From: Cytidiella melzeri | Taxonomy: Eukaryota > Basidiomycota > Agaricomycetes > Polyporales > Irpicaceae | NCBI GenBank assembly: GCA_022592445.1 | Contig: JABYQR010000046.1 | Span: 124,001 to 188,000, forward strand | Length of the DNA: 64,000 nucleotides | Direction: 5' to 3' | In this document: piece by piece, positions 1-64,000 of the stretch | Numbering within the stretch: position 1 is the first letter of the stretch | Layout of the letters: each line of letters begins with the position of its first letter | The notes under the pieces: generated by a model | The model's database searches: none | Told to the model about the DNA's origin: nothing | Seen by the model: the letters and a program-made list of their open reading frames with translations, nothing else | Translations under genes and position numbers: made by a program

Positions 1-345
1 AGTTTTCAGCTCCCGCCTTGCTCCCATCTGGCATTATCGGCAATGAGCCGACTTTTCTCTCTCGACCACCATGGTCTCGAGTCTCCCTTGTCTGCTCATC
101 TGCACGTCTTTGGCGTTGCGCGTTGTGATCATTACGATGAATTTGCAGTGGACATCTCTGTCAGTGTACGGGGTCAGCTGCGTGCATCGACATGTGGTGT
201 CCAATGCTTCTCTTGTAGAACGGGACCAGAGAGAGGCAAGAAGCAACAGCGTACGACACCCAAAGGCGTCAGCGGGTTCGTCCACTGTTGCTTATAATCT
301 CGCTGGAAATGACACGGCGACTGGGGCTATGTGAAGGGACCCATC
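1..345. other. Upstream region of the GH92 gene, no gene seen
   Basis: Short overlapping open frames on both strands show no recognisable family. The stretch directly precedes the signal-peptide ATG at 346 and presumably holds the GH92 promoter. I saw no clear TATA box. Confidence 0.4.
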
Positions 346-3300
346 ATGCGCGGTCTCTACTGCAACCAGCTCGTTGCATGGCTAGGAGCGCTATGCGTCG
401 CAGCTCAGGTTCAATCCACATATGCTGCGACTACAGCATCTGCCAACAAGACCTCAACCGTCACAAACCCTTCTACGTCGAGTACACACCAAGCGACGTC
501 GACGAGCTTTTTGTCATCCTTTCCGCCCGCTCCTACTCCTAGTGGCAAGGTGTCAGCCGCGAACCCAGCAAGTCTGGTCAACTTGTTCATTGGGACTACG
601 AATGGTGGACATGTCTTTCCAGGTACATCAAAATACGGTCCAGTCTCGCGTTATGTGCGCTGACCAGTTACATTGTGCTCAGGCGCTACCCTACCCCATG
701 GCATGGCCAAGGTAGGGATGGACACTGATTCTCCTGGTAATGTGAGTATAGAATACGTCCCAATATACTGCTGCTTCTGACTATTTGTAGCACGCTGGCT
801 ACGATGCCAACCCCATTTTCAACGTCACAGGTTTCTCGCAGCTGCATGATGATGGTACGTCTTGCAGTTGTCTAGAGCTATCTGGATCCTCATGCAGGAA
901 ATGACTTTAGGCACCGGCGGAGTACGTGACGGATTCCACATACTGAATCATCCATTCAACTCTTTTGTAGTCAATACCATTGTCGTTGTTCAAAGTCTTT
1001 CCATTTGCTTTCTGTGGTACCGACGACAAGTTCGAGCAATGCCCAACTTCCCTCGATGGTCGGAAGGTCCTGAGGAAGACTCTGAGCGACGGTGAGGAAG
1101 CCCCACCCTTCACCTTATGTTTGCTAAGCATATATTGTCACAGGCTCTCCGGATGATTTTGCAGAGCCTGGTTATTTCGCCAGCAATCTGGTATGTTCGC
1201 AATCATCAACTTTCTTCGTGTGCTTATCATGAATAATTCCCATCAGTCTACCAATATACGCGTAGAACTCACCTCAACTCGTAGAACAGCACTGCATAGG
1301 TGAGTAGTACGCGTTGCAAGCGTAGAACTCTTGCTAAAGCTGCACAGATACACGTTCCCTGCGGGAACTCAAAACCCAAGGATCATGGTCGACGTGACAA
1401 ATGACGGGCAACAAAGCAGTACTGATCCAATCATGTTGCTTAACGGTACAACTGCGCGTGTTACTGGCAAGTGGCTCTATGGTTCACTCATCAACGTACT
1501 TCTTACACCGAGAGCGCAGGCGGTGCATCGTTTGCTGCCTCGTTTGGTCCTGGCAGATACCGTGCATTCACTTGTGTAGATTTCAAAGGTGACGGGTTCG
1601 ACCTCGTAAGTATCTCTTTCGTTGCGATCCAGGCTTTTTTGTTGACTCGCATGAGCTGTAAGGGAACGCCCAGACAATCTGGAGCATTCCTTGGGAATTC
1701 TGGAATACAGCAGACCACAAACTTCCAGCAGCTGTATTTCGGCAAGTGGACTGTTTATGCTACGAATTGATCCCATCTGAATATTTTTGTAGGATTTCGC
1801 GAGCAGTTGGGAACATTATTCACGTTTAGTCCGCGTGCAGCAAATAGTAAGCTTTGACAAACGTCATGGCGCATCGACTGAATTTGCCTCATATAGGTCC
1901 AACCTCGATCCTCGTACGAGTTGGAGTATCCTTCATCTCATCTGATCAAGCATGTGCGAACGCCGAGTCAGAAATCCCTACGTTTGACTTTGACGGCGTT
2001 CGCGAGGCTGCTTTCAACGAATGGGACGAGCTCCTCGGTCGTATAAAGGTCGAGACCACCAACGTCGAGCCCGACATCGTGCAGCTCTTCTACAGTTCTT
2101 TCTATCGCACACATATTTCTCCAGCGGACTGTAAGCTCTTTTTCTACAATATTCTCAAGTGTCCCCACAGCAAGCTGATTCATTCTAGATACTGACGAAA
2201 ATCCCAACTGGAATTCCACCGAGCCGTACTATGATTCCTTTTACTGCAACGTACGTACACTCACGATCGTAGCTGTGTTCATTGCGATGATGACTGGTGC
2301 ATACAGTGGGATACATTCCGTACTTTGTACCCATGGATGTCATTGCACGACCCCGCCGATTTTGCGCGTATCGTGCGTGGCTTGATCAACATCCAGCAGC
2401 ACGAAGGTACGCCAGCATCCTCTTTGCTTACGCACGATTGCTCACATACTCACATCTCTCGTTCTCAGGCTGGCTTCCTGAATGCCGAGGCGCAACCGCT
2501 CAGCAGTTCATCCAGGGAGGAAGTAGTCAGTATATTCTCCATCTTTCGCGACAACCATACTCACAAAAGGGAAGACGGCGATCCGATTTTGTCCGAGTTC
2601 TTCGTAAAGTGAGTCGTTCGTCGCTTCTGTTCTAGTCCGGTCACTCATTCTCTCTGCGTAGGTATCATGAGCATTTGACAGCGCTCAACGTCTCTTCGGA
2701 AGGGCTTTACAATGCGTTGCTCGCAGATGCAGAGTTGCAGCCCCCGAATTGGGATCTGCAGGGAAGACAAGCTGGTTTGTGGAAGGCTCTAGGTAAGTAC
2801 AGGTATTACCATAGCTCTGGCATGCTGGGACTCACCTTTGACACGAGGTTATATACCATCTGATGTGTGGGAACCTAGTGGTACCAATACGAAGCAAGTG
2901 TCGAGAGCTCTGGAGGTCAGCGACGACATCCTTAAGCAAGTACACGAGTCGGACAACTTAAATTCTTCTTTCTTAGTATGCATTCGACGACTTTGGCATA
3001 TCTCAAGTTGCCAGGATACTCGGAAATGCTGGCGATGCCACCAAGGTGAACACGCAAAGCGTCCACATCCCCACTATCAACTGCGCTCATACGTACGTTG
3101 CTTTTGCATAGTATGCACAGCGGGCAGGGAACTTTGTCAATAACTGGAACCCTAACATTACCATGCCCGGATTTCCAAGTATTAAGGGTATGATGCAGGT
3201 GCGCCGTTTCAATCGTGGGAAGGGTATATTGAAAGTGTGACACCGCGTTCATTCGTAGCCTCGATTTTTGAACGGAACGTTCAACTTTACGGATCCCAGA

Positions 3301-4361
3301 CACTGCAGCGTCAATGATCCTCTCATGTCTACTTGTTTTCTCAACGCAGTCAACACGGACGGGTTCTATGAAGGTTCTCCGATTGTTGTAAGTAGTGTCT
3401 CCATGAACAACACATCGGGGGCTGACAAGCCTCGTTTGCGTAGTACTCACAGGTAAGTGGGCGAGGACACCATTGGTTCTTGCGGTAGGGCACTCAATCA
3501 CCGCAGTTTGTACCGCAAGACACTGCCAAACTGATTCAACTCCAAGGTGGCGATGAAGCGTTCATCAACAGATTGAACTTCATCTTCGAGCAGGTACGCC
3601 CCCTGGTTAGTCGTATGTGATTGGTAAGGAATCGCTCACGTTCCGATCGATGAAGAACTTCTTTGACTCTACGGACGAGCCTTCACAGCAAATCCCGTTC
3701 ATGTACCATTACGCCAATCGCCCCGGGCTGAGTACGCAAACGTCGCGTCAAGTGATCGCAGAGTTCTACAACACGTCTGTTAATGGCTTACCTGGTAACG
3801 ACGGTATGTCCTACCTTTGACTCACTTCCGAACCATACGCTAAGTCATCTTCTCTGTGTGAAGACTCTGGTGAGTAACGTGATTCCATAGAACACTCAAA
3901 ATATGCGTGAACTCAATGATCCTGCACCAGGTGCCATGGGAAGTTACGTCGCGTTCTACCTCGCAGGCTTATACCCCGTCCCTGCTACGCGCCAACTCCT
4001 TCTCTCCTCCCCGTACTTTCCCGAAATATCCTTCTTCAATCCAACCTTTGGGAGCACGACCACGATTAGAGCTAAGAATTTCGTGGGGAACCCGGCCAAC
4101 GGGACGGGCGGGACTGTTTTCGTAAAGGCAAGTCGCACCCACATCTTGTTTGATTGTTCGCTCACAATTATGGAAATAAATTTTTGTGTGTAGAGTGTCA
4201 CGATAAACGGCGCGCCGTGGAAGTCGAATTGCTTTTTGGAGTGGGACGCGTTCATGCAGGGATCTACCATCGAGCTCGAGCTTACGGATGATATCAATGT
4301 CTCGTGTGGTAACGGCGCTGGGGCACTACCTCCGTCGCTTTCGACCGGTGGCTTTGACTAA
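346..4361 (+). CDS. Secreted glycoside hydrolase family 92 alpha-mannosidase
   Basis: GH92 enzymes are calcium-dependent exo-alpha-mannosidases that trim mannose from N-glycans and fungal mannans. The ATG at 346 opens a typical signal peptide (LVAWLGALCVAAQVQSTYA), followed by a Thr/Ser-rich linker. Family blocks appear in order across many short introns: LVNLFIGT..GGHVFPG, LPHGMAKVGMDTDSPGN, HAGYDANP, VTGFSQLHDDGTGG, TRRTALHRYTFPAG, ILVRVGVSFIS, WDTFRTLYPWM, IVRGLINIQQHEGWLPECRG, QVIAEFYN and the active-site motif GNDDSGAMGSY, with TAA at 4359-4361. The start is set by the signal peptide; an in-frame GTG at 331 is not used. Two introns are read as GC-AG (1467-1519 and 1742-1792), and one exon is only 6 nt (3864-3869). 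No frameshift is needed, so the gene looks functional. Mannose linkage specificity cannot be read from the sequence. Confidence 0.88.
3864..3869 (+). other. 6-nt microexon of the GH92 gene
   Basis: Flanking introns 3804-3863 (GTATGT..GAAG) and 3870-3930 (GTGAGT..CCAG) leave only ACTCTG as exon. It completes the second Asp of GNDD, encodes Ser and supplies the first base of Gly, giving GNDDSGAMGSY, the conserved GH92 motif. Any other joining I tried loses the motif or the frame. Confidence 0.75.
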
Positions 4362-5439
4362 TCCTGTAGTAGTGTACTGCTCGGCGAGGTGATGCAGCCT
4401 GAGAATAGCCAATCAGTTTGTGGCCGCATGTTTCTCCTTCTGATATCAACTAGGAGGAGACTGATATATATATTGGCGAGGGTGGACGTCCGTGGTATGC
4501 TCCTTGGCTGTCCACAATGATTTAGCGCATGTTTTGGTGGACATTATACATCAGCATTCGGTATTTTGCTACACTGCACCGACACTTCAAATTTTGGCAC
4601 GGATCGACGCCACAACGGTGTTGCCAAACACGACAATACAGCAGTCCCTACAGTCTTGGTTTGGTTTGACAGACCTCCTAGGATGGACATATCTGAAAAG
4701 TCTTTTTGATCGGAACTTACTGCTCAAGCCAAGTCAAACGTGGAATGTCCGGCCCCGAAGAAACGCTGACGTGTGGTAAGCTCGTGAAAAGAGGTTCCCA
4801 AGATAAGAGCCGGTGCATGCCCTGAGTTACAGCTGACAGCACGAATAGTGTACAGCATGAGTAGAAACAATAGAAAAGGCTCACATCTCAAGCGTAGAAA
4901 GCGATTAACTACTCGCTATTAGCAGTATTTGCGCAGCGGTCGGGTAAGCTCAATAAGCGATGTTGTTCGTCCTCGGGTGATGATGTCTTTTCCCTCAACA
5001 AGCCGAACGGGCTCGAGGGTGACCGTGAGAGGACCCGCGGCCAAGGTGACGCTGCGACAGCCAACTTGCATGGAACTGCGGGTCACCATGCCGTGGAAGC
5101 TCAAGCTGTCAGTCTTCCGAGTGCAAGCTTCTACTCTTGACCTCCGGTGTATGGCAATCGTAGCTTTCGCAGCATAGCGGTGGCGTCCGGGAATAGGCAG
5201 GTAGACGAGTGCTGTACCGGGAAAACCTCGAGGATGTTATGAAAGAGGAAAGCTGCCGGTTGACGTCGGGCGCGGTGGAAGGGCTGTTGCATGTACATCG
5301 CTTGCTGCGACTTGGCATGCTGTGTCCACAGCCACCATGTTTCCATGTAGCGCGCGACTAGAACGTGTCCGACGGGATGCTGATATAGGACAGCTTGCAG
5401 TCTTTCCTCCACAACCTCTACGTGCTCAACTTTTGAACT
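4362..5439. other. Intergenic region between GH92 and kinase genes
   Basis: About 1.1 kb. Short open frames exist on both strands, including a 61-codon minus frame at 4919-5104, but none shows a recognisable domain or believable splicing. It probably contains the GH92 terminator region and the kinase promoter. Confidence 0.4.
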
Positions 5440-7713
5440 ATGGGAGCCCAGCAAAGCAGACAGCGTCGTCGTGCGCAGGAAGCAATCAACGTGCCAGGAC
5501 CGAGGGGCTCAGGAGGTTCCAGCGGCGCACGCAGCGGTCGTTCGTCAATCACTTCGCTGCTGGACGGGAAACGAGGAAAGAAGGAAGCGAGCGCACCGTC
5601 AGTCGAAAGTACCCCGACAACGCAGAGCGCAGCACCCTCCGGACCACCAGTGTCATCGTCGTCGTCGACAGCAACAGCGAGCAGCAACAAGCAGCGCTGG
5701 AACAAGCAGCGGACGGAAGATGCCGAACCTGTGAGACTACTATTTTTGTTCTCGATACGCGCCCCTCTCTCCCTTGAAAGAGAGAGGATAACAAGCGTCC
5801 CTCTTCACACCAGACGCTGTCATCGCTCTTGTTTCCTCTCTCTCACCACCATTCCACATCCAGGACAGCAGCTCAACCATGCCTCAGCCAGCCACCGTGC
5901 CCTGCCAGGTGAGAGAACCACACACCGGAGAGATAACGGCCTGATCTGACTCGGGTTGTCTGTTGCTAGTATCGCACAGGAAAGACGTTGGGAAGCGGCA
6001 CGTACGCCATTGTCAAGGAGGCAGTCCATATCAAGACTGGCCAGTACTATGCTTGCAAAGTCATCAACAAGAAGCTTATGGAGGGGCGGGAGTACATGGT
6101 ATGTCGCGTTAGTTGCACCAAACGCCCTGGGAAACCACCAACTACATTGCGCGCGCAAATGGTTCGCTGACCATCGCTCGACGACTTTACTGCAGGTCCG
6201 CAACGAGATCGCCGTTCTCAAACGTGTTTCGAAAGGATACTCTAATATTGTCACTCTGCACGACTACTTCGAGGTCAGATCTCCTCCGATCTTTGCGTTC
6301 ATGTGATCATCTCACCGTGCGCCGGTTGACAGACCTCGCACAACTTGTACCTCGTCTTTGATCTATGCACGGGCGGCGAGCTCTTTGATCGTATTTGCGC
6401 AAAGGGCAACTACTACGAGGCGTGGGTCTTCATCACCACTCTCTTGATGCTCGTACTGAACAATGACGCAGTGATGCTGCTGACCTCGTCCGTACCGTCT
6501 TCAAGGCCGTTCAGTACATCCACGAATGCGGCATTGTCCACAGAGGTGCGCACATCCTTTTGCAACTCGAACGACCTTCCACTGATGATACACACTCACT
6601 GTAGATCTGAAGCCCGAGAACCTACTATTCCGCACGAAGAAGGAAGATGCCGACATCATGATCGCAGACTTTGGCTTGAGCCGTATGATGGACGAGGAGA
6701 AGCTGCAGATGCTGACGGAAATTTGTGGTACACCTGGGGTGCGTGTGTGTTCCGGCTTTCTGTCGCACAAAGATGTTGACCATCCGTGCAGTACATGGCA
6801 CCTGAAATCTTCAAGAAGAGTATGTCACTTTCAGCAGGAAAGTGAGATGTGTCTGACAACAAACCTTTACAGCTGGGCACGGAAAGCCCGTCGACGTGTG
6901 GGCTATGGGCGTCATCACCTATTTCCTCCTCTGCGGTAAGAATGGTGCATCCGTTTTCACGAGTTCAGCGCTGGATGTCACTCTCGCTAGGTTACACCCC
7001 CTTTGATCGTGAAACCCAGCAACAAGAGATGGAAGCCATCATCGCTGGCGACTACAAATTCGAGCCAGGTTTGTCTTCGTAGCGCTGCATCAGCATCAGA
7101 ATATGATCTCACACGGCGAGCAGAGGAATATTGGGAAAACGTATCGGCTACCGCGAAGGACTTTGTCCGCACGTGTCTCACGATCGACCCTGCGAAGCGT
7201 CCTACGGCGTCGGAGATGCTGCGACACAAGTGGCTCGCGGACAGCGAGCCGCACTATGTGGAAGACAAGGAAGGCAAGATGACCAACTTGTTGCCGCACA
7301 TCCAAAAGGCGTTCGATGCGCGCAAGACTTGTACGTTTGTTTTTTACCTGTTACAAGAGAGTTCACATTGACCCCCCTTTCCTTATCAGTCCGCAAGGCG
7401 GTACTGTCGATGATGGCGATGAAGCGTATGTCCATGTTGGCTTCGCAGCTGTCGCCACAAGCGCAGAAGCTCGGGGACAACATCGCGCAGTACAAGGAAG
7501 AGTCAGAAAAGGTGTGTCTTCTTGGTCGCCGTAGGCTAGAGTCTCACACTCTTGGGGGTTTCCTAATAGGAAAACGTCGACGAGGGCCGCGACGTGATTC
7601 ACTTTCCGAGCGAACACGAGTCTTCAGAGCAGCAGCACGCGCCCCAATCGCCTGGTCACCCACCCCTCGAGTCGTCGTTGGCTGGATTGTCAGTTAGCTC
7701 GACGCAGAAATGA
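5440..7713 (+). CDS. CaMK-type Ser/Thr protein kinase with N-myristoylation motif
   Basis: Cytosolic Ca2+/calmodulin-dependent kinase of the CaMKI type. Motifs in order: glycine loop LGSGTYAIV, catalytic lysine in YACKVINKK, VHRDLKPENLLF (split by an intron before the Asp), DFGLSRMM, GTPGYMAPEIF, subdomain IX VDVWAMGVITYFLLCGYTPFD, then a basic/hydrophobic probable calmodulin-binding helix FRKAVLSMMAMKRMSML. The stop is TGA at 7711-7713. Two starts are possible. An ATG at 5879 gives a compact kinase. An upstream exon at 5440-5730 (donor GTGAGA at 5731, acceptor CAG ending 5863) joins in frame through Asp-Ser-Ser-Ser-Thr to that Met, adding about 100 Ser/Pro/basic residues that begin MGAQQSRQ, a good N-myristoylation signal. 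I prefer the long form. At least eight introns; no lesion seen. Confidence 0.85.
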
Positions 7714-8134
7714 TTGGCTGAGTTTGTGTTTGTGTTGGGTATCGACTGGAAGGAATGGGCGGTGCGATGTGATTGCTGTAATGAGTATTAATTGTATGAT
7801 TTAGCGCAGCCTGATGTTGCTCCAGCCTCTTTTTCCTAAGTTATTCATTGTGTCTTTTCTTGGTTTGGTGGATCAGTCTAAAGTCAGGGCCTTGTTTCAT
7901 CGTTTGTGCTGCTTTCTGATGTAGTCGATGTAGACTATCTCTATGCATTATTCTGCTAGCGTTTCTCTCTCTTTTGTGATGTTTGTTGCGCAGCCCTAGA
8001 AGGCAAGTAACATTGCGTGAAGCACACAATGATGCGCGTGGGAAATGAATCGATGTTTGCCATGACATTATTTATGGGCACTTACTCGAAGTCGCCAACC
8101 TCACAACACTGCACGTTAGACGTGAATATCAACG

Positions 8135-8177
8135 ATGGATATTGCGTGGATATGGAAAATTTCCACGCAATATCCAT
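8135..8177. repeat. Perfect 16-bp inverted repeat (hairpin) with a third copy nearby
   Basis: ATGGATATTGCGTGGA (8135-8150) and its exact reverse complement (8162-8177) flank an 11-bp loop. A third direct copy begins at 8190. Diverged GGATAT-rich repeats recur at 10149-10250, on the other side of the GH79 fragment. The rest of 7714-8504 is AT-rich with no gene, and includes a short palindrome, AGTATACGTATACGTATACT, at about 8409-8428. Confidence 0.7.
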
Positions 8178-8504
8178 GCACTTCTCAGAATGGATATTGC
8201 GTGGATAGAGCCTAGAATAGTTGGAATTTCCATGCTGTATCCATTCAATATCCACGTAGACGCCTGATCAGCGATAATTATAATCGGGCAGTATATTAAT
8301 ATTCAGAATCTAATTGATTTTTGGCCACTATGCCATTGCACACCACGCGCGAGCTGACCATGCATGTACAGTATACATTGACCTGTAATACTAATGTACA
8401 TGTATCTAGTATACGTATACGTATACTCGCGATCGTGAGGATTGTGATGCATGCGCGACATCAAAGTTAACTGTACAGTACGCGTGCGTACGACGACGCA
8501 TGAT

Positions 8505-9350
8505 GAATTAAACGGTATACCTAGACACACGACGTCAGTATTTTCCATATTGTATAGGGGACCGTATAAGCGTGTACCGAGATACCACTTGACGTCCACG
8601 AGCGCAGAAACATTGTTGAGCATGTAGATGATCTCGTCTGTAAATATCAGGGTAGGCGTGGCCGTCTAACCGCACTTGATCAGTACCGCGGTGACTCGAG
8701 CAACAGAGCAGTGGAGACGTACAGGATTAGAGGTATCGTCCTTGTCTTTCTCGATCGCCTTGCCATCTGGGATACTGGGCACGAGCGTCGCGTATTCCTG
8801 AGTGTTGCCGCCGACACGGATGGGTACGGTCCCGCCGCGCTGTGCCACAAGGGCCATGAGGTTGAGGAACGGGACGCTGAGGTACATTCTGTGGTTTTCT
8901 GTGTAAGCCGCTATATTCTAAAGCTCAAAGCAAAGAGGGCGTACAAGTTGATACCAACTGCGAAACAATTTTAGTATTTGCTACAATCAATACTAGGGTT
9001 AGTCACTCACTGACTTGGGTCACAACACTCATTTCAATGGAAAAGCCAAGAAAGGAACCGTTGAGGGGTATGGACAAGCCACTGACAGCGGCGGCGCTTG
9101 TCTGCAAACCCAAGGTGAATTGCGTTGGGGGAGCAGGAGACAGAACAGGAGGCGGTTGGAGGACTTCGTTGTTGAAGGCAGGCATAGCTGCGAGCCAGGC
9201 AGAAAGTGCAGAGGAGGAGGCTACTGCAGCGGAGCCCGTCGCTGTGCCAAGTGGTTGCTGCACTACGCCTGCGGTGTTGTAGACGGTGACGACGGCTGTT
9301 ACCTGTGCTATGCAGCCCAGCTGTCCTGTGGATGTGGCTCCTCGGTACAT
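8505..9350 (-). pseudogene. Truncated GH79 (beta-glucuronidase-like) gene
   Basis: On the minus strand, blocks of the fungal GH79 family appear in order: AVVTVYNTAG, LSIPLNGSFLGFSIEMSVVTQV, then VPFLNLMALVAQRGG, IRVGGNTQEYA, KAIEKDKDDTSNP, TPTLIFTDEIIYMLNNVSAL and VDVKWYLG joined over a GTACAC..CTAG intron to GIPFN. Family enzymes release glucuronic acid or its 4-O-methyl form from arabinogalactan or related chains. The match stops at about 8505, inside the N-terminal half of the catalytic barrel. The catalytic acid/base, nucleophile and C-terminal domain are absent, and no signal peptide is convincingly joined at the 5' end. The remnant is bounded on both sides by GGATAT-type repeats, suggesting transposon-associated decay. 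Intron placement is approximate. Confidence 0.72.
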
Positions 9351-10263
9351 GAAAACTGGTCCTCAAGCCACGGCTCGGTGTGTTTCGGGGCAAGAAGAGC
9401 GAGCGTGTTTTGCGTGCTTTGACCAGAGTAGTCCTGCTTGACATTTAACGCGGTATGAATCAACGTCAGCTCCGCAAATACTCACAATGTCACGTAGATT
9501 CTGGAAGCGCGGCAGCAAGACTCCCGAAGCAGCACGCCACATGGTCGACACATTCACAAATTAATTGGAAAGCGTCGTGGTCCAAGCCGGAGACGGAAAC
9601 AACAATATGTTCCGCACGGTTGAGACCTACATGCATACCCGCCGACAAAACATCGGTGCCCGGCCTTCGTACGTGCCTGGCAAAAGAGGATGAGGTGGAA
9701 GACCAGATTTGGCAGACACAGTGCGCGTTATCAGTCACCAACGATTGAGACATTACGCACGTATTTGGGTCAGCAATGTGGAACTAGGACGAAGGCACCG
9801 CATACACTCACCGGAAGGGCTCTATTAGCGGTCCTAAGGAGACAACAGAGTAGGGTGACTGCAGTAGAGCTGGATCTGAACGGCGTGGGCAACTCCATCA
9901 GCGACGGAGCAACACAGGGTGAGACGCGACAACAAGAGGGAGGGAGCTCGAGTGAGGAACGAGCTGAGACATCGCGATGCATCAGAGAAAGAACAAAGGT
10001 GTACAGGCGCGCACTTGGGGAAGCGGGCCTGGGTTTCTGATGAGTTTCTGTGGTGCGGTGTGTGGAGTTATGACGCGTTTGTTGAAGTCATGGTTGCAGG
10101 AAGAATGCCGACGGGCGCTCCTTGCGGGTCTGGATTATAGTTATGGGCGCTTATATGGATATTACATTTTTATTGCATGGAAATAAGTGTGAATGGATAT
10201 AGGGTGGATATCGGATGGATATCACTAATATACATGCGATATCCACGATGGGAATTCAGGGCT
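9351..10263. other. Gene-free region with GGATAT-rich repeats at its right end
   Basis: Open frames on both strands to about 10140 show no recognisable domain. From 10145 to 10255 the sequence is a cluster of diverged GGATATC/TGGATAT motifs resembling the hairpin family near 8.1 kb. Confidence 0.4.
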
Positions 10264-10787
10264 AACGTGCAGTGCAATATTGTGAATCACTGCGTAACGA
10301 CCACCATTTATGCTCTCAAAAAGGTGCCGAAAAAGAGTCCATATTTCCTCAGATATACACCACCTGAAAAATTTACATTGTTTGCCTCACAAAAGTGGCC
10401 TGTTCTGTTGTACCTTTTCTGCCAAACTAACAGTCAGTTTTCTGTTTCTGATAAATGGCACATTTTGTCTCTATTTTCCCTGATGACATTGATTGAATGA
10501 TTGGCTGAACTACACGGCCTTTGCATACCAATATCTCCATTTATCTCTGTAATCCACAGCAATTTATTTGAACTATGTTTCAGATGAAAAACAGGGACAA
10601 AAGTGCTGTTTTTCCAGGTCAGAAAATTGACTGTTAGTTCAGTGGAGAAAGCACACAAAAACAGAGATTTTTTGGGGGGCAAATATTTTCAAAAGGAAAT
10701 ATATATGAAAGTATGTACTCTTTTTTGATGTCTTTTTTTGATAGGATATATGTGGCTTGTTACACAGTGAATATCCATGCACTGCGT
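10264..10787. repeat. Foldback (long inverted repeat) element A
   Basis: The left arm (about 10268-10480) is matched, with mismatches and small gaps, by the reverse complement of about 10570-10787. Shared blocks include CACTGCGTAAC, CTCAAAAAGG, AAAAGAGT, AACTAACAGTCA and TTTTCTG. The centre is near 10525. There is no coding capacity. It looks like a non-autonomous MITE or foldback element of about 520 bp. Confidence 0.65.
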
Positions 10788-12110
10788 AACCACAAGGATA
10801 TTTATAACCCCTTGAGAAAGGCACTTAAATAGTGCACAAACTTCCATACATTTTTTCCTTGCGTATGTGGGGTGAATTTGTCCTGTGCAAAAATGGTACA
10901 TGTGTGCCATTGTTTTTCCATAGGGAATATGTCAAATAATTCTTTATGATATATGTCACGTTCATTCCCCAGACATATGTTAGATAGATGCTGCATATAT
11001 CTGTACCTTTCTTACCATCCATGAAAACTGCTACACATTCCAATTATGTTCCATTTTCCCATATCTTCCACCCAAACTCCAGAAAAGGCATGGGGAAATT
11101 GAAATTAGTGGCAGTTTTCAATGTGTGAAAGGATGTGTATATGAAGTGTTTATCCATCATATTGTTCTGGGATAAATGTAACATATGCTATAGATATATG
11201 TTTGAAAATGTCTTGTGGAAAAGCAATGACATACACGTACCAACTTTTGCACAGGACAAATTTTTCATACATATGCATAATGCAAGGGTAAGATGCATGC
11301 ATGTATGTGCACTATTTAAGTGCCTTTTTCAAGGAGTTAAATTCTTGCAGTCATGCAGTTGCAGTCACGCTGTTAAGACCGACTATCGTCGAGGGACAAG
11401 TTGTCAGGTCAGAACCCCTTGGTGTAGCTACACTCAAGGTCTGATGATGGTCTAGGCTGCGCGGTCGCTGTCAAGCACAGTGGCAGACAGATGATGGTTC
11501 GATAGAAGGAATATTGATACGAAGTGGATAGACTGAGGTTCTAGCCCCATGTCTAGCGGCTATTTATACATGTTGACCTAACTACTTTTGGACCAGTCCG
11601 AGGTAGTGGTAGCGAATCGGAGAAACAGAAAGGAAGAACAATACAGAGAGAATAACCACTACTCTGGAAAGCCAATGAGAGTAAAGACCGTCAAGGTGCG
11701 GAAACAAGGAACAATAGAAAGGTGAAACATGTGGCAGGAATCAATAGAGAAGGGGTTGAACCCAAAACAGGGGATAGACGGAGTTGGATCCGAAACAGGG
11801 GATAGACGGGGTTGGACCCAATGGAGTGGTAACGGAGGTATAGAAAGGCCAAGGGTTGAACCAAGGCAATGGTAACCAATCGGAGTTAGGTCCGAGATTT
11901 GAATGGACATCAGAAGGCAACTGGTAACATAATAGTCCGTGTTGAACGGAGGTGATGTGGATCAGGAAATGATGGAGGAAAGACGAGTTGGATTGTCAAG
12001 GCAATTGTAAAGAAGATAACTGGTTATCAAGGTAATCGAAGAAGTAAAGAAAAATAATAGGGTGTGAAGACCGTTCGTAACACACGCAGTGATGTCACAA
12101 TGATGGTTTT
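10788..12110. repeat. Foldback element B, interrupted by a solo LTR
   Basis: The arm at about 10790-11000 pairs with the reverse complement of about 11145-11345; shared blocks include CACTTAAATAGTGCAC, TTGTCCTGTGCAAAA and AACATATG-type motifs. The outer end on the right is split at 11371 by a 712-bp LTR and resumes at 12083 with CACGCAGTGATG. It shares the CACTGCGT end motif with element A, so the two probably belong to one family. Confidence 0.6.
11371..12082 (-). mobile_element. Solo LTR of a Ty3/Gypsy-type element
   Basis: Read on the minus strand it starts TGTTACGAACGG and ends GGTCTTAACA, and it is flanked by the 5-bp target duplication CACGC (11366-11370 and 12083-12087). It carries a TATAAATA-like promoter box followed by CAGTCTATCCACTTCG, close to the putative start of the R region in the Gypsy LTR at 17677. 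Length (712 bp) is close to that LTR (about 723 bp). No internal domain is attached, so LTR-LTR recombination is the likely origin. Short repeats around GGGGATAGACGG occur inside it (11770-11820). Confidence 0.8.
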
Positions 12111-12440
12111 GATTGGTGCACTTGCCAATGCAAGATGAAAATAAAGAAAAAACTAGTTATGATAGGGAACAGCAAGAGGGGGACATGTATGAATTCTTGG
12201 CTTCAGCTGAGTAAGCTGCACCTCTCAATAATCTCGGACTTGAATTTGGAAAGGTATGAGTGCAGTGGATGACTTGGAGAGTCAACTAACTCTAGAATTA
12301 AGTGTCTTGTTATTCTTCTGCTCTCTGGGAGCGGTATCTGTATTTAGATTACTAATTGTTAAAACTATATAATATAATATGTAGTTCCCACGCCTTGTTA
12401 CAAGGACGCTCCAAGGTAGCAGAGTTCCCACAGTCTTGAT
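12111..12440. other. Gene-free spacer
   Basis: AT-rich sequence between the foldback/solo-LTR group and the Gypsy remnant. I see no gene or clear repeat end. Confidence 0.4.
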
Positions 12441-12740
12441 AAGGGAATTATCCACCCCGTCTTCCACATCCACCGTCTATGTCCCTGGCACAACAACGGC
12501 AATGACGTACCTCCACCTCCTGATCCTATTGTCATAGAAGGAGAAGAACAGTACATCGTCAAAAAGGTGCTAGACAGCAGGCTACACAGACAATGGAAGA
12601 AATTGCAATTCTTTGTCAAATGGGAAGGGTATTCAGACGGACACAATAGCTGGGAACCAGTCAAAAACCTCGAGAATAGTCAAGAAGCAATTGACGACTT
12701 CTACAAAGCAAATGCCGGAGCGCTCCGGGTCATCAAAGCT
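12441..12740 (+). pseudogene. Ty3/Gypsy integrase C-terminus and chromodomain remnant
   Basis: One continuous frame reads from the HPVFH block typical of the end of Gypsy integrase, through a Pro-rich linker, into a chromodomain (EEQYIVKKVLDSR, FVKWEGYSDGHNSWEP, NSQEAIDDFY). Everything upstream (gag, protease, RT, RNase H, integrase core) is missing. The same order, HPVFH then chromodomain, closes the larger Gypsy element at 25.4-25.7 kb, but the sequences differ clearly, so this is another family. Confidence 0.82.
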
Positions 12741-13054
12741 TCACTCTTTGTGGATCTCTGCTTGCACTTTCGGGAATTCAATACCCAGACCAACCCCACT
12801 TTCCTTCGCACAATCTATCTATCTACATACAATCTCAGCTGGGATGAAAGCAAACACATCGGTCTGGATGTCTCAAGAACATCACACTGACGGGTAACGT
12901 CGGTTCAACGACACCAGAAGGGGAGAAACTTCCTAGCATCCTTCTGACTAGACAATTGGGGCAATTCTGCTGAATCCCTGTAGACGGGTAGAAGACCTCT
13001 ATCACCACAGCACAGTGATGCTTTGCGAGGATGCTTGATTTTAGGAGGGGGTAA

Positions 13055-13740
13055 TGTTGTGGATGGCCTGACTAGCCCTTATTTTTCGCAATTTACCTCT
13101 TGTTTTTATCGTTAAAACTCCAGGCTGCAACCCAGTTGCAACCCTCTCTGCACAAACCACTTGCATGTCTATAAGGCGCCCGTATCACGTGGCTGAGATG
13201 CTCTAAATGTTTATGTTACTTGCTGCTACATCACACTGGCATGTGACTCAGCTTATGTAAGACCACATGGCTACAACCACATGGCTCAGCCCATAGCTAG
13301 GGTTTGACGTCATAGATACCGTTCACATGGACTGCTAATGTTCTTTTGCTATTGTTCTCTTTATGGTAGAATGTCCTCACAGGTGTGGGAATGGAATACA
13401 ATAACTGGTCTCCTTTTAGATAGATTCTCTCACAAGCAGAGGTCTTGGCAGAGTCTAGACAATAGCTATTATTCTCCTTTAGGTAGTTCTATTGTTCTTT
13501 GTTCACACAGCTTCTTGCAAAGCCTGCCCTTAACAAGGTCTGTGCGCAGGTCCCTGAAGTCTATATATACTGCTGCATGTACACTCCTAGCCCCTCATCT
13601 CAACCTCTTGGTCTTTACTGGGCTAGGTAAGCAACCCCCTCCTGTACTACATAGCTGGTAGCCACAATACTAACTTGGTCTTTACTGGGCCAGACATCTG
13701 TTTAAGATTTATAGCTGGTGAGAGTGTTGTGCTTCACGCC
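13055..13740 (+). repeat. Probable 3' LTR of the Gypsy remnant (right end uncertain)
   Basis: A purine tract AGGAGGGGG and TAA immediately precede TGTTGTGGATGG, the usual junction between polypurine tract and 3' LTR. A TATATATA box occurs near 13564. I could not fix the right end: candidate CA termini lie around 13650, and a diverged tail resembling other LTR ends runs to about 13740. Confidence 0.5.
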
Positions 13741-14348
13741 TACCACCACCACTTCATTGTCATCCACTTTGTGTCCCTGTCTGCCGTGTCAAACCCTTGT
13801 CTCTGCATCACTCTCAATCTCAACATCACGAGAGCTACACTCATGTTGCATATGCTGATTCGCAGTGGCAGTGTTCATTTTCTTGGCCAGCAGCTCAGCC
13901 AGGTTCTCACATCTCTGAGTCCTGGGAATTACCACCCTTTCTGCCTGTGTTCATGCCCCCATCCCAATCTACATTCTCCCTTCCCCATCCAACCCACACC
14001 ATAAACACGTAAACATCATTTCCGCTGCCGCACCTGTCACACACCATTCAAGACATACCAATCAATCAGCAAACACACCCTTCAGGGCCTCCACAGCCTC
14101 AATCTCTCAATCGCTTCTCGCGCTGGACCCATGCATCACTGTTTGGGCCCAATAACAACAACAGTCATATGTAACAATGTATCGTAGTTCAGAAATAGAG
14201 GCTCATGTTCACTTGCATCTCTCGCAATCTTATTTCCTGTGGCCTCATTGTTGACCAAACAAAGGTAAACATTGGTGCGCTTATATTGATTGTGAGCACT
14301 TGTCATGTTTCTCCAGGTCACACTGGTTGCTCGTCGCTCAACGCCCTC
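13741..14348 (+). other. Region upstream of the decayed family gene
   Basis: One plus frame between about 14040 and 14165 looks protein-like (Pro/Gln-rich, ending near a TAA) and could be a broken 5' part of the gene that follows. No motif is recognised. Confidence 0.3.
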
Positions 14349-15773
14349 ATGAGTGTCTTTGACAACCTTTTTTGTGCTAACAAGCGCTTGCCGCTTGATA
14401 CCACCGTGGCCTCAAGCCTTTTGTTCCCTCCCCTGTCTTTAACTTATCATCCTGCCAGCACTAGCAAGACCAACAATGGACTCAACCACGTTCCACAGCT
14501 TTCTCAATCGGATGGTACTGGATCCACCTCCTCATTTAGCACTGGCCCTTTCCCCGTTGGTTCTATCCGTAGTTGCTGCTGTGACAGCTCCCCTGATATG
14601 GGACCCGAACGGAAGAAGCAAATGTTGTTGTTTGTGTGCAGTAGATGCTTGGAATATCAACTTGAGGAGACTGCGGCTGACTATTTCAGCCAGGTAAGTC
14701 CTCAACCTTTGTGACCCCGTATAGCTTACCCATTCACATCACAGCTCGATGCTGACCAGAGGAGCATTGAGACCTACATCCTTGTCAAGGCCCGGTTCTT
14801 GTCAAAGACCATGGAAGCCCTGCAGTCCAAGTCCTACAAGGTGCGTATTTCTGACCATTGCGCACCGAGCAACCATCTCTCAAGCACCTGCAGGTGCACG
14901 TTCAAGATCAGGTGTTGGTTGTGATGATGAGTCCGAATATCCCGGCCTACCTCAAGAACACAGTCAATATTGTCATGGTGAGTCGCGCAACATGCTACAT
15001 ACGCTTGGTATTGATTACTTTCCAGAAATTCATGAAAGAGTGCCCTGAGTGGTTTAAGCTCAACCGTGCAACCCTGCACTAATGGAAAAATGGAGGATTA
15101 TTCGGACAATCATCAGCAACGCGATGACCCGTCATTGATCGGACATCAAGGCCATTGTAAGTCTCACTCTTTTGCTCTTTGACGCCATTTTGGCACACTG
15201 ATCATTATCATCACACCACAGATTGCAGCTTCGCTCATCTCAAGCACGGACAAACTCAAGCCCTGCACAGGGGCCCAGGACATTATTGCTATGGTCAACA
15301 AGATTGCACTGGAGTACATTAACACCGACTGCTCTCACTATACTCGCTTTGCCTTCCTTGTAAGCTTCGCATCAGCACGCTCTCCATTGCACTAACCCCA
15401 ACCTGCAGCGTCAATGTTACCTCAAGCATCACCAAGTTCAAGCCAACGCCACCGAAGGCACAAACACCGCCAATGCACATGCCAAGAAGGATGACAGCTT
15501 TTGGAAGTACGTCAACGACAAACTCCAGAAGGCAACCATCCAGACCAAGGTGAAGTCAACTTCCGATGCCCAGGCCGCGGTGCTGCTCAAGGAGTGAGTT
15601 CGCGCTGACTCTCGGGTAGTACATACTAACAATGCCTCAGGTACTTCGACCTCTGTCTCAAGGCTGACCTCCGCTTGTTCACCATCTGCAACGGAGCCCT
15701 TCCCTCTGGCCCTGCCAATCTTCTGCCCATTCAGCGCGCCGTCAACAAGTTCATGGGGTCTGTTGTGGTCTGA
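14349..15773 (+). pseudogene. Decayed member of an uncharacterised basidiomycete gene family
   Basis: Spliced reading from the ATG at 14349 gives a low-complexity N-terminus, then helical blocks EETAADYFSQ, DQRSIETYILVKARFLSKTME, QDQVLVVMMSPNIPAYLKN, and later SSTDKLKPCTGAQDIIAMVN, YTRFAFLRQCYLKH, DDSFWKYVNDKL and YFDLCLKADLR, ending TGA at 15771-15773. The architecture (basic or helical middle, RFAFLRQC block, FW.K.V/ND.L block) recalls a large repeat-associated basidiomycete family of unknown function; I know no name for it. The frame shifts near 15080 (TAA after TLH), and a TGA interrupts the next block near 15137, so it is called a pseudogene. A missed intron around 15080 could remove the first lesion but not obviously the second. 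Confidence 0.5.
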
Positions 15774-16251
15774 TTGCGGTCAGCTTGTTGCTTCGTTCTT
15801 GTTTGTGTTTGTTTCCACCTGTGCAATACTGTTGCTTCCTTGCTCTCGTATACTGTTGTTTTCACCATTGTTGTAGATAGCCTAATCAAACATATTCTAA
15901 TATATTGTGTCAGTGCAACGGTGTGGACAAAAATTGTATTCTAATGCATGCTGTTGGTGCGACGGTCTGGAAATCGAAATTATCCTACATCTGGTGCACA
16001 CCATGAGCACCAAGGCTGGATATTCACTACAACTGTACATCTCTTGTTGTTACACTGTTCACAGGTCCTACAGAGCAAGTCTAGGCACAATCAGAACATT
16101 GGTGTGCTATCCCGAGGAGTATTTTGACAGGATCAAAAATTGTTTTATTGGAGTGATGCACGTGCGGGACATATTGGCACGACGTGATGAAACACTGTAC
16201 AGTACATACACACCCAAACATACTCCAGCACCCAGGCTTTGCCTGGGTGTG
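15774..16251. other. Gene-free spacer
   Basis: No recognisable coding sequence. A short hairpin (ACCCAGGC TTT GCCTGGGT, about 16230-16248) abuts the left end of the next element. Confidence 0.4.
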
Positions 16252-18232
16252 TAGTCTTGGTCCCAGACGTCTAGGCTGACTTTCCTAACAAGGCAGGAGA
16301 CAGGTCCTGGTTCTCTTCACCACATCAAATACCGGATTTCCAGCATCAAAAACGGTTGGAAAAAGTGTGAACTATCGCACAACCAGATCTAAGATTGGAT
16401 GGGTCAGAAAATGATGCAAAGATTTAGTTTTTGGGTTCTGGATTTGAACCGTTGAAAAACCATGCAGTAAAACCTTGTAAGGTGCGAGATTTAGTAGCTG
16501 AAAGATTGTTACTGGTGTATACAATTTACGAGGTATGAAAACCATGACTCTCAGCTGGGTTTTATACACACATAAATCTTTGTACAACACGTGACTGAGG
16601 TCAGAATTGTGATTTTTCTTTTCAAGTTAGCAAAAACCTGCATTGATTTTGCTCTGGCGACAAGATTTTGCAAGCTAAACAAACATGATTCAATGCTAGT
16701 GCTGAGAGCTCACAATTTGCAGTAGGCTTTTTCTGCTTGCAAATCTGATGCATTATCCATGCTTTAAATCCTATGCAGAGCGCAGAGTTTTGGGGCTGAC
16801 AAATCATTGAGGGAATTATTTCCAAAATTCTGAATACAAAGTCAGCATTTTGTGGTTGACAAAACCGTTGGTGAAATGCATGCATCATAAGTAAGATTTT
16901 GGAGCATGGAGATTCTGCTCCTAAATGTACATACAGACTAACTAGTCCTTTGCCCTTGGTCCGTAGTCCTTAGTCTGTAGTCCGTAGTCTGTAGTCCTAG
17001 GCCGTAGTCCGTACTGGCTGTAGTACTTGGCGCAGCACATGCGTTTATCGGTCTGAGCTGACAGAAGTTTATATTCATTTCTCAATAAGAATGAGAATAA
17101 TGAGAGTTGTGAGTGACAGCGGGATAACATCACTCACTCACCACTCATTGCGCGTTCATTTTCAACTTCGGACAGCCTGCGGAGTAGGAACTAAGGACTA
17201 TGGACTAAGGACTAACAACTAACAACTAGGGACTAGGGACTAAGGACTACTTTGTCTGTATGTACAGTTCGAAGCAGGATTTTACCTGCTATAAAACCAT
17301 ACCAATCATTGATGCATTGATCAACGGTTTTCTTGACCGCAAAATGCTGCCTTTAGATTCAAAATTTTTGGATTAATTTTCTCACAGATTTGTCAGCTGC
17401 AAAACTCTGTACTCTGCATAGGATTTGAGGCATGAATAGTACATTGAATTTGAAAGCAGAAAAAGCCGAGTACAACTTTGAGCTCTTGGCAGTAGCATTG
17501 AACCACATTTGTTCAACTTGCAAAATCTTGCCGCTATCGCAGAATCAGTGCAGCATTTTGCTAACTTCAAAATCATTACAAATTTCTGAAGGAAGTAAAA
17601 TCATGCTGACGGTCACAATGTTGCTACCTCACAAATCCTGGACAACATTAGATCACTAAACTTGGCACCTCACAACTGTTACAGATTTTCAATGTTTCTA
17701 CAAGACTTGCCTTACCAGGCAACGGTATTATTGGAATATTTAAGCGCTTGTCAAGCGCTTATCCAGCGCTTATCTGGCGTCTATTTAGGCGCTTATCCAG
17801 CGCTTATCTGGCGCTTATCAGGCGCCTATTCCGGCGCTTATTCTCAGTGCCTATCAATTGATGCGCTGATGTGCCTCCTGTCTCTGATGCGCTGATGTGC
17901 TCCTTTCCTTATCTGTGTATCACATGATAGAACTCTCTGGAACCTTGTGGAACTTGCTGGAACTATGATGTCATAGTATAGAACATTCCATTAGATGATG
18001 TCATAGTTCATAGAACCTTCTGGAGAAGTCTAGCCTTGTCTTAGAACAAGCTAGAACAAGTCTAGCCTTGGAGCTGGGTCATGGGGTCAGGTCATGGGGA
18101 CAATTGCTATTGGTTGATTATTGAAGTGGCACCACTAGGGCATAGGGCATGCTTAGTAAGGTAGATTACTTCGGTTACTCATGTAGGTATTAGGGGTCTT
18201 AGGGTAGTACCTGGGGTCCTCCCCTTCATGTA

Positions 18233-18888
18233 AGATAGACCTCATTCAGAACCGTCTTCATCACATGTTTTGTGACATTCTGTGACGCTGGCACCGGAAA
18301 AGACTTAACACCCAGTATAGGGGCTATTATAAGCAGCTAATGTACATTATACTACTCGTAAGTGCTCGTAAACGTCTGGTAGCTGGGGCTTTCCTAGGAG
18401 GTGTTCTCCTTAGTCTTTTTCGAGAGCAGGAAGGTGAAGAAGGTCAGAGTACTTACATTTTCCTTGTTTTCATCATCTAACTTCGCTTTTTTTGGCTTTT
18501 TGGTGGGCACAGCATGGCTGCCCAGGTTTTTGACATTCCATTTCCGCTTCTTGGGCATAGTTAGAGGGGTATCATGTGTGCTAATGCATGTGGTGGAGGA
18601 CGCGACGCGACGCGCTTTGTCGGACAAGCATTGCCCTGCCTAATTTGGTATGTACCAGTAAAATCCAAATGCGGACGTCTAAGCTTGCAAACTTAATGCA
18701 AGATAATTGAACAACTTTATGACAATTCTGTAACCTAGGAAATCTCGGAACCTCTATCCTCGACAATCTCTAGGTTCTTGTTTTACGATAAATGGCTTTT
18801 AAACATTCGCATTAGATTTTGAGTCGCTTTCATCACACTTTGTCACGTCAAGTCATGTGATGAAGACGGTTCTGAATGAGGTCTATCT
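18233..18888. mobile_element. 656-bp MITE with 35-bp perfect terminal inverted repeats, TA target duplication
   Basis: It begins AGATAGACCTCATTCAGAAC and ends with the exact reverse complement; identity of the two ends runs 35 bp. TA flanks both sides (18231-18232, 18889-18890), and the uninterrupted 3' LTR shows a single TA at the same place. TA duplication suggests Tc1/mariner-type mobilisation. It lies directly upstream of the LTR TATA box. Confidence 0.88.
18352..18558 (-). CDS. Small two-exon basic protein inside the MITE (hypothetical)
   Basis: Minus strand: ATG at 18558 opens a 34-codon exon rich in Lys (MPKKRKWNVKNL, KKPKKAKLDDENKEN) that ends exactly at a GTAAGT donor. An acceptor CTCCTAG near 18394 joins in phase 0 to 13 codons (ESPSYQTF..) and TAG at 18352-18354. 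The product would be 47 residues with two clusters resembling nuclear localisation signals. It may be the N-terminal remnant of a transposase left in a deletion derivative, or a captured host exon. I recognise no family. Whether it is expressed is unknown. Confidence 0.35.
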
Positions 18889-19061
18889 TATATATAGAGG
18901 CACTCCTGAGGGCATATTCCCTCAGTCTTATCCACTTTGTTGAACCAGGACTACTCAGTACCCACCAGTACTTCGCTCACCACCACTCTTACTCTCTATC
19001 TCATCACATCCCCCTCAAGTTAACCAACTTATCTGGTGAGTGTAGCATTACCGTTACATTT

Positions 19062-19072
19062 GGATAAGACTG
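19062..19072 (+). promoter_or_regulatory. Primer binding site of self-priming type (Gypsy)
   Basis: GGATAAGACTG, three bases after the 5' LTR, is the exact reverse complement of CAGTCTTATCC at 18923-18933 (and 26540-26550), about 30 bp downstream of the LTR TATA box, where the RNA should begin. This is the arrangement known for Tf1/sushi elements, whose mRNA 5' end primes its own reverse transcription. Confidence 0.75.
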
Positions 19073-19638
19073 CCCCTACTCCCTCACGTCTTTGGACGTG
19101 CTGGAGGTTTCTTTCCCCTTTCTTCTAGGTCTTGTGCCTGTGCGTGGGCCCCTCTACAAATCCTCTAGAAATAGAGGTAGCCGGACCATAGGCTTTAAGT
19201 GGTAGTCATGTCTAGGCTTTGCCTTGATGTGCACAACTTGAATCACCCTCTCGCCCGACGCTCCTAGAGCTGATCAGAGCAGGGGTTGGCATTATGCCAA
19301 CATGATGAAAGTGTGCCTCCCCACAGGCGATAGTGGAGTCTGGTGTCAGACAGCTCGTTATAAGAGCTAGACAACCGGACTAGAAACCCATGAGTGCCTA
19401 GGCACGTAGACGGGTAACTTGTTCTGGCCGGACTTAGGGTCAGTGTAATACTGATCCGCCAACCATTTGCCGCATGGGTGGAACCATGACGGAGATCCTT
19501 ACACCACCGGACCTGGAGAGAGAGTCCAGGCCAACGCCGGCACTACCCCACGCACACACAGGACCTCTCCTTTATGGAAATTTATTTCGCACACCACTGA
19601 GCTGTCAAGCTCATCACACATTGTCACACACAGTTACC

Positions 19639-20418
19639 ATGCCTCTTTCCCGCTTCATTGCTGCTAGGTCTGGTCGCAAGACCCCTTACTCCATCCCTGT
19701 CCGCAACGAAGTCACCGGACTTCAGGAACGCCTTACAGTCTCCAAGGAGACTCTCGACAAGTTCAGGGACGCTGGCAAGCCTCGCCGGCTCAAGTACCCC
19801 GATAACAAGCCCCTCATCAAGAGGATTGACCTCGAGGAGCAGGCTCGCACTACCATCGAGCATGAAGAGAACCAAGCTTGCATGAGCAAGGTTTCTCAAC
19901 TCATGTCTCAGCTCAGCCTTCTCGATCGTATTGAGAAGCAAGAGAAGAAGGAAGCTGAAAAGCTTTCTCTTCTCCAGCGTATCGAGGAGCGCAACCAACG
20001 CGCTTACATTCCTACTCCCAATCCGCTCCCTGCCTCTCTCCACTTCCGTAAAACGAAGCTCATGCTTCGTCAACAGGAATTCGAACCAATGGTCACAGCA
20101 GCCTGTCAAAGGCTTGAGCCTGTGCTCAAGAAGCTGGACGCCTCCTTCTCGAGTGGTGGGCAATCCTCTAACCACCAGCTCAACACTCGTCGGGAGAAAG
20201 CACAGCTACTGATTGGTCGTGTTTTCATGATTGAACAGTGGTTCAAGGAGAATCACACGGACAAGATGTCGAATAGGGAATGGAGGATGTTAAAAAAGGA
20301 CTTAAAGAGTTTAGGAAGGATTAGTTTTGTGGACATACATCGAAGATGGGGTTATATACTAGAGCTACTAGAAGGACTGTTCAATATGAACGCCTTTGTA
20401 TATGCGGAAATGGAATAA
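19639..20418 (+). CDS. Extra ORF upstream of gag in the Gypsy element (unknown function)
   Basis: An intact frame of 260 residues starting at the ATG after TTACC at 19639; the frame is open back to 19474, so a longer form is possible. It is highly charged, with Lys/Glu-rich, probably coiled-coil segments (LLDRIEKQEKKEAEKLSLL) and a basic, Trp-containing C-terminus (NREWRMLKKDLKSLGR). I recognise no domain. It lies between the primer site and gag and is the only frame of the element without visible lesions besides most of gag. A gag-like or nucleic-acid-binding accessory role is possible but is inference. Confidence 0.6.
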   Translation: MPLSRFIAARSGRKTPYSIPVRNEVTGLQERLTVSKETLDKFRDAGKPRRLKYPDNKPLIKRIDLEEQARTTIEHEENQACMSKVSQLMSQLSLLDRIEKQEKKEAEKLSLLQRIEERNQRAYIPTPNPLPASLHFRKTKLMLRQQEFEPMVTAACQRLEPVLKKLDASFSSGGQSSNHQLNTRREKAQLLIGRVFMIEQWFKENHTDKMSNREWRMLKKDLKSLGRISFVDIHRRWGYILELLEGLFNMNAFVYAEME

Positions 20419-20588
20419 AATGTATGGGCTGACAAGCCTCATTTTACTTGGTGACAACTTCCTGAAAAGGATTTAAGGTGTGAAAACAACTCTGACAAGA
20501 GTTCAATGTGTGAAAAGTGGTGTTTCTCTTCTTCTTATACTAGAAATAGTAGTCTGCTTATCCTTTGCTAACTAAGAAATTAGAAGCA

Positions 20589-21926
20589 ATGGCCACTCAA
20601 TCTAACGCCGGATCCAGCGCTGCCCCCGCTGCTAATGCCAATCTCACCCACTCTGTTCCTTTTGGCAAAATTACGCAGATTGTCTACAACCCTTCAGTTG
20701 AGAACTTTGAGCAGCATATCTTCCATAACCTCAACATGGCCCAAAGGGCCTTTACTCGCACAGTTGAGGGAGAAGCAACGACTACCATCGTTCACAACAT
20801 GATGAATCAGATGGTTCTTATCTGGAACAACCAGCTGTCACTCCTGGAGGATAACCTCCAGGAATATGTGGATAAGGTCGCTCAAGACCTGTATTTGCAG
20901 TCTGCTGCTGACACCCAAGTCCAGCGGATGGACACTGACCTGGATATGGTCAAAACGACGATCACAAATGTGGTCAACCAGATTAATCAGCTTCCCTTGT
21001 CTCAAGGACAAGGAGGATCTTCGCGCCAGCCTAAGATTGGCGAACCTCCGGAATTCAACGGCACCGATGGCAAGGTCAAGTTGAACGAGTGGTTGAACAA
21101 GATCTCTCTGTGGCTTGTCCACGAGAACGTTGCTACTGACAGGCAACGTATTGCCGTCGCGATGAACCGGCTCTCAGGCGCGGCGGCTCAATATATGGAG
21201 CCGTGGATCAAGAAGCTCACGAAGGGTCAGACAATCGGAACGTGGGAAGAGTTCGAAAATGAGCTCAAGGTACAATACGGTCAACGGGACGACAAGGAGG
21301 GCGCTCGAAAGGAGCTTAACGCCTTGTTCAACAATACGGATTTGGCGCACAAGAACTTTGTCAAGTACGCGGAACGCTTCCGTACGCTTGGCAGGCTTTC
21401 TGGATACGAGGACGACTTGCTTATCCATAAGCTCAAGCACGTCATTGAGAAGGACATGAGGCTCGTCATGATTGGGAAAGATGAAAATCAAATCCCTACC
21501 ACATGGCCTCAATTCCTCGACCTCTTGCTCGACATGCACAAGAAGATCTATCCGGAGAAAGCACAGGGCCAGATCTTCGCAAAGGAGAAGGATACGTCCA
21601 CTCCTATGGAGGTGGATGCTGCGGACAAAAAGAAGAAGAAGAACGAGAAGTGGAACAAGGGCAAAGGCAAAGAGGTGAACTCGACTGAAAAGTCGGAGAA
21701 GTTCTGCCACATCCATAAGTCGAAAGGACATAATACGGATGAGTGCAACCTCAACGGCCTGAAGAAGAAGCCCGATGAGAAGAAGAAGGAAGTAAAGAAG
21801 GATGGAAAGTCTTCGGCGCCGAAGAAGATTTGGGCAGCAGATGCCGAGGACTCTGGATCGGACAGCGAGGCCGAGCCCCTAAGGCTTCGTCATCAAAAAC
21901 AAAAAATGTTAATACCGCGCGCCTAG
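20589..21926 (+). CDS. Gag protein of the Gypsy element (3' end frameshifted)
   Basis: ATG at 20589 (MATQSNAGSS). A coiled helical N-terminus is followed by a retrotransposon gag domain (PKIGEPPEFNGTDGKVKLNE, WEEFENELKVQYGQ, KNFVKYAERFRTLGRLSGY), a Lys-rich stretch and a variant zinc knuckle C-H..H..C (FCHIHKSKGHNTDECNL). The frame ends at 21926, but protein-like sequence continues in another frame from about 21880, so one frameshift separates gag from what follows. Confidence 0.85.
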   Translation: MATQSNAGSSAAPAANANLTHSVPFGKITQIVYNPSVENFEQHIFHNLNMAQRAFTRTVEGEATTTIVHNMMNQMVLIWNNQLSLLEDNLQEYVDKVAQDLYLQSAADTQVQRMDTDLDMVKTTITNVVNQINQLPLSQGQGGSSRQPKIGEPPEFNGTDGKVKLNEWLNKISLWLVHENVATDRQRIAVAMNRLSGAAAQYMEPWIKKLTKGQTIGTWEEFENELKVQYGQRDDKEGARKELNALFNNTDLAHKNFVKYAERFRTLGRLSGYEDDLLIHKLKHVIEKDMRLVMIGKDENQIPTTWPQFLDLLLDMHKKIYPEKAQGQIFAKEKDTSTPMEVDAADKKKKKNEKWNKGKGKEVNSTEKSEKFCHIHKSKGHNTDECNLNGLKKKPDEKKKEVKKDGKSSAPKKIWAADAEDSGSDSEAEPLRLRHQKQKMLIPRA

Positions 21927-24900
21927 AGTTGGCGGCTCATATTGAGGAGATTCCAACGGAAGATGATGAACCTTCGACTCCTCACCCGTCCCCTGACAAG
22001 GGTAAAGGGAGAAAGCCGACCAAGGGCAAGGATTTTTTCCGAAGTGTCATGTGACTCCCTGCGAACATGAACGCTTAGGCCCTGATACCCTCGATCTTTG
22101 TACCGTAGATACTGTCAAAAATGTAGCGCGTTCAAAGAATTCATTTTTTCTACCGGTTACAATTTGGGTATATGGAAAGAAAGTGCAGGTCGAAGCTCTG
22201 GTAGATTCAGGAGCCACAACCACGTTCATCAGTAAGTCAGTGGTTGAAAGTAACAATCTGGTAACAAATCAACTGGCATCACCGTTTAACGTCATCAACG
22301 TCGACGGTACTCCCAATAAAGATGGTCAAATCACTCACTCATACGTGCATACCTAGAAATAGGTTCGCACGAGCAAGACAACACATGCTCGTCACTGACC
22401 TCGGTAGTAAACAAATGATTATCGGGATGACCTTCTTGCCGCCACAATCCGGAGATAGATTGGGCAAATGGCGAGTGGAGATTTACCAGATGTCCTGAAC
22501 TCTGTGCCCCAAGAGCTCGTAAAAACATCACTGTAACTCAAAAGAGATCGATGAACTTGAGTTGCCTAAGGGACGTTCGGTGTCAGACAACCTGGACAAA
22601 TAGGAAATGTCAACCCGGACAACCCTCACATCCACTGGATCGACTTAGACGTCCAGAAGACCAAGAAATAGCGAAATAATCGCTGAACTTTCTGGAAAGG
22701 AAGATGAGGGCTTTGAAGACGGCTTTGACGAACAGGAATCTGTCAATTGGAAGCCATTAGTACCAAAATATCTATGGGAATTTGGTGACGTCTTTTCAAA
22801 GAAAAAATCAGAGCGCATGCCGTTACGCAAACCGTACGATCACGCGATCGAATTTGAGGAAGGTGCCTCCCTTCCCAAAGCGGCTAAACTATACCCGCTG
22901 TCTCCAATGGAAAAGAATTCTCTAGATCAATGGATCGAAGAGGAACTCCGAAAAGGTTACATCCGCAAATCGAAAAGTCCGATTGCAGCACCTGTGTTCT
23001 TCGTCAAGAAGAAAGATGGCTCGTTGCGCCTTGTGCAAGACTACCAAAACTGAACGACATCACGGTGAAAAACCGGTACCCCATACCTCGCATCAACGAT
23101 TTAATCAATTCGTTAAGCAAGGCTAAGGTCTTCTCAAAGATTGATCTTAGATGGGGATACAATAACGTTCGCATCCAAAGGGTGACGAATGGAAGACGGC
23201 GTTCATCACACACCGTGGCCTTTTCGAAGCCAAGGTGATGTATTTCGGTTTCAGCAATGCACCTGCAACGTTCCAAGCCATGATGAATGAAATTCTGAGT
23301 GATTTGATCTTAGAAGGACATGTCATGGTGTATCTCGACGACATCCTCATCTTCACTGAAGACAAGAAGGAAAACCGTCGTATCACACAGGAAGTGCTCA
23401 AGCGTCTACGCGAGAACGATCTATTTGCCAAACCGGAAAAATGCTTTTTTGAAAAAGATCGCATTGAGTACCTAGGCATGATCATTTCTCACGGACACAT
23501 TGAGATGGATCCAGCCAAACTCACCGGAGTTACTGAGTGGCCGCGACCTGAAAAGGTTAAGCAAGTCCAAGCCTTCTTAGGCTTCGCCAACTTCTATCGG
23601 CGTTTCATTAAGGACTTTGCTAAACATGCAAAACCGCTCACTATTCTTACAAAAAGGACCAACCTGGATCTGGAAAGATGCTCAGGAACAGGCCTTCCAA
23701 AGTCTGAAACAGGCTTTTACGTCAGCACCCATTCTGAGGATACCAGATGACGAAAACCCTTTCCGTCTGGAAACAGACGCTAGCGACTTTGCTACAGGAG
23801 CGGTATTATCACAACTGGACCCAGCTGACAAGCTGTGGCATCCAGTAGCCTTCTACTCTAAATCACTCAACGTCCATGAACGTAATTATGAGATATACGA
23901 TAAAGAGTTGTTGGCTATTATCCGCGCCCTGGAAGAGTATCGTCAACATCTGGAGGGACATCCGATTACCGTAGAAATATGGTCGGATCACCAAAACCTG
24001 ACATATTTCAGGAATGCCCAGAAGCTGACTTGGAGACAAGCGCGATGGGCGTTATACCTCACGCATTTTGTGCTCCGGCACAAACCCGGAAAGACCATGC
24101 TTACCGCAGATCCTCTGTCCAGGAGGCCAGATCATGAAGAGGGGGTAAATTCCGATAACGAGGACAAAATTCTCCTTAAACCCGAGTTTTTTGCCATCTC
24201 TGCTATCGAAAACTCTCATGACTCGCCTATCAACGACGATGAAATCCTAAGACGGGTCAAGGAAGCACTCATGAACGACGAAGTTACCAAGGACTATCAG
24301 CAGTTACTTAACTCTGGTCCTAGGGAGTTCAAGAAATCACTAGAGGAATGGAATTTTGAGAACGGATTACTCCTATACCGTGGAAAAGTCTACATCCCCA
24401 AAGATCAGAAATTAGATCTGAGACGCCAAATCATCCAGATGCATCACAATCTACCTTCTGCCGGACATCCTGGCAGATGGAAAACGTACGAACTGATCTC
24501 GAGAAACTACTGGTGGCCAGGTTTAACCACTGATGTCAAGAAATACGTGACAGGCTGTGACACATGTCAGCGGATGAAGACTCGTCCGCAACAGCCTTAT
24601 GGACCACTCATCCCTAATCCGGTTCCGGCCGAACCATGGGATATCATGACTGTCGACTTGATTACTCAGTTACCGGAGTCTGATGGCTTCAATGCTATCT
24701 GCGTAGTCGTAGACCGCCTTACTAAAAGGGCGCACTTCTTCCCTATTGTAAACGAGTTCTCGGCAAAAGATCTTGCAGCTCTACTCTATGAGAGAGTCTG
24801 GACCCTTCACGGGTTACCTTTGCAAATCATTTCCGACCGAGGTCCACAATTCGCAGCAGATTTATTCCAGGAATGGTGTAAAATGCTAGGGATAGAATCT

Positions 24901-25717
24901 ACGATGACCACCGCATATCATCCGCAGACTGATGGTCAAACTGAACGAGTTAATCAAACGCTCGAACAGTACCTGCGTTGTTACGTGATCAACTACATGA
25001 CGACTGGGCTAGATGCTCAGCTCGGCTGAGTTCGCATACAACAATGCAGCGCACGAGGGAACTAAGCACTCGCCTTTCTACCTCGAATACGGCAGACACC
25101 CTAGAGCTGGTCCAACGCTCACTAAGGACCTGAAAAGGTCTGACATGAATGACATCATGTGGAACCGCTTGCAAGCTCAAGAGCATGCTAAAGCGGCGTT
25201 ACAACTTGCGGCTGAACGCATGAAATGGTACTATGACAAGCACGTCCAGAAGGTCCCCTTCAACGAAGGCGATCAGGTCATGCTAGATCTGAGAGACTAC
25301 CAAAAATCTGGACATAAGCTGTCAGCCAAGTACTATGGCCCATTCAAGATTGCTGAAAAGCTTTCGCCGGTCACATTCAGACTGGAATGGCCCAAACGTT
25401 CACCAAGGATACATCCTGTATTCCATGCAAGCAAGTTGGTACCGTATAACGAACCTGAATTCGAAGGCCAAAAGCTGGAGATGCCTCCGCCAGATATCAT
25501 CGACGGAGAAGAAGAATACGAAGTCGAGAAGATTCTCAAGTCAAGACGTACAGGTCGTGCCAAAAAGCTTCAGTATTACATACGCTGGAAAGGCTACGGA
25601 CCAAACGACGACACGTGGGAACCTGTAGAAAACATCACGCACACTCAAGAAGCGATCAAGAAATTCTACGACGATCATCCCCGAGCTATTCGCTCAGCTA
25701 CAATCTACTGTGTATAA
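21927..25717 (+). pseudogene. Broken pol of the Gypsy element (protease, RT, RNase H, integrase, chromodomain)
   Basis: Segments in several frames show, in order: aspartic protease VDSGATTTFIS (about 22200), a damaged stretch 22357-22816, RT N-part ending near 23053, RT core with YLDDILIF (about 23330), RNase H with LETDASDFATGAVLS (about 23770), the integrase zinc HHCC region (HHNLPSAGH..CDTCQRMK, 24440-24580), the integrase core with TVDLITQLP, SDRGPQFAADLF and HPQTDGQTERVNQ, and a chromodomain (EEEYEVEKIL, YYIRWKGYGPNDDTWEP), ending TAA at 25717. Frame changes occur near 23050, 23230, 23660 and 25020, besides the damaged stretch. All catalytic motifs are visible, but no continuous polyprotein exists. 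Confidence 0.9.
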
Positions 25718-25940
25718 GTTACGAACAACACACCAAGGATCATCCACGATCCAATGACGCAACCGAGGAGGGTACGGACTAGACTACCATCAGCCAATGA
25801 GGTGATAACCCCGTCAGGGACGTCGGTAGAAGCCGCTAGAGTCACTCGGAACTGCTTAGGCACCCTCTTGACAATGGTGAAAAGTGGACTCAATGACCAA
25901 GGTGTTCGTTCAAAACTCTTTGCACGGAGTTCAAAGCAAG

Positions 25941-25952
25941 AAGGGGGGGTAA
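25941..25952 (+). promoter_or_regulatory. Polypurine tract of the Gypsy element
   Basis: AAGGGGGGGTAA directly precedes the 3' LTR start TGTCACAG, the expected plus-strand primer position. Confidence 0.8.
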
Positions 25953-26675
25953 TGTCACAGATTTTCAATGTTTCTACAAGACTTGCCTTACCAGGCAACG
26001 GTATTATTGGGAATATTAAGCGCTTGTCAAGCGCTTATCCAGCGCTTATCCGGCGTCTATTTAGGCGCTTATCCAGCGCTTATCTGGCGCTTATCAGGCG
26101 CCTATTCCGGCGCTTATTCTCAGTGCCTATCAATTGATGCGCTGATGGCCTCCTGTCTCTGATGCGCTGATGCGCTCCTTTCCTTATCTGTGTATCACAT
26201 GATAGAACTCTCTGGAACCTTGTGGAACTTGCTGGAACTATGATGTCATAGTATAGAACATTCCATTAGATGATGTCATAGTTCATAGAACCTTCTGGAA
26301 AAGTCTAGCCTTGTCTTAGAACAAGTTAGAACAAGTCTAGCCTTGGAGCTGGGTCATGGGGTCAGGTCATGGGGACAATTGCTATTGGTTGATTATTGAA
26401 GTGGCACCACTAGGGCATAGGACATGCTTAGTAAGGTAGATTACTTCGCTTACTCATGTAGGTATTAGGGGTCTTAAGGTAGTACCTGGGGTCCTCCCCT
26501 TCATGTATATATAGAGGCACTCCTGAGGGCATATTCCCTCAGTCTTATCCACTTTGTTGAACCAGGACTACTCAGTACCCACCAGTACTTCGCTCACCAC
26601 CACTCTTACTCTCTATCTCACCACATCCCCCTCAAGTTAACCAACTTATCTGGTGAGTGTAGCATTACTGTTACA
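25953..26675 (+). repeat. 3' LTR of the Gypsy element
   Basis: 723 bp, from TGTCACAG to CTGTTACA. Collinear with the 5' LTR without the MITE. It contains the same GCGCTTAT-type repeats (26020-26120), TATA box and putative RNA start. Confidence 0.93.
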
Positions 26676-27075
26676 ACAACGCTTTACTGCATGATTTTTC
26701 AATGGTTGAAATCCAGAACTCACAAACTGAATTGTTACATCATTTTCTGACTCATCCAATCTTAGATCTGGTCGTGTGATAGTTCACGCTTTTTTCAGCC
26801 GTTTTTGATGCTGGAAAATCCGGTATTTGACGTAGTGCTTCTTTGTCTTTTTTCTTGCCGCCTCCTGCCTTTTTAAGAAGGTGAACCAGGGCGTCTGGGA
26901 ACGAGACTAGACCCCGCCTACCTAGTTGGACTCTCACGATAGGGTTCCAAATTGGGATGTCGTGAGAGGCTGGCCACGCGAGACTAGAGACTCGCGATCA
27001 GTGACTCCGTGGGATCATTATTCAAGTCACACTGGCAACCTCAAGCTCATACTGACCACCACCAACACCCATAGC

Positions 27076-28243
27076 ATGGCCCAACCAAACGACATCACAC
27101 TCACGCTCGACGTCCTTGCGTCTTTGCTCCCTACGCACCTTCGCACACCGCGCGTCGGGATCGTGTGCGGATCTGGGCTGAGCAAACTCGCAGATAGCTT
27201 GCGGGACGTGCACGAGGTGCCGTATTCTGCTTTACACGGGTTCGGGAAGAGTACGGTGGAGGGACATAAGAGTGTGTTGGCGTTTGGGGTGATGGGGGAG
27301 GAAGGGGTGCCTGTGGTTGCTATGCTTGGACGGGTGCGTTGTACACGATAGTGTGCGGTGAGAGGACATTGTTGACGAAGGTTGGTAGTTTCACCCGTAT
27401 GAAGGACATCCGATGGCGACGGTGGTGTATCCGATTCGGGTTCTTGCGAGGTTGGGTGTGCGGAACCTCATCAGTGCGTGCGCTCCGTTGTATTGTGTTT
27501 AAAGAAAGGAAAAACTAACCATAGGATGGGATTAGTTACGAACGCGTCGGGAGGGCTAAATCCAGAGTTCTCTGCTGGGACCAGTACGTCCCCAGTTGCA
27601 TATCATCGTTCATGACGAAGCGTACCACGCTGATAAACACTCCCAAAAGTCGTCGTGGTTGAAGACCACTTCGCGCTCCCCAATCTCACCGGCACCCTCA
27701 ACCCCCTCTTCGGTCCCCTCTACTCCCCATCCTCCCCGCGCTTCGTTCCCCTCTCTGACGCATACTCCCCCGCCCTCCGTCGTCTCGCCTTCCTCGCCGC
27801 GCACTCGTTGTCTTTCCCGGACTCGGCACTCCAAGAGGGTGTGTACGCGTGGGTGTCGGGGCCGACGTACGAGACGCCAGCAGAGGGAAGGTTTTTGAGG
27901 GCGGCGGGGGCGGACGTGGTAGGGATGAGTACGGTGCCGGAGGTGGTGGCGGCAAGGGAGGCTGGGGTGGAGGTGGTTGTGCTGAGTCTTGTGACGAATG
28001 CAGTGGAGATGGGGTCGAAGAGGAGGAGTGTGAAGGAGGAGGTTAGGGCAGAAGTGAGTGGTCTTATTTCTTTTGTAGGCTTGAGGGTTCTGATGAATGC
28101 GTTGTTAGCTGGAGGGAAAGGAGGTGTGTGTCCCTCAGGCAAAAGTTGTGACCCACGAGGAGGTGCTGGCGATGGGGAAGCAAAAGGCGGAGGATATGAG
28201 GAGGCTGGTGGAACGTATGGTAGCGCTGCTACACAAGCAGTAG
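27076..28243 (+). CDS. Purine nucleoside phosphorylase (inosine/guanosine type)
   Basis: It cleaves inosine or guanosine with phosphate to base plus ribose-1-phosphate in cytosolic purine salvage. Family blocks: [15 protein letters not shown] (phosphate loop, about residue 30), VPVVAMLGR then [73 protein letters not shown] and C-terminal [16 protein letters not shown]. The ATG at 27076 is preceded by ATAGC. Introns at about 27334-27388, 27471-27532, a third before the VVVEDH block, and 28051-28138 rejoin in frame, with stop TAG at 28241-28243. GC-rich, well-formed third positions and no lesion mark a live host gene. It starts 166 bp after the right end of foldback element D. Confidence 0.9.
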
Positions 28244-28847
28244 CGTATGTTGTCTCATCAATATTGCCAATGTCACTGGTATGTCTCACTCTCACGAGCA
28301 GCATGTTTAAGGAATAGGTGAAATCCGCAGCTTCTGTGTCTAGGGCTATAGATCTGTGTTGCACTGCGTTGATCATCATGTGCTATGGGTACTGCAACAG
28401 CACAATACGGATAGCGCTGTGTACGCAGTCAGCACCGTGTGAAGTATTCATAGTCGCGGTGTTGCAAATCGTGTGTCTTAAATCCCAAGTCTATCGACGG
28501 AACTGGAAGTAACATGACGATGTTCCAGACGTTAGCACAGGGAGGCAGTTGACACCTCTTGAGGGGCCTATGAGTCACAAGAATATTCGACATATGCATT
28601 GCAGAACTGTACGTAGTTTTTCTAGGGTTTTATGGAGGATAAGAGAAGTAGAAACGATATGTGGGGCTTTTCTGGGATATATGAGGGCAAGATACAAAAC
28701 TAATTCGAGCAAAATCATCACCGCAGACTAGCTCAACTTTAGCGATGCTCACAACAGAACGTGGCACACAATGAGAAGGGATCGATCTCAGGGCGCAAGT
28801 CAGAATGGGAGACTCAAGGACACCGCACTCTCGGCAAAAGACCATCT
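28244..28847. other. Convergent intergenic region
   Basis: Lies between the 3' ends of the phosphorylase (+) and the beta-trefoil gene (-). No gene recognised. It should hold both poly(A) regions. Confidence 0.5.
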
Positions 28848-29559
28848 CTAAGCACTATTGAGAGTCCATTTCCACGACGAGCCCGTACTAGGCTTCTGCA
28901 AGGTGACCTGCCAGGGAAAAGTCCATAAACATGCTCCATGTGCGCAGCCAGCGAGGGTATACATACGCAATTGAAGCAGGTGCCGTCAGTGAGAGCCCAG
29001 TAGATATCCTCATCCTCGACGCAGATACTATGCGAGGTATATCGTCAGCAACGCCTCTAATTCCAATCTTGAGCTTGCTTGAGCGATACTTACGAATAAG
29101 AGCCATCGCCTTGTTCCTCGATTTCCCAACCCTTATAGAAATGCGGCGTCTCCATGATTCGAGATCCTACGAGGTTGCCCTCAGGGTAGGCATAATTATT
29201 AGTGCTCAGGTTGCGGATGGTCTGTTTGGACGAGTTCCACTCCCACTAGAGTCAAGGAAAAACGCTGAGCCCCAGAGAAAAAGTAGATTTCGACGAGAAG
29301 CACTCACGACTTGCGATTTGTCGCCAGCATCGTCGGCTGCGAAGATGGGATAATTACCGGTTCCAGGAGGTGGACTGACGTCGGTAAGAACTCTGCGCGT
29401 GTATTGCGCGTTCTTGATTCGCAAGGTGTAGATGTGTCCGGAGGCTACAAGGAGTTTCTTGGGCTTGGCCTTCATGAATCCCTCGTTGGCTTCGTCGTTG
29501 CGAGGTTGTTGCATAGGGAAACCATTGGGAGGTTGTGTCAAGGTGGAAGTTGGTTCCAT
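28848..29559 (-). CDS. Single-domain beta-trefoil protein (lectin- or protease-inhibitor-like)
   Basis: Four exons on the minus strand (29559-29308, 29245-29094, 29027-28967, 28907-28848) join to 525 nt, 174 residues, with standard GT-AG junctions. After a 40-residue leader without a signal peptide, three similar lobes follow: YTLRIKNAQYTRRV..VWEW, TIRNLSTNNYAYPEG..GWEIEEQGDGSYSI, and EDEDIYWALTDGT..VTLQKPS..WKWTL. The recurring W-x-I..DGxY-x-I and W..L..W pattern also occurs in the two-domain gene at 53399-63663, and suggests the beta-trefoil superfamily that includes ricin-B-type lectins and fungal I66 inhibitors such as cospin. It probably acts in the cytoplasm, as many fungal trefoil defence proteins do. 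Ligand or protease target is unknown. Confidence 0.62.
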
Positions 29560-29643
29560 GGTGTATTGGAAAAAGGTATGTGTGCAGCGGAGAGATCAGT
29601 GGTGTGTTGGAGCCGATACTGTTCAGCGAGCTGACCTGATCTG

Positions 29644-29652
29644 TATTTATAT
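29644..29652 (-). promoter_or_regulatory. TATA box of the beta-trefoil gene
   Basis: ATATAAATA on the minus strand, about 85 bp upstream of the ATG at 29559. Confidence 0.5.
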
Positions 29653-30927
29653 GCTCGGGAGCGTTCAAGTTATGTCAATGCAGATAATGCACATGAGAAG
29701 ATGCTCATCGCATGAAAGTACACCCTACGGTTTGGTTACATTGACGTGTGAGCTCGGATGGCGCATGACACCTTGGTATTGGCTGAGATGCACAAGGAAT
29801 GGTCAGCATTCTCAACTTGAATGAGTATGAATGGCGAAGATGTCAAGAACGAAGTACTCATCCATGCGTAGACGTGATACCAGGATGTCACTGGCGGTGC
29901 GTCTGTCTATACAGATGGAAAAGGTCACCGTCCAGTGAATTCCGCCGTGGCCAACATGTTACTGCAAAAGGCCACGGAACTTGTTCCAGGCGAGCTGAAG
30001 AATGGAGAAAGTTGGAAGGTAGTGTCAGAACATAGATATCGCTGACAGATTTTCCCGACACATAGGCTTTTCGGAGAGAGTGTCCAATCGTCTGTATTCA
30101 AGCCCTCGGAGCGCATGTTATGTCTGCCGTGTGGTTCATTTCCACTGAAATGGAAGCAGCGACAGCGTGCAGTGAGTCTCCGAACTACACCTCGTCGGAT
30201 GACACTATCACTGTCACTCGCCATCTCAATAGCACGCGTTGCAGAGATGCAAATTACATGAACTCACCAGGGAAACAAAGCGCAGTTATCTTTCCTGACA
30301 TGTATGTTCAAGACGGCCGTCCAAGGCGATGCTGGCTCTAGAGTGAGACATACGGGAGCAATTCGCATGCGATGTACATGAAGGTTCATTTCCAGATGCG
30401 GCGAAAAGGAGCCAAATTCAAGTCCGGATTGATGTCCGAACAGGCGGAGTCGACGCGGAGTCCAAAGTGGTACTCCCGCTTCCTCGCCCATCGTTCGTTC
30501 AACGATATCCTGGTTTCAGGTGGGAAGAGGAAAGGTGCGCGACAAAGATTCCTTTGGACCTCTCAGAACATGACTTATTATGCTTATCGCTAGGGGAGTA
30601 CTTGCTCTAGGGAGGGCGTATTCGGGCGAGGTCTTTGGCCCCGCTTCTCGCCCAATCTTCCGCGCGTGAGAACGCGTTGTCTCGATGTAGATGTGCGGCA
30701 ACTTGGTGGGCAGTCGGCGTGAGTGCTACGAGCGAAGGCGGCGGGATGTCCTCCCGCCGCCTTCTACTTTTGGTCCGGCGCTCTCTGAGCACTGTACGTC
30801 ATTGACGCCGCAGCCCGAGTCCCCCGAGCGCGATCCGTTGCAGCTGCCATCCGATTATGGCAAGTGACCTGGTTTGGAGCCTGTCAATCGGACCAACATG
30901 ACGGTCTTCTCGGTCTCACTGGCCACC
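29653..30927. other. Gene-poor region with one possible exon pair
   Basis: A plus-strand frame at about 29917-30018 (AVANMLLQKATELVPGE..ESWK) ends at GTAGTG, and an acceptor ACACATAG near 30065 could join it to AFRRECPIVCIQALGAHV. It reads protein-like, but no start, stop or family could be assigned. Otherwise no gene is seen. Confidence 0.25.
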
Positions 30928-30935
30928 TATATAAG
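30928..30935 (+). promoter_or_regulatory. TATA box of the Rds1-like gene
   Basis: TATATAAG lies 87 bp before the ATG at 31022, in a pyrimidine-rich leader. The strong box suggests a highly or conditionally expressed gene. Confidence 0.65.
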
Positions 30936-31021
30936 CAGAGCTCAGTGCCCCAACGTCTTCCTCAGGCTCGCAAAGTTCCCCTCTGTTCTCAACTATTTTT
31001 CGCTCGTTCAACCCTTCAAAG

Positions 31022-32131
31022 ATGTTCGCCTTCAACGCTCTCCTCCTCGCTATCAACGCCGGCGCCGCCTTGTGCGCACCTGCCTCGCGTCTCGTCAATC
31101 GCCGGGCCATCGACGGTTCGTTTGTGTCATCTGATAACACCCGCTCACCACTCACATGCCCCCCACAGACACCGTCGTGCTCAACTTTGCTCTCACCCTC
31201 GAGCATCTTGAGGCCGCATTCTACACCGAAGGCCTCTCTAAGCTCGACGCCGCCGCGTTCGCTGATGCCGGCTACCCGATTTGGGTTCGGGAAAGGTTTG
31301 AACAAATCCATCAGCACGAGCTCAGCCACGTTCAGCTCCTTTCGACTGCTCTTGGAAGTGCTGCCACCCAGGCTTGCAACTATTCTTTGTAAGCTATATC
31401 CTCCTCCTTTCTTCCTCTGTGCACTCATCATGCATTGCAGCCCTTTCACCGACCCAAAGTCATTCATCGCCCTCTCCATGGCGCTCGAAGGCACCGGTAC
31501 CTCTGCGTACACAGGCGCTGCCCAGCTCATCTCAAACAAGGATACCCTTACTACCGCCGCCGTAAGCACCCATTAAAAAGTGTCTTCCTGTATTCTCATC
31601 CGCCGTATTCTAGTCAATTCTCGCTGTTGAAGCACGCCACGACGGCTGGGTCTCTTCCGCTGTCTCAAAGGGCGCGGCTTGGAATGGCCCTTACGACACG
31701 GCCCTCTCTGTCAATGGCGTGTTCTCTATCGCGTGTATGTCCTTGAAGTTGCTGATTAGACGTCATACTGATAGTGTCTTTCAGCGCAATTCATTACTTC
31801 ATGCCCGTCTTCGAACCCTGCTCTCCCGGTTACCCCCCTCCCAGCGTTTAGCATCGCTACTACCTCTCCTACCGCCGAGCAAACAATATCGCTCAAATTT
31901 ACCGTCCCGTCTGCAGCCACCTCCGCAGGTCTGTATGTCGCGTGGTTCAACGGCTTGGATGTGCTGCACTCAGCCGTTGACACCGGCAAGATGACAACTG
32001 TGGTACCGAACGGTTTGTTGGGTACGACGTACGCTGGAGTTGTCTCGACCTCGGGTGGTGCGCCGTCAAACCAAACGTTGCTGACGGCTCTGTCGATTGT
32101 CAACTTCCCTCTATCTTCTACTTCTTCCTAG
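31022..32131 (+). CDS. Secreted ferritin-like domain protein (Rds1-like)
   Basis: A signal peptide ([20 protein letters not shown]) is followed by a ferritin-like fold: [17 protein letters not shown], then [19 protein letters not shown] with the HxxE-type metal or packing residues, [20 protein letters not shown] and [12 protein letters not shown]. The C-terminal part is a Ser/Thr/Ala-rich beta domain ([24 protein letters not shown]). Introns at about 31117-31168, 31391-31439, 31563-31614 and 31735-31785 keep the frame; stop TAG at 32129-32131. Relatives of fission yeast Rds1 are stress- or sexual-development-regulated secreted proteins; the biochemical role is not established. No defect seen. 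Confidence 0.82.
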
Positions 32132-32593
32132 TTCACTTGAGTTCGGTTTGGCTTTAGTACGGTATGTTGTGGCTATTGAGTTGAGTAGCTGTCAAGCACG
32201 GACACTTCGTAACAACCTAGTTGAATATATACTAGTGGATACCCTATTCTTCTAAGCATATTGTGTGAGAGTTGCGAGGTCAAGTCGGAACGCTTTGCGC
32301 AATATTTGTGAGCTAAGCAGTTATATATTGGTAAATGGCAGAACAATATTGCCAACATGTGTCGCGCAGTGCTAGTGGGTAGCACAGTCAAATATTGGCA
32401 AATGGCAAGACAAACTTGGTAACATGTGTCAATGATGTTGAAGATATGTTTCACCATTTTTCGAAAGATATTTAGTCGAATCCTTGACGAATCGACTTGG
32501 AGATTCGAAAACAGCTTGCTAAAGGCCTACCACATGGAATTCGGAGACAGTCAAATATGATAATTGTAATTTACACATACGTAACTACAGTGC
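32132..32593. other. Gene-free spacer with an imperfect direct repeat
   Basis: Two copies of a roughly 38-bp motif (AAATGGCA..AACATGTGTC) occur at about 32331-32368 and 32399-32432. Nothing else identified. Confidence 0.4.
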
Positions 32594-32924
32594 AATATAC
32601 ATAGTGTTGCCGAAGTCCAGTTCTGAACCAAGGTTCGAACTCTGAACCATTGAACTGAACTCCGGGTTCTGGTTCGGTTCAACTCGGTTTGTGGCCACGG
32701 TATTCAAGTCCGGTTCAGGGTTCATAGCAATGTCCATCATCCTGAACTTGGTTCGAACTGGTTCGAACCAAGAACCAAAGGTAGGTGGCCAACGCTATGG
32801 CCAACAGCATTTGAGCTCACAAAAATGCTTGGCCCGCAGGTAGGCGATACAGCTTCGAGTCAAAATGTTTGGTCATGGCCACGGCTACTTGGTAAAATAG
32901 CCTATCGTTCTCTATGACCGTCAT

Positions 32925-33149
32925 TGTCAATCAGATGTTCTGGTACAGGGTAAGGAACAGATGTATTGATACAACGCTGACATGCGTACCTGGTACAGGG
33001 TAAGGAACAGATACCCTACTCCTGTACCTAACGAAACTCTTTTATATATGTAGACCGATCACCGGATATCCGTGTATAGTAATCCAGGCGCTGATGCGCT
33101 CACCCGACCCTTTCCTAATTCGAACCAACTGGCGGGTCACCAGTTGACA
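32925..33149 (-). repeat. 3' LTR of the Copia element
   Basis: 225 bp with TGT..ACA ends. It contains a direct repeat CTGGTACAGGGTAAGGAACAG and a TATATATG promoter-like box. The pol frame reads through the polypurine tract and stops inside this LTR at 33115. Confidence 0.95.
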
Positions 33150-36100
33150 CCCCCCCTTGACCTGCCAGTAATCCCAACATTTCCATTCCTCGTGTATGCA
33201 TTACGCGGGCGAGCGATTTCGTGAATATGTCCGCCGTGTTGTCCTTTCCTCCAACCCTGGTAACATCAACTTTTCCTTCGTTTACGCAGTTTCTGATGAA
33301 GTGCGAGCGTATGTCAATATGTTTCATGCGTGTATGTCCGTGCGGGTCGTGAGTGCAAGCGATGGTACCGTTATTGTCGCAATACAGTGGCGTCGCAGTT
33401 GTTTGAGGGAATCCTAGTTCGTCGAGAAGTTGGCGCAACCATATGATTTGGCATGCCGCATGTGAACAGGCGAGATACTCTGCTTCGCATGACGATAGTG
33501 CAACCACGGATTGTTGCTTTGAGCTCCAAGCGACGGGAGACCGATGAACGACCATGACGTATCCCGAAATCGACTTCCTTCCCTCTCCTGATCCCCAGTC
33601 GGAATCCGTGAAACCGTGGAACATGGGATAGGCGGGGTCCAGGTTTCCTAGAGTGAGTCCGAGCGACCTAGTACCTTGTAAGTACCGGAGCAAGTGCTTC
33701 GCGGCAGACCAGTGAGTGTGCCCATAGCATGACATGTATTTGGCCAGTTCTCGGACGGCGTAGGCGATATCGGGTCGAGTGGTGGTTGCCAGATACATTG
33801 CCTTCCCCACTAGCGTGCAGTACGGAAATGTTTTCATCTCGAGGCGTTCGTTGTCAGATTTTGGGGTGTCTTCAAAAATGAGTGAGATCTTCGGAGGTAA
33901 TGGCGTTGTCGTAGCGTTGCAGAACTCCATATCGAAGAGCCTCAGAATGGAGAGTGTGTATGCCTCCTGCGACAACAGGATTGTTTGTCGTTCGCGATTC
34001 CGTGTGACCTTGCATCCCAGCAGCCACTCCACTTCGCCGTTGTCAGTGATGTCGAATAGTCCCTTCAAACCTTCCGTTATCGAGTCTGACTCGGCTTTCG
34101 TGGGTGTCGCCAATAATATGTCGTCGACGCTTGTCGCAGACATAGACCTGGTGCCTCCATTCTCTCGCACGTGGACACTCCAGTCGGATTCGCACCTTCG
34201 GAATCCTAACGTCTGGTACTTCTCGTTGAACTCGAGGTACCACGACCTTCCCGCTTGCTTCAAACCATACAGTCCTTTCTTCAGACGCCAGTAGCCCTTC
34301 CCAACGATTGACGGTTTGCTCATATAGATTTCTTCGGCAAGTGGCCCATTCAGGAAAGCGGTCTTGATATCGATGTGACGTAGGTGGAGGTCGTTGTGTG
34401 CCGCGATAGCTAGGATAGTTTGTATGGAGTCCCAGCGAGCGACGGGAGCGAAGGTAAATGTGAAGTCTTGGCCGGGGATCTGAGTGAATCCTTTCGCGAC
34501 CAGTCGCGCCTTGAATCTAGAGATGTGGCCGTCCGAGTTGCGTTTGATGTGGAGCACCCACTTAGAATTAACTGGCTTTCTTCCCTGGGGAATGTCCTCG
34601 ACGTCCTCGTAGACACCTTTTTCACGTAGGGCTTCTAGTTCCTCATGAATCGCCGCCAGCCAGTTCTCCCAGTATTTTCCGCGTTCAGCTTCGGAGATTG
34701 ATCGAGGATCCTTTGCGTCTGTGTCGTCGATAGAAAGCGGTATGGTTGATCCTGTCATGTTGGCAATGGCGTGATGTACTGAGCTGCGGTAGGGTCGGAG
34801 AGTTCAACTCCGTGTGTGAGAGCGTCGTCGTTGATACGTAACCCCCCCTCGATCGAGTACAAGGAGTTGTCTGTCGTGTATCTTGACGGTATAGTGCGTT
34901 TGCGTTGCGTTCGCTGTCCATGAACGTCAGCCTCAGCCTGAGGCGACGCGGTCCGTGGTCCAAGAACGTCTGCCTCAGCCGGAGGCGCAGCGTTTAGGAT
35001 CCGGGAGTCCTGTGCCTCTCCGTGAGACACAGGCGCGAGCCCAACCGGGGCGCGCACATTGATTCTCGACAAATCTCTACCGGAGATGTTGTCAGTCACA
35101 GCCTGTTCCAGTACAGGCGAATTTTTCACGTACTGTTGTGGTGCACCGGCATCCACAGTACGATCCGTGAATCGCATGTCGTTTGACATTGCGACGTCGT
35201 CCCATAGGGAAGACATGTCAGATGCGGTTGAAGGGGTAGGAAAATCGTCGTCGAGAAAGATGATGTCTCTCCGAGATCGAATGGTGCGCGAGTGAGGAAA
35301 CCAGACTAAGTATCCTTTGGCATCCTGCGCGTAGCCGACGAATCGACCTTCTTCCCCGCGTGGTTGAATTTTGTTCAGTGCGTCAGAGTCCATTCGTCTG
35401 CATATGCATCGAGTACCGAATATGCGGAAATGCGCGATGTCGGGGTCCCGCTTGTGCCAGATGTGAAATGGAGTGGTGTCGGCGGGTAACGCAGAGGTGG
35501 AGACGCGGTTGAGGATGTGGGCGGCGCACTGTACAGCTAGTGGCCAGAAGTATTCAGTGAGACCGCTATCGATGAGCATCGCTCTGGCCATTGACGCAAG
35601 TGTCTAGTTGGTCCGCTCGGCGACTCCGTTTTGCGGTGATGCGTCAGGTATGATCTTCTCGAACGTTATTCCTTGAGTTTCGCAATACGCGCGGAAAGCG
35701 CCTGAGATGAATTCTGGTGCGTTATCCAGACGGATAACAGCAACATTCTCGCCAGTGAATCGCTCAACGGCGGTCTTGTATTTGATGAATTCGCCGAGAG
35801 CGTTGCTTCGTGTTTTTAGGAATAGAGCGACCCTCCATCTCGAGTGACAGTCGACCACTGGCATGAAGTACTTGACGCCTCCGTATCCAATAGGAAGTGG
35901 GCCGCATATGTCGAGGTGTAGGCGAAAAAGTAAGCGTTCGGCTCTGAGATTGGAAGACTTTGGGAATGGGAGGCGTTTGATGTTTGCGCGAGCACAAGTC
36001 TCGCACGTGTGATGGGCTGAAGGATCGGTGAGAACATGAATGCCGTTCGTGTTGCGTGACAGCCCTTTTACGCCTATGTGGCCTAGTAGGCGGTGTAAAA

Positions 36101-37824
36101 ATCCGGGGAAGCGTCGCGAATCTTTGTAGCAGCAGCAAGAGGTCCAGAGCCTGAGATACGGTCAAGTAGGCGTGGCGATGTGTGCGTATAAGATGAAATT
36201 CGGTCAAGAAGTAACGTAGGTCTTGAGTCTGGTGTGGTTGTGGAGAGTTGTTGGGATGATATCGTGACGTTGAGCTTGTAGAGGTTGTTGTCGTCAAGAT
36301 CGCCGGTGATGATGGTTTGTCCCTTGAAGTCGAGAACCAGGTGGCCGTCCTTTGTCATAGATCCAACGCCCCTTCTTTCGAGACAACCTTGCGATACAAC
36401 GTTCATCCGCGCGCTCGGCACATGCAGAACTTCAGATAGTATGACAACATGTGTTGTCCCTCGTACGGAAGCGTTGAGGTGGACATTTCCAACACCTATG
36501 GCAGACGTAGTCAACGTGGATCCAAAACCGCGAACGTTGAGTGGTGAGATAGTGTGATAGTCTTCGAATGCGGCGCGGTCGAAGAAGATGTGCCTGTTAG
36601 CACCTGAATCATGGTAAACTGATGTCTGCTTATCGTGATTTTGCGTGAGCGCGATAGTATTGCATTTGATCTTGTCGTCGGGGTCTGCAAGAGCTGTAGC
36701 GTTGAAGGAGTAGACGGTGTCCTGTGAGAGGACTGTGGCTGCGTTCGCATTGATGTCAGGCGGTTTGTCGGACTGCGTCACGGCGTTCGCAACAGGAGGT
36801 TTGTTTGGTTGGAAAGATTTTGTAACATTTTTCGACTTTCGTCGTTGAGAGCGAGGGAGATGGATGTCCTTCCTTCCTCTCCACCACTCTGGGTACTGAC
36901 CGCATTTGCCTCCACCATAGGCGAAACACTCGTCCTCTGTGTGTCCACGTGGCCTGTCACATTCAGGGTTCGTGCACCATTTTGTCTGTCTCTTGGCAGC
37001 GGAACCGTCAGCGTGGCTCGCGACAGCGGCCGAGACAGCAGGGCGCTTGCAATACATTCCATCAATCTCGTAGATTTGCGCGATGATTTCAGAGTTGTTC
37101 TTCGTTTGTGCCCAATCTTCCTCCTTAATGAGTTCTATGACCCTCGATGAAGACATGGGTTTCCCTTTGCTGTGAGCGGCTCCCATTTCTTGGTGCAGAG
37201 TACGGGAGAACATCCTCCAGCTATTGTCGGTGGGAATAAGGTCGGCCAGGGTTGATGCAAAATTGATGTCTGAAAGCCGGTTGGGATCTTGGTCGCAAAG
37301 ATCGGCGTAGATAGCCCGCATCCTATCGACCCATTTGCTGACAATCATGTTCTCCTTGCAGGTAAAACTCATTAATTTCTGATGCAGCGAGGATGCGCGT
37401 AGGTTATTGATAGGTCGATATTCAGCTCGAAGAATCTCCCAGGCTTCCTTGGCACTCCTCACTCGTCCGACAAGATGGATTTTAGCCCGCGGAATTGCCT
37501 CGAGGAGGAGCGATATCGCCATCACATTTGCCTCGTACCAGGGTTCGGCTTCTTCCTCGGCCTTCTTAACCTCATCCTCATTTCCCTTTTGATCCCCTTC
37601 GTGATGATTCCCGTAACTGAATCCTCCACTTCATCTTCGTAAGTCTCTCGGAGTGTAGGGATCTGAGGAGCGATAGAGTCCGGTCCCTCAAAATATTTCC
37701 AGAGATGCATCGCTCGCAGCTTTGCTTCGACTTGTATCACCCACGTTCCATACGAGTTACTGTCACCGTCATCTTCAAGTTTAGGTAATTTATTCCTTGA
37801 CGAGTCGGTGTTGGGATTCGACAT
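33115..37824 (-). pseudogene. Copia gag-pol, interrupted by frameshifts and one nonsense codon
   Basis: Minus strand from ATG at 37824. Gag has a CCHC knuckle (CTNPECDRPRGHTEDEC), followed by protease YHDSGANRHIF, integrase zinc region (LHRLLGH..HTCETC) and core (HLDICGPL, RLDNAPEF, PQNGVAERTN), RT from WVLHIKRNSDG through KTAFLNG and LKKGLYGLKQAGRSWY, and RNase H (GFTDSDWG, LSSCEAEYLA, HIDIRSHFI). Lesions seen: a frameshift near 37600 in gag, a frameshift near 36105, a TAG at 35604 right after AERTN, and a frameshift near 34755. The RT catalytic box reads SVDD where Copia elements have Y/F-VDD. It is therefore defective despite the identical LTRs. Confidence 0.9.
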
Positions 37825-37909
37825 GATGAATAGGGGTACTATCGAACAGGGTAGCGTATAGAGTTACGAGTGTTGATGGAAGTTCTGATGTGGTTCCTAT
37901 GCGGCGACG

Positions 37910-37921
37910 GGGCTCATAACC
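37910..37921 (-). promoter_or_regulatory. Copia primer binding site matching the initiator tRNA-Met anticodon arm
   Basis: Read on the minus strand directly after the 5' LTR, GGTTATGAGCCC is complementary to GGGCTCATAACC, the anticodon arm of eukaryotic initiator tRNA-Met, rather than to a tRNA 3' end. Drosophila copia is known to prime from such a half-tRNA. Confidence 0.7.
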
Positions 37922-38146
37922 TGTCAATCAGATGTTCTGGTACAGGGTAAGGAACAGATGTATTGATACAACGCTGACATGCGTACCTGGTACAGGGTAA
38001 GGAACAGATACCCTACTCCTGTACCTAACGAAACTCTTTTATATATGTAGACCGATCACCGGATATCCGTGTATAGTAATCCAGGCGCTGATGCGCTCAC
38101 CCGACCCTTTCCTAATTCGAACCAACTGGCGGGTCACCAGTTGACA
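37922..38146 (-). repeat. 5' LTR of the Copia element
   Basis: 225 bp, same sequence as the other LTR by eye, next to the primer binding site. Confidence 0.95.
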
Positions 38147-39032
38147 GTCATTGTGGTAAGTCTTCTAGCTATAAATTGGGACACCTTCGTACATCTGACT
38201 TCAGCAAATTTCTACCCCCAGAACTATCCTTTCAAGCGGAGGCCGTACGGGAACAAAGCTGCGGAACAAGCTCAAGCCTAGTACCTTTGAGGCTGTCCAG
38301 CTGTTGAAGGATGGATATCGCACAGGAGTCATTAGCGCGATAGAGCAGGCTTCATTGTATGTAGAGCTTCAAGGCTCAGATTCTGATGAGCTTGATTAGC
38401 AATCTCTTCGGCTCACAGTAGCACTTTCTCTCGTATAATACTTGTATCTGTCTTTACTTGCCAGTGAGTCGATAGATTTGGTTTGGCCCCTGCAGTGTCA
38501 CGCTCTTCTAAGCACCCAGACATAGATTGAGTTTCAAAACATCAACTCTCCCTTTTGATCCTACGTGAAACTGACTTATATCACCTTTTAGAGACTAGAT
38601 ACACCTCAGAAAACATTTTTTTACGAAGTCGAAGCCCAGAAAAAGCCCCACCCACCGGACAGAACACAGAGTCACACTCTGTTACTTGTGTGACTTCAGT
38701 GCCACAATACCGTGACTTGCCTATTTGAGATGAACCGTGACTAGAGAGATTTCCTACTAGTATATCATACATGTACTCGTGTTTCTGATTATTTTGTCCA
38801 GTGTAATACAATCTTCTACTGAGTAGCTTGAAAACGACACTTAAAAAAAAAACTTGCTGTCCGAACTAGTTCGGACTGGTTCGAACTCAGACCGAACCGC
38901 GAAGAACTAGTTCACGTTGGTCAGGTCCAGTTCTGGTTCAGTTCAGCGCAGCCTCTGTCGGTTCAGGTTCAGGTTCTTTAGGAAGTGTTAAAGAACCGGA
39001 CTGAACCGGACTTCGGCAACACTAAATATACA

Positions 39033-39348
39033 CTCACAAGCACAAAGGGTAGGGCGCAAACGCTAGTATATTACCCACCATTTCCCACGGGCTGTCGCGA
39101 TATACTCATTCCACGCTCGAAAGCGGTGTGCGGAGGGAGAATGAGGTGTGTGCACGGGGGTTGTTGCTTGTACTGTACCTGTGGTGGCTTGCGAACAGGG
39201 CTGTATGAGTTTGCCCTTTATAGTAGCTCCACCGACAACACGCGATTGGGTGTGAGTTGGGGGAATGAAGTGGCCTTGGCCATAGCTGCGCTGGATGTAC
39301 GGTGGTACGTATACTGGGGATGTAACTATATATTACAAACTAATAGTA
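39033..39348. other. Short spacer between transposons
   Basis: No gene recognised between the hAT-like element and MULE-like element C. Confidence 0.4.
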
Positions 39349-40386
39349 TAGTCTCGGTCCCAGACGTAAGGGAGGCAACCCAAACCTGTCGGTTTGTGCG
39401 CGGTTGCCGGATTTAGAAACTTTGATCGCGAAAAAAAGAGACCAAGTTCCTGCCCTGACGTCTGGCGCATTTTGTACAGACGGGTGTAGATCAATCATCA
39501 CGTGCTAGGTCGACGGCCGCTGAGACGGCGCTGATGTACTGAGTAGCTTCGCGCTGTACAGACGAGTCACCACATACGCTCGAATTCACAATGTGATTGT
39601 GTCCCCATCCTCTAATACGTGTGAGACAACCTAACAAATACATAGAACCTGTCAATTAGATAGGTCTGGCACAGGGTAAGCATCAGATAGTTTTATACAA
39701 CGCGTACGGCGTACCTGGCACAGGGTAAGCATCAGATGCTGTCCCCTGTGCCGTTCAGGGTGTTTTATACAAAATTACTCGATTGTCGGAAGTCCGTGTA
39801 TAGTAACCCGACTCTCTCTCTCTCTCAGCGCTGATGCGCCTCCCGTATCTTTCCTAGTCCGTCTCTCCACGCGTGTCACCAGTTGACAGAACCTGACTTG
39901 TACTTCCCTTTTTTTTCGACGTCTTCTCGAGCTTCATCCAGCATCTGGTAGTAGCGGTCTCTCTCCGCGCAAGGAGCGCGAACCTGAGTAGACTGCGCTC
40001 CAGTCGGTCTTTGATCTCGCGGCGGCATGCTGGGCGGAGGAGGTGTACAAGAGGAAGCAGTTTTACAGTGGTGGGAGATGTATCAGGAGGGATGCTTGTC
40101 GAGGGGACCAGAGAGTGAGATGGCATAGGCATATGGACATAGAGAAGAGAATGATATTGCGATTATTGGAGCATGATTACAGGAGGGACACGAGAGAGCA
40201 AGCAAAGCGAGAGGCAGCAAGACGACTCCGTATACCTGTGTGACGCGACGCGTCGAACCACGTGTACATTGATCTACACCCGCGTATACGAAAGTCACCA
40301 GACGTTCTGGTGGGATCGTGCCTCCTTTTTCTCCATCAAACTTTCCTAATTAGGATATCCCCCCAGAACGTCTGGGAACGAGACTA
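39349..40386. mobile_element. MULE-like MITE C with 9-bp target duplication, hosting a solo LTR
   Basis: Ends TAGTCTCGGTCCCAGACGT and (reverse complement) TAGTCTCGTTCCCAGACGT are flanked by CTAATAGTA on both sides (39340-39348, 40387-40395). A 9-bp duplication is characteristic of Mutator-like elements. The ends match those of element D. Inside is a Copia-type solo LTR; otherwise no gene. Confidence 0.82.
39650..39888 (-). mobile_element. Solo LTR related to the Copia element
   Basis: TGTCAATTAGAT..CCAGTTGACA, 239 bp, with 5-bp duplication GAACC (39645-39649, 39889-39893). It shares the duplicated ACAGGGTAAG motif and both ends with the LTRs at 32925 and 37922 but is clearly diverged, so it is an older or sister family. 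A short CT microsatellite sits at about 39815-39827. Strand is assigned by comparison with the full Copia element. Confidence 0.88.
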
Positions 40387-40395
40387 CTAATAGTA

Positions 40396-40681
40396 TTACT
40401 ATTACGATCGCCGCTAGTGGCTGCAATTTTTCATCCCATTATGGTAACTCGCGCCTTTCGAACATTCTTCACGTGACAACTGACGCTGGCTGATGGACAG
40501 ACAACAGAACATACCAAACTCCAATGAAGTAGTGGTAACATATACAGTGATGCTACTTATAGTGCATACTAATAGTCATGCATACCATCTTACTGTCTTC
40601 ATGAGTTCATTGTACAATGTGTTAGCTATAAATGCAAGACAATCAGAGACTCAGTTGAGCAAGGACTTGAACTTGAATCAC
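40396..40681. other. Short spacer between elements
   Basis: No gene recognised. Confidence 0.4.
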
Positions 40682-40689
40682 CCACACAC

Positions 40690-43600
40690 TAGGGCTGTCC
40701 ACCGTCACCGTAATTTTCGTAAATACGGTATCCGTAATACAGTCACCGTACCTGTACCGTTGCGAGCAAATACGTGCCCGTATAGACTCCGTAAACGATA
40801 CGGGTCCCTCCCGTATGACGGTCTTGAAGACGGCACCGTGTACGGCATTTACGGTTGTGTACGGATGATTTCTACGCCGTGGGAATGTCAGAGATTCCTC
40901 ACAGTGCAAGCCACCAAGGCTTTCTGGCCGCGTTACCAACCCAATCTCAGTCATCAATGCATCACCGGCCAGCAATGACCACTGCTCACTGCTCAAAAGG
41001 CACATCGAAGGTTATGGCGTCACGTCTGCATTCAATGCATGCAAGCGAGCGACATAAGTAGATTTATCATGCGCATAGTACTAATTATATGGCTGGTAGA
41101 GTGTTGAAGCGACACCAGGAGCGCATCGCATTGTTTCACGTCGAGAAGAGCTCGCATCGCGCGCGGCATATGCCAAAGTCAATGCTGAATGACGAGTTAT
41201 GTCGGCGAGCGTGTACTACTTTGCGCTTCGCTGAGGTAGCCAAGACGCGTTCGATGAATGATCATTGCTAAATTGCACCAAGACATCTTTTTGGGCGACT
41301 TTTTTTTCGCTGTGGTGAAAGATTATAAAGTCAGTAGTTTGGTAGGCAACCTCTCCAGCAAACAGCTTTTCCTCACAATGGTTGACCAGTGCGCTTTACG
41401 CGCAGACGGCACTCTCAAGGATGCGTCCGAAATCACCTTCTATAATGATGCTGGCGACACGACACCCATCTCTGGTCCGGCCAGCCTGCAAAACATCACA
41501 TTGCCAGATTTTCCTGTCGCCGAAAACGCGCCAGGTAAGTATATTCATCCGGTGATTTACAATGCTTTTGACTTCTTTGCATACAGAGGGTCGAGGTCAC
41601 CGGAAAAAGTCCACCGCAAAGCTCAACGCATCTTTGCGTGCTGAGCAAGAAAATGAGGATGGTCTCCTCATCAAACCAAAGCCCCGTGGTGCCCGACGCA
41701 CCGCCAAGAAGCAGCCCACCCATGAAGTAAACCATGCACCAAACATTGGCGAGCCTATCTTGCTCAACAGTGAGGGCGACGACAACGACAACGACGAAGA
41801 CTTCATATTAGTCGACGATGACGACGATGCACCCGATCTTTTGACTTGCACTGACTCTGACGACAGCGGTGATGGAGATCTTGAGGATGACGATGACGAG
41901 ACTTTCTTTGGGATAAGCCCAGCAGAGGTACAGTTTATTTGCATTTTAGGATAAATATTGCTCATTGTACTTACAGGCGGCTGATATCCTGCCATCCAAG
42001 ACCTTTGTTGACGGCTCCGCCAAAGTTCAAGCACGAACTCGTCAAGACGCCATCAAGCGCAAGCAAGCTCGCTCATCCGCGTGCGACGTTGACTCGACAG
42101 GGCCTTCCGCCAAACGCGCAAGAGCATCTAAGAGTGCCTCGACTATGTCTATTTGTGATACCGCCGGCTCTGAGTCGACGCCCTCCAAGGTTTGTAGTTT
42201 TACTGTCTTCAAACACAAACTGGTTTCAGATGTATTTAATAGACTACAAAGCGCAATCCTGCTTATCTTTTCTATGAAGAAGTTGACCAGAACGCGAATG
42301 GTGATAAAGGTAATCCGGGTGATAAACATTACAAGTGCTACCATGGTCAACGCAAGGTTTTGACCATCACAAAAGCTATGCGCTCGTCGCTAAACGGTTT
42401 GTCATTCCACATATTTCATTCCTTGTGCCACATTATTAATGAATAATTATTAGGGCTTATTTTACATCTCAAGACACACTTTCCTGCAATGCATCGTTTG
42501 TACCTCGTTCTCAAGGCGCGGACCGACCCTCCAACAATTGAGGAAATATCCATTGCCCAGGCGAAGACGATGCTAGACCCTCAGAGCGCTCAGCAGTATG
42601 TTGCCGGACTTGAAGCAGCAACTGCAAATATTGTCGCTGCATTTCAACAGCAAGTTGTTCGAGAAAAGGTCAGTTCTTACATAAATCTCTTTTTCTTCTA
42701 TCATCTGATCATCACGTAGGGCGACTGGGATCAGGTGCACTTCGAACGTCTATTAGCGGAGTGGATTGTAGCATGCGATCAGCCCTTCGACGAGGTTGAT
42801 AAACCTCAATTTCGCCGCCTCCTCCAGTATACGCACCATCCTTCTCCCAACCCCCTTCAAATTCCTCATCGCGGTGCTGTACGCTCACGAGTCATGAAAA
42901 TGGGAGAGGATACCGTGCACTCGCTACGTGCAATGTTTAAAGTGAGCTCATTCATTATTATTCATTATTTTCATTTGGTTGAACTTGGTTTACATCAGAA
43001 ACTCAAGAGCAAGGTTAGTCTGTCCCTCGACGCGTGGACTTCGAGCAACGGTTACGCCTTTTTGGCGATTATTGCACATTATATCACGAACGATGGGGAG
43101 CTTGGTAAGCTGTGTCTCTCCGTCTGCTGTTCATGGTGTTCTGACAGGCTTCATCGGGTTTTAGAGGAATTGCTCATCGACTTTCGGGAATTATCTGGGG
43201 AACACTCGGGGGAGAATATGGCAGAAGCCGTTTGGGCTACGCTTGAGCTCTATGGGCTAGCGGGTCGTGTGAGTACATCCTTCTCATCTCAATTGGCACG
43301 TGGATAATAACTGCAAGGATACATAGATTATGGCCATCACCATGGACAATGCTTCTAATAATGACACTTTGATGCGCTCCTTGGAGGAGCGCTGTATAGA
43401 GCAAGGGATTGATTTCTCTGCGTCGGAGGCGCGTATGCGGTGCATGCCACACACTATTCATCTCGCGGCGCTGAAGGCAATTTAAATTACTTTATTGCAC
43501 ACATCATCTCCTAATAATGACTGGTTGATAGCTTCTCAAAGGTATCGGAGCTATTTCCTCTGTGAATCGCAAGCAAGCTGTGGGCCGACAAGGGGTCTAT

Positions 43601-45162
43601 CAGGAATCGGCTACGGCACCAGTGGATTGCGAGCACGATGATGACGGAATAGAAGCCGACGAAACATGTCCCCTCGAAGACGTGCTCAACTCAACGTTTT
43701 CTGCCGTTGACAAAGTCTGTAACTTTAATTGATCGTCGTAGTCACTCCATCTCACTGTGATTTAGCTGCGGACTATCATCCGTGCTGTGCGCGTTAGCCC
43801 ACAGCGCCGGCAAGCTTGGCTCAGCGAGGTTTCTGCACAACTTCGTCTGATTGGCAGTAAAGACGTTGCCTTGATGCTCATCCCCGACGTCAAGACGCGA
43901 TGGTCTTCAACACACCAGATGCTGCGTGAGTACCTTGCCGAATGGCTTTCTTGCGCAGTACCTCTGATTCAAGTGTCCTTCAGGTTGCGCTCTCGATAAC
44001 CAAACAGCTGTTGATGAATATGTCAACTCGCACTACCGCGAGCTTGGAAATTTTGAACTCGACGATACTGATTGGGCTGCCATCAGCATGGTCACATCGT
44101 GGCTCAAAGCGTTTCGTTCAGCAACCACAGACATGTCCGCAACGAAACAACCCATGCTCCCAACAACTCATGCTATCTTTCGTGGGCTCCAGGATCATCT
44201 TAAAGCTATCCTGCGTGATTTGCCAAGCTCAACCCCAGCGCAGCTCAAGCGAGCTCTTACGGATGCCCACCGCAAGCTCAGTGATTACTACCTGAAGTAC
44301 GACGAGTCTCCCTTTTACACATGGGCAGCTAGTAAGTCTACTTCCATTGATACTCGACACAGTCCATTCATAGCAAACTAGTTCTCGATCCACAGATCGG
44401 CTATGAACGACTTCGAGAGGATTACGCAAATGACCCAACGCTGCTGGAGTATCTTGAAGAGTCAAAGAAGGACCTTCATGGGTACTTTCTCAAGCATTAC
44501 AAGCGCGCCTCGTCCTCTTCTGCTGTTTCCGGGATTTCGGCAGCTCCACCGACTCGTCGTTCTGTTCCACGCGGCTCGCCTCAAAAAGTTAATTTCACAG
44601 CTCGCTACCAAGTGAAGGAGCGCGTTGATCTCGATCAATTTCTCAAGTTCCTAAAGCTACCCCAGGAAAACTTTGACACATGTAATCCCATTAAATGGTG
44701 GGTAGGCCGCGGATCACAATTTGCCGACCTTTTCCCGTGTGCTCGCGATATTTTTACGATACCCGGTGCGTATCTAGACTCACCGCTTCAAGTTGATGCA
44801 CTACTTACAAGTGTTTGGGGTTCTAAGGCTCAGCTGTGGCCGTCGAACGCATTTTTTCCGGTGGCCGCGACACAATTTCTCTTCGTCGAGCTAGTCTCAA
44901 GCCTGAGACCATCAGGACATTGATGATCGTGAAGCAACAACTCAGGGTTGCTCAGAAGGCGGTCAAAGATCTGGTCGGCAGGTCTGGCGTAGAGTAAATT
45001 TAATAAAACTACCTGCCCGTATGCCTCGTAAAGACCGTTTTGTACCCGTATGTTCAAGGTCCTAGCTTGATCTTATACGGTACGGGTGTCCCCGTGTCGT
45101 ACCCGTACACTACCCGTCAAGTTTACGGCCGTACCCGTTTACGGGTACGGTGAACAGCCCTA
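40690..45162 (+). mobile_element. Autonomous-looking hAT DNA transposon
   Basis: Ends TAGGGCTGT / ACAGCCCTA are flanked by the 8-bp duplication CCACACAC (40682-40689, 45163-45170). Subterminal regions (40700-40870 and 45010-45155) are dense in CCGTA/TACGG motifs in opposite orientation, probable transposase binding sites. Length is 4473 bp, with one multi-exon transposase gene that shows no stop or frameshift in the parts I could join. It is a good candidate for recent or present activity. Confidence 0.92.
41378..44997 (+). CDS. hAT family transposase
   Basis: ATG at 41378 (MVDQCALRADG). Order: acidic and basic N-terminal region with poly-Asp (41770-41920) and a nuclear-signal-like stretch (IKRKQARS), a BED-like zinc region (HYKCYHGQ..HLKTHFPAMHRLY), helical region, catalytic blocks SLSLDAWTSSNGY and AITMDNASNNDTLM, long insertion domain, and the C-terminal hAT dimerisation region (KWWVGRGSQFADLFPCARD, IPGSAVAVERIFSGGRDTISLRR) with the final catalytic Glu; stop TAA at 44995-44997. 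About ten introns with consensus sites; the one near 42190-42280 is the least certain. hAT transposases excise and reinsert DNA through hairpin ends on the donor flank. Confidence 0.88.
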
Positions 45163-45170
45163 CCACACAC

Positions 45171-46427
45171 TGACTATATCATTAAATACCATTACATACC
45201 AATAAATACCAATACTAACCAATACCAATACTATTAAATACATTATTATTCAATACACATCACGTGATATTGGTATTCAATGGTAATGATTAAATACAGG
45301 CCAGTTGGAATATTTAATGGTATTTGCTAAGCACTAGATGGACTGTCAACAACTCCCGCGTTTCGCTCTCTCGCCTCCTTCTCTGCTCGCCACCAGCTAG
45401 TAGCTCCATGTAAGTATGTGAAATGTCTGCGGCTTAGTCTTGTTTACTTGTAGTCTGAGTGTTAAATACTATCACCTCCTTTCCCAGGCTCGCGGTAGCG
45501 CAAAGCATGGCTCGGTGAAGTACTAAGGTTCTCTTCCTACCCACCCTATATGGCTCATCGAATCCCATTGGCACAAAATAGTCGAATCGGACACGGCAGA
45601 ACATGCTCCCATCTGCCAGCTCTTTGTTCAGCCCGCCGCGCAATGAATTGGAGTACGACTTAGCCCGGCCAGAGTACGATATGCCTCGCATCGTCAAACG
45701 ACGCGTTAGTCTCCAACCTGCGATCGAACTCGTTCACAGACTGTGAGTCGCGTATCACTATTTTCAGGAGTTGTCAGCATTGTTTGGACCCAAGGAGCCA
45801 TCCCCTGATGATAGCTTCATCAACACCACGCGCTATGAGAGCTGCGCGAACGCGTAGTGGATGTGGGAATGTCTATGCTATCTACTCATCTGAACTCCGA
45901 CTACACTTGTTTCCATGTTTTTATCAGCACGTTGCATGTGCATGGAGTCTAGTACAGCGCAACGCATACGATGGCATGGAACACATCCAGACTTTGCATT
46001 TGCTTTTCCCAGGTCGCTCTCACTAGCTTGTGCATGGCATGTGACTAGGATGCCGCCCGTCTCTATTCACTCTGACAACGTTGCTTTCTACGTTTCCGAC
46101 ATAGCATTCCAGTGGGGAATACTAGTGCTGATGATCGATGGGCTCGTGGGTAGCGACAAGGCGACCGTGCGCCGGTTCATGTAGCCATGTATGCATCCTG
46201 CTGGTGTGAAGTGCAGATGACTCGTCTTTTTAAGATTCCGTGTCTAAATCGCCGATATGTGCTGACCAGAGGTAGATGCGACGATCAAGACCCTTTCCTA
46301 TTACGAGGGCGGTTTTCAATGCTTTTCAGATTCATGTACAAACGGCCAATGTCCGCAAGGTCAGGCTGCGCATTGGCCAGCGTTTTTGACACCGATAACG
46401 TTCGTTCCTCAAATGCAGGTATATATA
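45171..46427. other. AT-rich and gene-free region
   Basis: 45171-45330 is full of AATACCA/TGGTATT motifs, some in inverted orientation, suggesting a small degraded MITE. 45340-46427 contains short frames without recognised domains. Confidence 0.45.
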
Positions 46428-46575
46428 ACTTGAGGATAATCTCCCACCATTTTCTCGTCGCCTTTGAAAGTCCGCGCGATAGGCGCCGTCGGCGATCGCA
46501 GGGTAGATCTCAACGAGCGGCGGGGCGTACTGTAAGGTACGGTAGCAGACGTCGTCACACGTGTAGAGGCCAATG
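46428..46575 (+). repeat. Left MULE terminal inverted repeat
   Basis: Matches the reverse complement of 52838-52988 with only a few differences, including a 4-bp gap near GGCGTA. Confidence 0.85.
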
Positions 46576-46611
46576 TATTAAATCAGTATGTATACGAAAA
46601 ATACAGGTACA

Positions 46612-48178
46612 CTACTTTTGTGTGTATTGATAGCCAACCAGGCTTGCGGGAAGGGATCGGCGTGAACTTGCGCTGCCATTAGTGACAGGCATGGTTCGTC
46701 GGGCCTCGTGGTGAGTGACTTCGTCGACGAGCTTCAGACCCGGTCGGAACACCTTCATGGCATTTCGAAGGAACCGCGGATCTTGAGAATAATGCGGCCG
46801 CTGCTCCTTGAGAATGACAACAGCTCTTTCGAGCTTATTGATGAGCTCATCAATTTCACGCTCGTCTTCGTTGTTGAGCTGTTAATAGGGGTTCGAAGGA
46901 ATTAGTATAGCGCATTGCCTGCGCCGTATCACAATATTAACTTACCTCAAATCCGGCACCCCCACCTGCTCTCGTGCGCATTAAGCCATCCCTTCCGGTA
47001 GGTGGTGGTTTTGCTGGCGACGAGTTAATCTGTCATGTGGCAGTGATCATAATTAGTAATTATATGCACAAGAAGATTTACTGCAGACGGACCGGTTCTG
47101 AGCTGCGCGAACAGCTATCCTCATCCAGCACAAGGTCTTCGACCTCATCATCATCTGAGTCGTTGATCTCGATCGCAATACTAGTGCACGGGCGATCAGA
47201 TTCCAGGGGTCGCTCATAAAGTTGACCGTCTCTCGGCGCGGCATAGAATGGTGCGGTATAGAACCGGTGCACGCGAGACCACCACGATGGTGGAACATCT
47301 CCGACCGCCTGGACTAGATGCTTGCACAGCAGGTGTGCATGGTACTTCTGTGAGCCACAGTCACATTTCCACTGCGTAACGTCAGTGATGTACGTGCCCT
47401 TGATAGGAACAGTCTGGAGTCGTTGCCACGACTTCTTGAATGCTTCTTGCATGTTCGACAGGCCTTCTGGGCGGCCACCGCTGCGTGCATGAAGGAAGCG
47501 AGAGAGAGTAATGCGGTAAGGGGGAATTGATCCGTGGACGAGAGCATACACCGCGAGATCAACGGGAGGTCGGCTGTAGTTGTGAAGCACGAGGCGCTTA
47601 AGGTTGCGCCACAAAGCCTCTACCATCATCGTTGTTCGGTGATTGGAAATACAAGTCGGATGAGTGCTTCGCGTCCATAGATGCCATCGGTCCCTAGCAT
47701 ACCAATTATTCCACAGGTATGCCCAGACTTCAGTAAGATTATTCCGGTGACAATGAAAATAAATTTCCGTCACAGCGTCCCGTCTGATATCGTGAGAAGT
47801 CCGAGACATTCCGTGGCGTTCAGGGAGGAGTGGATGCTGGGAAGCGTGCTTGGCAAAGAGTTGGAGTATGGGAAGACGGTGAATGGGAGGACAAAATTGG
47901 TAAGTCTTGTCCTGTGATTTTGGACCAACCCGATCGGCTCCCGTGCTGTCTGCGCTAACTCCTGATTCGTCGTCCAAGTCAGATTCATCCCTTGATAATA
48001 TTTCTCGTAAATCATGTCGTATGTCATCGGTATCGTCGTCGTCTTCACAGTCAGGAAGCTCTTCATCCTCTTCAACATTGTCGCCTGCCCAATACATCCC
48101 GTCGTCGCTCCTCTCGTCATCTGAAACACCCTCATCCATGTCAAAAGCCAGGCGCTGGCAACGAGGCAGTGTCTGCAT
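46612..48178 (-). CDS. Partial MULE transposase (SWIM zinc finger half)
   Basis: Minus strand. Acidic N-terminus, then WAYLWNNWYARDRWHLWTRS, SNHRTTMMVEALWRNLKRLV, a SWIM zinc finger (WKCDCGSQKYHAHLLCKHLV), and after two short introns a C-terminal block (REIDELINKLERAVVILKEQ, DPRFLRNAMKVF) typical of basidiomycete MULE transposases; stop at 46612. The N-terminal DNA-binding and DDE catalytic parts are absent, so it cannot transpose by itself. The first codons (MQTLPRCQ) lie in a copy of the 137-bp tandem repeat, so the apparent start is repeat-derived. It may be a deletion product. Confidence 0.78.
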
Positions 48179-48397
48179 GATGAAACAAAAGATGTGATCA
48201 TACTACAAAGGAGTCATGAGACAGGAGACAAAAGAATGTCCAATAGGGGTGAAGTCCATGAGTAGTGCCGCAAAAGTCCATTAGCAAAAAGCTGGCAACG
48301 AGGCAGTGTCTGCGTGATGAAACAAAAGATGCAATCATACTACAAAGGAGTCATGAGACAGGAGACAAAAGAATGTCCGATAGGGGTGAAGTCCATG
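48153..48397. repeat. Tandem repeat of about 137 bp (left block)
   Basis: A partial copy begins near 48153 and a full copy spans 48261-48397. Further copies at 52619-52754 and a partial at 52755-52781 lie beyond the Harbinger insertion, so the original array was continuous. Units begin AGTAGYGCCGCAAAAGTCC. Confidence 0.85.
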
Positions 48398-48802
48398 AGT
48401 GAGTGACTTCCCGTAAGCCTTTAGGTCGATGTTTAGGTCGACTTTTGCGTGTGAGACATGAAATCTCAGATCAGAGTGTGACATTTTCAAAGTCCGACAC
48501 AAACCCAAACGCCTCGGTGAGACATCGGAGGCGACCTAAACGTCGAAGTTTGGGTAGGGGGGGGTACCCCCCTACCCAAACTTTTTCTCGTACCCAAACT
48601 ATGTGGCGCACGCTAAACGCGCCGATCCATCCCAATTATGGTGAAGAAATCAACGCCACGAAAACGCTATCTGTACAGCTCCCGACACAACACGTCCGAC
48701 GAGCTCGACTTCCTCTCGTTCCGCTCGCCCTCGCGTCCAACCTTCACTCGACTGCTCTTTCCCCCCCAGCAATTCTCTACCCTTTGTCTTAACTGCTCTG
48801 CT

Positions 48803-50952
48803 ATGGCTGCACCAAATATCCCATTCCAATCTGTCCATGCGCGCGAGGAAAATCATCAGGTAAGTACCTACAATTACCTTTATAACTGGATTGCACATCG
48901 TCGCGCCTAGTCGCACCCAGCGCCGAGTCCGATGCGCATGTGCAGACGCGCCGTTCGACAGCGTGGTGCACGATATGTGAACCCACGCGCCTTGACGCGT
49001 GTCTGACACGGTTCCACTCAATGTGCTAACTCGAGCATTTCACAGGTTTTCTTGCCGCCGTTGAACACCCTTCTCGACACGAGTGGGACCAACAACGCGT
49101 CGCCGAATGCGCTCGGCCTCCAAAACGGGGTGGCTCGTTATACACTCAGCATGCAGCCCGGAAGTCCTACGTACGCGGAGGTCGCTTCGCCTCGGTTTGC
49201 GCAGCGCCCCCTTCTTCCAGTCAGCTCTTACGAGCACTTCGGGAATGGTGCCCTTCCTGTCAGCAACACCGAAGGTCCTCGCACACAAGGTATGTTGTTG
49301 GGTCTGACTATCACTCATCCGTCTCTCACCTCTCCATTCGTACTCAGTGTTACCGCCTGGGCCATCTGAGTCCTATCACCTCCCGGGCACCCAGATCGCG
49401 CCACCTGTGGCCTTTGGCCACTACCAGCATCACCGAGGTGCTAGCCGACGGCTCGACCGCACAGATGTACAGGCCCACGACAGCACCTCCACGAGGCGGC
49501 CAACTCCACGCCCGCGAACAACGGCGCCATCCAACCTCCACCTACCCTCCGAACAAGACAGCATCTCCACGAGGCGGCCGACTCCACGCCCGCGAACAAC
49601 GGCGCCATCCAACCCGTTCGACCTTTGTGCTCGAACGCCGCACGTACCGCCCTCTGTCTCTGGTGAGTCAGTCACGGCCAGCGCGCAAGGTGCTCAGGGT
49701 ACTGACATGCCTCCTTTTCTAGGTGGCTCCCGCCTTTTCGACACTGTCTTAAGCTCCGACTCGGACAATGAGGCAGCTGAGGTCCAACCAGCACAGACCC
49801 CTAGTGCCAGCAAGTCACACCGCAAGCGAGCACTCGACACAGCTGCGGAGACGAGAGACGAGGCGACCCCATCCACTCCAGCTACGAAGAAACGCAGACA
49901 GCCGCCAGCTCCCGCAGCAAAGCAAAAGCCTGCGGCGAGGTCTCGCAAAAATCCTGAAGTGCCGACACCGTCCGCCGAAGATCCTCTCGACGCGCCGCTC
50001 TCGGCTGCACGACAATCCAACCCATCGACGAAGAAGAACGGCGGGCGTAAAGTCGGTGCTGCCATGTTCAAGGAGCAAGACATCAACCAGTTACTAGACC
50101 TGGTTGAAGAGCTGCGACCGGTGGGTATGAACTCGTGGCTCCGCCTTGCTGATAGGTACAATACGTGGGCTTCGGCAAACAAGCGGCCGCACAAACTGGC
50201 AGAGAGTCTGCGCCGCAAGTACAACAAGGTCAGCTGTACATTCAATTGAAGTCTTGATACAGCTACTGAATATATAACAGCTCGTCAGCTCGAAGAAGCC
50301 GACCGGTGACCCTGATGTGCCACCGGAAATCAAACGCGCAAAACGACTTAACCGCCTCATTGAGAAGAGTCTCAACATCTGCGACATCGACGACAGGATA
50401 CCTCCGGAGTGGGATGATGATGAGGACGAGGACCATGAGGAGGGTAACAGTGATGCTGATGCTGATGCCAGTGATGCTGATCGGGAGAATGCAGCTCCTG
50501 CTGTGGTCAAAGCTGCTGGTCGTAACAAGCAGGCTCGTGCTCGTGGTCATGATCTCCTGCAGTCGCTAACGAGGCAGATGGATCCTGATACCATCCAGGC
50601 TCGGGAGAATGCACGAGACCACCGCTTTGCTGAGCGAACTCGTGTGCTGACTGATGTCATCGCAGAGCGTGGTGCTCAGCAGGAGATGCGTGAGTTACGG
50701 GCAGAAATCCGTGACCTGCGCCAGCGATGTGATCAGCTCTCTCAGGAGGTAATGCAGGCTCGGTTGGAAAAGCAGCGTGCAGATATGGAGAAGCAGATGC
50801 TTGAGTTTCAAATGCGGATCTTGAGCTCTACGGGTGGCAGTGGTGGCATGAGAGGACCAGGCTGGCCCTATGGCAGTGCTGCAGGTGAATATGGTGATTA
50901 CCAGTGGGGTGATGGCTACGGTAATCTTCAAGAATTCGAAGTTCCTTTCTAG
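48803..50952 (+). CDS. Harbinger-associated Myb/trihelix-like DNA-binding protein
   Basis: Chosen start MAAPNIPF at 48803; the frame is open to an upstream ATG at 48638. Five exons joined at 48859/49046, about 49290/49349, about 49650/49720 and 50229/50281. A disordered Pro/Arg-rich region includes a roughly 22-residue duplication (TSTRRPTPRPRTTAPSN twice) and basic stretches, then a Myb/SANT-like domain (KEQDINQLLDLVEELRPVGM, WLRLADRYNTWA, SLRRKYNKLV), which I associate with DUF6818-type proteins, an acidic segment (DDDEDEDHEEGNSDADAD) and a coiled coil (MRELRAEIRDLRQRCDQLSQ). In PIF/Harbinger elements such a partner binds the TIRs and helps import the transposase. No lesion seen. Confidence 0.83.
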
Positions 50953-50970
50953 ATACATGTTGTTGTGTGC

Positions 50971-52498
50971 TTAATTGTCATAGATGCCATGAAATCTAGT
51001 TACCCGGTCTTTTCTCCTCTGCTCTGAAAACAACATTCTTTCCCAATTGAACCATACATCCAGCAAGTCATCTCCATCCTGCCAAATAGAGCAGTATGTA
51101 TTTTTAATGTGACTGATGCCTACCAGGCGGACACGAATTTGATGAAGACGGCAGATGCATCGCAGCAACTTGTAACGGAAGAGTGAATCATCACTTGGAA
51201 GAGGAATCCGTAAGCGACCAAATGAGCCCTGAATCTCTCGCATGCCCCACTCCGCTGATTGACGATATGATAGTAGCTGGCGATCAAATTGCATAAGCTG
51301 CTGCCGCTCATTTGCATTCTGAGGAAGCCGTTGTCCTTGTTTTAAAGGAGCACGAATGCGCTCATCAATGGAGACTGCTGTCCGGGGAAATGCTGTGTCT
51401 GCCACAAGGTAGTAGCCATTGGGGGTATGTTCCAGGAGTTGATCATACAGCCGGCGAGCAACACGTGCATCGTGAAAGCTGCCAGGTGCATTGACGCAGG
51501 CAAAGATGATCTCACCTGGATTTGAGTCAGCAAAAATCAAACAGATGTACTGTCTACTTACCCTTTGGAGAGAAAGCAATAACATTGCTAACAAAGTGCC
51601 CATGCAACCATCCATTGTACATTGCGTTCTCCATATCATCATCTCCAGATGTCTGTACGGGGAGGTTGAGCCCATCCACAACTCCAAATGCGTTGACGAG
51701 GAGTGCATGTTTGGCCTGGATAATCTGCGAATATTCCTCAAATTCCTCTCCTATTGGCCATGCAATCCTTGCTTCAGGCATGCTCTCCAAGGTTGCAAAG
51801 AGTGTGTCGAGGGAAGCATGAATGTACCGGTTTACAGTAGATGGAACAAGAGCAAAGATCTGCTGCAGGGAGACCTCACACATGGTAGAGTTTAACCAAT
51901 GCAATATTAGGCCAAGCGCTCCTGATGCATCCACAGAGCGACGTCCTAGACGAGGATTTCCGTGCACGTGTACATCTGGCCGGCGAATTGGCTGCGAGTC
52001 CCATTTCTCTGCAAAGCTCCCCAGAATGTAATGGAATGTAGCAACATCAAGCCCCATAGTAGTGATAAAAGCTCGATCACTTCGGCTCGCGTACAACCTC
52101 TGCCAAGGTGTATCACCTCGTGGGTTCTCCAGAAGCTCTGATCTTGTCAAATACAAGCGCTGTCGAGCTGCTTGCCTTCTTGCCTGAACCTCCGCTGCAC
52201 CACCTACAACGAAAGCTACGGTTGCTAGGTGGTTCTCCTCCTCCTCAGCCATCTCCTCCTCGTCATCTTCCTCATCCAAAAGATCTGCTATGTGGAATAA
52301 GAGAGCAAGATCTTCAAGTTCGTCAAAGTTGTTATAGTTCATGCCTTGCGGTTGCCGGTGCGTCGACATCGATGGAGCTCGAGGGAGAAACGCAAGTTGC
52401 GTTCGAAACGAACGCGAGCGCGGACTAGATCTCGATACGGCGTCATCAAACGTCGCGGCTGCAATTACACAGCAGCGAGACGAACGCGAATTTTCCAT
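50971..52498 (-). CDS. PIF/Harbinger DDE transposase
   Basis: Minus strand, one intron (SPKG/EIIF near 51510-51560). An acidic N-terminus is followed by a helical region (LGRRSVDASGALGLILHWL, VPSTVNRYIHASL) and the DDE_Tnp_4 core: first Asp in GVVDGLNLPV, second in YYLVADTAFP, Glu in SAEWGMREIQGSFGRL, then RYKLLRCICRLHQIR. Stop at 50971. The frame is open to an ATG at 52498; an internal Met before NYNNFDELEDLA is an alternative start. All three catalytic residues are present. With its Myb partner and exact TIRs the element could be mobile. Confidence 0.9.
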
Positions 52499-52837
52499 GT
52501 CGTTCGTCGGGGATCTTACGGGTTGGACACGATCTCATGTGTCTTACCCCTGGTCACACTTTTTAAAACTCAGACGTTTAGGTCGCGAACGACCTAAATC
52601 CTTACGGGAAGTCACTCAGTAGCGCCGCAAAAGTCCATTAGCAAAAAGCTGGCAACGAGGCAGTGTCTGCGTGATGAAACAAAAGATGCGATCATACTAC
52701 AAAGGAGTCATGAGACAGGAGACAAAAGAATGTCCAATAGGGGTGAAGTCCATGAGTAGCGCCGCAAAAGTCCATTAGCAAACTGAAGAAACGACGCGTC
52801 GAGACACAAACTTTTTCATTTACTAACATTGATTACG

Positions 52838-52988
52838 ACGACGCTATACACGTGTGACGACGTCCGCTACCGTACCTTACAGTACCTACGCCCCGCCGCT
52901 CGTTGAGATCTGCCCTGCGATCGCCGACGGCGCCTATCGCGCGGACTTTAAAAGGCGACGAGAAAATGGTGGGAGATTATCCTCAAGT
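52838..52988 (-). repeat. Right MULE terminal inverted repeat
   Basis: Inverted partner of 46428-46575. Confidence 0.85.
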
Positions 52989-53398
52989 CTCACCTGAGGG
53001 TTGATATCGCAGTTTCACGTTGGAATAAGTATGACAATTCACGGAGCTTCAGCTCGAGTCGGATGCAAGATTACGGTGGTGGCAAGGACCGGCGGCGGGC
53101 CAAGTCGGAGGCCGTTCGAACAGCTAGTCTCAGGCGCTGATCTTTGTGGCGTGGGAACTAGTATTGCAAACGACGAAGACCTGCTTGTTACGAGAAAATC
53201 ATTGTCGAGATACACCGTCATACATTGAAGGGCGTTAGTTCTCATTCAAAAATACTCAAGGAGAGTTACTAGCAAGCCATTTATATATCTCCGTGTTCGA
53301 ATTACATTGGACGCGTCTTTAATTCTCAAACGACTCGGACCCCACCAGACGAGAGCCCGAACAACAGAATCAAGCCATGCTGACTACTTGAGGACAGA
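52989..53398. other. Gene-free spacer
   Basis: No recognisable gene between the MULE and the 3' end of the tandem beta-trefoil gene. Confidence 0.4.
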
Positions 53399-56300
53399 TC
53401 AACGATGTCCAATCCCGTGTCCGACTCCATGCCCGACGCCGTGTCCGCCTCCGCCGGGTTGACCTTGAGGAACGAAATCCCTCTTGACGGCGTGGATGAA
53501 CCAGTGATGCAGCTCGCCCGACGGTTTTTCCAACCTGATCTAAGCATATTTACCACGTTGAGCCCCAGCATCTTCCAACAGTAGAAACCTGCAAGGTACA
53601 TACCGGACTCGTCTCGTCATCGTCACTGCCGCCCACTTCACGGGCAGTCCAAAAGAGTTCGTCCTCCTTCTTCCCAGCGGGAGAAATACTACGTGGGAAA
53701 TGAGACACACAGCAGCGCCAGTAGTATACCAAAACTCACGTGTAATGACCGTCAGCTACGTGAATGATCTTCCAAACCCTGGGGCCGTCGCTCTGGAAGA
53801 CCTCGATGTGCTCTTGCGGCGGCTCATCGTCCCATGCGTACCTCCTCGTGCCCAGATTCTGGATAAGGTAGTACGGGCCAACCACCTTTTTCTCGATGTC
53901 GCCTCCATGGATACGGTCGACGCCGTTACCGCCATTACGGTCCAACCATTCCCGATCCACCTTGGTAAGCTTCCACTATCATAAAGTATCAGCCCCGGAG
54001 TGCGAAAACTGATGCAAAGAGTGCCATACAATCTCGTAAATTGGTTCCCTCAAGTTTTCTGGTTCGACGATTACAGGGATCTTCTCGGGGTCAAAACCTT
54101 CTGGAATGGGCCCAGGGGCAGCAGCCCAAAGCTTGGAAGGAACGTGCTGGATCTTGACGATTGAGGTCAAGTTGTCGCCTAAAACACCTTCATTGACATC
54201 ACGGAACCTCCAGTGGCTCTTTTCGCCCTCGAGATGCTGAAGCTTAATCTGGGCGAGAGAATTAGTATGGCATCCTCACGCACGGTGCAGGCGTATGAGA
54301 AGCAACGTACGGGATTGCCTGACTGCTGATTGACATCGGTCCAGAAGAGGTCCTTCTCCATCTGACCAACTGGAGAGATTCTAGTAATGGTGGCGAATGA
54401 GTATCGATGGATCCATAGCGGCGTGCGCAGCCATTCACTTACATGTAGTGCCCATCTGAAACGTGAAGAATCTTCCACAGCCTCTTGGTAGTATGTAGAT
54501 CGACAGGATCCCCCTCCTTAGGAGGCTCACGATCCCAAGCGTATTTGCCAGTGGCAACGTTCTGAATGACATAGTCATCAGCAAAATAATCATGGAGGGA
54601 TCTACCTAGATCAACCAGGTTAGGGTTAGTCTTGTTATACCGTTTTGGCATTTTCTTATCAGACTTGATAATCACAAGTTATCCTGGCTTACCATGATAT
54701 TCACAAATCACTACGGGAAACGACGATAAAGGTAGCTCACCTATGGAAAACGATGATAAAGGTATACCTCGCTCCGCTAAAGCCTGAGCGCTGAGCAGCC
54801 GTTCAAGTCAGGGACTCGGATGGCGTCGACGTGAACTCGCAAGATTTTGATAGAGTACCGAACATTATACAGTAACGGTAGTATGAAAATTCGCAATGAC
54901 TGTAGATATACACGGTATTGGCACATATATAGCATAGAAATAGTAGCAAGGTTGAAACAAAAGTCGAGTGCGGGAGATCAATTGTAGTGTTTGGTAGCCG
55001 TCAGAGTCGTGCCAATTGAAGATGCAGCGAGCAGGATGCGCGCGTCGCGGCTGTTTGTTCAATTTAACTGTACATACTCGTTCAGCACGATGTAGTCTAA
55101 GAGTTGTACCTGACACTCACTGTAAGTTTCCCTCAAGCCACGGCCTCACAGATGCGCGAAGCCTAATCCATCGTACTCATCGACTCCTTCGTCATCGTCG
55201 GATCCAAGGTCAATATCAGCATCACGGTCCAAGTCATCCCTCTCATCGAGCACGTCTTGGTCGCCGCCCTCGGGCTCCTCCTCATCCTCCGAGTCTTCGC
55301 TATCGTTCTCGTCTTCTGCATCTTCTCCATATCCGAAATCTTCTATCTCAGAGACAATCTCCGCTTCCTCCTCAGACCCGTTGGCCTGGGCTTCATCGTC
55401 GTTGCCGTTGTCCGCGTCCTTCGTGCCCTGCTGAGGGCCTTCTTGGCTGTCGCTGTCCTCGTCTTCAGCTTCTGCGAGTCGTGGTCAAGAGTTGATGTCA
55501 GAGTGAGTAAAAGCGTGTATAAGAAACACTCGCCTGTTGCCTCAAGATCATTTGTGGCACTTGCGCCGAGGGCGACAAGTGTATCTTGAATTTTCACGAT
55601 CTGCCGCAGCGCCTTGTGGCCAATTCCGCCGCCGAGGTACCTCATAAACATGTCTCTGTCTGCAAACCTTGTGTCGACGTAGATATTAGCATGCTCACAC
55701 AGCTGGTATAGCAAGAAACACTTACATGTTGACATAGTAATACTGCCAGTCTTCGTTGCTATGAGAGTCGTTGGAGTCGGCGTCGTACTGGCGTGCAATG
55801 GAGGCGCCCTTGAGTAGATCATCTGTACGCCCGTAATGGAATGCGGGAATAAGATGCACTGCTCGAATGATCAGCTGGGGGTCTAGAAACCCAAATGCCT
55901 CTCCTCCCTCCGCATCGACAAATCCGATCCTGTGCAAACGCCGTTCAGAGAATCCACCTGGTGCGCTCATGTCCCGCCCAAACCACCGTACCCACACAAA
56001 CTCCATACGTTGGAATTCTTGCGGCGCAGACCCAACAGGGTTGTATCTTGCGTTGACATGGAATATGCCGAGGACGCGGGCGTACCAGTACGGGTGGGTC
56101 TGGGACGTGCTGTTCCCCTCCTCGTGTCCAAGAACCATTATGTCGGCATGGTTCCGAGGGTTGATGCAGTCTTGATCGCGGCGCAGGTCGTATGTTGTAA
56201 AGTTCACTCGAAGGGTTTTATGCCGGTAAAGGCGATTCTGCTCTAGCTGCAGCGCAAGTCGTTCAGGTACAGTGTAATCTTCTTCGTCACCGCTATACTC

Positions 56301-59300
56301 TTTTTGCGTCAATCGTGTGATGAGATGGTTCTTGAGCTGCAGAATGAAATCCTGGACAACGGAACTGAGATTTTATGAACTATAGAAGAATAGGATACTG
56401 TACCTGCAATGCAGGGTCATCTTTATGCTCCGATGCCCATGCAATCACGTCAAAGTGATCTCGATCCGAGTCGGACATGGCATGGTGAGCGTGAAACGGT
56501 ATTCCGGGAGGAGCGTTTCCTGTGGCGAAGCCAGATGCACCTGTCTCAGGCTCTTTGCGCGGTCGGCCCCGTTTCCGCGAGGTAGGCTGCTTGTTATGGT
56601 TTAACTCATCTTCGCTTGTTAGCCTTGTCCGTCGAGATGCTTCGCGTTCAGAAATGGCGTGGAGGAGTCTCTCGCGGCGGACATGTTGTCCAATCTGCTT
56701 CATGTACAACTTCCGGTTTGTTCGCGCATAGAACTTTTTTGCACGTCGATGCTCGAGTTCACCCTATGCTTATAAGTGAGTCTCAGCTAAGACACAACAA
56801 TCCATTGATTGTCACTCGCCGTCTGAGTTGAGTACCCATCAGTCGTTCCAAACTGTCGAATGGCAGCAGCAACATGGCGCGTGTTGTGCCACTTGAAAGT
56901 CGTCAAGTTCAGTGTCTTCTGCTTTCGACCAGGTTCCTTTGGCTTTCCCTTTTCTGCAAGATGTGAGCTACTCGCTGTTACCTCTTCTGTATTCATCTCC
57001 GCCTCTGCACTGTGATCTGCAGCTGTACTTGACCGCTTTCCTTTTCCTTTTCCCTTTCCCTTTCCTTTCTCCAAAAGTTTGGCTTCTCGGCGATGACGTG
57101 CTGCTTCCTCTGTTGGTAGTTCCTGAACGTCTAACTTCTCACATTCTTTCGCAAACCGCCGCACTGTGTTTCCCATCGAGGTTGTGGACATCTCGAGGAC
57201 GGTGAGTGTACTTTCTGTATGTAATCTCAGCTTTGCGAGCGCATGCCAGACTGCGCACTCCCAGATCACATTTAAGACAATCGTGTTGAAGGGCTCTGGT
57301 AAAAGGCCCTCAACCACGACAATGGCCACCTGATTGGTTAATTTTAAGTTTGGGTAACAATGGAAATCACGCACCTTGAGAACATTCTCATAGTCGCGTG
57401 CAGCAAAGTTCCCCAAAGCCGAAACATTGTTCTTGAATTTCCGTATGGTACCACGACCAAAGGTGGGAACCTTTATGAAACTGGGAGGTGCGTCGTTCGT
57501 CTTTACTCTGTAATCGTTCTCAGCAGCTCGTAACGTACCGGGTATTCAACGTGGCAAGATTGTCGCTTGCACAAGCAAACAGTACACGTAGGATGTGCGT
57601 GAATATAGCCTTCCAGGTACCTAGCTCAAACTCGTGCAGGATGTCTGGAACAAACATTGAGTAATGGTTTATCCCAAAACCAGCAAGACGCTGAGAAAAG
57701 GCACTCTGAAAGGATTGTAAGTAGAAAAGCGTGCTGTAACTCATGAAGATCAGGTGCAGACTTACTCTCGTCGGCAGAAGAGATTGCGGTCCTAAGAGCG
57801 TTTCGACCGCTTTGCGCTTGATGCGATAGCCCTTTTCGAATATCCATTTGCGTGCCAAGTCAATAGTGCCTCGGAGACTGAAGGTATCTTCCCGCATCTT
57901 TCTTGACTTGATTGCATCGCTTTTGGACCCCATGCGTGCAATGTCCTTCTTTTGAATCAGGCAGGTCGGACATGGACACTGCGCAAGAAAACGGATGCAA
58001 GTGAGTGCTACCCTGCTCAAGCAAAATCAGCCTGTATCTCCTCGCTACAACGCACAGTACATACCGCTCTGGATAGTCCGCGGAGTATGTAAGAAATCGA
58101 GGAAACAGTCGTCGAATGATGCCGTCGCCGCAGGTGACAAGAATCCCGTGCTCATACGCGTGCATGAACTCGGCATCCAGCAGCATGAGCCATATACCCT
58201 GCATAAGCTGGCTGCGACAGAAGCGTAGCACGTCTGGAGTGGCTGTGACATTGTACACTTTACGATAGAAATCCTGGATAAGTTCGGGTAACTAGCAGGA
58301 GCGAAACATGAGAACTATTGTTGAGATGTCATCTCGATAATAGCACGGCAACTCACCTTGGGGATATAAGCAAGATGGTGAGCTGCAAAGTTCGAAGGCT
58401 TCGCGCGCATGTACTTTGAGAGCGCACCAAACCATAGGTAAATTGGCCACAGATATGCCGTCCCAAAATTGGTCAAGTGCGACGAGTCAGAATATCCCAT
58501 GAGAGGTGCAGCAACATATTCGACGGTGGCTGCATCGTCTGGATTACGTGGTAAGGCATTTATTTTCACCTGTTCAGCCAAGAGAGCATCCGAGTTGTAG
58601 AGGTCTGTCCAGACACGTTCGCCAGGTGGATCGTCGGCGTCGAGAGTAGCCGTTGACCCAGAAAGGGGATCCTCCAGGTGAAAGAGCTTGAATGGCAGGT
58701 TATGAAAGTGTTTCTGTGTTGTGTCCTCATACGCAGACTTGACAACTGCAATCAGCGAGCGGTACCAGATACCCTCCACCACAAACTCGGGGGCCTGAGA
58801 CTCTGATGCGTACGATGTACCCTCCTTTGGCACTGGAATCTTGACCAATCCCTCTTTCCAGCCGTCGTCTGCCGAGAACATCCCAGCGGGAGCAGCGTAG
58901 TCGTCCAGAACCTTGAGTTCGCGCTTGATGGAGAACTCCTTGAGATGCGCAGCGTTGAAGTCATCAGCTTGTATAACAGTGTCAACTAGACGCTGCAGCT
59001 CTGCTTCCGACTTAACCTGCCCACCCGAGTATTGCCAGCGCAGACAGCGAAATGTGGTTGGGTTCTTGAAAGGAGCATACCAGTTGCTGACCACATCGGC
59101 GACCTTCTGACCAAGAACACGTAGAGGGTTCTGTTGTACAAAGCCATCTGCTTCGGGTACAGCAGCAATCGTGGTCGAGTCAACCAAAGAGCTAGGCGTT
59201 GTGAGCTCTGTAGGGTCGCGCTGAGGTTTCTTTGCGTAGAGACGGTAGAGGCCAAACTTGTCGATGTCTGTGACACAGCCTGGTGTCATGGATTGCGAGG

Positions 59301-62300
59301 TGGACGACACCAGCTCAGGTAGAGATGTAGAGGCAGATGTGGTAGAGGATGAAGGTGGGGGTGCACGTCGTCGAGGTCGAGGTGGCTGCGGCTTTGGAGC
59401 TACTAATCGTCGAAGATCATGGGTCATAGCGATTCCGCCGTAAGCAGGCAGAAAATCTTTGTAGGCACCTGGAATCTTACGCACACGCCCGGATCGTGTG
59501 TATAACGGCGGAGCAGCCTGTAGTTGAGCATTCGAAGGACCTGCACCTGGGTCATTCGGCTCGAAATCTACAGGAGGTCCTTCCTCCGAAGTTTCCAGCC
59601 TTGCCTCGCTCTATATCGGTTCCAAATACGTTGTTCGTCTAAGCTTGTTTTGCAGCAGTAAACAGACAGAATGTACTTACCTCGTCCTCGTTCAATTGTC
59701 TGCGCAGTTCCCGTCGTTCATTTTCGACCTGGCTGTTGTTCTGTCTGCGCGGTAGCTTTGCGTGCGAGGGTTTATGCGTAGCTGCTTGAAGAGTCCTGTT
59801 CGAGGCTTGGTTGATCGTCTTGGCACGTTCACAGTAATTCATGTGTCGATGAAGGCCTTGGGCCTTGTCAAACTCTTTACCACAGCCATGACAGCCGTAC
59901 ATGACAAGATTCAGTATCAGGAAAAAAAGAACGCCCACCTCCAGCCGCATGCTGAACGTCGCGGGAAAGAGGGGAAGACGTTACCTAGCACTATGCAATT
60001 CCCTCGATGATCTTATAAGGCAGAAACAATTGCAAATGACTCAGTTTGTGTATGCAATTACTGGCTATCATATCGTCTATGTGCCATTACAAGAAATAGC
60101 TATTCCTGATCAAAGTGGTTGAGCGGTAGTACACAGAACAAACAGCGGTGCAATTTCCTTACCGACACTTTTTCCTCCCCGACATCAGCATGAGGCCCTC
60201 CTGACACTCTTGGATCACCTAATTGGAGGACTCCGGTAGCAGATACTCCGCTACCGTGAGTTGGAAAGTGGGTGGGGAGGACTCCGGTAGCAGATGCTCC
60301 GCTACCGTGAGTTGAAATGTGGGTGGGGAGGACTCCGGTAGCAGATGCTCCGCTACCGTGAGTTGGAATGTGGGTGGTGGATGGTTGTGGTGGTCACTTA
60401 TCCAAAGAGATCCAGTAACTCGACGTGGCGAATACATTCACCGACGAGAGCACCACTCGGAGAGGAAACGGTAAGGAGGCTAGGCTTGATGGAATGTGGG
60501 TGGTAGTGATGGTGGTAATGATGAGAGCGAAGGAAAAGGTGGTAGGAGTAGTGGTGGTGGTGGGGGGGGGTTGGCGTTGCAGGAGGAGGACTCGTGGTGT
60601 GGTCGCCGTGGTACGTGGTGGTGGCAGCGAGAGTGGTTTAGGCGCCTGAGAAATGTTGGGCGCTCACGAAATCAGCGCCGCCACCTGCAATCAACACGTC
60701 CCCCAGGCTCGATAGGCCTGAGTAACTTGCTTGTAAATTACTCTTAGCCACAACAGGCTGATATAAGCTATGACGGTAGTACTCTATGAACCTTGCGTAG
60801 AGTAGAATTGCATATGAAAGACGTACAAGCTATGCGCGCTACACCATCATCTATATATGGACCACAAAATCCCACGCTCCCTCATGAGCAATGAAATCAG
60901 TATCGGCGACGCGGGAATTTCCCGATGCTTTACCGCATACAGTGGCCGCTCACCGTTTTCCTTTGCTCTTCAACCATCACCATTATGCCTCCTGTACGAC
61001 CTTGCTTTCCTCCACGACCTACTCCTGTTCGGCATGCCAATACCCAACTAGCACAAACAGGCAATAGACCTCCAAGAGACATATCACCCGATGCACAATC
61101 AGAAGCAGAGCAACAAGCTGAACAACCTCGGGCTCAACGTCCTCCTCGATCTCAGCAGGCTCCTCCTCAACCGTCTTCTCGGGTGCCCCCTCAAACTGTA
61201 CTGGCAGATGAGCAGCCTGAGGAAGAGGATGCATTTGCGTCTGCCCGGCGCAAAGATATCATTAATTGTCTGGATGATGCAAAAGCACGAAAGTAAGCCC
61301 TTCTCACACTCAATCATATATTCTGCTGATACTCCTGATACACCACAGCACGTCGTTACATTGGAGAAAGTTCAACATGAACGCGCGATGGGTTCAGCGC
61401 CTGCTTGGACCCGGCGTCGAGATTTACAAGGTTCTCACATACGGCCCTTACTGCACTGAGGTCGATGGAGAGCTTCCAGCTCTTGACGCGCATGGGGGAC
61501 GATTTATGAAGAACCTGTGCGTATACGTCTGTTTCTTACTACGCGCATACAGTTACATACAAGCATGTGATAGCAAACCCTCACAGCGTACAAAGCTTGG
61601 ACGCCAGTATGAGCTCCTGTTCGATCTCTTTCCCGACTTTGAGACAGACCTGGAATATTACGCTGCTGACCCTGATGTGATGGAAAGTCTGAAGAAATTT
61701 GTGAGTAACTACACTTGCTTTGTACGCATATATGCACTTGCTATTTTGATTTCAGTTAACAGCAGCCAGCGACGACGGTCGCGCCGATGATTGCAAAACT
61801 CTCAAGGACGGCGTATTGAACTACATCCCATCTCCACCGGTTGGCACTGAATTGCTCACTGTTGGGAACACCAAGACTGCACGTGGATGGATGCACTACT
61901 CAACTGCGCGTTTCCTGTCGCCGCGCGACATGCTAGCAGAGTTTGACGAGGATCCAGAAAAGTCAGGTTTGTTTTTCCTTTGGTGCTTGTGTGCTCACCG
62001 TCATCCGCAGGTTTTGTGCCGATGTTCTCGAGGGTCGCAAAATACTTGAAGGCGGAGAGTTCATGGCATTCATGTATGACCTAGATGATGCAGGATTTCC
62101 GACCAAACTAGATGCAGGCCTTTTGCGCAGCCCGTTTTTACTTTCGGTATGTCACGGCCACGCTCACGGACTTTGCTGATATTGTCCGTATTAGGTGTTT
62201 CGTCATATTTTCACCGGAAAGTCATCTGTGTTGAAGAAGACCCCGGGCCCTGCTGGTGTTGGTCGCCGTCCTATTGCAGTCGCTGCAAAGCGGGACAGAG

Positions 62301-63663
62301 TCTCACCTGAGATGATCGCTTGGGCAGCTGTTATGGTAAGTGAGTCTGTCGTTTCATGAATGATGCTCATCATTCTTCATTAGGGTTATTATGCGTTAAG
62401 TAGCCAACCAAACTGGTCCGTTCACGATGGCACGATTGATCTGCGTGTCTTATGGGACGCCGTCTTGAACCTCTTCAAAAATTCCCAGTCCGTATGGGCA
62501 GTCGAGACTTTACAATGGTGGAACCTGTACGTTTTTTTGTTGCTCTTCTCTGAAGCTGTACAACGTTCACATGCTCTTTAGAAACGTCTGGGGTCCTTCA
62601 GCCGTGGATATCGACGAACGTTGTCAGCAGCCACAACGTAAGACACTGGCAGAGCAAATTACGGAGCAGCGTGCCGCGGCTCAACAGGAATCCGATGTCT
62701 CTGACTAACGGTAATTGTGCCAATGGTTGTTTGCTCACGCTCTTTGCTTCCGACTGACACAATGTTCTAGAATCTGTGCACGAACAAATCCTCGTAACCA
62801 ACTGCAACACTCATGTCTTCATCTTGCTCAAATCACGACGCCTCGCATGCTTCTCTTTGAACAGCACCACCGGATCCTGTCTCGACTACTCTGCTGTATT
62901 CTCAAGTCTCGTATGGATCGACGCTATCGAACAGCTCCTCGCATTACTGTATTATTCCGTCTCAATTTCGTTCTCTTGCGCGCTCTGCATCACTCGGACA
63001 ATGTCTCTCATACTGTATCGTAGCCATAGCAATAGATGGACAACAATAATATTCATAGCCATGCTGTATAATGTGCCCTGGTATCTGCGCGACCAATCCC
63101 CAACCAGCTGCCTGGGGCCGCTACCCAACCTACAGTAGATCATGCTTACCTAGGTTGATCGACGAAGATCATACTTACCATGGTTTATCAACGTTTCGCA
63201 CCTTGGCAGGCTTGATCTTACTTTATCAACTTATTCAAAGATTAGGATGGTTTTCTCTAACTTTTCCGTTCTGTAAATTGCTGATCTGTCGTGCTACCGT
63301 TGACAATCGCAGATCTTTTTAGATAATCAGAATGTTTTTCCTGCGATGCGTGGTGCTTCTCGGCACTTACGAGGATGAGTTTCCACTGGAGGCAACGTAC
63401 ATATTCAGGATCTCCAGGCTGTGGTAAGACGCAACAGACAGACGTACCACTTCGTATTTGTCGTACTGTAAGTTGTCAGGCTCCAAGACGATAGGGTATA
63501 CGTCAAGCGGCGTGCCCTGTCGGGGGACGGCAGCACCGTTACAGGCCCAGAGCCCACTTGCGGCGTTCTGTATCTTCACAATCCGAGTTTGAGCGGCGTC
63601 GACTTTAACTCCAGGATCGTCAACAATATACTTCATGGAAGTGTCGACTTGAACGGCCGTCAT
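53399..63663 (-). CDS. Tandem beta-trefoil protein with a transposon-filled giant intron
   Basis: Eight exons: 63663-63448, 63385-63371, 54663-54443, 54380-54311, 54248-54030, 53975-53740, 53688-53604 and 53539-53399. They sum to 1203 nt, 400 residues, and every junction is GT-AG and in phase. The protein has two trefoils of three lobes: (1) IVKIQNAASGLW..VWKL; YVIQNVATGKYAW..LWKILHVSDGHYI; DLFWTDV..WRFRDV; (2) IVKIQHVPSKLW..IWKL; YYLIQNLGTRRYAW..VWKIIHVADGHYT; ELFWTAR..WFIHAV, then a Gly/His-rich tail. The first lobe of trefoil 1 lies 8.7 kb from the rest, beyond a Plavaka element. The 40-residue spacing from WKL to IQN is identical in the two domains only when the exons are joined this way. 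No signal peptide. Lectin or I66-type inhibitor function is possible. If the long intron is not removed, the gene is dead. Confidence 0.7.
55146..59902 (-). CDS. Plavaka transposase
   Basis: Minus strand, start MYGCHGCGKEF at 59902, a C2H2 finger (C..C..HRHMNYC) typical of Plavaka N-termini. Conserved blocks follow: WYAPFKNPTTFRCLRWQYSG, LMGYSDSSHLTNFGTAYLWP, VTCGDGIIRRLFPRFLTYSA, CPCPTCLIQKKDIARMGSKS, FGINHYSMFVPDILHEFELG, WKAIFTHILRVLFA, VPTFGRGTIRKFKNN, LLPEPFNTIVLNVIWECAVW, HALAKLRLHTESTL, IRQFGTTDGYSTQTGELEHR, a variable C-terminal region with GFSERRLHRIGF and an acidic tail, stop TGA at 55146-55148. About a dozen introns. I saw no frameshift or nonsense codon in the conserved parts but could not verify every junction. 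Plavaka is a fungal CACTA-related superfamily; its catalytic residues were not assigned. Confidence 0.85.
60225..60377. repeat. Three tandem 51-bp repeats, each containing a hairpin
   Basis: Units at 60225-60275, 60276-60326 and 60327-60377 differ at a few bases. Each holds the inverted pair CGGTAGC / GCTACCG. The array lies between the transposase and the DUF6698 gene. A minus frame through it encodes a 17-residue repeat (PPTFQLTVAEHLLPESS), probably fortuitous. It is followed by GT/GGTGGT simple repeats (60480-60580). Confidence 0.9.
60985..62708 (+). CDS. DUF6698 family protein
   Basis: Start MPPVRPCFPPRP at 60985; a Gln/Pro-rich disordered N-terminus (about 90 residues) follows. Then KFNMNARWVQRLLGPGVEIY, QYELLFDLFPDFETDLEYY, LTAASDDGRADDCKTLKDGV, RGWMHYSTARFLSPRDMLAE, DVLEGRKILEGGEFMAFMYD, LLRSPFLLSVFRHIFTGKSS, IAWAAVMGYYALSSQPNW and AVETLQWWNLNVWGP, which is the DUF6698 pattern of basidiomycete genomes. 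Stop TAA at 62706-62708. Around eight short introns. The function is unknown. The family is multicopy and often lies among transposons. No lesion seen. Confidence 0.78.
62709..63173. other. Gene-free stretch inside the giant intron
   Basis: No recognisable coding. It leads into the direct repeats GATCATGCTTACC / GATCATACTTACC at about 63138-63180. Confidence 0.4.
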
Positions 63664-64000
63664 AGTAAGCTGCTGAGCGAATTCGAGTTATGAGGTGAAG
63701 GAGGTGCTGGCAAGGATACGGAGTCTATTCCACTGGGATTCGGGTCGTATATCCAGGTGAGGATTATGGCTCTAAAACTGGTTAGCCTTCGGCTGATTTA
63801 CTCAGACTCTAAGTATAAATTTAGAATTAGCTACCATCCATGATGTATCACAGCGTGCATGGTGTGTAAAACCTTCCAGTGTACTGACGCACTTAGCAGG
63901 GCGAAATACTGCTCGATACATGAGAGAGCATAGGGCGTTAAACTGATGAATTAAGTGAGTGTTTAGCGACCTACGGTCACCGTATCTGTTCTCAGCCTTC
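63664..64000 (-). other. Upstream region of the tandem beta-trefoil gene
   Basis: Probable promoter for the minus-strand gene starting at 63663. A TATAAATTT stretch at about 63812 is on the plus strand and is not clearly placed for this gene. No other feature seen. Confidence 0.35.

Follow-up and report, generated by a model that had tools for sequence, protein, structure and literature searches.

A full-length Plavaka-type transposon in exon 2 of a trefoil-like gene of Cytidiella melzeri

A full-length Plavaka-type transposon interrupts exon 2 of a predicted two-lobed trefoil-like gene in Cytidiella melzeri (Polyporales, Irpicaceae), and the insertion has very probably inactivated the gene. 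The window analysed here is a stretch of 64,000 nucleotides (C401:124001-188000) from a 49.7-Mb assembly of 731 contigs. A first-pass annotation of this DNA had read the two coding parts as one gene with a whole Plavaka transposon between them, removed from the transcript as an 8.7-kb intron. The single gene and the intervening transposon are borne out, whereas the splicing is not, as the insertion is exonic. Comparison with a paralog and a relative instead supports the alternative raised in the same annotation, a gene recently hit by an insertion.

The gene, its family and the point of insertion

The gene lies on the minus strand, with seven exons and two predicted trefoil-like lobes (Table 1), and DNA homology continues for about 90 bp upstream of its ATG. 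The right-hand part matches RicinB_lectin_2 (PF14200) at 26.6 bits (cut-off 25.6); measured against the ricin-B-type beta-trefoil lectin-like proteins of this family, the gene therefore passes the cut-off, but narrowly. The paralogs P0002 and P0003 reach 30.4 and 32.3 bits, and none of four single exon pieces searched alone reached the cut-off. A sequence search found no solved structure for the gene product. P0001, the 243-aa public model for this locus, starts in exon 3 and is without exon 1.

Further family members lie on contigs C426, C334, C695 and C689, with a fragment at C401:189655. The paralog on C426 is intact, having four lobes, 13 exons and a single open frame of 659 residues, with AG before exons 2-13 and GT after exons 1-12. 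All 18 introns measured, six in the window gene and 12 in this paralog, are 51-64 nt long. Protein queries returned four proteins for the right-hand gene part and six for an alignment of four C. melzeri proteins, and every match in both searches came from C. melzeri save P0005, a metagenome relative encoded on a 1319-base contig. A copy of the gene's last exon on C426 (L017:3694-3789) ends another public model, P0006, whose sole listed Pfam domain is PF20151; its presence there may be a gene-model artefact.

Table 1. Features of the interrupted gene and of the inserted element, in window positions
Feature	Position	Strand	Remarks
Exon 1, 72 codons	63448..63663	-	paralog exon C426:5337-5543 78% identical
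Intron 1, 62 nt, GTACGT...CAG	63386..63447	-	intron at equal place in paralog C426
Exon 2, 5' piece, 12 codons from conserved W	63350..63385	-	aligned to C426 and P0005
AC, left copy of likely target-site duplication	63350..63351	-	one base from element
Single unmatched base between flanking AC and element	63349..63349	-	
Plavaka element, 8773 bp, CATCG...TGATG	54576..63348	-	ends shared with C1, C74 and C5 copies
First in-frame stop, exon 2 read into element	63257..63259	-	after 30 further codons
DUF6698-like ORFs, strand opposite transposase	61816..62176	+	PF20414, 19.6 and 18.9 bits (cut-off 23.7)
Transposase ORF, first part of Plavaka domain	58315..59484	-	PF18759, 36.1 bits, profile 46-166 of 325
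Transposase ORF, middle of Plavaka domain	57860..58258	-	PF18759, 29.1 bits, profile 195-236
Proposed acceptor AG, inside element	54664..54665	-	one of 5 AGs open in gene frame
Proposed 30-residue exon segment, a transposon terminus, 88 bp	54576..54663	-	exact in C1 and C74; 99% in C5
ATG in element end, possible read-out start	54649..54651	-	in frame with downstream exons
AC, right copy of likely target-site duplication	54574..54575	-	
Exon 2, 3' piece	54443..54573	-	C426 domain 1 from residue 83; P0005 from residue 80
Exon 3	54311..54380	-	
Exon 4	54030..54248	-	
Exon 5, second lobe, 40-residue spacing	53740..53975	-	C426:7460-7693 90% identical
Exon 6	53604..53688	-	
Exon 7 and stop codon	53399..53539	-	

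To locate the point of insertion, each side of the gene was aligned on its own to four relatives, the left side comprising exon 1 and the first 12 codons of exon 2. On domain 1 of the C426 paralog the left side reaches residue 82 and the right side takes over at 83; on P0005 the corresponding residues are 79 and 80. Since the two sides abut on both proteins, the element sits inside exon 2 and, judged by these two cleanest alignments, removed no gene sequence. The insertion follows codon 12 of that exon and does not occupy a pre-existing intron. Two other relatives fit less neatly and count against a clean junction: on P0002 the left alignment breaks off at query residue 77 of 84 (target 72), whereas the right starts at 80, and on P0003 the sides end and start at 27 and 29, with one target residue between them. 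The likely target-site duplication of this copy is imperfect, being AC on both sides with an extra base on the left. An early candidate, an 8-bp duplication (TGATTATC), was dropped after other copies of the element had fixed its ends.

It is conceivable that the assembly has joined two different genes, each carrying a copy of the element, through the repeat itself, as the genome holds three other near-identical long copies and such repeats can confuse assemblers. We consider this extremely unlikely. The sides meet exactly at 82/83 on C426 and at 79/80 on P0005, and AC stands on both sides, so that a misassembly would imply that the element had inserted twice at one and the same codon; moreover, the window copy differs at 10 positions from the copy on contig C1.

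The Plavaka element and neighbouring mobile DNA

Its sequence marks the insert as a Plavaka-type DNA transposon of full length. A repeat search of 53000-64000 gave no insert-flanking pair among the 20 of 43 direct families and the 25 of 31 inverted pairs listed, and the ends were therefore set from other copies. Querying the genome with both ends of the insert brought up three other long copies, on contigs C1, C74 and C5, which stop at window positions 63348 and 54576, except that C74 aligns one base beyond 54576. The C1 copy (C1:300500-309272) is 99.886% identical to that in the window over 8773 bp, with 10 substitutions and no gaps. The C74 copy is nearly full length (98.5-99.0% identical), and the C5 copy, from which the middle is absent, is 98.0-98.5% identical. 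Contig C256 carries a 227-bp element end (97% identical) and C712 a relative of the same end (73%). Perfect 2-bp target-site duplications bound three of the four two-ended copies: TT in C1, AT in C74 and CA in C5. The termini are CATCG..TGATG in the window, C1 and C5, and CATTG..TGATG in C74.

Two ORFs of the element match the Plavaka transposase domain (PF18759) above its cut-off of 26.3 bits, and a third scores 10.3 bits, under that cut-off; the DUF6698-like ORFs on the other strand likewise score below theirs (Table 1). The accessible part of a 2025 account (PMC12730594) describes PlavakaB elements with termini CATCA..TGATG and 2- or 3-bp target duplications. The C. melzeri element shares with these the Plavaka transposase domain, a 5' CATC, a 3' TGATG and 2-bp duplications, and differs from them in that the fifth 5' base is G rather than A in the window copy, while the C74 copy differs at two 5' bases. 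No TET/JBP domain was found among the 13 element ORFs scanned; PlavakaB elements lacking TET/JBP are also described in that part of the account. The interior of the element holds a 51-bp unit in three tandem copies (window 60225-60377).

Mobile DNA lies beside the gene as well as inside it, as a further transposase ORF (window 50971-51741; DDE_Tnp_4, 53.8 bits) is found downstream. On the other side, 2 kb beyond the start of the window gene and head to head with it, is the start of a second trefoil-like gene (L018:5655-5861 onward, at C401:189655). A different repeat, which has at least 39 further genomic matches, cuts this start near the end of exon 1, and queries with exon 1 and exon 5 did not find the rest of the gene on its contig. 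Two adjacent family members have been struck by two unrelated repeats. Elsewhere, on C695, another paralog, itself uninterrupted, has a 46-bp relic of the element end (L020:3600-3696; 98% identical) about 1 kb upstream.

The proposed splicing as an 8.7-kb intron

Under the splice model, the intron would run from an exonic GTAAGT to an AG in the element's own 3' end, and 30 residues, nearly all of them transposon-encoded, would be added to the first lobe. The signals are real: GTAAGT at 63370, AG at 54665-54664 and a frame that stays open from the AG into the gene are all present. The second lobe has a loop naturally 23 residues longer at this site (40 versus 17), so that the product might fold; were the model true, the 30 residues would join a loop already 23 residues longer in the sister lobe. 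Nevertheless, we regard removal of the element in this way as very unlikely.

The gene parts used in this model do not coincide with the exons. The block 63663-63371 is trefoil-like coding sequence on the minus strand, as first described, but it is split by a 62-nt intron (63447-63386), and the left part of the gene does not end at 63371, before the proposed donor, as it continues to 63350/63349. The supposed donor, 63370-63365, encodes V-S within exon 2, and the residues that follow it (E-K-H) match P0005, with a poorer match in C426. On the far side the gene resumes at 54575/54573, and 54573-53399 belongs to it as claimed, while 54663-54576 is the end of the element. Both the acceptor and the 30 residues that follow lie in a transposon terminus that recurs at other insertions. 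We considered 54663-54576 as gene sequence and rejected it: the segment recurs in the three other long copies, and when translated it reaches scores of 20-24 against five family proteins, compared with 30 and 32 for the best of 20 shuffles against two of the proteins.

One support offered for the join was that it alone placed 40 residues between WKL and IQN in both domains. The sum is right (5+30+5), yet first lobes have 17. Among pattern-matched domains, the spacing from W to IQN, or its equivalent, is 17 in all six non-terminal domains and 40 in all five C-terminal ones; a C-terminal domain missed by the pattern (L019:3924) has 37 by alignment. P0005, counted on its sequence, has 17 in the first lobe and 40 in the second. 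In the window gene, the 12 codons to the left of the element and five to its right give 17 for the first lobe. Set against these counts, the value of 40 produced by the proposed splice is a coincidence.

Five AGs in the element end are open in the gene frame, and together they cover all three phases; any donor would thus obtain an in-phase join, and an in-frame join weighs little. With the two GTs in the left piece of exon 2 there are 10 possible joins, four of which are in phase when GT/AG phase alone is counted. It is tempting to suppose that an element end of this kind, open in frame and with AGs in all phases, makes exonic insertions tolerable through 8.7-kb splicing, although we give this idea very little credence. 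The GTAAGT sits 22 bp before the element, and at the window's own frequencies 0.8% of 36-nt stretches should contain an exact GTAAGT and 2.3% a GTRAGT. Its position so near the element is a mild coincidence that favours the splice model.

Splicing of this sort is biologically possible, since plants splice large or exonic elements. According to the portions of these reports available to us, a 13-kb CACTA element, TgmR, lies in an intron of a soybean MYB gene, with splicing shown by RNA-Seq (PMC4219821), and a full-length ONSEN element is spliced from an exon in Arabidopsis (PMC12112155). Like TgmR, as that portion describes it, the C. melzeri element is large, belongs to the wider CACTA-like group and lies within a gene. 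Unlike TgmR, which occupies an existing intron, it is exonic, and its splicing is hypothetical. Against the splice model stand the introns of 51-64 nt in the window gene and its paralog. As background, mean intron lengths given in the accessible part of a further source are 63 bp in Cryptococcus neoformans and 469 bp in Candida glabrata (PMC8476143). A literature search aimed at fungal cases led to the Arabidopsis report and, as far as it was followed, to no fungal transposon removed by splicing, which is no proof of absence.

Fate of the gene and significance

We favour a model in which the insertion inactivates the gene. Transcripts from the gene's own promoter would enter the element, and 30 more codons would be translated before a stop. 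The product would be a truncated protein, a fragment of the first lobe, and the downstream exons would be left as an orphaned 3' part. Intact exons and splice sites for short introns would suit a working gene equally well, which counts against inactivation; the exons probably still look intact because the insertion is young. The pooled exons 2b, 4 and 5 have a dN/dS of 0.31 relative to C426 (dS 0.31), and exon 1 alone 0.51, and the exons have diverged from C426 under constraint. In the time that gave two element copies 10 differences in 8773 bp, the exons, roughly 1.1 kb in all, should have gained about one change, so that intact exons need not indicate present function. The divergence between the C1 and window copies gives an age for whichever insertion came later, and this could be the one in C1. 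The C426 paralog supplies an intact relative. No allele without the insertion was seen among the exon 1 matches, the best of at least seven others being 78% identical.

Alternatively, the element end may act as promoter for the downstream exons, whose transcript would be read from an ATG at 54651 into a truncated lectin-like protein that begins with about 26 transposon residues. This ATG is in frame, with A at -3, and no stop intervenes before that of the gene. An in-frame position arises by chance in one case out of three, the product would be without exon 1 and the beginning of exon 2, and the public model has its start further on, in exon 3. We therefore consider such read-out very unlikely, and inactivation remains our preferred reading.

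Were splicing nonetheless to prove true, the element would be an extremely long fungal intron, and the locus would show whether transposons can be hidden by the spliceosomes of fungi. The locus also illustrates how chance can yield a plausible in-frame splice where the end of a transposon is open in the frame of the gene. As we read it, the locus offers a clear example of gene interruption by a full-length Plavaka element and would otherwise be ordinary transposon damage. Its main use is that a single genome allows the element's ends and duplications, and intact relatives, to be compared.
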